Below are positions 1-37,187 of a stretch of DNA of 37,187 nucleotides, piece after piece. This DNA comes from an uncultured Verrucomicrobiota bacterium (GTDB taxonomy: Bacteria; Verrucomicrobiota; Verrucomicrobiia; Opitutales; Opitutaceae), in contig CAIVDS010000107.1 in NCBI GenBank assembly GCA_903904685.1, positions 1 through 37,187 on the forward strand, written 5' to 3'. The translations under genes and the position numbers were made by a program. The notes beneath the pieces are model-generated. The model did no database searches. It was not told where the DNA came from and was given only the letters and a program-made list of their open reading frames with translations. Numbering within the stretch: the stretch's first letter is position 1; every line of letters starts with the position of its first letter.

Positions 1-439
1 AACTTGATGCCTGAGAAGACGAGTGATTAAGGGGTATTACTAATGAGGTTTTCATAATGCTTTTTGTGGGTTGGCCGATGCTGATGTCGTTAACAAGATT
101 TATTACGTCCTATTAATTGTCTTTCAGCAAGGTGAGATGCTGCGCATTTCTTGCGTTTTTTCATGATCGGGCTGAGATAATCGATAGATAGATGCGTTTG
201 GCTAAAGAAATTGACTGGCAGATTGTTGAGATATTTTTATGTCCGTTATCCCACCAAATGTGTGCAATGCCAGCGGTGCTCGTTCTTCGTTCTCGATTTG
301 GAGACGACAAAAACAGGCAAGAGAAGGAGCATGATCAGACGGCCGGAGCGGCAATCCTGGCGGTCCTATTTTACCATTTTCCAACCGGAGGGGACACTGC
401 GTTGGGGGAAAAAAGGTGCCTTGGATCGGACTTGTGCGC
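1..439. other. A+T-rich left edge without recognisable gene
   Basis: The first 240 bases or so are visibly richer in A and T than the rest of the window. Reading frames here are short. The ones that run on into the next gene, on either strand, have Arg/Ser-rich translations typical of frame shadows and match no family I know. In one plus frame the codons open at base 1 end at a stop at 28-30, so the tail of an upstream gene is possible but cannot be shown. The stretch also contains the 3' flank of the minus-strand gene that ends at 440; I see no convincing terminator for it. Confidence 0.4.
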
Positions 440-2437
440 CTATCGGTGGATGGTGTCGATGGACGCGCCCTTGAGCGGGAAGATCGGTTCGCCGATGCGC
501 TTGGAGCTGATGTCCTCAAATTGCAGGCCGATCACGAAATCCTGAGTCATGAAGTTTAGAAAATCGTGCTTGGAAACCAGCAGGCAGCGGCAGGGCGAGG
601 TCGCGACGATGGTGGCGGTGGCGATGCTGTTTTGGAGTAGGCTGATCTCACCGAAAAAATTACCCATGACCAGGCGTGCGACTTCTTGTTTATGCTTTAG
701 CACCGACATCTCTCCTTCGTAGATGAGATAGAAAAAAGTGTTGTCCCGGCCCTCGTAGATGACGGTATCGCCTTGTTTGAAATCCTGAAATACCGTCCGC
801 CGGGAGAATGCGGCCATGGCGTGCGGGCTCCAGTGCCGGGAGAGCGGGATGCGTTGGAGAAAGGCGATCTTCTGCACCGATTCCTCGATGGTGTTGCGCG
901 AAAGGCGGGAGAGCACGAGGCGTTGAAAATCGTCCTTGCCGATGGCAAGCAGCACGCTGCGGGTGATGCAGCGCACCGAGCGGTGCCGTGTGCCGTCGAG
1001 CAGCAGCGCGATTTCGCCGAAGACGTCGCCTTCGCGCAGTTCTGCGATCGGTTCGGGGCGACCGACGGAAAGCTCGCGCACCACCTCGACGCGGCCGGAG
1101 AAAACGATGTAGAGTTTATCGCCGGGTTCGGTCTCGCGCACCACGAAGCTGCCGGCCGCATGCTCCTCGGCATGGACATTCTGGGCGATGGTGGTGATGT
1201 CCTCCGAAGCGAGCTTTTGCAACAACAGGGTGCTCTTGAGCAGTGTCTCGATGGTGGCCGGCTCCACTGGTACATCGACGGGTTGGCGGCGACGCTCGAC
1301 TTGCGCCTGCCACCAGCCGGAGACGTGTTTCCAGCCGAACCAACCCAACACGCCCACGGTGCAGACCGCCATCAACCCGAGCGTGGCGAGCAAGGCGAGA
1401 GCGGTGAAGTGCAGCCCGCCCGAGGCTTGGAAACGCCGCAGCAGGTCGAGCGCGTTGACCTGGAGCAGCACGCAGCCGGTCAGGAACAGCAGGGCAAACC
1501 ACACGAGCGTATAGCCGGAAGCGATCAGCAGAAAACGACGGTCGGCGAACTTCAGCCGTGCCCTCAGGAGCACGCTGAAGAGCTGATTCTGCATAAACAT
1601 GAAGTCGTAGGTCGTGGCCAGACGTACATCGCCATACAAGCCGCGCAACAGGGCCAGCATCGGCGAGCGCCAGAGCGGCGAGATCAGCGCCATCAGACCG
1701 CAGAGCAGCGGGAATACGACTCCCGGCCAATGGAGGGCGGCCACCGCCGTGATCACAAACTGCGGCGCGAGGCGCACGAGCGCGACGTCGGTCTCGGCAT
1801 CGCGTCCGCCCATGATGACGTCGCCCAAGTCCACCTGAAACCGGGGTGCGAGTGTCCGTCGCCAGTGGAAGTGCGGGTGGTGGATTTCGCAGCCGGCGCC
1901 CCGTAGAACACAGGCGGCGAGCGCGTATCCGATGCTGGTCGCCACACAGGTAAGCAGCCAGCCCGCCAAAAGATGGCCCACGTGTTCCGGCAGCTGCACA
2001 GGCCGCACAAGGATGGTGATGATGGCCGCGGACATCGCGATAACCGCCAGCCAGCGGGCGGGCCGGCCGCTGGCGTGGGCGCGCCAGTCGTAGGCCGTGA
2101 CTGCGGGCGGCACCGGTTGATGATCCATCTGGAGGATGCCGGCGTTGAAGGCCTTGACGACGATCTCATAAAACTCGCGCAGGGGAATGCTGTGCCGTTG
2201 GGCGATGAGCTCGAACAACACGCTTGGCACGGTGCGCCCGCTACCGAAGGCTTGCAGCGCCCGCCATTGCAGCGGCGACAGCACCAAGTAGCGACGGCCC
2301 GGCATGTATTTCACCACGACGCGATCTGGGCGGGCTTCGATCACACGTAGATCTTGGGAAAGTCGGAGCGTGGACGCAGCCAGCAATGTGGGCTGGTCAA
2401 CCAGAGCGATCGCACACGGAGCAGAGGAAGGTTCCAT
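440..2437 (-). CDS. PqqD-like / degenerate M50-like membrane protein with two cyclic nucleotide-binding domains
   Basis: The 665-residue protein has three parts. Residues about 25-105 resemble a PqqD-type winged-helix domain. Residues about 128-375 are multi-spanning membrane segments laid out like M50 peptidase relatives of the YydH type. Residues about 400-510 and 520-632 are two cNMP-binding domains. The position expected for the zinc motif HExxH reads T167-S-I-G-Y171, and no NxxPxxPLDG-like motif is present, so proteolysis is unlikely. The first phosphate-binding cassette keeps Glu475 and an Arg at 484, so it may bind cAMP or cGMP. The second keeps Glu597 but has Ala606 where the Arg should be, so it probably does not. 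It diverges from the chromate transporter gene. Inference: a membrane sensor or regulator gated by a cyclic nucleotide. The CNB assignment is firm; the PqqD and M50 parts are moderately sure. Confidence 0.85.
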   Translation of the reverse strand: MEPSSAPCAIALVDQPTLLAASTLRLSQDLRVIEARPDRVVVKYMPGRRYLVLSPLQWRALQAFGSGRTVPSVLFELIAQRHSIPLREFYEIVVKAFNAGILQMDHQPVPPAVTAYDWRAHASGRPARWLAVIAMSAAIITILVRPVQLPEHVGHLLAGWLLTCVATSIGYALAACVLRGAGCEIHHPHFHWRRTLAPRFQVDLGDVIMGGRDAETDVALVRLAPQFVITAVAALHWPGVVFPLLCGLMALISPLWRSPMLALLRGLYGDVRLATTYDFMFMQNQLFSVLLRARLKFADRRFLLIASGYTLVWFALLFLTGCVLLQVNALDLLRRFQASGGLHFTALALLATLGLMAVCTVGVLGWFGWKHVSGWWQAQVERRRQPVDVPVEPATIETLLKSTLLLQKLASEDITTIAQNVHAEEHAAGSFVVRETEPGDKLYIVFSGRVEVVRELSVGRPEPIAELREGDVFGEIALLLDGTRHRSVRCITRSVLLAIGKDDFQRLVLSRLSRNTIEESVQKIAFLQRIPLSRHWSPHAMAAFSRRTVFQDFKQGDTVIYEGRDNTFFYLIYEGEMSVLKHKQEVARLVMGNFFGEISLLQNSIATATIVATSPCRCLLVSKHDFLNFMTQDFVIGLQFEDISSKRIGEPIFPLKGASIDTIHR

Positions 2438-2576
2438 GATGGTAACGTATGCTAAGGGCGTCCGGCCTTTGTGAAAAGGCTTTAAAGTTCAAAAACTTGG
2501 CTGGAATCGCGACATCATGGGCGTCAGCCATTAAAAAGGCGTTGCGCGGATATGGCTTTGGGCGAACCTGCGCACG

Positions 2577-3887
2577 ATGCCAGCACATCCTACATTTCGA
2601 GAGGCTTTGAAGTTCTGGCTCAAGCTGGGGTTCATCAGCTTCGGCGGGCCGGCAGGACAAATCGCGATCATGCAGACCGAGCTGGTCGAGCGGAAGAAAT
2701 GGATCGGGCAGGAACGATTTTTGCACGCACTGAACTTCTGCATGCTCCTGCCCGGCCCCGAGGCGCAACAACTGGCGATTTATTGCGGTTGGCTGTTGCA
2801 TCGCACGTGGGGCGGCATTGTGGCGGGCGTGTTGTTCGTACTGCCGTCGGCGGCGATCCTGTGGGTGCTGAGTTATGTTTATGTCGCCTACGGCGCGGTG
2901 CCGTGGATCGCGGCGGTTTTTTACGGGTTGAAGCCGGCGGTGATGGCGATCGTCTTCGCGGCGGTGCTGCGCATCGGAGGCAAGGCGCTCAAAAACGGCG
3001 TCATGTGGGGGATAGCGTCGGCGGCGTTTGGGCTGATCTTTTTTTTGAAAGTTCCTTTTCCTTCCATTGTGTTTGGGGCGGCGGCGGCGGGTTTCGCGGG
3101 CGGTAGATTTGCGCCGAAGAAATTCATTTTTGCCTCGGGTCACGACGGTGCGGCAAAGACGCCGTCCGACCGTGCGGTGATCGACGACGCGGCGGAAAGT
3201 TTTTCGGTGAAACCGACCTGGGGCCGCGCCCTGCGGGTGGTCGCGGTCTGCGGAGGACTGTGGGCGGCGCCGATCATCGCGGTGGGGGTGTGGCAGGGTT
3301 GGGCGGGCACGCTGGCGCAGGAGGGATTGTTTTTTAGCAAGGCGGCGATGGTGACGTTTGGCGGGGCCTACGCGGTGCTGCCCTACGTGGCACAACAGGC
3401 GGTGGTGGCGCACGGCTGGCTCTCCGCTCCGCAGATGCTCGACGGGTTGGCGTTTGCCGAGACGACGCCGGGGCCGCTCATCATGGTGCTCCAGTTCGTA
3501 GGATTCATGGGCGGGTTCCAGCATCCTGGTGCGCTGTCGCCGCTTATGGCGGCGACGCTGGGTGCGGCGTTTACGACGTGGGTGACGTTCGTGCCGTGTT
3601 TCCTATGGGTGTTTCTGGGCGCGCCTTACCTCGAACGTCTGCGAGGGCAAAAATTGCTCACGGCGGCGCTGAATGCGGTGACGGCGAGCGTGGTTGGCGT
3701 GATCCTGAACCTCGCGGTGTGGTTCGGCTGGCACGTGATCGCGCCGACGGAAACGTGGGTTGGCGTGGACTGGTTCGTGCTGGCGACGGGCGCGGCGGCG
3801 TTCATGGCGCTGCACCGGTTCAAGGTGAACCTGATTGTTGTGATCGCCGCGAGCGGAGCGGCGGGATTGGCGTGGAGGCTCGTGTAA
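2577..3887 (+). CDS. chrA: Chromate transporter, ChrA family (CHR)
   Basis: The 436-residue membrane protein has the two-half architecture of long-chain CHR transporters. The N-terminal half carries the signature LGFISFGGPAGQIA near residue 17 followed by LLPGPEAQQLAIYCGW. The C-terminal half repeats it in weaker form as VTFGGAYAVLPYVAQQ and ETTPGPLIMVLQFVGF. About ten hydrophobic segments fill the rest, with a short charged linker between the halves near residues 185-210. Characterised members export chromate from the cytoplasm using the proton gradient; the natural substrate of many homologues is untested. The ATG at 2577 places the signature at the usual distance from the N-terminus. The next gene, a CDF metal transporter, follows after 21 bases, so the two may be cotranscribed as a metal-handling pair. 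Confidence 0.92.
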   Translation: MPAHPTFREALKFWLKLGFISFGGPAGQIAIMQTELVERKKWIGQERFLHALNFCMLLPGPEAQQLAIYCGWLLHRTWGGIVAGVLFVLPSAAILWVLSYVYVAYGAVPWIAAVFYGLKPAVMAIVFAAVLRIGGKALKNGVMWGIASAAFGLIFFLKVPFPSIVFGAAAAGFAGGRFAPKKFIFASGHDGAAKTPSDRAVIDDAAESFSVKPTWGRALRVVAVCGGLWAAPIIAVGVWQGWAGTLAQEGLFFSKAAMVTFGGAYAVLPYVAQQAVVAHGWLSAPQMLDGLAFAETTPGPLIMVLQFVGFMGGFQHPGALSPLMAATLGAAFTTWVTFVPCFLWVFLGAPYLERLRGQKLLTAALNAVTASVVGVILNLAVWFGWHVIAPTETWVGVDWFVLATGAAAFMALHRFKVNLIVVIAASGAAGLAWRLV

Positions 3888-3908
3888 GGCGAGGCGGTTT
3901 GGCTTGGC

Positions 3909-4844
3909 ATGGCGGCATCCGGAGGCTCCGATCAGAGTTCTATGCAGCCTTCGCTGACTTCGACTCCTGACCGCTCCATCCAAAGTTGGATGCGCATCTC
4001 ACTGTTTGTCGGACTGGGGGTGCTGGGGATCAAGGTCGCCGCTTACCTGTTGTCTCATTCGCAGGCCCTGCTGGCCGATGTGGCGGAGTCAGTCGTCCAC
4101 CAACTGGCGGTGGGGATCGCCACTTACCTAGCCTATCTCCAGCAGAAACCGGCGGATCAAAACCATCCGCACGGGCATGGGAAGTTCGGCTTCGTTTCCA
4201 GCGGCATCGAGGGGATGCTGATCTTGGTGACGGGCGTGGTCATCCTGCTGAGTTCTATCGTTCACGTGTTTCACCCCGTGCCCATCGAAGCTGGTTTTGT
4301 CAGCATGGCATTGGTCGCGCTGTCGCTGTTCATCAATGGAGTCCTTGGGTTTGTTTTGGTTCGTCACGGGAAGAAACAAAAGAGTCTGCTGCTGGAGGCC
4401 AACGGGCACCACGTGTTCACCGATTCGTGGACCAGCCTGGGCGCACTGGCTGCGCTTGTTTTGGTCAAGCTTACGGGGCATCCGATTCTGGATCCTGTCT
4501 GTAGCTGTGTGATAGCCCTGGTTATTATTTACTCGGGAGCCCATATCACTTGGCGCGCCTTTCACGGTCTGACGGATGGCGTCAATCCGCAGGAATCCGA
4601 GGCTATCACCAAGGAATTGGAGGCCGCCACCATCCGCCAAGGTGGCCGGGTGCATAACATTCAAATCCGTCACGATTCCCTCGTCGTCTGGGTGCAGGCT
4701 CACGTTACTTTTGCCGAAGACGAGACCCTGCGACATGTTCACGACCGGTTGACCGTGATTGAAGACGATATGACGCGGGCGTTCCCCGAGGTTCGGGCGC
4801 TGCTGCACGCGGAACCAGAAGAGCACGTCGATATGGCCACGTGA
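3909..4844 (+). CDS. Cation diffusion facilitator (CDF) metal transporter
   Basis: This 311-residue protein has the six-helix core of CDF transporters, which exchange divalent metals (Zn, Cd, Fe, Mn, Co) for protons across the inner membrane, and a cytoplasmic C-terminal ferredoxin-like domain (about residues 205-300). The family motif HPHGHGKFGFVSSGIEG is at 86-102. TM5 carries HHVFTD (167-172), giving the usual His/Asp pair of the transport site. In TM2 the first ligand Asp57 is present, but the position normally held by Asp or Asn three residues after the conserved Ser (LADVAESVVH) is His64, so metal preference may differ from the textbook Zn type. It follows the chromate transporter by 21 bases in the same direction. 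The exact metal cannot be read from sequence. Confidence 0.92.
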   Translation: MAASGGSDQSSMQPSLTSTPDRSIQSWMRISLFVGLGVLGIKVAAYLLSHSQALLADVAESVVHQLAVGIATYLAYLQQKPADQNHPHGHGKFGFVSSGIEGMLILVTGVVILLSSIVHVFHPVPIEAGFVSMALVALSLFINGVLGFVLVRHGKKQKSLLLEANGHHVFTDSWTSLGALAALVLVKLTGHPILDPVCSCVIALVIIYSGAHITWRAFHGLTDGVNPQESEAITKELEAATIRQGGRVHNIQIRHDSLVVWVQAHVTFAEDETLRHVHDRLTVIEDDMTRAFPEVRALLHAEPEEHVDMAT

Positions 4845-4853
4845 GTTTTCAGG

Positions 4854-5111
4854 TTGGGCGGTGTCGCTTCACTGGCGACCGTTTTGACGTGCATAGCTAC
4901 CAAGGCAAGGGGATCGACGATGGACGGCAACGTCACGGGCGTCTCGACGTTCAGCCTGCCCGGCGAGCGCTACGTGGAAACCTGGATGCGCGGCATCGTG
5001 GGCGTCGAATACGCGGTCGGCAAGGGCGTGTTCACCGTGTCGCTCAACGGCACGACGCGCAGCGAGACCGCCAACGCCTGGCTGGCCACCTCCTACCAGG
5101 TTCACTCCTAA
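4854..5111 (+). pseudogene. Remnant of an autotransporter/outer-membrane beta-barrel C-terminus
   Basis: The 85-codon frame can start only at TTG 4854 or at an internal ATG 4920. Its last 55 residues alternate polar and hydrophobic residues in strand-like blocks (RGIVGVEYAV, GVFTVSLNG, AWLATSYQVHS) separated by short turns. This is how the last strands of autotransporter-type barrels look, and the frame stops where such a protein should end, close to an aromatic residue. A good intrinsic terminator follows within 20 bases. No signal peptide or passenger domain is present, and the upstream bases belong to the CDF gene end. The simplest reading is the 3' tail of a larger gene whose 5' part was deleted. 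A small free-standing protein is possible but less likely. The family call is made from pattern only. Confidence 0.45.
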
Positions 5112-5130
5112 GAATCAGGCCCTTCCTTGC

Positions 5131-5168
5131 AGCCGACTTTTCCCAAAATCGGGGGAGCCGGCTTTTTT
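5131..5168 (+). terminator. Rho-independent terminator
   Basis: The outer arms AGCCG (5131-5135) and CGGCT (5159-5163) pair, and the inner arms CTTTTCC/GGGGGAG pair with some G-U wobbles. A run of six T follows (5163-5168). It lies 20 bases after the stop of the barrel remnant and before queF, so queF most likely has its own promoter. Confidence 0.7.
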
Positions 5169-5243
5169 GCGCCTTGCGCCGGCGGACGGGAGCGAAAAAC
5201 GGATTGCGCCATCAGGCTTTCGTGCCTGCCTTTGATTCCTCCC

Positions 5244-5606
5244 ATGGCCGACCCGAAGATACTCGAAACCTTTCCCAATCCAGCGCCGCATCGTGATTAC
5301 GAGATCGCGCACACGCATCACGAGTTCACCTCGGTGTGCCCGATGACGGGGCATCCCGATTTCGCGTCCATCACCGTGCGCTACGTGGCGGACAAGACCT
5401 GCGTGGAGCTGAAATCGCTCAAGCTCTACTTCCACGCCTATCGCAACGAAGGGATATTCTTCGAGGCGGCGACCAACAAAATTTGCGATGATCTCGGCAA
5501 GGCGCTCAAGCCGCGTTCGCTGGTGATCGTGGCCGATTTCAAGGCGCGCGGCGGTTTTTCGTCCGTGATCACGGCGGAGTATCGTCCAGCCACCCGGCGA
5601 CGCTGA
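5244..5606 (+). CDS. queF: NADPH-dependent 7-cyano-7-deazaguanine (preQ0) reductase
   Basis: QueF reduces the nitrile of preQ0 to preQ1 in the queuosine tRNA-modification pathway, in the cytoplasm. The 120-residue product has the unimodular (type I) length. The thioimide-forming cysteine is Cys32 in TSVCPMTGHPDF, with the proton-donating Asp at 39, exactly seven residues on as in the Bacillus enzyme. Glu74 sits at the spacing expected for the substrate-binding Glu. The family motif ELKSLKLYFHAYRNEG spans 55-70. The frame stays open upstream to 5127, but that extension would cover the terminator hairpin and has no QueF homology, so the ATG at 5244 is chosen. No other queuosine genes are in the window, and I see no preQ1 aptamer between the terminator and the start. 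Confidence 0.96.
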   Translation: MADPKILETFPNPAPHRDYEIAHTHHEFTSVCPMTGHPDFASITVRYVADKTCVELKSLKLYFHAYRNEGIFFEAATNKICDDLGKALKPRSLVIVADFKARGGFSSVITAEYRPATRRR

Positions 5607-5642
5607 GCCGGACGGATTGAGCATCCCCGACTTGCCGGCCCC

Positions 5643-6383
5643 TTATTTGCCAGGCCACTTTTCAGTCTGCGACAGGGTTGCCGGGCTGTAGGCCTCGGTT
5701 ACCATCTGATCACCGACGTAGACGCGCAGCCAGACGCCGTAGAGCGTGTCTTCCATCGCGATACTGTTGCCGGTCTTGGTCCAGACATAGCCGGCCTTGA
5801 GTTGCTGCTTGTAGACGATGATCGGGTCCGTGCGGAAGTTCGCGCTTTCAAAGGCGCCCACGGTGTCGAATTTCTTGGAGCCGGGCTTTTGTTTAAGGGG
5901 AACGATGGTCGAGGACTTGCCCGGTTCCAGGTCGGGTTTCACAAAGAGAATGTAGTCCACATGCATGCCGTTGAGAACTTTGCCGGTTCGATTAAGGAGG
6001 TTGACGCTGTAGCCCCACTGCTCTTCGGAGAAAATAATTGCGCCTTTATCCTTGTTCTTGGTGTCGAATTTCCCCCGGCTGATTTGCAGTTCGACGCCAC
6101 CTGCCGGGATCAGCGCGGCTTGTTTTTTGGCCCACTCCTGGAGGGATTTTTGGTCGTCGTCGCCGAGGGACGCGAGCGATAGGGCGAAGGTTTGGCCATC
6201 CTCGCGCTTGATGGTCACCTTGTCGCCATCGACGGAGACGACTTCGGCCTTGAGGCTGCGCCCCTGCTTGTCCGTCAAGGTGCGCATTTCGGCTTTAAGC
6301 ACGGTCGGCAGGACCAAGAATCCCAACGCCATGCCGATCAAGGCAATCTTTGCGAAACGGACGATGGGCAACCTGGAACTCAT
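5643..6383 (-). CDS. Secreted SHD1-like domain protein of unknown function
   Basis: The 246-residue protein starts with a basic N-terminus and a hydrophobic stretch (about residues 8-28, IALIGMALGFLVLPTVL), which looks like a signal peptide or membrane anchor. A small beta-rich module follows (about 31-85): MRTLTDKQGRSLKAEVVSVD, continuing to DGQTFALSLASL. This resembles the SLA1 homology (SHD1-like) domain found many times in Verrucomicrobia and Planctomycetes secreted proteins. The remaining 150 residues are beta-rich, with no family I recognise. The frame is open further upstream to 6497, but those 38 residues look unlike a protein N-terminus and would delay the signal peptide, so the ATG at 6383 is preferred. 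It diverges from the DUF2059 pair. Confidence 0.75.
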   Translation of the reverse strand: MSSRLPIVRFAKIALIGMALGFLVLPTVLKAEMRTLTDKQGRSLKAEVVSVDGDKVTIKREDGQTFALSLASLGDDDQKSLQEWAKKQAALIPAGGVELQISRGKFDTKNKDKGAIIFSEEQWGYSVNLLNRTGKVLNGMHVDYILFVKPDLEPGKSSTIVPLKQKPGSKKFDTVGAFESANFRTDPIIVYKQQLKAGYVWTKTGNSIAMEDTLYGVWLRVYVGDQMVTEAYSPATLSQTEKWPGK

Positions 6384-6563
6384 GTGTCTTCGCACAAAGC
6401 CAGATTGAATCAGGGTGATCAACGCAAGAGTGTCGTCAAAGCGCACGGGGCTCGGTTGGCGGACGAGAAGAAGTCTTGTTCTATGACAGGAAAGCATGTT
6501 GCAGTGAGGTTGATAAACCGGCGCGTTTGCCGGCTTCCGGTTGGTTCCCCATTCATTGTCCCC

Positions 6564-7352
6564 ATGAAATCCCCGATTCGCGTCCTTGTCGTGTTGTTCG
6601 GCATATTTGGCTCCTTGCTGCTGCGTGCGGCGGAGCCTGTCGCTGCGGAAGCCGCATCAAAAATACCCGAGTTGAGAGGCTTGCTTGCCACTGGTGGGGA
6701 GCGTCGGTTTGCGCTCTCCGTGCCTGGCGACGGCCAGACGGCCTGGGTTGGTGTCGGCGACAGTTTTGCCGGGTGGAAGCTTTCGGCCTATCGCCAGGCA
6801 GAGGACGCGCTGGTGCTCGTTAAGGATGGTCGAGAAATCCTGTTGAAACTGTCTTCCAGCAAGATCGGGGTGACGGATGAAAAGGCCACGCTGGCCGATG
6901 CCGAGGCGGTGCTCGGCAAGATGAAATTCGAGGCGATGATTGGCAGGATGCTCGATCAGCAAAAGAAGGGTATGATGTCGATGACCATGAAAATGACGGG
7001 TAATCCCAAGGGAGTGGATCCGGCCGCTTACGCCGCTTTCCAGTCCAAGGTTGCGGATGCGATGTTTGCCGCGATGAAACCGGAGGAGATGAAGGCCGAT
7101 TTTGCGAAGATTTACAGCGAGGTTTTCACCAAGGGAGAGCTTCAGGGACTGGCGGATTTTTATGGTACGCCGACGGGCCAGGCCATGATTGATAAGCAGC
7201 CTGTGGTGCAGCAGAAAATGACGGAGGCCATGATGCCGCGCATCATGGCGGCGATACCCAAGGTTCAGCAGCTCTCGGCAGAGTTCGCCACGTCCATGGC
7301 TACGAAAAAAGCCGCCGTCGCGCCGGCCCCCGCTCCTGTTTCCACGCCTTAA
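6564..7352 (+). CDS. Secreted DUF2059 protein, first of a tandem pair
   Basis: The ATG at 6564 opens a 262-residue protein with a signal peptide (residues 1-22, RVLVVLFGIFGSLLLRAAE). Residues about 35-100 (GERRFALSVPG, WVGVGDSFAGWKL, LVKDGREILLKL) form a small beta domain like the homology region of GspC/PilP-type proteins. Residues about 185-225 carry the DUF2059 signature, with SEVFTKGELQGLADFYGTPT followed by GQAM. A low-complexity Ala/Pro tail ends the protein. DUF2059 proteins are generally periplasmic and functionally uncharacterised. The next gene, 29 bases on, encodes a paralogue with the same two-part layout, so the pair arose by tandem duplication. The frame is open to 6192, but the extension reads antisense through the neighbouring SHD1 gene. 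Confidence 0.8.
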   Translation: MKSPIRVLVVLFGIFGSLLLRAAEPVAAEAASKIPELRGLLATGGERRFALSVPGDGQTAWVGVGDSFAGWKLSAYRQAEDALVLVKDGREILLKLSSSKIGVTDEKATLADAEAVLGKMKFEAMIGRMLDQQKKGMMSMTMKMTGNPKGVDPAAYAAFQSKVADAMFAAMKPEEMKADFAKIYSEVFTKGELQGLADFYGTPTGQAMIDKQPVVQQKMTEAMMPRIMAAIPKVQQLSAEFATSMATKKAAVAPAPAPVSTP

Positions 7353-7381
7353 GCATCCATTGGTCGCTTCCGTTTGCGTCT

Positions 7382-8221
7382 ATGAAAACCATCCGGCTTC
7401 TTCTCCTCCTTTTGGCATTGGGGGCTTTCCCGGGGTTGATGGGAGCCGCAGATGCAACGGGTGAGAAAGCCCCTGAGTTGCGCGGTGTGCTGGCCGATGG
7501 ATCCGGACGGCATTTCGGACTACTCATTCCGGGGAACGAGCAGGCGGCGTGGGTAACGGTCGGCCAGACGCTCGGGGGCTGGAAGCTCAAGGAATACCGT
7601 GCGACTGACGAAACCCTGATCCTGACCAAGGATGGCCGCGAAGAGGTTCTTCACCTGGCCGAAAGCACGGTCGGCGAGTATCATAAGGCAACGGTGACGG
7701 ATGCGGAAGCCCTGCTGAAAGTGGCGGGGTTAGATCGGCGGTTTGCCGAGGCGTTTGGACGTGGACTGGATGGCCTGGCCAGGCAATGGCTCGCAAAAAA
7801 TGGTATCGCCAGTCCCACATCCGAGCAGATGATGGCGGTGAAAAAACTACTTTCGGATCAGGTTCAGGTGCTGGCAGGGCAGTCCCAGGCAGGCATGGCC
7901 GGGGTACTCAGCGAGGTTTACACCAAGGAGGATCTGAAGGCGCAGAACGATTTTTACGGGACCGCCACAGGGCAGTTGACGTTGGACAAAATGTTCGGCG
8001 TGGGAGGACAATCCGGTCAGCCGGAGCCGGACGAGCTTAAGGCATTTTATGCAACGCCGGCTGGCCAGTCGGTTCATTTGAAACAGCCCCAACTGCAGGC
8101 CAAGATGGGGTTGATGATGCCGCCGTTGGTCCGGCCCATTATCGAGTCGATGCAGAAAACCGTCGCCGATTTTGCCAAGCAGCAAGTCGTGGCGCAGGCC
8201 CCCGCCAAGCCTGCGCCGTGA
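7382..8221 (+). CDS. Secreted DUF2059 protein, second of a tandem pair
   Basis: The 279-residue product has a clear signal peptide (MKTIRLLLLLLALGAFPGLM, cleavage likely after GAA near residue 23). It repeats the layout of its upstream neighbour: a beta module at about 30-95 (GRHFGLLIPGNEQAAWVTVG, then GGWKL) and a helical DUF2059 region at about 170-260. Here the FYGTATGQ motif (near 202) is followed by a second copy, FYATPAGQ (near 230), so part of DUF2059 is duplicated inside the protein. The tail is again Ala/Pro-rich. A likely envelope or periplasmic role is inferred from the signal peptide; no function is known. The gene converges with the HisN-type phosphatase, whose stop lies four bases away. 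Confidence 0.8.
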   Translation: MKTIRLLLLLLALGAFPGLMGAADATGEKAPELRGVLADGSGRHFGLLIPGNEQAAWVTVGQTLGGWKLKEYRATDETLILTKDGREEVLHLAESTVGEYHKATVTDAEALLKVAGLDRRFAEAFGRGLDGLARQWLAKNGIASPTSEQMMAVKKLLSDQVQVLAGQSQAGMAGVLSEVYTKEDLKAQNDFYGTATGQLTLDKMFGVGGQSGQPEPDELKAFYATPAGQSVHLKQPQLQAKMGLMMPPLVRPIIESMQKTVADFAKQQVVAQAPAKPAP

Positions 8222-8225
8222 GGCT

Positions 8226-8990
8226 TCAGGGATTGAGCGCGGTGATCACCTGCGCGTGCAGGCCGGGGACGGCGGCGACGATGGACCGGCCGCTTATCGG
8301 ATCGCCGCCCTGCCAGTCGGTGATGACGCCGCCTGCGCCGCGCACGATGGGAACGAGCGCGGCGATGTCCCACGGGTTCATGATCGGGTCGCACATCACG
8401 TCTGCCCGGCCGCTGGCGAGCAGCAGGTAGCCGTAGCAATCGCCCCATGTGCGAACAAGGCGGGCGCTGGCCGTGAGCGCCGCGTAGGCGGCGCCGTTTT
8501 GATATTGGGCCGGGTTGAGCGGGTCGCTCGTCAGAAAAGTGGCGGCTTCGATGGTGGCGCAAGGGCGCACACGCACGGCGGCGCCGTTGAGCGTGGTGAC
8601 CTTGCCGTCGCCGATCATGAGCTGGCGCAGCACCGGTTGGTGGATCGCGCCGAGCATGGGCTTGCCGTGATGGAGGAGCGCGATGAGCGTGCCCCAGAGC
8701 GGCACGCCGGTGATGAAGGCCTTGGTGCCGTCGATCGGGTCGAGTATCCACACCCACTCGGCATCGGCATTTTTGGCGGGGAACTCCTCGCCGATCACAC
8801 CGTGGCTAGGAAAGCGGGCGGCGATGAGGTCGCGCATGAGTTGCTCCGCGCCACGGTCGGCGGCGGTGACGGGGGAGCCGTCGGATTTTGTTTCAACCTT
8901 GAGTGTTGGGTCGGTGAAAAAGGGCAGGAGGAAGTCGCCGCTTTTTTCGGCGAGCTCGGTCAGGAAGCTGCGGTAGGCGTCTGGGCTCAT
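8226..8990 (-). CDS. hisN: Inositol monophosphatase family protein, probable histidinol-phosphatase (HisN type)
   Basis: The 254-residue protein belongs to the Li+-sensitive, Mg2+-dependent phosphatase family. Metal ligands are visible in GVIGEEF (Glu68/69), WILDPIDGTKAFITG (Asp84, Asp87) and MNPWDIAALVPIVRGAGG (Asp208). The substrate-selecting details (DGTKAFITGVPLWGTLIAL, near 87-105) fit the HisN subgroup, which removes phosphate from L-histidinol phosphate, the eighth step of histidine synthesis, better than the inositol or CysQ subgroups. No other his gene is nearby, so the substrate assignment rests on motif resemblance. It converges tightly with the DUF2059 gene on one side; the exonuclease-like gene diverges on the other. 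Confidence 0.88.
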   Translation of the reverse strand: MSPDAYRSFLTELAEKSGDFLLPFFTDPTLKVETKSDGSPVTAADRGAEQLMRDLIAARFPSHGVIGEEFPAKNADAEWVWILDPIDGTKAFITGVPLWGTLIALLHHGKPMLGAIHQPVLRQLMIGDGKVTTLNGAAVRVRPCATIEAATFLTSDPLNPAQYQNGAAYAALTASARLVRTWGDCYGYLLLASGRADVMCDPIMNPWDIAALVPIVRGAGGVITDWQGGDPISGRSIVAAVPGLHAQVITALNP

Positions 8991-9065
8991 GGAGGAGAAT
9001 CAACAGAAAACACAGAATAGGATGGAAGCCCATTCCGTTAATTTTGTTCACTCTGTCGCTGAATC

Positions 9066-9731
9066 ATGTCCTGGACCAAGCAGATCATTCATTTTGTAGA
9101 TTTCGAAGGGAGCGTCGCATCCGGCATCCTCGAATACGGGGTGGTGTCGGTGCGAGGGACGGAGATTTTGGAAACGCACACGCGGCTCTGTCGGGCGACC
9201 GGCCGGGTTCGGGCCGAGGATGTGGCGGTGCACGGGCTGGATGCGGCGGCGGTGGTGGCGCATGCGCCGTTTGGCGACGATTTCGAACAGTTCGCCAGCT
9301 GGCGTGAGACGGGGCCGCTGGCGGCGCACTTTGCGAGCGCGGAGAATGCGTTGATCAAATCCGTGTGGCCGTATCCGCGCACCTCGGCGGACTTCGCACG
9401 GCCCGGCGGCACGTTGACGGACTGGGGGCCGTGGATCGACACGGGGCGGCTCTATCCGCAGCTCTATCCATCGCTGACTTCGGCGAAGCTGGGCGATTTG
9501 GTGGCGGCATTCGCGTTGCAACCGGAGCTGGATACGTTGGCGGAACAGCATTGTCCGGCGGAGCGGCGGCGGTATCACGCGGCGCTTTACGACGCGCTGG
9601 CGGGTGCGCTTTTGTTGCGGCGGCTCGCGATGGAGCCGTCGCTTGCGGGACAGTCTCTCCCTTGGCTGATTACGATGAGCACGCTCGACGGGGATAAGCG
9701 CGATGCGTTGCGGCAGGACCGGTTATTCTGA
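9066..9731 (+). CDS. DEDDh-type 3'-5' exonuclease-like protein with altered motif II
   Basis: The 221-residue protein fits the RNase T/DNA polymerase III epsilon fold. Motif I is VDFEGS with Asp12 and Glu14. Motif III is YHAALYDALAG with His171 and Asp176 in the H-x4-D arrangement of DEDDh enzymes. The central motif, normally HNAxFD, reads AENALIK at 92-98, so the usual Asp is replaced by Lys98. Either this family uses another acidic residue or the protein is a reduced-activity or binding-only relative. Activity on a particular nucleic acid cannot be inferred. Its stop codon abuts that of the HAD gene on the other strand with no base between. The ATG at 9066 puts motif I at the usual place near the N-terminus. 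Confidence 0.75.
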   Translation: MSWTKQIIHFVDFEGSVASGILEYGVVSVRGTEILETHTRLCRATGRVRAEDVAVHGLDAAAVVAHAPFGDDFEQFASWRETGPLAAHFASAENALIKSVWPYPRTSADFARPGGTLTDWGPWIDTGRLYPQLYPSLTSAKLGDLVAAFALQPELDTLAEQHCPAERRRYHAALYDALAGALLLRRLAMEPSLAGQSLPWLITMSTLDGDKRDALRQDRLF

Positions 9732-10376
9732 TCAACCGCAGCGTTTTTCAAGTTCCGCCAGGGTGACTTCGGTCAGCGAGGCCACCTGCCAATGGGCGTG
9801 AGGAAACTTGAAATGGGCGGTCGAAGGGTTGGGGGCTACGACGACGCGCAGGCCGGCGCGGTGCGCGGCCACATGACCAGGCACCGAATCCTCGAAGGCA
9901 ACCGCCTCGCTCGCCTCGATACCCAAGCCGCGCAACGCGGCGAGATAAACGTCGGGCCCTGGCTTGCCGACGGCGACATCCTCGCGGCAGGTGATAAAGT
10001 CGAAATACCCGCGCATACCGCGATGCTCGAGGTGTCCCTCGACGTGGGCGTGGCTGGAGTTGGAGGCGATGCCGATCTTCAGGTTGGCGGCGCGTGCGGC
10101 TTTGAGGAGCGCGAGAGCGCCGGGGAGAGGCGGGGCCGCGAGGGTGAGTTTGCGCGCGGTGTCGCGGTAACGACTTTCGAGCCCCCGTCGGTCGATCTCC
10201 GGCGCATAGGCGGCCCAGTAGTCGTGTTCGATGCCGGTATGACCGACGATGTAGTGGAGTGTGCCGCGGTCGCAGGCCAGGCCGTCGTCTTTGTGCATCT
10301 GCACCCAAGCGTCGATGAGCACCGTCTCGGTGTCCACCAGCAGGCCGTCGAAATCAAAAATCAGAGCGCGTCGCAT
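9732..10376 (-). CDS. HAD-superfamily hydrolase, beta-phosphoglucomutase-like
   Basis: The 214-residue protein begins MRRALIFDFDGLLVDTE. It has the nucleophile Asp8 and the acid/base Asp10, a helical cap (about 15-90), motif II IGIASNSS, motif III lysine in VGKPGPDVY, and motif IV in VAFEDSVPG. This is HAD subfamily IA with a C1 cap, the group of beta-phosphoglucomutases and sugar or glycolate phosphatases; the substrate is not readable. The start at 10376 puts motif I at the canonical position. A GTG 18 bases upstream (10394) is the alternative. The gene follows the FAD oxidoreductase by 33 bases in the same direction, so the two are probably one transcript. Confidence 0.88.
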   Translation of the reverse strand: MRRALIFDFDGLLVDTETVLIDAWVQMHKDDGLACDRGTLHYIVGHTGIEHDYWAAYAPEIDRRGLESRYRDTARKLTLAAPPLPGALALLKAARAANLKIGIASNSSHAHVEGHLEHRGMRGYFDFITCREDVAVGKPGPDVYLAALRGLGIEASEAVAFEDSVPGHVAAHRAGLRVVVAPNPSTAHFKFPHAHWQVASLTEVTLAELEKRCG

Positions 10377-10409
10377 CGGGATGAATCGTCCCACCTTTTG
10401 CAGAGGCGG

Positions 10410-11984
10410 TCAGCGACCGATGGGGCTGGAATCGTTGCCATGGCCGTGGGGCAGTCCATCGTTCCAGACGAGGATCTGCCGGTCGGTTTCGAGCTGGCGA
10501 CGCAGGTCTGCGTAAGGCACATTCTGCACGGCGAGCTTGCCCTTGATCGCGAGTGCGGCGGCGGTGGCGGCGGCTTGGGCGAGCACCATGAAAACGGGTT
10601 CCATGCGGATGCTTCCGTAGGCGATGTGCGAGGCGGAGAGGCACACCGGCACGAGCAGGTTGGTGACCTCGCCGCGTTTCGGCACGAGGGTGCGGTAGCT
10701 GATGCCGTAGGGTTTTGGCAGTTCGACCTGCACGTCGCCTTCGTTCCACACGCGGCCATCCTTCACAAAACGGCGGCAGTTGTGCGAATCCATCGTGTAG
10801 GCGGCGAGGCCGATCACGTCTTCGACGAGGGTCTTTGAGAGGCAATGCTGCTCCGTCATGACGAAGCCGCCGATGAGGCGGCGAGCCTCGCGCACGTAAA
10901 GCTGGTGCGGCCAGTGGCCGGTGTCGGTGAACTCGTCGCCGGCGAGGCCCCACGTGTTGACCTTGGCCTGCACGTCGGCTGGCACGGAGGGATCGGTGCG
11001 GTAGAACCACCAGAGGCCCTGGTGGTAGTTGACGTGGGCTTGGAAGATTTTTTCGCGCTCGGCGTGGCTGGCGGCGGGCCAGGCGTAGTTTTCGCCAATG
11101 AAGTCACTGGATGTGGCACCGTGATTGTTGGTGTCGGTTTTTAGTCCGCGGATGGCGTCGAACTTATGAAACGTTTGGTTCCAGCCGGCGGCGAGGTAGC
11201 GGGCGAGGAGTTCGTAGCGGGCGCGGTCGTAGACGGCGGGCTTTGGAAAGGGAACGCGGATGTCCTCATTCTGCGTCATGCAGACGCGGAAATTGTAGGC
11301 TTGCACACGGTGGTCACCGACACCGGTCTCGGGGACACCGGGCTCGATGCCGGGAAGCAGGCCGCTGGCGGGATCGCCTGTGCGCACGTAAGGATCGACC
11401 GGATAGTCGAACTGATGGGAATGGCGTACCTGCTGGCCGTTGAGGGTCTCGCCGTAGGTGGAGTTGCCTTCGCGGCCTACGGTGTAACTGGCACCGGCGG
11501 CGGCGAGGAGGTCGCCCTCGTAGGAGGCGTCGATGAAGCAGGTGGCGCGGGCGCGGGCACCGTGGGTGAAGGTGATCTCGGTGATGCGGCCGTCGTGAAC
11601 GGCGGCCTTTTCAAGGTAATGGCCGTGGTGGACGGTCACGCCAATCTCGCGGAGCCAGTCGGTGAGCACTTTTTCGGTGACGTGCGGCTCGAAGCGCCAT
11701 TCGGCCTCGACACCGTAATGCGCGCCGAGGCGCTTGTAGAATTCAAGGGCTATGCCGCCGATGGCGGCCTTGTTGCCGAAGTCGGTGAAACCGAGTCCGC
11801 CGGAGGTCAGGCCGCCGATATGCCAACCGGGGTTGAAAAGCAGCACGCTGAGTCCCTGGCGCACACCTTGGATGGCGGCGGTGACGCCGGCGGCATTGGC
11901 GTTGTAGATGCAAAGATCGCAGGTGAGGACGGGATGGTCGGGACCGATGTTGGCGACTGGCTTGAAATAGTAGGGCGTGGACAT
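10410..11984 (-). CDS. FAD-dependent oxidoreductase (FAD_oxidored family)
   Basis: The 524-residue protein matches the FAD_oxidored group common in Verrucomicrobia and Planctomycetes. It has an N-terminal nucleotide-binding beta-alpha-beta unit (about 22-50), the motif HIGGLTSGGLGFTDFGNKAA (55-74), FIDASYEGDLLAAAG (about 150-164) and a C-terminal ASHIAYGSIRMEP segment near 460. The dinucleotide-binding glycines are degenerate: the stretch reads YNANAAGVTAA, with Asn where GxGxxG is usual. No signal peptide is seen, so it is probably cytoplasmic. The substrate is unknown; such genes often sit with glycan-degradation genes. It diverges from a LacI-type regulator that is truncated, so its original control may be lost. 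A HAD phosphatase gene follows in the same direction. Confidence 0.85.
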   Translation of the reverse strand: MSTPYYFKPVANIGPDHPVLTCDLCIYNANAAGVTAAIQGVRQGLSVLLFNPGWHIGGLTSGGLGFTDFGNKAAIGGIALEFYKRLGAHYGVEAEWRFEPHVTEKVLTDWLREIGVTVHHGHYLEKAAVHDGRITEITFTHGARARATCFIDASYEGDLLAAAGASYTVGREGNSTYGETLNGQQVRHSHQFDYPVDPYVRTGDPASGLLPGIEPGVPETGVGDHRVQAYNFRVCMTQNEDIRVPFPKPAVYDRARYELLARYLAAGWNQTFHKFDAIRGLKTDTNNHGATSSDFIGENYAWPAASHAEREKIFQAHVNYHQGLWWFYRTDPSVPADVQAKVNTWGLAGDEFTDTGHWPHQLYVREARRLIGGFVMTEQHCLSKTLVEDVIGLAAYTMDSHNCRRFVKDGRVWNEGDVQVELPKPYGISYRTLVPKRGEVTNLLVPVCLSASHIAYGSIRMEPVFMVLAQAAATAAALAIKGKLAVQNVPYADLRRQLETDRQILVWNDGLPHGHGNDSSPIGR

Positions 11985-12087
11985 GGCTGCGCAGTTTGAA
12001 AGTTGAAGGGGGGAAGTTTAAGGGACGGGGGAGAGATTACTCGCGGCGTGACAGCCGGCGCAACGGAGGTTTTTCGGAATCGTTCAG

Positions 12088-12447
12088 ATGAACTCGTCCC
12101 GCGTCACCCTTGCAGACTTCGCCCGGCACGCGGGCGTTTCCCGAACGGCGGTGTCGTATGCGTTGCGCGACGATCCGAACATCGCACCGGTCATCCGTGC
12201 GCGCATCCGGAAATCCACCGCCGCGCTCGGCTACCGGCCGGATCCGGTACTGGCGAAAGTCGATGGGCGGGCCGCGGGCGTGCTCCGGTGCTTCCATGAG
12301 AAGGCGTGTCGATTGGATTGTGTCAAAAGGTTCACCTTTTTGGTGTTTGGTGCGGTGGGGAGAGAAGGATTCCCTTGGTCAGGCTTCCATACGCACTCGG
12401 CAAAAAAGTCGGTGCAAGGGGGAGTCCGATTGCTATTATTGATATAA
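12088..12447 (+). pseudogene. Truncated LacI-family transcriptional regulator
   Basis: The first 63 codons are a standard LacI DNA-binding domain: helix-turn-helix at about 6-27 (VTLADFARHAGVSRTAVSYA), then IRARIRKSTAALGYRPDPVL leading into the hinge. After that, from about base 12270, similarity ends. The reading frame continues through unrelated, increasingly A+T-rich sequence and stops at 12447, so the roughly 270-residue ligand-binding and dimerisation domain is missing. The gene diverges from the FAD oxidoreductase, the usual position for its local repressor. A deletion or replacement between 12270 and about 12480 explains this best. The stump could still be translated but should not dimerise normally. 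Confidence 0.8.
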
Positions 12448-12493
12448 CGCGCCCTGCGGCCCCCTTTGATCGTCTTATAAAGAAGATATGAAA

Positions 12494-12613
12494 CTAGCAT
12501 CTAGCAGCCTTGTATCTTGAGCAATAAACCAGCCCAAATCCAATGGTGGCCACGATCAATATCACCGCTATAACACCATATTCACCAGTTGTTGGTTTTC
12601 GGGTCGGTTGCAT
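12494..12613 (-). CDS. Possible 39-residue single-span membrane peptide downstream of the Mg2+ transport genes
   Basis: An ATG at 12613 opens 39 codons ending in TAG. Residues 1-10 are polar and basic (MQPTRKPTTG), 12-30 form one hydrophobic helix (YGVIAVILIVATIGFGLVY), and the tail is basic (CSRYKAARC). This gives a positive-outside-both-ends small membrane peptide of the size of KdpF or MgtS-like partners of P-type pumps. It lies 60 bases after the stop of the second EIIA gene, on the same strand as mgtA. Against it: codon third positions are A+T-rich, no clear ribosome-binding site precedes it, and 40-codon frames arise by chance. Its role, if real, is inferred from position only. Confidence 0.3.
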   Translation of the reverse strand: MQPTRKPTTGEYGVIAVILIVATIGFGLVYCSRYKAARC

Positions 12614-12673
12614 TATATATTGCCCAACGTGACAGATCAGACAGCCATGATCGTTGTCTGTAATTCCCGGCAG

Positions 12674-13492
12674 TTACGTGCCTACTGGAAGTGCGATACA
12701 CTGGTAGAGCGTGCGCTTCCCGGCGCAAGCGGAGGAACTCGTCACGAAGACCCGTCGCCCTCCAAGCGTAAACGAAGTTTCCGTCGGGAGACGCGCCTCG
12801 AGGTTGACGTCCTGTTCGCTCGCCGCCACGAAATCGGCATCTGGAGCGAGCACCATGACCGAGGCCGGACCGGAAACGAGAATCTGAAAAGCAAGCACCT
12901 TGGAATCGGGCCGCGCAGTGGTGGAGACAGGTTGAACGGTTGGCGGAATAGGCCCGGCGGGGACTGCCTGGGTGTGCCGGACGTCGAGTTTGATCATCCG
13001 GGCGATGGATTCCGGACCGGCATCGCCCATGGCGGAACTGACCCAGTCGAGGAGCTGATTGCGGACGGCGTTCAGATCGACCGCTTGCGCGAGAGGGGTG
13101 ATACTCCCGGTCTTCTTGATCGCCTTGACGAGCGTGGAAACTTCCTTGAGGTAAACATTCTTCTGCGCCCCCGGCACGTAATACATCACCACCAGGTGGA
13201 CGAGTTGGTTGTCGACGGCCCCATAGTCGATGCCGGCAGGAGACCAACCCACCGCGCAGAACAGATCCCCTTCCTCGCGACGGGAACGGATATGGGGCAC
13301 GCCAACACCCATGCCGATGCCCGTGTTGCATTCGAGTTCGCGCTTTTGGATTTCTTCGATCGTGTCGGTGCCGACTTCGATGTCGGGATTGGCGTCGAGG
13401 ATGCGGGCGAGGAATTCCAGCGCGCGCGCCTTGCCGGCATCGGGCAATTCAAAGAGCCTGCCTTCTTGGAGAGCGGTGAGGATGCTGCGCAT
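12674..13492 (-). CDS. PTS EIIA (fructose/nitrogen type) domain protein with C-terminal extension
   Basis: Residues 1-150 form a PTS EIIA type 2 domain, as in PtsN and the fructose EIIA. The phosphorylatable His67 is in GIGMGVGVPHIRSR. After it come an alpha-helical stretch, a Pro/Thr-rich linker (about 176-196) and about 75 beta-rich residues (200-272) that match nothing I know. Total length is 272, against about 150 for a plain EIIA. The ATG at 13492 is two bases beyond the stop of mgtA, so translation is likely coupled; the frame is open 11 codons further up but that would overlap mgtA. With no EIIB/EIIC genes nearby, a regulatory role on the Mg2+ pump is inferred. EIIANtr control of K+ transport (TrkA, KdpD) in enterobacteria is the known precedent. 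Confidence 0.85.
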   Translation of the reverse strand: MRSILTALQEGRLFELPDAGKARALEFLARILDANPDIEVGTDTIEEIQKRELECNTGIGMGVGVPHIRSRREEGDLFCAVGWSPAGIDYGAVDNQLVHLVVMYYVPGAQKNVYLKEVSTLVKAIKKTGSITPLAQAVDLNAVRNQLLDWVSSAMGDAGPESIARMIKLDVRHTQAVPAGPIPPTVQPVSTTARPDSKVLAFQILVSGPASVMVLAPDADFVAASEQDVNLEARLPTETSFTLGGRRVFVTSSSACAGKRTLYQCIALPVGT

Positions 13493-13494
13493 AA

Positions 13495-16107
13495 TTAGTC
13501 GAGCCCGAAGCGGCGGGCGAACCACATTTTCACCATGTGAGTGAGCACGCTATAGGCGAGCAGGAATCCCACCATCCAAAGGAAGAAAACGGGCGGCAAA
13601 GGCGTGAGGCCGATGAAACCCGCCAACGGCGAAAACGGCAACCAGCAGCCGATGGCCATGACGGAGACCGTGGTGAATGTCATCGTCTTGCTCGCGCAGC
13701 TCTGAATGAACGGGATTCGTTGCGTGCGGATGATATGCACGATGAGCGTCTGGGTGAGCAGGGATTCGACAAACCAGCCCGTGTGGAAAAGTTGCTCGAA
13801 ATGCGTCTTGGCCGCATCGGTCGTGCCGGTCGCGCCAAACGCCGCGCAACCGAAAAAGTAGAGCATCAGGAAAAATGTCGCATAGTCGAAGATCGAGCTG
13901 ATCGGCCCGATGAACACCATGAAATTACGAATGCTTTTGATGTTCCACCGTCGCGGCTTTGAGAGGTATTCCTCATCGACGTGGTCCAGCGGGATGCCGA
14001 GCTGGGAAAAGTCGTAGAGGAGATTATTGACGAGTACCTGGATCGGCGCCATCGGCAGAAACGGGAGGAAATACGCGCCGCCGACGACGCTGAACATGTT
14101 GCCGAAGTTGGAACTGGCGCCCATCTTTATGTATTTCGTGATATTCCCGAAAACCTTGCGGCCTTCCATGATGCCGTCCTCGAGCACGAGCAGGCTTTTT
14201 TCTAGCAGAATGATGTCGGCGGATTCCTTGGCGACATCGACGGCGGTATCGACGGAGATGCCGACATCGGCGGCCTTCATCGCCAGCACATCGTTGATGC
14301 CGTCGCCCATGAAGCCTACGACATGGCCTTGGGCGCGTAGCGTCTTGATGACTTTTTCCTTCTGGTCCGGGGTGAGTCGCGCGAGAACGTTGGCCTCCTC
14401 GACTTCGCGGGCGAAAGCGGCGTCATCGAGCGCGGCGAGTTGCGGGCCGGTGACCACTTTCGTGATGGTCATGGACACATCGTTGCAGACCTTGCGGGTC
14501 ACGAGTTCGTTGTCGCCAGTGAGTATTTTCACCGTGACGCCGGAGCGGGTAAGCGCGTCGATGGCGCGCGCGGAGGTGTCTTTGGCCGGGTCAAAAAACG
14601 CGATGTAGCCAAGGAGCGTAAGCTGGGCCTCGTCGACCACTGAAAACGTTTGTTTGGCGCGGTCGAACTCGCGGTAGGCGATGGCCAGAACGCGGTAGCC
14701 GTCGGCGCTGAGATTGCGATATTCGTCCATCACGTCGTCACGGATCAACTTGATCAGCGGGTTGATGTCCTCATCCACCTGGTAATTGTCACAGGCCCCG
14801 ATAATCTCCTCAACCGCGCCTTTGCAAATAAGCACATGCCGGTCCTCGTGGTCGATGACGACGGACATGCGGCGCCGCTTGAAGTCGAAGGGGATTTCAT
14901 CGACCTTTTTGCAGTCGCGCTCCACGTCCAGGTCGGTATGCGCGAGGATCGCGCGGTCGAGCAGGTTGCGCAGTCCCGTCTGGTAGAAGCTGTTCATGTA
15001 GGCGTAGCGCAACACGTCCTCGCTCTGGCGGTTGGTTACGTCCACGTAGCGTTCGAGCACGACATGATCCTGGGTGAGCGTGCCGGTCTTGTCGGTGCAA
15101 AGCACGTCCATCGCGCCAAAGTTCTGGATCGCATGAAGGTGCTTAACGATGACCTTTTTACGGGCCATCATCAGCGCGCCTTTGGAAAGGCACACGGTGA
15201 TGATCATCGGGAGCATTTCGGGCGTAAGACCGACCGCCACGGAGAGTCCAAACAACAACGCCTCGGCCCAGTTTCCCTTCGTGAGGCCTACGATTAGGAA
15301 CGTGATCGAGACCATCACGATCATGAGCCGGATCATCAGCCAGGTGAAATCCTTGACGCCGGTGTCGAAGCTCGTGGCCTCGCGCTTGCCCAGGAGTTTT
15401 TGCGCCAACTCTCCGAAATAGGTGCGGCTGCCGGTGGCCAGCACGACGCCGCGGGCGGAGCCGCTGAGCACGTTGGTGCCCATGAAGCAGGCGTTCGTCA
15501 GCTCGAACGGGCCACGACCCGCAGGTTGGTTCGCGTCGGCGTTTTTCTCGACCGGCATTGATTCGCCGGTGAGCGCGGACTGGGTGACAAAAAAATCCTT
15601 GGCTGTGATCACCCGCAGATCGGCGGGGATAAGGCTGCCGGCCGCGAGAATGACGATGTCTCCGGGCACGATTTCTTCGAGGGGCACATCGGTTTCCTTG
15701 CCGTCGCGCAGGGCGGTGACGGTGGTCTTGACGAGTTTCTGAAGCTTATCGACGGCGCGCGAGGAACGGGTCTCCTGCACATATGACAGCACGACGCTCA
15801 GGAACACCATGCCGCCGACCACCACGGTCGAGCGCAGGTCGTCCATGATATAGGAAACCGTTGCGATGATCAGCAGTTGGATGACGAGCGGGTTACGGCA
15901 GCGTTGCAGCAAATCAAAAACCCATGAATGCCGGTTGCCTGTCGCAACGCTGTTGGGGCCGGAGGCCTTGAACTGCGCGGCGGCGGATTCCGACGTGTGC
16001 CCACTGGCTGCACTCCCAAATGTCTGGAAAATGTCGCTCTCCTGCGAAGTAAACCGGGTGGTATCGAATTGCACGCTCGTAAAACCTGCAAACACGCATT
16101 CAACCAT
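13495..16107 (-). CDS. mgtA: Magnesium-translocating P-type ATPase (MgtA/MgtB type)
   Basis: The 870-residue pump has all P-type hallmarks: TGES at 180-183 in the actuator domain, the phosphorylated Asp339 in CTDKTGTLTQD, and hinge motif GFMGDGINDVLAMKAADVG. The M4 sequence AVGLTPEMLPMI (about 291-302) and the NFGAMDVLCTDK block are characteristic of P3B magnesium importers, which bring Mg2+ inward down its gradient at the cost of ATP. GINDVLA replaces the commoner GINDAPA. The last third holds the six C-terminal helices. No M-box or other leader aptamer was recognised upstream. An A+T-rich stretch (16108-16140) precedes the start. It lies between two EIIA genes and directly after an NRAMP-type remnant, all in one direction. 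Confidence 0.95.
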   Translation of the reverse strand: MVECVFAGFTSVQFDTTRFTSQESDIFQTFGSAASGHTSESAAAQFKASGPNSVATGNRHSWVFDLLQRCRNPLVIQLLIIATVSYIMDDLRSTVVVGGMVFLSVVLSYVQETRSSRAVDKLQKLVKTTVTALRDGKETDVPLEEIVPGDIVILAAGSLIPADLRVITAKDFFVTQSALTGESMPVEKNADANQPAGRGPFELTNACFMGTNVLSGSARGVVLATGSRTYFGELAQKLLGKREATSFDTGVKDFTWLMIRLMIVMVSITFLIVGLTKGNWAEALLFGLSVAVGLTPEMLPMIITVCLSKGALMMARKKVIVKHLHAIQNFGAMDVLCTDKTGTLTQDHVVLERYVDVTNRQSEDVLRYAYMNSFYQTGLRNLLDRAILAHTDLDVERDCKKVDEIPFDFKRRRMSVVIDHEDRHVLICKGAVEEIIGACDNYQVDEDINPLIKLIRDDVMDEYRNLSADGYRVLAIAYREFDRAKQTFSVVDEAQLTLLGYIAFFDPAKDTSARAIDALTRSGVTVKILTGDNELVTRKVCNDVSMTITKVVTGPQLAALDDAAFAREVEEANVLARLTPDQKEKVIKTLRAQGHVVGFMGDGINDVLAMKAADVGISVDTAVDVAKESADIILLEKSLLVLEDGIMEGRKVFGNITKYIKMGASSNFGNMFSVVGGAYFLPFLPMAPIQVLVNNLLYDFSQLGIPLDHVDEEYLSKPRRWNIKSIRNFMVFIGPISSIFDYATFFLMLYFFGCAAFGATGTTDAAKTHFEQLFHTGWFVESLLTQTLIVHIIRTQRIPFIQSCASKTMTFTTVSVMAIGCWLPFSPLAGFIGLTPLPPVFFLWMVGFLLAYSVLTHMVKMWFARRFGLD

Positions 16108-16136
16108 TCAATTTAAATATGTGTTGATACACCGTT

Positions 16137-16292
16137 TTAACGCAAACATCCGGTCTGTGCGTAGGTGGAAATTCCACCGGCATCATTGTCCGCGATCATC
16201 GTAATGATCCCAGGACCAAGTCCAGCCAGCAGCAGCAATGTCCGTCGCCGGAACCTCCGAAATGAGTGGATGATTTTACTGATCCAATACAC
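16137..16292 (-). pseudogene. N-terminal remnant of an NRAMP-family divalent metal transporter
   Basis: A frame of 51 codons, opened by a possible GTG at 16292, reads a basic N-terminus and then LLLLAGLGPGIITMIADNDA followed by GGISTYAQTG. This is the first transmembrane helix of NRAMP-type transporters, where the classical DPGN metal-binding motif appears as DAGG. Divergent members with altered TM1 motifs include the NRAMP-related magnesium transporters (NRMT). After YAQTG the frame continues CLR and stops at 16137, whereas a full protein would have about 400 further residues. It lies between the EIIA gene and mgtA in the same direction. I infer a deletion of the rest of a transporter that once shared this operon. 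No alignment was run. Confidence 0.7.
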
Positions 16293-16392
16293 GCGGCGCC
16301 ATGTTCGTAATCACAGGGAACTGATGGCAAGCGGCAAAACGAAACGAGGCCATTTTATCACACACGAAGCGCGGGTGGCAGCCTTCGAGGCT

Positions 16393-16429
16393 CGTCCGTG
16401 TTTGCCAAGATCCGGCTGTGCAAACGACG
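16393..16429 (-). other. Imperfect hairpin just after the first EIIA gene
   Basis: On the minus-strand RNA the arms CGTC-GTTTGC and GCAAAC-GACG pair with a three-base bulge and a 14-base loop. A short GCCT-TCG-AGGC hairpin follows at 16381-16391. There is no T-run, so this is not a typical terminator. It could be a processing or attenuation structure before the NRAMP remnant and mgtA, or chance. Confidence 0.3.
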
Positions 16430-16435
16430 GGCGGT

Positions 16436-16909
16436 TTACCGGGCCGGGAGCTTTTCCTCGGCCGTGACGATCGTCTGAATGAATTGCTCTGGGGTGGTGG
16501 CCTGCATGAGCGCCGCATGATTGGCGGGATCCTTGAAAATCCTGCAGAGCGCGCTGATGATCTGGAGGTAGTCGCCCGGATTCGACATGGGCGTGCCGAG
16601 CACGAACATGAGCTTCACGATTTGGTTGCCGTTTTCAAAGTGGATACCAGTGGAACTGCGACCCACGGCCATGACGATTTTTTTAACGTGTTCGGTGCGG
16701 GAGTGGGGAAGGGCGATCTCGTTGCCGAGGCAGGTCGTGTCGAGGCGTTCGCGGGCGAGTAATTCGGCGTAGAATCCCCGGAAATCCGTCACGTCTGGAT
16801 GTCCCTCGAGGAGGAGGGCGATTTCGTTTAGGGCGACCTCCTGCTGGGTGCTTTGCACTTTCAGCGCGATACGGGATGGGTCGAGTAGCTGGGAGAGGCG
16901 GCCGGCCAT
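16436..16909 (-). CDS. PTS EIIA (PtsN-like) protein
   Basis: The 157-residue product is a single EIIA type 2 domain of normal length. The phosphorylatable His69 is in GNEIALPHSRTEHVKKI, and VGRSSTGIHF plus the helix around YLQIISALCRIF are typical. The N-terminus RLSQLLDPSRIALKVQS matches the start of PtsN-like proteins. Cognate EIIB/EIIC, HPr and EI are absent from the window. Downstream in the same direction come an NRAMP remnant, mgtA and a second EIIA protein. I infer that it regulates metal transport, by phosphorylation-dependent binding, rather than moving sugar. The ATG at 16909 is the first in the frame that fits the family; about 220 non-coding bases precede it. Confidence 0.88.
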   Translation of the reverse strand: MAGRLSQLLDPSRIALKVQSTQQEVALNEIALLLEGHPDVTDFRGFYAELLARERLDTTCLGNEIALPHSRTEHVKKIVMAVGRSSTGIHFENGNQIVKLMFVLGTPMSNPGDYLQIISALCRIFKDPANHAALMQATTPEQFIQTIVTAEEKLPAR

Positions 16910-17105
16910 TCGGGCGAAGGATGCAGGTTAATCGAGACGGGGCTGCAACCTGATGCTCTGGAAAATTGATTGGCAAGCGTTGATTAAAGGGGCTGCGGGG
17001 AAAGCTTACGTCGCTGGGATGGCGCACCCGTTGAGGGCGATCTTTTACGTCATGATGCCGCCGAGATTTGAGCTCCGCCTGCCACGATCACGGCCACGGG
17101 GATGG

Positions 17106-17122
17106 TGATACTTGGGTATCAT
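17106..17122. repeat. Inverted repeat TGATAC-N4-GTATCA
   Basis: A perfect 6-base inverted repeat with a 4-base spacer lies 8 bases after the GH43 stop and about 200 bases upstream of the first EIIA gene. It could be an operator for the EIIA-mgtA unit or a small 3' hairpin of GH43. A single TGATAC half-site recurs at 16125-16130, just before mgtA. Confidence 0.35.
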
Positions 17123-17129
17123 GAGGGGA

Positions 17130-18026
17130 TCAGATGGTCGAAGGAGCAATAATCAGTCGGTCGCCTTGCTCGTGGACGGCGAGAAACAGAGGCCGTTCCG
17201 CCATGAGTTTATTGGGGGCGTGGATTGCCAAGCACAGTTCGCCTTCGAATGTCTTGAAGAGCATGCCGTGTCCACCGTCCCGGTCGTAGAGCGGGACGGA
17301 TTTTTGCAACCATGGACCTGCGAGCCGGCCTGAAGCGGAGTGGGCGCAACCGACTGCGTAGCCGTCGCTGCCCACCGACGACCAGAGCATGAGGAGGGTG
17401 CCGGTAGTGGTGCGATGCAGCCACGGACCATCTGTTACACGATCTTGAGAATTCGGGTTGGCCACGGTCCAGGGGGCTTCCGAAGCGCGGAACAAGACCA
17501 CCGGATTTCCCGTGGCGCGGCGCAGGTCGGCGCTCAACGGAAGCGCGCAGATTTCGCCGTCATGCACTTGAATCCACTCGTGGCAGAAGACCAGCCACGG
17601 GCGGCGGCTTTCATCGAAGAACAAGGTGCCGTCTAAACTCTCCCAAGCCGTAGGTGTGACCGGGCCGTCGCTGTGAGGCCGGTAAGGGCCGAGCAGATGG
17701 TCGGACACCAATACCTGAGTGCCTCGGCAACCGGTCGAAGCTTTAAAGCTGGCCAGCATGAACCAGCGACCCGCATGGGCATGCACTTCCGGGGACCAGT
17801 AATTTTGATCGGCCCAGAATTCGGGCGGGGTGGAGAAGACCCGGAAAGGCCCTTCCCAATGCTCAAGATCACGGCTGCTAAACGCATCGAAACCTTCCGT
17901 TGACGGATCGAAGCCTTCGGCTTGGCTTTTCCAGAACGACACGCCCGTGGTTCCGAACAAGTAATACTTTCCGTCAAACGGCACGACGAAAGGATCGCGG
18001 ATCTGGATTTGAGATGTTCTCAGCAT
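17130..18026 (-). CDS. Glycoside hydrolase family 43 protein
   Basis: The 298-residue protein has the five-bladed beta-propeller pattern of GH43. The catalytic base Asp11 is in IRDPFVVPFDGKYYLFGTTG, the pKa-modulating Asp132 in ESLDGTLFFDE, and the general acid is probably Glu150 in VFCHEW. Members act on alpha-L-arabinosides, beta-xylosides or galactosides; the exact linkage cannot be told. There is no signal peptide, so it acts in the cytoplasm or depends on import of oligosaccharides. Its ATG overlaps the stop of the GH35 gene (ATGCTGA), so the two are translationally coupled and probably degrade the same glycan. Confidence 0.9.
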   Translation of the reverse strand: MLRTSQIQIRDPFVVPFDGKYYLFGTTGVSFWKSQAEGFDPSTEGFDAFSSRDLEHWEGPFRVFSTPPEFWADQNYWSPEVHAHAGRWFMLASFKASTGCRGTQVLVSDHLLGPYRPHSDGPVTPTAWESLDGTLFFDESRRPWLVFCHEWIQVHDGEICALPLSADLRRATGNPVVLFRASEAPWTVANPNSQDRVTDGPWLHRTTTGTLLMLWSSVGSDGYAVGCAHSASGRLAGPWLQKSVPLYDRDGGHGMLFKTFEGELCLAIHAPNKLMAERPLFLAVHEQGDRLIIAPSTI

Positions 18027-20158
18027 GGATGCAGCGGGCGGGTCGCGACAGGGAAGGAACGCAGTTTTAGACGAACGGTCGCCCGAGCAGGGGACGCGCC
18101 TTCTTCGAAAAGGACCAGCGTGTTATGCGTCTGCAACCAAGAGGTTGGCAGGCGATAGAAACGTTGGGTGGGCTCGCCTCTGCCGATGAGCGACATGCCG
18201 TTTTCTTTGGCTTCGTGCCATCCCTCGTCACCACCGTAGCCATGGCCTTCCACCAGCCAATAACGGCTGAGCAGGCGTCCGTTGAGATAAAGAAGTCCCT
18301 TGTCCCAGCCTGCCAGATCGGCGCGGAAATCATGGCGATCGGACAACATGCGCGGCGCGAGGTCGAAATTCGCGCGCCACCAGCCGAGGTGTTTGCCGCG
18401 TCGAGTTTTTGTGCGCGAATGAGGCACGGAGAACAGACTCTGCTTTTCACCAAGCAAGCCGGGGCGCATTTCCCAGCCGTGCAGCGCAACGCCATCAAGA
18501 TAAACCTCGTCCCAGATGCCTTTGCGTTCGGTGGTCATGGGGCCGGAGACCATCCAATCCCCTTTGATCAAGCCCAGCGCGCCGCAGAGGATGTCGATGC
18601 GATTGCGGCCGGCGGCCAGTAGAATGCGGCAGGTAAAACCGTAGTGGGATTCGGTGGTTTCGAGGACGTTGACGTCGGATACGGAGGGTGCTGCGACAAC
18701 GGGGTGCGGCAGGGTGGCTCCCCGACATTCCCTGATGGGCAGTGGAGTTTGAGCGACGGGTTTTCCGTTCATGAAAACGCGCAGAAAATCGCCGCAGCGA
18801 GGCAGGTGAAGTTCGTGCGTGCCGGCTCTGGCCTGCGTGAGGGTGTGCGAATACCAGCAGTAATCCGTTTCGTCCTTCGTCAGCAGGAGTTGCTCGATCG
18901 GTGACTTGGCGCGAACTGGCGTGTCGTTGCGTTCGGATGGCAACGGCTCGGGTTGCCACGTCCATGAATCGAGCGATGACAGCGTGCGCCAAGATGGAAT
19001 TTTGAAGGCTGATTTTTCGGCTGGCACCGGTTCCGACGCGAAGAGCACACGGTCGGTTTCATCGGAGAGCGAGGCGTGGCGGCTCTCCGGACTCCAGTCG
19101 AGAACAAGCTTCCGGCGACCTTTTTTCCAAACGGTCCGGCACGGTCCGATTTTGATCTGACCGTCGAGCAACAAATCCTTGCGCGAAATCAGCAGCTCGT
19201 GGAGCAGGCTTAGGTGATGACCTTTCGGCGTAAGGCGTCCGGCTTCATCAAGAGGACTTCCGAAGTCATAGGTGCTCACCTGTAAATACATGCTCGTGCG
19301 GCCGAGCTGGGTTCCCCCGTGCCACATGTAGTAGTTCCACGCAGTTCCGCCGGCGGCGATGAAGCGCAGGAGATGATAGCAGAGGTTGCCGGTGCTGCGG
19401 ACGTGGCGCTCGTAACCCCAAGTGTCATACCAGCCGGTCCAGAGCTCCGTCCAGATAAGCGGCTGTTCCGGGCAACGCTCTAGGAAATCGTCGATGCGTT
19501 TGTCGCTGATCGAAAACCCATTCAACGCCTCGATCGAGCCGGGTGCTCCTCCTTCGCACATCACCACGGGCACGTCGATGCCGGCGCGCCGTCCGAGGTC
19601 AAGCATCCACGCCAGATAACGGTTGCCGTCCTCCTTGTAGCGTTTTGCGATATTGGCATATTCATTTTCCAATTGAACGAGGATGATCGCGCCGCCGCGC
19701 GTCGCGAGGTGCGGGGTGATCTCGGTGAAGAGATGCCGCATGTAGTTTTCGGTGCGGTCGAGATACGGCTGGTTGAAGGTGCGAAACTCAATGCCCGGTT
19801 CGTCGCGCAACCAAGCAGGGAAGCCGCCGTAGTTCCACTCCGCGCAACAGTAGGGCCCCGCCCGAAGCAGCACGTAAAGTCCGCGTTCTTCGCAGAGCGT
19901 GAGAAAGCGCGAGATGTCGTGCTGACCGGAGAAATCAAAGCAGCCGCGGTGTGGTTCGTGCCAGTTCCAAAAGACGTAGCTCGCGATGCAATTGATGCCT
20001 GCCGCCTTGGTGGAATCGAGAATCCGCGCCCATTCCTGCTCGGGAACGCGAGCGTAGTGGATTTCGCCGCAGACGAGCAATTCACGGCGACCATTGATGA
20101 GAATGGCTCGGTTGTCGTAGGCGACAGGGGTCGCGTGCGCATGGGGAGGTGGTTGCAT
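18020..20158 (-). CDS. Glycoside hydrolase family 35 beta-galactosidase
   Basis: The 712-residue enzyme carries GH35 motifs in order: GEIHYARVPEQEW near 31, YVFWNWHEP near 61, RAGPYCCAEWNYGGFPAWL at 99-117, the acid/base Glu166 in VQLENEY and the probable nucleophile Glu238 in IWTELWTGWYDTWG. The second half is beta-rich and contains jelly-roll-like segments usual in this family. GH35 enzymes remove terminal beta-galactose. The frame is open to 20248, but the extra 30 residues lack homology, so the ATG at 20158 is chosen. No signal peptide is seen with either start. It forms a two-gene unit with GH43. The 213 bases upstream of it hold no gene and should contain its promoter. Confidence 0.92.
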   Translation of the reverse strand: MQPPPHAHATPVAYDNRAILINGRRELLVCGEIHYARVPEQEWARILDSTKAAGINCIASYVFWNWHEPHRGCFDFSGQHDISRFLTLCEERGLYVLLRAGPYCCAEWNYGGFPAWLRDEPGIEFRTFNQPYLDRTENYMRHLFTEITPHLATRGGAIILVQLENEYANIAKRYKEDGNRYLAWMLDLGRRAGIDVPVVMCEGGAPGSIEALNGFSISDKRIDDFLERCPEQPLIWTELWTGWYDTWGYERHVRSTGNLCYHLLRFIAAGGTAWNYYMWHGGTQLGRTSMYLQVSTYDFGSPLDEAGRLTPKGHHLSLLHELLISRKDLLLDGQIKIGPCRTVWKKGRRKLVLDWSPESRHASLSDETDRVLFASEPVPAEKSAFKIPSWRTLSSLDSWTWQPEPLPSERNDTPVRAKSPIEQLLLTKDETDYCWYSHTLTQARAGTHELHLPRCGDFLRVFMNGKPVAQTPLPIRECRGATLPHPVVAAPSVSDVNVLETTESHYGFTCRILLAAGRNRIDILCGALGLIKGDWMVSGPMTTERKGIWDEVYLDGVALHGWEMRPGLLGEKQSLFSVPHSRTKTRRGKHLGWWRANFDLAPRMLSDRHDFRADLAGWDKGLLYLNGRLLSRYWLVEGHGYGGDEGWHEAKENGMSLIGRGEPTQRFYRLPTSWLQTHNTLVLFEEGASPARATVRLKLRSFPVATRPLHPC

Positions 20159-20371
20159 GGATGCAAAGAAATGGAGATCCGGCGACACTGGAGCCGGAAC
20201 CTTGAAGAGATTGCCGCGGGCATGCAACCGCTCTCCCCGGAACGCCAACCGACATCGCGGAAGATTATGGGAAATATCCGAGCACTATTTGGCACTTTGG
20301 CTGTGGCTGCGATAATCTGTATCGGCACGGCCGTCGTTTTATCAGTGAAAGCCGTTGGGCCGCACTGGCGG

Positions 20372-23300
20372 TCAGAAGTCGAAGTCGTCCTGCGGGGTGC
20401 CCAGGGCTTTGATCAGCAGGTTTTTCTCCGTGAGATAAAAGCTTGGATCCGAGATCGGGCCGGCGACATCGAAGCTAATGCCGAGAACCTTGCCTCGCAT
20501 GTCGATTTCCTTGCTGTTGAGATCGAGGTTGAGGTGTTCGGCGGTCAGGGTGAGCGGGCCTTCCACGCGCATTTTATTGAAAGAGACGAGAGTGGGCGAG
20601 GCGGTGAAGGCGGAAACGTCAAACACCTTGAACGGCACGTGCAGGATCACGCGTTTTTTGACGAGTGCGGCGATACGGCTGAGGAATTTTATTTCCTGAT
20701 TCAATTCCAAGTGGTCGATGTGCAAGCCGCCATCGATTGTGTTTTTGAGATCACGCCAGTCTACGGTTCCTTGAAACGTGATATCGCCGCTGACGAAAGT
20801 GGCAGGCAGGGAGCGCAGGGTTTCCAGCGGGGAGTTAGGAGGGACGGGGCTGTCGGTCAGCAAGGTCAGTGGCGTGGCAGCCGTGCGGAGCCAGCCACCG
20901 ATATCGATGAGCGAACACTGCCAAGGCTGGCGGCCGGCGGCAGGGTCGAGTTGCACGGCGATGCTGGTTTTGTCGCCAGCGCTGGCGGCGAACTTTAGGC
21001 TGGCGGGAAGCCCTTCCCGCAGCGCGGCGACGAGCGTCACGTTCGTGAGCTGGCTGCTCGGGGTGATGGAGACGCGGGCAATGTCAGCCTGCAGGTTTAT
21101 TGCGGGCAGATTGAGAATTGGGATGGCGGCGGTTGCTGGTGGTGTTGGCGGCGCGGGCGCGGGTTTGGCGGCGACAACCGCAGGGCCGGCGGCGGTCGGT
21201 GGCACTTGGGCCTTGTTCCAAGCGGTGATGGCGGGCGAAAACTGGTTGATCCACGCGGCGAGGTCGATCAGAGGGGAGCGCAGCTGGAGCAAGGTGGCGC
21301 CGTCGGGATTGCGCGTGGCGTCGAGATCGATGGAACTCAGGCCGACCTTGGCATCGCGTAGTTGAAGGCTGGCGACGCCAGACAGCAGGTTGAGAGGCGG
21401 ATGTCGGTCGTCGCTGAGATCGATTTCGGCGCGGGAGCGCAGTGGCGAGATGACCAGACCTTCGGTTTCGATGGTGGCGGTGATGTGGCCGGGGGTGGTT
21501 GGCGTGCGCAGGGTGAGGCGCGCATCCGTCAGGATTTTTGCGGGCAGGCCCACGGATTTATACCAGCATAATTGCGGCAAGTTGATGACCGTGGCCGCGA
21601 GGCCGATCTGTGGATGAAAATTGATGGCCTGCAAGGTGGCGTCGAAGGTGGCGTTGAGGGTGGGTGCGCCGGTGATCCACAGGGCGACGGCAAAGGAGGA
21701 CGGCAGCCAGGCAACCGTACCGGTTATGCTCTGTCCGGTGACATCCGCCGTGAGTGCGAAGGCAGAGGGACCGATGCGGACCGCGACGGGCAGCATGGGC
21801 AATATGACTTGACGGGCGGCCACCTTGGCCGTGGCGCGCAAGTCCGCGGAAATTTTGGCCGGGTCGAGCGGGGAGGAGGCGGTGAACTCAAGGGTGGCTT
21901 GTCCGGCAAGACCGTTGAGATCAACGCCGGGAGGCAACGTCACCCAAGGTTTGGCGGCGGCGAGCAGGGCGGGCAGGCGGGCGAGATCGGATTCCACGGT
22001 GCCGGTCGCTTTGGCTTGGCGGGCGAGGGTCAACGGGGTGGCGACGGTGGCGGTGAAATTGACAAGGCAAAGGCCGTCGGTTGAAGCACGGTCGATGTGC
22101 AGGTCGAAATGATTAAGATCACCGGAGAGATCGAGATGTGGCAGCGTGAGTTCGGGGCGGTCAGCCACACGCAGGCTTAAATTGCGAAGATCGACGGCGA
22201 GAGTGAGGGCGGTGGGCAATGGAAAGACTGTCGTCTTGGTTGGAGAAGGGAACTCGGCGCTAAGATCAAACTTTGACAGACGTCCGCGCACTTCGGCATC
22301 TTTGAGCAGCGCGGGTTTCCATGTGGCGGGCACGCGGGCCAAGGCCCAGTCGAGTGGAAGTTCACGCAGGGACATACGAAGCCCGCCTCGTCCTGTTTCG
22401 CCGAAGTCCAGACTGGCATCATCGATGAGCAGGGTTGGGCCGTCGAAGTCGGCTTCGGCTTTCAAGTGGTCGAGCCGGAGCGGCAGGATCCTTGCCGATG
22501 CGGCCATGGCTAGGTGCTTGACGGGAAGGTCGGAGGCCAAGAAAGGGTTGGCTTTGATGCGGCCATCGTCCGCTTGGAGGCGGAGGTCGGCCTTCAGATC
22601 CATGAGGTCGATGCTTTTTGCGTAAGGGTTGGCGGATACTTCCAAGTTTACCGAGAAGGCGAGATCGAGGGCGTCAGGCGGGAGTGGGAGGTTTTTCAGC
22701 GAAGCGAGGTGCAGACGGTCCGGTCTGAGACCTTCGAGATGGAGAGTTGCGGCGATGCGTCGCGAGGCAGGGTCGAATGTCCACACGGTATCCACAGGCA
22801 GGCGTTCTTCTCCGACGCGAAAGATCGCGGTCTGCGTGCCGCTGAGCGTGGTGAGGGTGGGGTCGATCCAAGGCAGGCGGGCAAAGTTAAGTTCCGCACT
22901 GGTTTCAAGTTTTTCCAGTCCGATCTGCGCGAGGTCGGCGGCCGCTGGGGCGACCATTGACTGAAGCTCAAGACCGAGCAGGGGAATGAAATCGGCCGCA
23001 TACCAGTGTTCGAGTTTGAGCGCGAAGCGGGCATTGGCTGCTGCTGATCCGCTCATGGTGGTCAACGCCTGGGGGGACTGGAGTTCGGTGCGTTCAAAGG
23101 CGAGGTGCGCGCGACCGCTCACAAGGTCGAGTTGATCAATCGTCAGTTTTTTTTGGTCGTTATTAAGACGGCCGGAGAGGGCGAACGAGGTGATGGGGAA
23201 CGGCTCGGCGAGCCAGCGGAGGCTGGGTCCTTTGGGAATAACGTGACCTTGCCCGGCAACGATTCGCCAGCGGGCATCGTCGAGCGTGGATGGCCAGTGG

Positions 23301-24847
23301 CCGCTTAGGTCGAACTCCGCCCGAAGCGGAGCGGATAACTCGGGGACGGGGAAGCGGCGCAGGAGCGCCAGCTGCCAGCGAGCTTGGATGAAATCAGGCA
23401 ACACTACCTGCAGGTCAATCTGTCGTGTTGCGGGGTCGAAACGGCTTTCGGCCTCGATGGCAACCAGTTCCTGATTGAGTGTGAGGCCGGTGCGGATCGA
23501 TACGTGAAGATGGGGAGGGGTGGCGGTGCGCTCACCGGTGGCGTCGAGTGTCATGGTGGTCGCGGCCAGACCGATTTCAGAGGCTTCCGCTGCAGTAAGC
23601 GGAAGTTTGGCGCGCAAGGTGGGAGGCAGCCATTCGAGCAGCGCTGTCAGAGGCACGGATCCCAGTTGAAGTCGGCCGTTTCCAGAGACGGTGGTGCCCT
23701 TGGATTCCCAGGTTATGCCAGAACAACTCACCGCAAGGGGGCCGGTTTGAGTGGCAAAAGGCTCAAGGGTTCCGTGGTTGCCGTTATCCTCGATTTTCAG
23801 TGCGAGCCGGAACGGTGTCAGGGTGAGCGGGCGGGTGAGCAGCGAAGGTTGGGCGAGGGTGAAGGCGCCGATGTCGATGCGGACGGAGGCGGCGTCGAGA
23901 TGGCGGCGAACGGGGTCGCCTTGCGCCTCGAACTCCGCGTCGAAGCGGCCGGTGATTTTGGGTAAATCGGCGCGTCCAAGCAGTGCCAGCCACTCGCCGG
24001 GGACGCAGTCGTTGATGCGGAGCGAAATAGTGGCGGCCTGGGTCGCGTCGGGGCGGCTGGCGGAGAAGGTGATGTGTGTGGCGGCGGTCGTTCCGTTGGG
24101 AGCCGCGTTGAAGTCGGACTTAAACTGGCCGAGCCAGTCGTGCACGAGGGCGAGTTGCCCTTCGAATTGCACGGAGCCGGGGCGATCGTCCACCTTCAGT
24201 TCAAGCGAGCCGGCAATGTCCAGGTATCCGGTTCGGAATTGGCCCAAGGTGAGCACAACCGGTCCCGTGGTCACTTTGCCGACTGGCAGGTTGGCGGGCA
24301 GGACCAGTCGAGTGCGTGAGATGCTCAGGTTGATATCGTGGCCTGTTCGGGGCAAGGCACCGACAGGGAGATTGGCGGGCGTGAAGGCGGCTGCCGGCGC
24401 AGTCTCTGTCGTGACAGGAAATTTCACGAAGCGCAGGCCGCCTCCGGTCGCGGCGACGAGAGTGCCGGTTGCTTCAGCGAGCCGGATGGATTCCGGCGCC
24501 CAGTGGGCATGTGCGAGATCGCTCAGTTGCCACCGTACGGCGAGATTATCCAAGGCGAGCGCGTTGGGGTTGTTCTGATCGCCGAGACGGATGCCTGCCG
24601 CTTCCACGCAAAGCGTGAGGTCCGTTTGGAGATGCAGCCAAGGCGAACGGATGTGCAATTCCATCCCTTGCGTTCGCGCACGCCATGAAACGAGAGAAGC
24701 CAGAGGATGCAGTGGCCAGCCGGGCCACAACAGCGCGAGGAAGGCGAGGACGAGGACAGTGAGGCTGACGCTGGCGACCCGTATCCACGCCCGAAACAAT
24801 TTCCGGGGAGGGATTGCTTTGGCTGCGGCGTTGGAAGAAGCGTCCAT
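20372..24847 (-). CDS. AsmA/YhdP-like giant envelope protein
   Basis: The 1491-residue protein has one N-terminal membrane anchor (about 22-44, IRVASVSLTVLVLAFLALLW) and then a very long run of beta-strand repeats. It ends in an AsmA-like C-terminal region (about 1370-1480: KFLSRIAALVKKRVILHVPF, then the block GPLTLTAEHLNLDLNSKEID). A Pro/Ala-rich linker lies near 1180-1200. AsmA-like proteins (TamB, YhdP, YdbH) bridge the periplasm with a hydrophobic groove and are implicated in moving phospholipids to the outer membrane. Assignment is from layout and C-terminal pattern; which subfamily it belongs to is uncertain. A hairpin separates it from the upstream UroD-family gene. Confidence 0.8.
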   Translation of the reverse strand: MDASSNAAAKAIPPRKLFRAWIRVASVSLTVLVLAFLALLWPGWPLHPLASLVSWRARTQGMELHIRSPWLHLQTDLTLCVEAAGIRLGDQNNPNALALDNLAVRWQLSDLAHAHWAPESIRLAEATGTLVAATGGGLRFVKFPVTTETAPAAAFTPANLPVGALPRTGHDINLSISRTRLVLPANLPVGKVTTGPVVLTLGQFRTGYLDIAGSLELKVDDRPGSVQFEGQLALVHDWLGQFKSDFNAAPNGTTAATHITFSASRPDATQAATISLRINDCVPGEWLALLGRADLPKITGRFDAEFEAQGDPVRRHLDAASVRIDIGAFTLAQPSLLTRPLTLTPFRLALKIEDNGNHGTLEPFATQTGPLAVSCSGITWESKGTTVSGNGRLQLGSVPLTALLEWLPPTLRAKLPLTAAEASEIGLAATTMTLDATGERTATPPHLHVSIRTGLTLNQELVAIEAESRFDPATRQIDLQVVLPDFIQARWQLALLRRFPVPELSAPLRAEFDLSGHWPSTLDDARWRIVAGQGHVIPKGPSLRWLAEPFPITSFALSGRLNNDQKKLTIDQLDLVSGRAHLAFERTELQSPQALTTMSGSAAANARFALKLEHWYAADFIPLLGLELQSMVAPAAADLAQIGLEKLETSAELNFARLPWIDPTLTTLSGTQTAIFRVGEERLPVDTVWTFDPASRRIAATLHLEGLRPDRLHLASLKNLPLPPDALDLAFSVNLEVSANPYAKSIDLMDLKADLRLQADDGRIKANPFLASDLPVKHLAMAASARILPLRLDHLKAEADFDGPTLLIDDASLDFGETGRGGLRMSLRELPLDWALARVPATWKPALLKDAEVRGRLSKFDLSAEFPSPTKTTVFPLPTALTLAVDLRNLSLRVADRPELTLPHLDLSGDLNHFDLHIDRASTDGLCLVNFTATVATPLTLARQAKATGTVESDLARLPALLAAAKPWVTLPPGVDLNGLAGQATLEFTASSPLDPAKISADLRATAKVAARQVILPMLPVAVRIGPSAFALTADVTGQSITGTVAWLPSSFAVALWITGAPTLNATFDATLQAINFHPQIGLAATVINLPQLCWYKSVGLPAKILTDARLTLRTPTTPGHITATIETEGLVISPLRSRAEIDLSDDRHPPLNLLSGVASLQLRDAKVGLSSIDLDATRNPDGATLLQLRSPLIDLAAWINQFSPAITAWNKAQVPPTAAGPAVVAAKPAPAPPTPPATAAIPILNLPAINLQADIARVSITPSSQLTNVTLVAALREGLPASLKFAASAGDKTSIAVQLDPAAGRQPWQCSLIDIGGWLRTAATPLTLLTDSPVPPNSPLETLRSLPATFVSGDITFQGTVDWRDLKNTIDGGLHIDHLELNQEIKFLSRIAALVKKRVILHVPFKVFDVSAFTASPTLVSFNKMRVEGPLTLTAEHLNLDLNSKEIDMRGKVLGISFDVAGPISDPSFYLTEKNLLIKALGTPQDDFDF

Positions 24848-24923
24848 AAGCGTAAGCGCCTCTTGACCAATACAGGCGACAGGCGTCGACCATCAATCGT
24901 AAAAATATTAGCGTGTTTCAAAT

Positions 24924-24955
24924 AACCAGCCGCGAGGTTTGCCGCGAGGCTGGTT
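24924..24955 (-). terminator. Terminator-like hairpin between the UroD-family and AsmA-like genes
   Basis: The arms AACCAGCC and GGCTGGTT pair perfectly over eight bases and continue inward with two mismatches around a CAAA loop. On the minus strand TATTTG follows, a modest T-run. On the plus strand TATTTTT follows, so it may work in both directions. Confidence 0.55.
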
Positions 24956-24985
24956 TATTTTTCAACCGACTTGTGTCACGCCGGA

Positions 24986-25999
24986 TCAGAAACGGAAGGT
25001 CATAAAGGTCTCATACATCGCCTTGATGTTGTCGATAGGCGTGTCACTGCCTACCTCGCCGCAGGCGATGACCCCGCCTTTTTCGGAGCCTAACGCATGA
25101 AACAAGGCGTGAATATGAGCTTTGACGTCTGCAGGGGTGCCGAAGGTAAGGACTTTTTGACGATCCAGATCGGTTCGGAAACACAATCGGTCGCCGAAGC
25201 GTTTTCCAATCGTTTCGTTGCCCATGATATTGCTCTGGCAGTTGATCACCTTCACGCCCAGATCGATCAGGTCCGGGATGATCTCAATGATCATGCCGTC
25301 GGAATGGAAATGCACATCCACTCCGGCGGCAATGACCTTGTCGAACATCGCCTTGTAGGCCGGCTTGAAATAGGTCCGCCACATTTCCGGCGAGATAATC
25401 AGGCCCTGTTGCGTGCCCCAGTCATCTGCGAAATGCAGTCCTTGGTAGTCATAGGCGAGCCACTTATCCAACAGTTTAAGATTGAACTGCAGCATGTCAT
25501 CCAGCAGCCGAAATGCCATCGGTTCCCCGCCTGCGATATCCGCAAGCAGATTCTCGAAACCGCAGAGTTGCTGCAATGCCTCAAAATACTGGATCCAGGC
25601 TCCCCGTGCGTAGTAGTCGTCGTTCCGGCCCGCCATGTGGCCGGAATATATTCTGGCGGTTGTCGGCTTCACCTTGAAGTCGGGCCAGCGATAGGTTGCG
25701 TAGTTTGCCCAATCCGCGAGCGGCAGCTCGACCGGCATCCCGTATTCGCCGTCCGCCGAGGATTCCCAGAGCGTGCCAAACCCATCATAGCCCCGGCCCT
25801 TCCGATAGTAGGGGGGATAGTTCTCGGGTTTGACGTCGGGCAGGAAATCCCAGCCGAAGTCTTCATGAACATCTTTGAGGATGTCTTGCAGCGCTTGGCC
25901 ATGCTTGAGAATCGCCGACGGCAGGATCGCATGCGATATCGGCGGACGGTCAGGGTAATCGTGATTGATCGCCCGAGCCACACGTTCACGACTTTTCAT
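24986..25999 (-). CDS. Uroporphyrinogen decarboxylase (URO-D) family protein
   Basis: The 337-residue protein starts MKSRERVARAINHDYPDRPP, the normal opening of URO-D-like TIM-barrel proteins, and has the family segments LHFADDWGTQQGLIISPEMW (about 192-211) and HFHSDGMIIEIIPDLIDLGV (about 230-249). It is divergent from HemE. Members of this branch include cobamide-dependent methyltransferases (MtaA, CmuA) and many uncharacterised proteins in Verrucomicrobia. Their Zn motif HxC is not present as such; the His-Ser-Asp segment and a later Cys in VINCQSN are the nearest. Heme synthesis is therefore unlikely; methyl transfer or an unknown decarboxylation is possible. The start at 25999 is preferred to one 72 bases upstream because it matches the family N-terminus. 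Confidence 0.85.
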   Translation of the reverse strand: MKSRERVARAINHDYPDRPPISHAILPSAILKHGQALQDILKDVHEDFGWDFLPDVKPENYPPYYRKGRGYDGFGTLWESSADGEYGMPVELPLADWANYATYRWPDFKVKPTTARIYSGHMAGRNDDYYARGAWIQYFEALQQLCGFENLLADIAGGEPMAFRLLDDMLQFNLKLLDKWLAYDYQGLHFADDWGTQQGLIISPEMWRTYFKPAYKAMFDKVIAAGVDVHFHSDGMIIEIIPDLIDLGVKVINCQSNIMGNETIGKRFGDRLCFRTDLDRQKVLTFGTPADVKAHIHALFHALGSEKGGVIACGEVGSDTPIDNIKAMYETFMTFRF

Positions 26000-26224
26000 A
26001 TTGGGTAATGATAGATCAATGGGGAGCCGGAGGCTGGAAGAAAGGGGAATGCCAAGGATAAAAGACCGCAAGAATCGCAGCTGAGTGCATCGTCTGACTT
26101 GGTGGTTGTTGGCGCGAGTCGTAAATCCGGGTGGCGAACCCTCGCAGAGTCGAATAAACGGCCGATCACGTGCGTTGGCGACATGACGTGAGAGTGCCGA
26201 CTCATGCGCGAAGAAAAAACTCCT

Positions 26225-27454
26225 TCAGGGATTGAGCCCGTAGAGTCGCAGCGGGGTGTTGCGTCCGCGCAGCGTGATGTTGCCGAAGTCCAGCCAAGGG
26301 AAATCGCCGGACACGCAGCTGCGGGTGGCTTCCGTGAGCAGAATGGTGGCGGGATGATGTTTGGTGAGTTCGCAGACGCGGGAGGCGACGTTGACGCCGT
26401 CACCGATCACGGTGTATTCCAGCTTTTGTGGCGTGCCCACGGCGCCGGCGACGACGAGGGAGGTGTTGAGGCCGATGCCGATCTTCACGGGAAATTCGCC
26501 GCGGGCGACCCGATCCACGTTCCATGCGGCGATGGAGCGGGCGATTTCCAGCGAGGCGTTCACCGCCCGGGTGGCATCATCGCGCTGTCGTATGGGCGCT
26601 CCGAAAAGCGCCATCACGCAGTCGCCGATATATTTGTCTACGGTACCTTGCTGGGCGAAGACCGCCCCGGTGACGCGCTGGAAAAACTGGTTGAGAAAAG
26701 CCACGGAATCCTCCGGGGACATTGACTCCGCGTTGGGGGTGAATCCACGGATATCGACAAACATCACGGTGACTTCGCGGCTCGTGGGGCGGTCGAAGAC
26801 TTCCTGGCGGCGCTCCAGTTCGTCGGCGATCTCGGGCGAGACAAAGCGCCGGAGCCGGGCGCGCGCCCGCGACTCGGTGAGGAGCCGGAGCTGGCCTCGC
26901 ACGATCATGGTCGCGAGCACGAGGCAGATGAGCAGCAGCATCACGCCGCCCACGCGGACTCGCATATCGTCCATGCCCGCTTGAAAAAACCAGAGATAGC
27001 CCGCGAGGATGCCCGCCGCCGATGTCCACAGCAGCGGGAGGGAGAGGCGGAGAGAATTGGTCAGCATGACGATGTTCGCGGTCGCGACGTAGGCGAAGGC
27101 CGCCTCCAGCGTCGAGCGGTCGTCAAAGTGGGAGAAGGCGTAAAATTGGAGGCAGGTCACATCACCAACGGCAAAGACCCACCGCCATGCGGAATGTTGC
27201 CCGCGGCTTCTGGCGATGACCAGGACGACCAGCGCATAAGCGATAATCGAATATTCGAAAACTCCGCCGGTTTTTACGCGGTCGAGGGTCGCTTCGATGC
27301 TCGGCACCGTGGCAAGCACGAGACGCCACCAAGCCATCCGGTATTCCTGCCGGGATTGGGCGCGGCGAATCAGATCGGCGGCCATGCTTTCGCCTGGCAT
27401 GAACAGATTGTGCTTCCATGTCTGCAGCGTTTTGGAGACGGCGGAGGGAATCAT
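26225..27454 (-). CDS. Membrane-bound class III adenylate/guanylate cyclase
   Basis: The 409-residue protein has a membrane region of about five to six helices (40-190), a linker (RARARLRRFVSPEIADEL, 196-213) and a class III cyclase catalytic domain (about 225-405). Metal-binding Asp234 (MFVDIRGFT) and Asp278 (DKYIGDCVMALFG), transition-state residues Asn355 and Arg359 (GDGVNVASR), and the adenine-selecting pair Lys344 and Asp352 or Thr348 (KLEYTVIGD) are all present, so it should make cAMP. The membrane part resembles CHASE-less sensory modules with no named domain. It lies 98 bases downstream of panD in the same direction and may share the transcript. A potential target is the double cNMP-binding protein at 440-2437, but no link is shown. 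Confidence 0.9.
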   Translation of the reverse strand: MIPSAVSKTLQTWKHNLFMPGESMAADLIRRAQSRQEYRMAWWRLVLATVPSIEATLDRVKTGGVFEYSIIAYALVVLVIARSRGQHSAWRWVFAVGDVTCLQFYAFSHFDDRSTLEAAFAYVATANIVMLTNSLRLSLPLLWTSAAGILAGYLWFFQAGMDDMRVRVGGVMLLLICLVLATMIVRGQLRLLTESRARARLRRFVSPEIADELERRQEVFDRPTSREVTVMFVDIRGFTPNAESMSPEDSVAFLNQFFQRVTGAVFAQQGTVDKYIGDCVMALFGAPIRQRDDATRAVNASLEIARSIAAWNVDRVARGEFPVKIGIGLNTSLVVAGAVGTPQKLEYTVIGDGVNVASRVCELTKHHPATILLTEATRSCVSGDFPWLDFGNITLRGRNTPLRLYGLNP

Positions 27455-27552
27455 GCTGAAAGGGTTGATGAACTCTGGGCGATTTCAGCGACCGCCGCGA
27501 GATTTTCAGCAGGGTTGGATCTGGCGCACGACCGGCTTGAAACCGACGCGTC

Positions 27553-27924
27553 TCAGGGCGCGCGCATCGGGTGTTCCTGCGTGCCGATGACCTTGTTGCC
27601 GGGGCCGAGCAGGACGACGCGGGGCATGTGGCCGTCAATTTGGTCCTCGGGCAGGCGGCAGTAGGCGATGATGATGGCGAGGTCGCCTGGTGTCACAAGG
27701 CGGGCGGCTGCGCCGTTGACCTGGATTTCACCCGGACCGCCGTAGATCACATAGGTCGTGAAACGCGCGCCGTTGTTGATGTCGAGCAGGTCCACCTGCT
27801 CAAACTCCAGCAGTCCGGCCGCGCGGCAGAGATCACGGTCGATCGTAACCGACCCTTCATAATCAGGGTCGGCCGCCGTGATGGTGGCGCGGTGCAGCTT
27901 GGTTTTTAGGAAAGTGCGATACAC
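27553..27924 (-). CDS. panD: Aspartate 1-decarboxylase
   Basis: PanD decarboxylates L-aspartate to beta-alanine for pantothenate synthesis. The proenzyme cleaves itself between Gly24 and Ser25 to form the pyruvoyl group. With the GTG start at 27924 the sequence YEGSVTID puts Gly-Ser exactly at 24-25, which decides the start against a TTG at 27942 adjacent to the coaB stop. Lys9 and Arg54-like substrate residues fit (KTKLHRATIT near 7-16, NNGARFTTYVIYG near 50-62). Length is 123 residues, normal for the family. It follows coaB in a four-gene pantothenate/CoA operon. Confidence 0.96.
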   Translation of the reverse strand: MYRTFLKTKLHRATITAADPDYEGSVTIDRDLCRAAGLLEFEQVDLLDINNGARFTTYVIYGGPGEIQVNGAAARLVTPGDLAIIIAYCRLPEDQIDGHMPRVVLLGPGNKVIGTQEHPMRAP

Positions 27925-27942
27925 GGGTGTAAACGGAGACAA

Positions 27943-28605
27943 TCAACGAATCTTGGACGCAGGCGCAAGACCGGTTCGCGTAAGAAAGGAGTGCAACCAG
28001 TCCGCCAGAGCGGGCAGGCCGGCAAGATCGACGGGGGGCTGGCGGTTGGAGAGATAGGCGCGGAAGGGGCGGGCGTCGCCGGTGGCAAGATCGGCCATGT
28101 CGTTGTGGATCGCCGCATCCACCGTACCGGCGGCGAAAAGTCTGGCGACGGCAAGCGTTCGTTCCTGCTCGGCGGCTCCGGCAGTGAGCTTGAAGCCGAT
28201 CACGGTCAACGGGCGGGGCGAGTAATGTTTGAGTGCCGGCAGGAGCTTGGGCGTGGGCACGAGGCGTAGCGTGAGTTCGTGGGCGTCGGAGGTTATTTTG
28301 CCGTGGTGCAGTTCAGCGGGGCGGTAGTCGGAAATAGCGGCACACTGGATGACGGCATCGAAGTCGCCGGAGCCGAGCAATTGCTTGAGCTGCGTCTGGA
28401 GATTTTCGGTGGAGGAAAACGTGCGTACGTCGCTCACGGTGGCCGGAGCGTTGGCGCATTCACCTCGGAGAAGCGTGACCGTGTGGCTGCGGGCGGCAAG
28501 AGCGTCGGCGATTTTTGCGCCGGTGCCGCCGGTGCTCACGTTGGTGAGAAAGCGGACGGCGTCGATGTATTCGCGAGTCGCGCCGGAAGTGAGGAGGATG
28601 CGCAT
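27943..28605 (-). CDS. coaB: Phosphopantothenate-cysteine ligase (separate CoaB)
   Basis: CoaB joins cysteine to 4'-phosphopantothenate using a nucleotide triphosphate. The 220-residue product has the CoaB motifs in order: MRILLTSGATREYIDAVRFL with NVSTGGTGAKIADAL (about 1-36), AAISDYRP (near 95), a TLRLVPTPKLL segment, IGFKLTAGA, and HNDMADL. Most bacteria have CoaB fused behind CoaC as one CoaBC protein; here it is a free-standing gene directly following coaC, with a gap of 18 bases. The next gene is panD. The gene is complete, not a broken fusion: both proteins start and end where the domains should. Confidence 0.92.
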   Translation of the reverse strand: MRILLTSGATREYIDAVRFLTNVSTGGTGAKIADALAARSHTVTLLRGECANAPATVSDVRTFSSTENLQTQLKQLLGSGDFDAVIQCAAISDYRPAELHHGKITSDAHELTLRLVPTPKLLPALKHYSPRPLTVIGFKLTAGAAEQERTLAVARLFAAGTVDAAIHNDMADLATGDARPFRAYLSNRQPPVDLAGLPALADWLHSFLTRTGLAPASKIR

Positions 28606-28623
28606 GGACGGAGCGTCCGAAAT

Positions 28624-29190
28624 TCAGGCGATCTTGGGTCCGAGTTCCGCGAGGACGTGCATCACCAACTGATCGGGTTCGAGCAGGCGGCCCGGACCTT
28701 CCTCACCGCAGGCGAGGTTGCCTTCACCGGTGGGGAGCACGCGAACGCCGAGACCGGAGAGTTTTTTCAGGGAAGCCTGCGTGATGGGGTGGTTGAGCAT
28801 CGCAACATTCATTGCGGGGGCGACCCACCAGGGTTTTCTTTGGATTTCCCAAGCCAGAAACAGGCTGCCGACCAAGTCGTCGGCCATGCCGGCGGAGAGG
28901 CGGTTGAGGGTGTTGGCCGTGGCGGGGGCGACCAGCGCGAGGTCGGCCCAGCGAGCGAGGTTGATGTGCTCCATCGCCCGTCCCAACTCCCACATATCGC
29001 TGGCCACCGGTTGGCCGGTGAGGCCCTCAAGCGTGGACTTGCCGATGAACTGGAGCGCGGACGGCGTCACCACGGTGCGGATTTCGATGCCGGCCTGCGC
29101 GAGTCGCGAGATCGCGAAGCAGGCTTTGTAGCACGAGATCGAGCCGGTCAGGAAAAACAACAGGCGGGGCTTGCGGGCGGTGGCGGGCAT
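28624..29190 (-). CDS. coaC: Phosphopantothenoylcysteine decarboxylase (separate CoaC)
   Basis: CoaC is the FMN-dependent enzyme that turns phosphopantothenoylcysteine into 4'-phosphopantetheine. The 188-residue product has LFFLTGSISCYKACFAI at the N-terminus, the catalytic His in MEHINLARWADLALVAPATA, the PAMNVAML loop and the active-site Cys in LACGEEGPGR. The frame is open to 29523, but the upstream part is the antisense of panB, so the ATG at 29190 is chosen; it lies 10 bases after the panB stop. With coaB next, it makes up the two CoaBC activities as separate polypeptides. Confidence 0.93.
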   Translation of the reverse strand: MPATARKPRLLFFLTGSISCYKACFAISRLAQAGIEIRTVVTPSALQFIGKSTLEGLTGQPVASDMWELGRAMEHINLARWADLALVAPATANTLNRLSAGMADDLVGSLFLAWEIQRKPWWVAPAMNVAMLNHPITQASLKKLSGLGVRVLPTGEGNLACGEEGPGRLLEPDQLVMHVLAELGPKIA

Positions 29191-29200
29191 GGCGAGGGAG

Positions 29201-29989
29201 TTAGTAGCTTTCTTTTTTTGACGGAAAACTACCGTCGGCGACGGCGGCGGCGAAGGCGGCGAGGCCGTCGCCCACGGTTTTATTCCCGTCGGCAAACTGG
29301 CGCACGAACTTGGTGTTGAACCCGGGGTTGAGCCCGAGGAGGTCGTGAAACACGAGCACCTGGCCGTCGGTGTGCTGGCCGGCGCCGATGCCAATGACCG
29401 GAATTGAGAGAGCCTCGGTGATCGTGCGGGCGACTTCGGACGGCACGCATTCGAGAACGAGGCCGAAGGCTCCGGCGGCCTCGATGGACCGGGCTTGGCG
29501 GAGCAGGTCGGCGGCGGCGGCATCCGTCTTGCCCTGTACCTTGTAGCCGCCGAACGCGTTGACCGACTGCGGAGTCAGGCCGAGGTGTCCGATGACGGGC
29601 ACCCCGGATTGAACAAGGTGGCGAAAGACGTCTTCGTGTCCGTCCACGCCTTCGATCTTTACGGCATGAGCTCCGGCGCGCATCAGGGCCGCTGCGCATT
29701 CGACGGCGGGCGCGATACCCTTGCGGGCGGCGAGGAAAGGGAAATCGGTGATCAGCAGTTTGCTTCCGCCAAGCCCGCGGGCGACGGCGGCGGTGTGGCG
29801 AACCATGATTTCGGGTGTGGCGGCGAAGGTCGTGGGTTCGCCGTCCACGACGGTGGCCACGCTGTCGCCCACGAGCACGCAGTCGACGGGCGAGGCCGCG
29901 AGGAAGCGCGCCTCCCAATGCGTGTAGGCGGTTGACATGCTGATGCGGGCCTTGCCCTTGCGGGCCTTGAAATCGAGGACGGACTTCAT
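29201..29989 (-). CDS. panB: 3-methyl-2-oxobutanoate hydroxymethyltransferase
   Basis: PanB adds a hydroxymethyl group from methylene-tetrahydrofolate to alpha-ketoisovalerate, giving ketopantoate, the first committed step of pantothenate synthesis. The 262-residue protein shows Mg2+ ligands Asp42 (VGDSVATVV) and Asp82 (ITDFPF), the catalytic Glu180 (LVLECVP) and the PVIGHLGLTPQSVN and IPVIGIGAGQHTDGQVLV blocks. It heads an operon panB-coaC-coaB-panD. panC and panE are not in the window, so ketopantoate reduction and pantothenate ligation must be encoded elsewhere. Confidence 0.97.
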   Translation of the reverse strand: MKSVLDFKARKGKARISMSTAYTHWEARFLAASPVDCVLVGDSVATVVDGEPTTFAATPEIMVRHTAAVARGLGGSKLLITDFPFLAARKGIAPAVECAAALMRAGAHAVKIEGVDGHEDVFRHLVQSGVPVIGHLGLTPQSVNAFGGYKVQGKTDAAAADLLRQARSIEAAGAFGLVLECVPSEVARTITEALSIPVIGIGAGQHTDGQVLVFHDLLGLNPGFNTKFVRQFADGNKTVGDGLAAFAAAVADGSFPSKKESY

Positions 29990-30041
29990 GTGGAGTGCCG
30001 ACGTTGCACGATTTGCGCGGGAAACGCGAACGCGAAAGGAC

Positions 30042-30929
30042 TCATGATGTCTTTGCGGTCAACGCCTCCACCAGCGTGCGCACGGGTATGGAGGCTTTGC
30101 CTCGCTGCCAGGCTACCATAAGGGGACATGTCGCCGCCTTGTCCTGTAGAGGGCGGAAGACAACGCCGGGCACCTTGATTTTGCCCGCGTAATCGGGCTG
30201 CAAGGATACCGCACCTTCGGTCACGCTCAACGAAAGCGCGTGGGTGAGGCTGTCCGCATCCTGCACGAAGCGCGCGCGGAATCCCGCCCGTTTGCAAAGC
30301 CGCGACACCCATTGGTTATGGCCGGGCATGTCGGCTTCCTCCGCGCCCACAAACACCACCTTGCGCAGATCCGCCGGCTTCACCATCGCGAGTTTCGCAA
30401 GCGGATTATCCTCAGCCATCGCCACCAACACGGGGAGCACGGCGATATTTCTTACGTAAAATTCCTTCTCCAAAAACGTCCCCGCGTAGCCGACCAGCGC
30501 CACGTCTATTTCGCCGACGCGCAACGCCGCGATCTGTTCGCCGGGCGAGAGGTCGCGCATCTTCACCTTCACCTCGGGATGGGCCTTGCGCAGAGCGGAC
30601 AGCGCGGGATTCAGGTAGTCCGCCGCGGCCGACATGAGATAGCCGATGCGCAGCTCCGCGCTTTGCCCGCGCGCGCGCTGGCGCACGTTGGCGAGCACGG
30701 CGTCGAACTTGGCCAGCAGCGGCCGCGCACCTTCAATCAATGCGTGCCCCGTCGCGGTCAGGGCCACGCCGCCCGGACTGCGCTCCAGCAGCGGGCCGCC
30801 CGCTTCCTGCTCCAGCGCCTGCATCTGCCGCGTGAGGGTGGATTGCGAGACGCGGAGCCGGTCGGCCGCCTTGTTCAGGCTGCCGTGCTCCACGATGGCG
30901 AAAAACGAGCGGAGGAGATCAAGGTTCAC
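30042..30929 (-). CDS. LysR-family transcriptional regulator
   Basis: The 295-residue protein has the LysR winged helix-turn-helix at residues 1-60 (FFAIVEHGSLNKAADRLRVS, then QSTLTRQMQALEQEAGGPLL) and a periplasmic-binding-like effector domain (about 90-290). GTG at 30929 is the start; the longer open frame to 31037 would run through the divergent promoter. It is divergent from a VOC dioxygenase / quinone reductase / esterase operon, separated by 85 bases that contain a perfect palindrome, so it probably controls that operon and itself. The inducer is inferred to be a quinone or related electrophile. panB follows 52 bases downstream in the same direction. Confidence 0.92.
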   Translation of the reverse strand: MNLDLLRSFFAIVEHGSLNKAADRLRVSQSTLTRQMQALEQEAGGPLLERSPGGVALTATGHALIEGARPLLAKFDAVLANVRQRARGQSAELRIGYLMSAAADYLNPALSALRKAHPEVKVKMRDLSPGEQIAALRVGEIDVALVGYAGTFLEKEFYVRNIAVLPVLVAMAEDNPLAKLAMVKPADLRKVVFVGAEEADMPGHNQWVSRLCKRAGFRARFVQDADSLTHALSLSVTEGAVSLQPDYAGKIKVPGVVFRPLQDKAATCPLMVAWQRGKASIPVRTLVEALTAKTS

Positions 30930-30942
30930 GACTGCGGAGGTT

Positions 30943-30957
30943 ATGCGTGTCACGCAT
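30943..30957. promoter_or_regulatory. Probable LysR operator (T-N11-A palindrome)
   Basis: ATGCGTG-T-CACGCAT is a perfect 7+1+7 palindrome that contains the LysR consensus T-N11-A. It lies 13 bases upstream of the lysR start codon and 57 bases upstream of the dioxygenase gene. A wider pair of arms, ACTGCG (30931-30936) and CGCAGT (30975-30980), surrounds it. Confidence 0.65.
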
Positions 30958-31014
30958 GACGGCAAGCCGTTCTGCGCAGTAGTCCTCCGTCCGTCGCGGT
31001 GGTAGCCTGTTCCC

Positions 31015-31971
31015 ATGAGCAACACGCCCACGGGCATCCATCATCTCACCGCCATCGCCGGCGCCCCGCAGGCCAACGTCGATTTCTACGCCGGTCTTCT
31101 CGGGCTGCGCCTCGTCAAAAAGACGGTGAACTTCGACGACCCCTCCGCCTACCACCTTTACTACGGCGACGAAACGGGCACGCCCGGCAGCATCGTGACC
31201 TTTTTTTACTGGCCCGGCCACGAGGCGCGCGGTCGTGTCGGCGCCGGCCAAAGCACCGCCATCGTTTTCTCCGCGCCCGCTGCTTCGCTTGGATTCTGGC
31301 AGGAACGCCTGCAACGCCACGGCGTCGCTGTCGCCCGCCACACCCGTTTCGGCGAGGAAGTGGTCGCCTTTGCCGATCCCGATGGCATTCGCGTGGAGAT
31401 CGTTGCCGTCGCCGACGATTCTCGCGTCGGCTGGCGGGCCCATCTTGACATTCCCGCCGTGCACGCTCTGCGGGGCATGCATATGGCCGAGCTGACCGTG
31501 CGAGCCGCCGCGCCCACCGAAACGCTTCTCACAGGGACGATGGATTACCGCCTTGTGAAGCGTGAGGGCAACCGCGCCCGCTTCGAGGCCGCTTCGGGCG
31601 GCGGTTCAGGCCATTACATTGATGTGATCGCCGACGCCTCCGCCGCGGCCGGCATCGGTGGCACCGGCACCGTTCACCATATCGCGTGGAGCGTGCCCGA
31701 CGACGCGACCGAACTCGTCATGCAAAACCGCCTGCACGCCAGCGGCTACAATGTCTCCGACGTGCGCGACCGGAATTATTTCCACTCGATCTACTATCGC
31801 GAGCGCGGTGGCATCCTCTTCGAGATCGCCACGGCCACGCCGGGATTTCTCGTGGACGAGCCAGTTGCCTCCCTGGGCGCCGCGCTTAAGCTGCCCGCCC
31901 AGTTCGAGCGGGCCCGCTCGCAGCTAGAAAATATTCTTCCGCCCCTCCAACCCGCCCGGCGCTACGTCTGA
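31015..31971 (+). CDS. VOC-family ring-cleaving dioxygenase (MhqO/LinE-like)
   Basis: The 318-residue protein has two vicinal-oxygen-chelate modules, at 1-145 and 150-300. Metal-ligand positions are visible as GIHHLTAI (His9/10), TVHHIAWSV (His221/222) and GGILFEIAT (Glu270). It resembles MhqO of Bacillus and related glyoxalase-type extradiol dioxygenases that open hydroquinone rings. It is the first gene of a unit with a WrbA-type quinone reductase and an MhqD-like esterase, the same gene set that is induced by quinones in Bacillus (mhqNOP, mhqED), though here under a LysR rather than MarR regulator. Substrate is inferred from this context. Confidence 0.9.
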   Translation: MSNTPTGIHHLTAIAGAPQANVDFYAGLLGLRLVKKTVNFDDPSAYHLYYGDETGTPGSIVTFFYWPGHEARGRVGAGQSTAIVFSAPAASLGFWQERLQRHGVAVARHTRFGEEVVAFADPDGIRVEIVAVADDSRVGWRAHLDIPAVHALRGMHMAELTVRAAAPTETLLTGTMDYRLVKREGNRARFEAASGGGSGHYIDVIADASAAAGIGGTGTVHHIAWSVPDDATELVMQNRLHASGYNVSDVRDRNYFHSIYYRERGGILFEIATATPGFLVDEPVASLGAALKLPAQFERARSQLENILPPLQPARRYV

Positions 31972-32016
31972 TCACTTCTCATTCTTCAACCGTCACATCA
32001 AACCACATCCCATATC

Positions 32017-32646
32017 ATGAGCACCAAAATCAAAATCGTCTTCCACAGTCTCTACGGCCACGTCTATCAACTCGCCGAGGCCCTTGCCGAAGGCGCCTGC
32101 TCCGTGCCCGGCACCGAGGTCGAGATCCTCCAGGTCGCCGAGACGCTTCCCGCCGAAGTCCTTGCCAAGATGGGCGCCACCGAGGCCAAAAAAGCCTTCG
32201 CGCACATCCCGGTCGCCAAGCCCTCCGACCTCGCCGACGCCGACGGATTGCTCTTCGGCTCCGGCACGCGTTTCGGCAGCGCCTCCGCGCAACTCCAGGC
32301 GTTCTTCGATTCTACGGGAAGTCTGTGGGCCAAGGGCGCGCTCATTGGCAAGCCTGCCGGCGTGTTCGTCTCGACCGGCACGCAGCACGGCGGCCAGGAA
32401 ACCACGCTTGTCAGCATGCACACGTTCCTGCTTCACCACGGCATGGTCGTGGTTGGCGTGCCCTACGCCGCGCAGGAACTCTCCCACATGGCCGACGTCA
32501 CGGGCGGCTCTCCCTACGGCTCGGGTGTCCTTGCCGGAGCCGATGGCAGCCGCCAGCCTTCCGCCAACGAACTCGCCATCGCCCGCTTCCAGGGCAAACA
32601 CACCGCCCAGATCGCCGCCAAGCTCGCGGCGAAGTCAAAACAGTAG
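32017..32646 (+). CDS. wrbA: NAD(P)H:quinone oxidoreductase, type IV (WrbA)
   Basis: The 209-residue flavodoxin-fold protein carries the FMN phosphate loop near 8-20 (VFHSLYGHVYQLAEAL), the FGSGTRFGS segment (near 80) and the STGTQHGGQETTLVSMHTFL block (about 118-137) typical of WrbA tetramers. It reduces quinones by two electrons, avoiding semiquinone radicals. It lies 45 bases after the dioxygenase gene and 59 before the esterase, all in one direction, and fits the quinone-detoxification role of the operon. Confidence 0.95.
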   Translation: MSTKIKIVFHSLYGHVYQLAEALAEGACSVPGTEVEILQVAETLPAEVLAKMGATEAKKAFAHIPVAKPSDLADADGLLFGSGTRFGSASAQLQAFFDSTGSLWAKGALIGKPAGVFVSTGTQHGGQETTLVSMHTFLLHHGMVVVGVPYAAQELSHMADVTGGSPYGSGVLAGADGSRQPSANELAIARFQGKHTAQIAAKLAAKSKQ

Positions 32647-32705
32647 CGGGTAGCGAGCATCCCGATCCCTCGCACCCTCCGCCTACTCGCTATTTTTCAC
32701 CAAAT

Positions 32706-33344
32706 ATGCACCTCCACGACACCACCCATGTTCTCCGTTTCGGCGCTCCGCTGGCGAAGGCCCGTGGTGTCGTTATTCTTGTCCACGGACGAGGTTCTTC
32801 GGCCGAGGGCATTGCGGGCCTCGCCGAAATTTTTTCGGCCGACGATTTCGCCTGCCTCGCTCCCGAGGCTACGAACAATACTTGGTATCCGAACCGCTTC
32901 CTTGTTCCGCCCGCGCATAACGAACCGTGGCTTTCCAGCGCGCTGGCGGTGATGGATAAACTCGTGGCCGAGGCGCTCGCCGTCGGCATCCCGTCCGAAC
33001 GCATCGCGCTCGCCGGATTTTCCCAAGGCGCGTGTCTCGTCCTCGAATACGCCGCGCGCCATCCGCGCCGCTACGCCTTCGTCGCCGCCCTGAGCGGCGC
33101 GCTCATTGGACCGACAGACACCGCCCGCGATTGCGTTGATCTCTTGCAGACGCCCGTACTCATCGGTTGCGCCGAGCGCGACGCACACATCCCGTTCGAG
33201 CACGTCGAGCACAGCGCCGCCGTGCTCGGCGCGTTCAACGCCTCCGTGACCAAGCAGATATTTCCGGGCTCCGCCCACGCCGTCTTCCCGTCCGAGGTGG
33301 ATTGGCTGAGGCGGCAATCCAGCTGCTTGACCGTCGGCGTTTAA
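32706..33344 (+). CDS. Phospholipase/carboxylesterase family hydrolase (MhqD-like)
   Basis: The 212-residue alpha/beta-hydrolase has the oxyanion-hole segment ILVHGRGSSAEG (24-35) and the catalytic triad Ser106 (LAGFSQGAC), Asp159 (ERDAHIP) and His191 (GSAHAV). MhqD and similar esterases are part of quinone-responsive operons, though their true substrate is unclear. The frame is open upstream to 32325, but that reads through the quinone reductase in another frame; ATG 32706 gives the normal family N-terminus. The 266 bases that follow hold no gene I can support. Confidence 0.9.
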   Translation: MHLHDTTHVLRFGAPLAKARGVVILVHGRGSSAEGIAGLAEIFSADDFACLAPEATNNTWYPNRFLVPPAHNEPWLSSALAVMDKLVAEALAVGIPSERIALAGFSQGACLVLEYAARHPRRYAFVAALSGALIGPTDTARDCVDLLQTPVLIGCAERDAHIPFEHVEHSAAVLGAFNASVTKQIFPGSAHAVFPSEVDWLRRQSSCLTVGV

Positions 33345-33610
33345 TAAAATCCCTGCGCATGGCGGATCCCCGCCGGTCGGCCGTTTTTGTATTCCCGCGC
33401 CCACTCCCGGCCGGCGCGGGTGCATGAGGTCCGATGTTTGGCTCGCACAACCTCCGGTGGTTTCCCAGGTTTTTCCTATGCCGAGCAAGTCGCGACTGCT
33501 CCGAGGCTCCATGATCGACGCCTTGCAGCGGGAGTTGGCCGCGCTGCGGCGCGCGGAAGAAATTTCGCGCTTTATGCGGGCGGGCCGGCCCCGTAGCCTA
33601 CGCCTTTCCC

Positions 33611-34246
33611 ATGTCCCTATTCCTCAAGCCCGACGATACCCTTCTCTTCTATGGTGACAGCATCACCGACAGCGGCCGCGACCGCACCAAGCTCGAGGGT
33701 CTCGGCGGAGGTTATGTGAGTATGATCAATGCCCGGCTGGGCCATCGTCTGCCATCTCCCGCCCGTCGGGTGATCAACCAAGGCATTGGCGGCCATCGCA
33801 TCTACGATCTCGAGGCGCGCCTCGAAACCGACTTGCTCGCGCACCAGCCGACCGTCGTCACCTTCCTGATCGGGATCAATGACGTGTGGCGTCGTTACGA
33901 CAGCAACCTCATTTCACCCGCCGTGGATTTTGAGGCGTCCTACCGTCGCATGCTCGAACGCATCACAACGCGGCTCGCGCCCCGTCTTGTGTTGATGGAA
34001 CCCTTCCTCCTACCGGTGCCAGCCGACCGCCGTGGCTGGCGTGAGGACCTCGATCCAAAAATCACGATCGTGCGTGACCTTGCGGTGGACTTTGGTGCCG
34101 ACCTCATTCCTCTCGACGGTCTTTTTGCCGGCATCGTTAACCGCACCGCGCCGGCCGCCTACTGGTTGCATGACGGCGTGCATCCCACCGCCGCCGGCCA
34201 TGCTATGATCGCCGATGCCTGGCTTAAAAACGCTGGTGTTGTGTAA
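33611..34246 (+). CDS. SGNH/GDSL hydrolase (esterase)
   Basis: The 211-residue protein shows the SGNH blocks in order: block I FYGDSITDSGRD with nucleophile Ser17, block II NQGIGGHRIYDL (Gly), block III IGINDVW (Asn) and block V HDGVHPTAAGH with Asp and His. Such esterases remove acetyl or acyl groups, often from plant or bacterial polysaccharides. There is no signal peptide, which suggests cytoplasmic action. It converges with the TerC-family gene. The substrate is unknown. Confidence 0.92.
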   Translation: MSLFLKPDDTLLFYGDSITDSGRDRTKLEGLGGGYVSMINARLGHRLPSPARRVINQGIGGHRIYDLEARLETDLLAHQPTVVTFLIGINDVWRRYDSNLISPAVDFEASYRRMLERITTRLAPRLVLMEPFLLPVPADRRGWREDLDPKITIVRDLAVDFGADLIPLDGLFAGIVNRTAPAAYWLHDGVHPTAAGHAMIADAWLKNAGVV

Positions 34247-34305
34247 CGCCGCCACAGTCGAGGGATCAAAGAAGTAGGCGGTTTCCTGTTGGAGGATTCT
34301 GCCGA

Positions 34306-35235
34306 TCAGGCTGCCGGTTCTTTTTTCTCGGGGAAAAGCAACGAGGACGAGACCGAGATGGCGAGGACGCTGCCGATCACTGTCAGGGACACGCCGATGC
34401 TGATCGGATAGATTTCCGCGATAAGCATTTTAACGCCGATAAAGACCAGGATGCAGGCGAGCCCGAGGCCGAGGTAGCGGAAGAGTCCCATCACGCCGTG
34501 CAGCGCGAAATACAGCGAGCGGAGTCCGAGGATCGCAAAGATGTTCGAGGTGAAAATAATGAAGGCGCTGCCCGTGATGGCGAAAACGGCAGGGATGGAA
34601 TCGAGTGCGAAGGCTAAATCCGTCGTTTCAATGACGAGCAGCACGATGAGCAGAGGTGTCGCCGTTCTGCGGCCGTTGTGCGCCGCAAAAAATTTTCCGC
34701 CAACGTAGGCCGGCGTGACCGGGAAAAACTTTCGGAAAAGGCGAACGGCGATGTTTTTCCCCGGATCAATTTCCTCCTTTTTAGGCAGCGCCATCCTGAT
34801 GCCAGCAAAAACAAGAAACACCCCGAAGCCGTAGATCAGCCAATGGAAGTGTTCCAGCAGGCTTACACCCGCGATGATAAACACGAAACGCATGATCGCC
34901 GCGCCCAAGATGCCCCAGAACAGAACGCGGTGCTGGTGCTGGGTCGGCACCCTGAAATAGCTGAAAATTATAATGAACACGAAGACGTTGTCCACGCTCA
35001 GGCAGATCTCCACGAGGTAACCGGTGAACCACTGGAGTGCGGCTTCGTTGCCCATATGTCGGAGCACCAGGCCGTTGAAGCCCATCGCCAAGGCAAGCCA
35101 TACCGCGCACCAACCGAGGGCTTCTTTCATACCAACGGTATGGGATTTTTTGCGGAAGACACCCAGGTCGAGCGCGAGCATCGCAGCGATGAAAACGAGA
35201 AAGGCCACCCAGGCCCACAGCGGCATTGTCTGCAT
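34306..35235 (-). CDS. TerC-family integral membrane protein (Alx-like)
   Basis: The 309-residue protein has about nine membrane helices and the TerC motifs LVEICLSVDNVFVFIIIFSY (near 80-100) and TDLAFALDSIPAVFAITGS (near 205-225), whose conserved Asp residues are thought to bind metal. TerC/Alx/MeeF proteins are linked to Mn2+ export, metallation of secreted proteins and tellurite or pH stress. The frame opens further up at 35328, but ATG 35235 (or 35226) gives the usual N-terminus MPLWAWVAFLVFIA. It diverges from the MscS gene. I looked for a yybP-ykoY Mn2+ riboswitch upstream and did not find one. Confidence 0.93.
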   Translation of the reverse strand: MQTMPLWAWVAFLVFIAAMLALDLGVFRKKSHTVGMKEALGWCAVWLALAMGFNGLVLRHMGNEAALQWFTGYLVEICLSVDNVFVFIIIFSYFRVPTQHQHRVLFWGILGAAIMRFVFIIAGVSLLEHFHWLIYGFGVFLVFAGIRMALPKKEEIDPGKNIAVRLFRKFFPVTPAYVGGKFFAAHNGRRTATPLLIVLLVIETTDLAFALDSIPAVFAITGSAFIIFTSNIFAILGLRSLYFALHGVMGLFRYLGLGLACILVFIGVKMLIAEIYPISIGVSLTVIGSVLAISVSSSLLFPEKKEPAA

Positions 35236-35337
35236 GATCGGTGAGCGCAGTGTGCTGGCGAGCGCGGACCGGGCAAGCCGGGTTTTGTTCGGTCGCGGGA
35301 TTGACAGGGTTGGGCGGGCGGGAAACATCGCCCCTCT

Positions 35338-36621
35338 ATGAGACGAGTCAGCGCCCTGCTTCTTTTAATTTTTATCGGACTTGCCTCGGTTTTCGCTCAG
35401 ACCGCCGGCATGTCGGCCACGGCCAATAATGCGCAACAGGCGTTGAACGCCCAGGCCGTTGCGGCGCTTGTCACCCAAGACAAGAGCATCGCACCAGCGC
35501 CACAGTTCCTTGAGCACTTGGTCGACGTGGTGCTCGATCTCTTCGACGTGCCGAGCAGCGGCAACACCTGGCAGCGTTATGCCATCTCCGCGTGTCTGCT
35601 TCTTGGATTTTACCTGCTGCGTCGCATTGTCACGACGGTGATATTTGGTTTCCTTAAGAAGCTGGCATCGCGCACTGAGACGACGCTCGATGACAAGCTG
35701 TTCCCAGCGCTGGAGGCCCCGGTCGCCGCGTTTATCGCGCTGTTCGGTGCCTTCGCCGCACTCAAGGTGCTCAAGCTTTCCGCATCCACCGATGCGGTCA
35801 TCAGCTACGCCTCGACCGTGGCGTTCTCGCTCACGTTTTTCTGGCTGCTGTTGCGCGCGTTCAACTCCGTGCTCGATCATGCGCACGAGATCGCTGCGGA
35901 AAAGCAACTGGGTGTGGCCGCCTTCATGCCGTGGATCAAGAAGGCGCTGGTCACCCTCTTTGTCGTCATTGGTGCGCTGCTGATCGCGAAAAGTCTAGGG
36001 GCCGATGTGAAGGCGTTCCTGGCCGGCCTCGGCATTGGCGGCCTAGCCTTCGCTCTTGCGGCGCAGGACACGATCGCCAACCTGTTCGGTTCCGTGGTGG
36101 TGGCCATCGACCAACCGTTCAAACTGGGCGAAACGGTGAGGATCGGCGCGCATCTGGGCGTGGTTGAGGACATCGGCCTGCGCTCCACCAAGCTGCGTGC
36201 CATGGACAAGTCCCTTATTATTATTCCCAATAAGACCGTGGCGTCTGAGGCGGTGACCAACCTTGCCCGTTTCACGCAGCGCCGCGTGGAGCAGGTCGTC
36301 GGGCTCACCTACGACACGTCCGTTGAGCAAATGGCCGCCATCGTGGAGGAATTCCACCAGATAATCATAGCCGAGGCCGAGGTTGATACTGAATCGGTGA
36401 TGGTGTTTTTCCGTGATTACAGCGCTTCGTCGCTCGACATCTGGATCGTCTATGCCGTGAATGATCCCGACTTCCAGAAGCACATGCGGCTGCGCCAGCG
36501 GATAAACCTTGCGCTGATGCGCGCGGTGCAGGCCCGCAGTCTGTCGTTCGCCTTCCCGACGCAGACAGTCGAGTTCGGCGTGAATGCGGCGAAAGCGCTG
36601 ATAGGAGGCCGAAAAGAGTAG
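35338..36621 (+). CDS. Mechanosensitive channel of the MscS family
   Basis: The 427-residue protein begins with a signal peptide (1-21, ending in VFAQ) and an extra N-terminal segment. It then has about five membrane helices and the pore-lining TM3 with the Gly/Ala packing pattern (FLAGLGIGGLAFALAAQDTI, about 225-245), directly followed by LFGSVVVAIDQPFKLGETVR, the family's beta-domain start. The C-terminal alpha/beta domain runs to about 410. It opens on membrane tension to release solutes during osmotic downshock, in the inner membrane. It diverges from the TerC-family gene with about 100 bases between the two starts. Confidence 0.93.
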   Translation: MRRVSALLLLIFIGLASVFAQTAGMSATANNAQQALNAQAVAALVTQDKSIAPAPQFLEHLVDVVLDLFDVPSSGNTWQRYAISACLLLGFYLLRRIVTTVIFGFLKKLASRTETTLDDKLFPALEAPVAAFIALFGAFAALKVLKLSASTDAVISYASTVAFSLTFFWLLLRAFNSVLDHAHEIAAEKQLGVAAFMPWIKKALVTLFVVIGALLIAKSLGADVKAFLAGLGIGGLAFALAAQDTIANLFGSVVVAIDQPFKLGETVRIGAHLGVVEDIGLRSTKLRAMDKSLIIIPNKTVASEAVTNLARFTQRRVEQVVGLTYDTSVEQMAAIVEEFHQIIIAEAEVDTESVMVFFRDYSASSLDIWIVYAVNDPDFQKHMRLRQRINLALMRAVQARSLSFAFPTQTVEFGVNAAKALIGGRKE

Positions 36622-36747
36622 CCACGGAAGGAGGGCACTCTGCCTTCATCCATGATTATAACTGGCATCGACCTCATGCCGCTTTATATCAAATCTTCCC
36701 ATCAGTAGACTTCCCCTATCCGCGGACAACGTGTCGAGGCTCTACAT

Positions 36748-37047
36748 CTAGCGATTGGTATGAGTTTTTGCCAATAAGACTATAGAGTGTAAATTCCGCC
36801 CAAACAGCCAATCCGCCCATACAGGATATAACTTCAGTGCTGTTCTTCTCTCCTTAATGATTAAGCCTGCTTTTCGATATCCATTTTCCCATTCTTCTTG
36901 GCTCCAATAATTGTAAGGCAAGGCGACTCCAAATCGCGCGTTTCCTACCCAATCCATAAACCTCAGTGTTTGTCTGGCAAATAGACCATTTTTATGATGG
37001 TCCTTTATTATAACATATTTTTTGGCTACCCTTGCCGCTTCGTTCAC
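36748..37047 (-). pseudogene. C-terminal part of a class I SAM-dependent methyltransferase
   Basis: The 99-codon frame, from a possible GTG at 37047, reads EAARVAKKYVIIKDHHKNGL, TLRFMDWVGNARFGVALPYN and YWSQEEWENGYRKAGL. This is the segment after motif IV in class I methyltransferases, with the DH, LRFMDWVGN and LPYNYW blocks intact. The SAM-binding half is absent: in the same frame a TAG lies only 15 bases upstream of the GTG. The upstream frame ends in a 4-base overlap (GTGA) with it. It is A+T-rich compared with the MscS gene. Either an N-terminally deleted gene or a split protein; the former is more likely. Confidence 0.7.
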
Positions 37048-37187
37048 ACGCCTGTCTGACTAAGGCGATTTTCTATTGTCGTTAATGTCTTTTTATCAGC
37101 AGGAAATGAGAAAAACTGTGTGTCCTCGATTTGATTTCTGGATTTTGCGATTTGCGTCCAAATGGCGCAATGAATCACGGATGCACT
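37044..37187 (-). CDS. C-terminus of an unidentified protein, running off the window
   Basis: A minus-strand frame is open from the right edge and ends with TGA at 37046-37044 after 47 codons, overlapping the GTG of the methyltransferase fragment by four bases. It contains no known motif; the last residues are FFSFPADKKTLTTIENRLSQ followed by TGV. The composition is A+T-rich like its neighbour. It may be a gene of a surface-polysaccharide or other acquired region, but nothing in the visible part shows its function. Confidence 0.4.
   Translation of the reverse strand, partial: SASVIHCAIWTQIAKSRNQIEDTQFFSFPADKKTLTTIENRLSQTGV

What the first reader, a model, noticed from the sequence alone, without database searches (positions are those of the whole stretch)
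12494..16909. Two PTS EIIA proteins flanking an MgtA Mg2+ pump, with no sugar PTS components
On one strand lie EIIA (16436-16909), an NRAMP-type remnant, mgtA (13495-16107), a second EIIA (12674-13492) whose start is 2 bases from the mgtA stop, and a possible 39-codon membrane peptide. Both EIIA domains keep their phosphorylatable His (His69 and His67). No EIIB, EIIC, HPr or EI is nearby. EIIANtr is known to control K+ transport (TrkA, KdpD) in enterobacteria. The arrangement suggests that phosphorylation-dependent EIIA proteins directly regulate Mg2+ import, a link I do not know to be described for MgtA in this group.
Basis: partly seen in the sequence, partly recalled or inferred. Interest (0 to 1): 0.78.

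Follow-up and report, generated by a model that had tools for sequence, protein, structure and literature searches.

The report
PTS EIIA regulators for magnesium transporters
In one branch of bacterial magnesium pumps the pump gene is almost always followed by a gene for a small phosphorylatable regulator of the sugar phosphotransferase type, and related regulators sit beside or are fused to two other kinds of magnesium importer, which suggests that the cell's energy state controls magnesium uptake through them.

Summary
EIIA1, an NRMT-like remnant, mgtA and EIIA2 lie on one strand; EIIA2 starts 2 bases after the mgtA stop; both active-site His are present. The 39-codon peptide has no convincing counterpart in relatives.

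The pairing is not unique. All 31 family genomes with EIIA2 (of 252) carry it directly behind mgtA, as do 45 of 52 further loci from five phyla (NCBI names). Starting from mgtA in 387 genomes of the phylum, 20 of 21 pumps of this branch have EIIA2 beside them and 0 of 17 more distant pumps do. EIIA1 orthologues sit directly before corA (another Mg2+ channel) in 34 of 69 loci. Two EIIA2 relatives are fused to MgtE, a third kind of Mg2+ transporter.

EIIC (PF02378) is absent from 30 of the 31 genomes while HPr is present in 30; the window's genome has EI and HPr but neither EIIB (PF02302) nor EIIC (PF02378). Best reading: EIIA2 is a dedicated, phosphorylation-switched partner of MgtA, in a PTS without these permeases. 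The functional link is well supported; direct binding and its sign are untested. My searches of an open-access library found no paper describing it.

The parts
12674..13492 (-). EIIA2: 272 aa, EIIA domain (about 1-155), linker, C-terminal domain (about 199-270)
   Evidence: PF00359 64.8 bits; AlphaFold model mean pLDDT 83.3, pTM 0.57, linker 163-196 below 50; nearest solved fold PtsN 1a6j Z 17.3, 148 aligned, rmsd 2.7
13292..13294 (-). His67 codon of EIIA2, aligned with the phosphorylated His of PtsN
   Evidence: 80 of 80 in alignment A2; alignment to 4gqx/3urr
12683..12898 (-). C-terminal domain of EIIA2, no Pfam family; compact alpha/beta, PAS- or roadblock-like, unresolved
   Evidence: mean pLDDT 88.9 when folded alone; best Foldseek E 0.2; best VIA Z 5.9; no consistent Pfam match in 80 members
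13495..16107 (-). mgtA, Mg2+-importing P-type ATPase, 870 aa; DKTGT, TGES and GDGIND motifs present (motifs recalled, read in the translation)
   Evidence: TIGR01524 1101.6 bits over cut-off 610.75; NF011702 1058.4 over 975; translation
16137..16292 (-). 51-codon remnant of an NRMT-type (Mg2+) NRAMP transporter
   Evidence: 7qia_A (EleNRMT) E 4.9e-8 over residues 16-48; a decayed 28-residue match upstream of mgtA in two closely related genomes, L060 and L064; Pfam and NCBIfam give nothing
16436..16909 (-). EIIA1: 157 aa, single EIIA domain, orthologue of the EIIA that precedes corA in many relatives
   Evidence: PF00359 97.9 bits; orthologues followed directly by corA in 34 of 69 loci
16703..16705 (-). 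His69 codon of EIIA1
   Evidence: 69 of 69 orthologues; alignment to PtsN 2a0j

Best explanation
EIIA2 is a dedicated regulatory partner of MgtA, made from the same transcript and probably by coupled translation. It takes its phosphate on His67 from the general PTS chain (PEP, EI, HPr), which in this genome has no EIIB or EIIC of the two families tested. The phosphorylation level therefore reads the PEP/pyruvate (energy) state, and phospho- or dephospho-EIIA2 binds the cytoplasmic domains of MgtA and raises or lowers its activity. EIIA1 belongs to a sister set that does the same for CorA, and in some relatives an EIIA2-like domain is built into MgtE. Shown: gene order, its conservation, the fusion, the intact active-site His and the presence of EI and HPr. 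Inferred: co-transcription, phosphorylation of His67, binding to MgtA and the sign of regulation.
For: (1) 31 of 31 EIIA2 genes in 252 family genomes lie directly behind mgtA (cut by the contig end in some), 28 of them with a gap of 1-12 bases. (3) Search from mgtA, 387 genomes of the phylum: EIIA2 adjacent in 20 of 21 pumps with at least 59% identity and in 0 of 17 with 48-55% (EIIA2 profile at E 1e-25). (4) All 23 EIIA2-profile matches in those 387 genomes are tied to a Mg2+ transporter: 20 behind mgtA, 1 behind a decayed mgtA, 2 fused to MgtE. (5) EIIA1 before corA in 34 of 69 loci; one genome has EIIA1-corA-corA-mgtA-EIIA2. (6) EIIA-linked MgtA form one clade, SH-aLRT 100; MgtA and EIIA2 distances correlate, r 0.93 over 68 pairs. 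(7) EI and HPr present, EIIB and EIIC not found. (8) His67 80/80, His69 69/69. (9) The pair also stands in single-contig genomes (G150, G285), so it is not a binning artefact.
Against: No complex was predicted, and no experiment on any of these proteins was found. Six loci have EIIA2 without mgtA beside it: five related loci behind a glucoamylase-like gene, in the two inspected further within a cluster that I read as zwf-pgl, and L151 (product names recalled). G508 has mgtA of this branch without EIIA2. 35 of the 69 EIIA1 loci do not show corA directly behind (3 of them end too soon to tell, 2 have corA nearby but not as tested). The second active-site His of PtsN is Tyr here in all, so phosphate handling may differ. 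Most titles are metagenome bins. The tree set was gathered through EIIA2, and the outgroup branches are long; correlated distances are expected of any two genes that travel together. Pump positions peculiar to the linked branch lie in residues 340-570 in 15 of 26 cases (30% of conserved columns do), but control clades gave 14/28, 3/6, 14/49 and 20/64.
Confidence: 0.58

Rival explanations
1. EIIA2 and EIIA1 act on gene expression or on a sensor of Mg2+ or K+ status, not on the transporter they sit beside, as Salmonella EIIANtr lowers PhoP-activated mgtA mRNA and E. coli EIIANtr acts on KdpD (the latter recalled).
For: In Salmonella, loss of ptsN raises PhoP-regulated mRNAs, mgtA among those measured, and both H73A and H73E variants restore them (PMC6456747, section 10 read); EIIANtr falls at low Mg2+ (same paper, passages).
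Against: Tight linkage to one branch of pumps in five phyla and the covalent fusion to MgtE point at the transporter protein. A global expression regulator would not need to follow each kind of transporter.
Confidence: 0.2
2. The regulation runs the other way: MgtA, CorA or MgtE (or Mg2+ itself) sets the state of the EIIA proteins, so that they report Mg2+ status to HPr, EI or other targets.
For: EI depends on Mg2+ (recalled); this genome also has an EIIA fused to a diadenylate cyclase and an EIIA-like protein with a helix-turn-helix-like start, outputs that could receive such a signal (the two matches of the latter, 26.5 and 20.2 bits, are under the Pfam cut-offs of 27).
Against: EIIA2 carries an extra domain and goes with one pump, more like a subunit than a common reporter; nothing tested here separates direction.
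Confidence: 0.14
3. These are orphan EIIA components of a sugar PTS that happen to lie here.
For: Best NCBIfam resemblance is to fructose IIA (TIGR00848, 54.1 bits for EIIA2 and 71.8 for EIIA1, below its cut-off 103.5). Three other genomes of the genus do have EIIB and EIIC, and one of the 31 carriers, G029, has EIIC.
Against: EIIC (PF02378) in only 1 of 31 genomes with the pair; EIIB and EIIC not found in the window's genome; the three genus members with EIIB and EIIC lack the mgtA-EIIA2 pair. Other EIIC families (mannose, ascorbate, galactitol type) were not searched.
Confidence: 0.03
4. The linkage is operon hitch-hiking: mgtA and EIIA2 travel as a transferable pair and are co-expressed, with no joint function.
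For: Patchy spread: 31 of 252 family genomes, and no orthologue in the 12 other genomes of the genus (EIIA2 only E 5e-9 or weaker; no MgtA at E 1e-200); distances of the two genes correlate.
Against: A second and a third unrelated Mg2+ transporter family (CorA, MgtE) with related EIIA by adjacency and by fusion; joint decay in a reduced genome.
Confidence: 0.05

Closest known systems
PTSNtr: EIIANtr (PtsN) with K+ transport targets TrkA and KdpD
   Same: Same EIIA fold and Pfam family; nearest solved structures are PtsN; PTS without permease; control of cation uptake (PMC9239096: title and start of abstract in a listing; PMC3665714: abstract; TrkA recalled)
   Different: Below the NCBIfam cut-offs for PtsN; the EI found has no extra N-terminal domain in Pfam, unlike EINtr with its GAF domain (named for Rhizobium in the abstract, otherwise recalled); targets by genomic context are Mg2+ transporters; second active-site His is Tyr; EIIA2 has an added domain
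EIIANtr control of PhoP-regulated genes, mgtA included, in Salmonella
   Same: EIIANtr influences mgtA expression and responds to low Mg2+ (PMC6456747, section 10 and passages)
   Different: Through PhoP, at mRNA level, independent of His73 phosphorylation; no gene-neighbour or physical link to MgtA told in the parts I saw
EIIA-type control of transporters: LacY and MalK by EIIAGlc, LacS with fused EIIA domain
   Same: EIIA acting on a non-PTS transporter, in trans or fused (review PMC10710835, passages)
   Different: Glucose-type EIIA (another fold family, recalled) and sugars; the 12 of 23 places shown name no EIIA acting on MgtA, CorA or MgtE
Cytoplasmic domain of band 3 / SLC4 transporters
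   Same: An EIIA-like fold built onto an ion transporter (Z 8-11; weak in Foldseek)
   Different: No phosphotransfer (recalled); animal transporters; remote
MgtA of enterobacteria (TIGR01524) with small-protein regulators MgtS, MgtR
   Same: Same P-type ATPase family, known to be regulated post-translationally (PMC10925321 and PMC10710835, passages)
   Different: No EIIA gene listed beside mgtA in the 7 annotated plasmid records viewed (PLSDB gene tables are incomplete; the E. coli record has the trehalose EIIBC gene treB about 1.4 kb away on the other strand); an eighth record has no annotation. All 163 plasmid records with MgtA are below 60% identity. The known regulators are membrane peptides

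Membership tests
PTS EIIA, fructose/mannitol/Ntr type (PF00359) | Match above curated cut-off | tested here: met
   97.9 and 64.8 bits against 27; 80 of 80 EIIA2 match PF00359
PTS EIIA, fructose/mannitol/Ntr type (PF00359) | EIIA fold | tested here: met
   EIIA2 model to 1a6j: Z 17.3, 148 aligned, rmsd 2.7; EIIA1 was not modelled
PTS EIIA, fructose/mannitol/Ntr type (PF00359) | Active-site His in PHxR and upstream Arg | tested here: met
   His 80/80 and 69/69; the R of PHxR in 78/80 EIIA2 and 69/69 EIIA1; upstream Arg53 69/69 in EIIA1, Arg51 invariant in EIIA2
PTS EIIA, fructose/mannitol/Ntr type (PF00359) | Second active-site His (role recalled) | tested here: not met
   Tyr114 in 80/80 EIIA2 and 69/69 EIIA1, also in the DAC-fused and both MgtE-fused ones; so it may be a regulatory variant
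PTS EIIA, fructose/mannitol/Ntr type (PF00359) | Phosphorylation by EI and HPr | not testable with these tools
   EI and HPr genes exist, HPr with GIHARPA and NGKS sites
PtsN / EIIANtr equivalog | NCBIfam TIGR01419 or NF008145 cut-off | tested here: not met
   TIGR01419: 59.6 (EIIA1) and 30.7 (EIIA2) against 138.7; NF008145: 37.7 and 32.7 against 221
PtsN / EIIANtr equivalog | EINtr (PtsP) with N-terminal GAF as phosphate source (recalled) | tested here: not met
   The EI found has only PEP-utilisers_N, mobile and C domains; a second, partial PF02896 match at C95 was not examined
Sugar PTS | EIIB and EIIC permease parts | tested here: not met
   PF02302 and PF02378 not found in the window's genome; PF02378 in 1 of 31 carriers; other EIIB and EIIC families not searched
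MgtA (TIGR01524) | Match above curated cut-off | tested here: met
   1101.6 against 610.75 bits
MgtA (TIGR01524) | Mg2+ import | not testable with these tools
   No assay
NRMT (Mg2+ NRAMP) | Similarity to EleNRMT rather than classical NRAMP | tested here: met
   Only metal transporter matched in the PDB sequences at E 10 or better is 7qia, E 4.9e-8, over 33 residues
NRMT (Mg2+ NRAMP) | Full-length transporter | tested here: not met
   51 codons only
PAS domain (C-terminal domain of EIIA2) | PAS fold | tested here: inconclusive
   Roadblock-like and PAS chains at Z 4-6; Foldseek best E 0.2; no Pfam PAS match

The most novel reading that the evidence does not exclude
A 'magnesium PTS': in Verrucomicrobiota and several other phyla a PTS without sugar permeases serves as an ion-homeostasis relay in which a Tyr114-type EIIA family gates three unrelated kinds of Mg2+ importer (MgtA through EIIA2, CorA through EIIA1, MgtE by fusion) and also feeds c-di-AMP synthesis (EIIA-DAC fusion), so that the PEP/pyruvate ratio sets Mg2+ uptake.
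Probability: 0.4. Interest if true: 0.88.

Novelty: new variant of a known kind. Interest (0 to 1): 0.75.

Why it matters
How MgtA and CorA activity is tuned in the cell is only partly understood, and what a permease-less PTS does outside the Proteobacteria is largely open (both from general knowledge). A dedicated EIIA beside a Mg2+ pump, kept across phyla, with the same theme in two unrelated Mg2+ channels and in one a covalent fusion, joins the two questions and makes both testable with one protein pair. Since ATP is used as its Mg2+ complex, a link from PEP state to Mg2+ import would make physiological sense.

Tried and rejected
Sugar PTS: rejected, no EIIB or EIIC (PF02302, PF02378) found in the genome. 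Small membrane peptide 12494-12613: nothing better than E 0.63 in 115 fetched loci, set aside as chance. Mg2+ riboswitch upstream of mgtA: an Rfam gathering scan of the window gave 0 matches. A docking surface on the MgtA N domain from positions peculiar to EIIA-linked pumps: 15 of 26 in residues 340-570, against 106 of 353 conserved columns, but control clades gave 14/28, 3/6, 14/49 and 20/64, so not claimed. C-terminal domain of EIIA2: Foldseek and VIA gave only weak PAS-like and roadblock-like rows; unresolved. EIIA2 in plasmids: only 10 haloarchaeal records with partial matches. Literature, ten searches: PtsN with MgtA in 3 papers (one opened, PMC6456747, relevant; two not opened); MgtE with EIIA in 3 (a review opened by passages; two Mycoplasma genome papers not opened); 'EIIA domain' with 'magnesium transporter' in none; PTS_EIIA_2 with 'P-type ATPase' in none; 'Verrucomicrobia' with PtsN in 5, none opened. 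One search matched 8,849 papers of which only 20 were listed, so it shows no absence. Only an open-access library was searched, so absence from print is not shown.

Full report
WHAT IS THERE. Its nearest relatives by MgtA are Opitutae of the Verrucomicrobiota. On the minus strand lie, in order of transcription, EIIA1 (16909-16436), a 51-codon remnant (16292-16137), mgtA (16107-13495) and EIIA2 (13492-12674). EIIA1 and EIIA2 match PF00359 with 97.9 and 64.8 bits; mgtA matches the Mg2+ ATPase model TIGR01524 with 1101.6 bits. The mgtA stop and the EIIA2 start are 2 bases apart. The active-site His of each EIIA is present (His69, His67). The remnant matches the start of EleNRMT (7qia, E 4.9e-8), a Mg2+-transporting member of the NRAMP family (PMC8806188, passages); a decayed 28-residue form of it stands upstream of mgtA in two closely related genomes. 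The 39-codon peptide has no convincing counterpart (best E 0.63).

TWO DIFFERENT EIIA PROTEINS. EIIA1 is a single domain. 249 of 252 genomes of the taxonomic family give some match to it at E 0.001 (this includes weak matches to other EIIA proteins). EIIA2 is an EIIA domain followed by a linker and a C-terminal domain (about residues 199-270) that no Pfam model describes. AlphaFold models both domains of EIIA2 with good local confidence (mean pLDDT 83.3) but not their relative place (pTM 0.57, linker below 50). The EIIA part fits EIIANtr 1a6j with Z 17.3 over 148 residues at 2.7 A. The C-terminal domain folded alone has pLDDT 88.9 but only weak PAS-like and roadblock-like matches. In both EIIA1 and EIIA2 the second active-site His of EIIANtr is Tyr: 80 of 80 EIIA2 and 69 of 69 EIIA1 (the role of that His is recalled; the alignments are). 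Both fall below the NCBIfam cut-offs for PtsN, so they are relatives of EIIANtr, not filed as it.

SURVEY 1, WITHIN THE FAMILY. A search with EIIA2 in 252 genomes found a full-length orthologue in 31, own included (E below 1e-50). In all 31 it lies directly behind mgtA on the same strand (in a few contigs mgtA is cut by the contig end); the gap is 1-12 bases in 28, and 36, 53 and 253 in the others. A search with MgtA at E 1e-200 found it in 38 of 252 genomes: 29 rows at 64-100% identity, all in EIIA2 carriers, and 11 rows at 46-55% identity, none with EIIA in the 6-10.5 kb stretches fetched around them. None of the 12 other genomes of the genus has an EIIA2 orthologue (best E 5e-9) or an MgtA at that cut-off, so the pair was gained or lost as a unit.

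SURVEY 2, ALL PHYLA. A scan of GTDB genome contigs with the EIIA2 alignment kept the best 80 of 113 relatives. In 73 of 80 mgtA is directly upstream (in L167 its frame is broken near the end). Titles and NCBI taxonomy name Verrucomicrobiota, Lentisphaerota, Elusimicrobiota, one Myxococcota and one Spirochaetota. Of the 7 without mgtA upstream, one is cut by a contig end (L165); five related loci (one titled Elusimicrobia, four titled only 'bacterium') have EIIA2 behind a glucoamylase-like gene, in the two that I inspected further (L143, L162) within a cluster that I read as zwf-pgl; one (L151) has other genes around it (these product names are recalled from the sequences, no family search was run). 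Most titles are metagenome bins.

SURVEY 3, STARTING FROM THE PUMP. Because survey 2 was gathered through EIIA2, I also started from MgtA in 387 genomes drawn evenly from the phylum, and searched the same genomes with the EIIA2 profile at E 1e-25. Of 21 MgtA with at least 59% identity to the window's, 20 have EIIA2 next to them (in G343 without the C-terminal domain, in G285 about 100 and in G083 about 250 bases away); G508 has none. Of 17 MgtA with 48-55% identity, none has it. Of the 23 EIIA2-profile matches in these genomes, 20 are those neighbours, one (G305) stands truncated beside a decayed mgtA in a 0.9 Mb genome whose genus-mate G285 has the pair whole, and two (G434, G360) are N-terminal domains of proteins that continue as MgtE_N, CBS and MgtE, the third family of Mg2+ transporter. 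Five of the 21 are genomes already in survey 1, and others overlap with survey 2. G150 and G285 are single-contig genomes.

SURVEY 4, EIIA1. Among 69 EIIA1 loci of other genomes (the 29 best after the window's own, plus 40 that I chose, one per genome, from further rows, not at random), 34 have a corA gene directly downstream on the same strand; 3 of the 69 end too soon to tell and 2 have corA nearby but not as tested. In 6 of the 11 corA-positive loci among the first 29 a second corA follows. CorA is confirmed by PF01544 on one copy. In G029 the order is EIIA1, corA, corA, mgtA, EIIA2. The window therefore looks like such a locus in which the channels are missing and the pump pair stands behind EIIA1; whether corA exists elsewhere in this genome was not tested. 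A MgtE gene also lies divergently upstream of mgtA-EIIA2 in G170 and G171, and on the opposite strand downstream of the pair in L175.

THE PHOSPHATE CHAIN. The window's genome has an HPr with intact His and Ser sites and an EI of 599 aa with all three EI domains, but neither EIIB (PF02302) nor EIIC (PF02378) was found. Three of the 13 genomes of the genus, G208, G217 and G218, do have EIIB and EIIC; they lack the mgtA-EIIA2 pair. Among the 31 genomes with the pair, EIIC is found in 1 (G029) and HPr in 30, missing only in a bin of 70% completeness. Other EIIB and EIIC families were not searched. This is a PTS that can phosphorylate EIIA but lacks the major sugar permease family, like the incomplete PTS described for Brucella (PMC2937029, abstract). 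The other two EIIA matches of the genome are an EIIA fused to DacZ_P and DAC (diadenylate cyclase) and an EIIA-like protein with a helix-turn-helix-like start (the latter's two matches are just below the Pfam cut-offs).

CO-INHERITANCE. In a tree of 87 MgtA, 68 EIIA-linked pumps are one clade with SH-aLRT 100; 11 unlinked pumps of the family and 8 plasmid references fall outside (quick method, long branches among the references, linked rows gathered through EIIA2). Pairwise distances of MgtA and EIIA2 correlate with r 0.93 over 68 pairs, as expected if the two genes travel together; this does not by itself show contact.

MECHANISM. The most economical reading is a regulatory subunit. Co-translation behind the pump would give matched amounts; His67 gives a switch set by EI and HPr; the fusion to MgtE and the neighbourhood of CorA suggest that the partner is the Mg2+ importer and not some property of P-type ATPases. 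Precedents are EIIAGlc on LacY and MalK and the fused EIIA of LacS (PMC10710835, passages), and EIIANtr in K+ uptake (PMC9239096, title and start of abstract; PMC3665714, abstract). Which form binds, whether it activates or inhibits, and what the C-terminal domain senses are open.

PRIOR WORK. In Salmonella, EIIANtr lowers PhoP-activated mRNAs including mgtA, independently of His73 (PMC6456747, section 10). That is a link of EIIANtr to mgtA expression, not to the pump. Ten searches of an open-access library found no paper on an EIIA encoded with or fused to MgtA, CorA or MgtE; long result lists were seen only in part, and subscription papers were not searched.

VERDICT. The functional link between these EIIA proteins and Mg2+ import is, in my judgement, about 85% likely; direct phosphorylation-dependent control of MgtA by EIIA2 about 58%.

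Noticed in passing
L244:1616-3514 (+) and L245:464-2359 (-): EIIA2-like domain fused in front of MgtE (MgtE_N, CBS, MgtE) in two genomes of the phylum.
   Followed up: partly
L049:4729-6084 (+), own genome contig C112: EIIA fused to DacZ_P and DAC (diadenylate cyclase); many frames of similar size (about 451 aa) give weak EIIA2 hits in other genomes of the family, so this fusion may be family-wide (inferred from size only).
   Followed up: partly
L050:6166-6870 (-), own genome contig C102: Protein with an HTH_17-like start and an EIIA-like end (both just under the Pfam cut-offs): a possible PTS-controlled DNA-binding protein.
   Followed up: no
window 12088-12447 (+): LacI-type regulator cut to 119 codons next to the 3' end of EIIA2; G+C falls from about 0.63-0.65 to 0.57-0.58 here, so a breakpoint may lie near 12.0-12.6 kb.
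   Followed up: no
L246:2991-5139 (G305): In a 0.9 Mb genome mgtA is decayed and EIIA2 truncated side by side; genus-mate G285 (L248) has both whole.
   Followed up: partly
L136, L137, L138, L143, L162: EIIA2 without mgtA, behind a glucoamylase-like gene (in L143 and L162 within a cluster read as zwf-pgl): the same EIIA may have changed partner in one lineage.
   Followed up: partly
L053, L055 (G170, G171): A separate mgtE gene stands divergently about 200 bases from mgtA-EIIA2, so several Mg2+ transporter genes cluster there.
   Followed up: no
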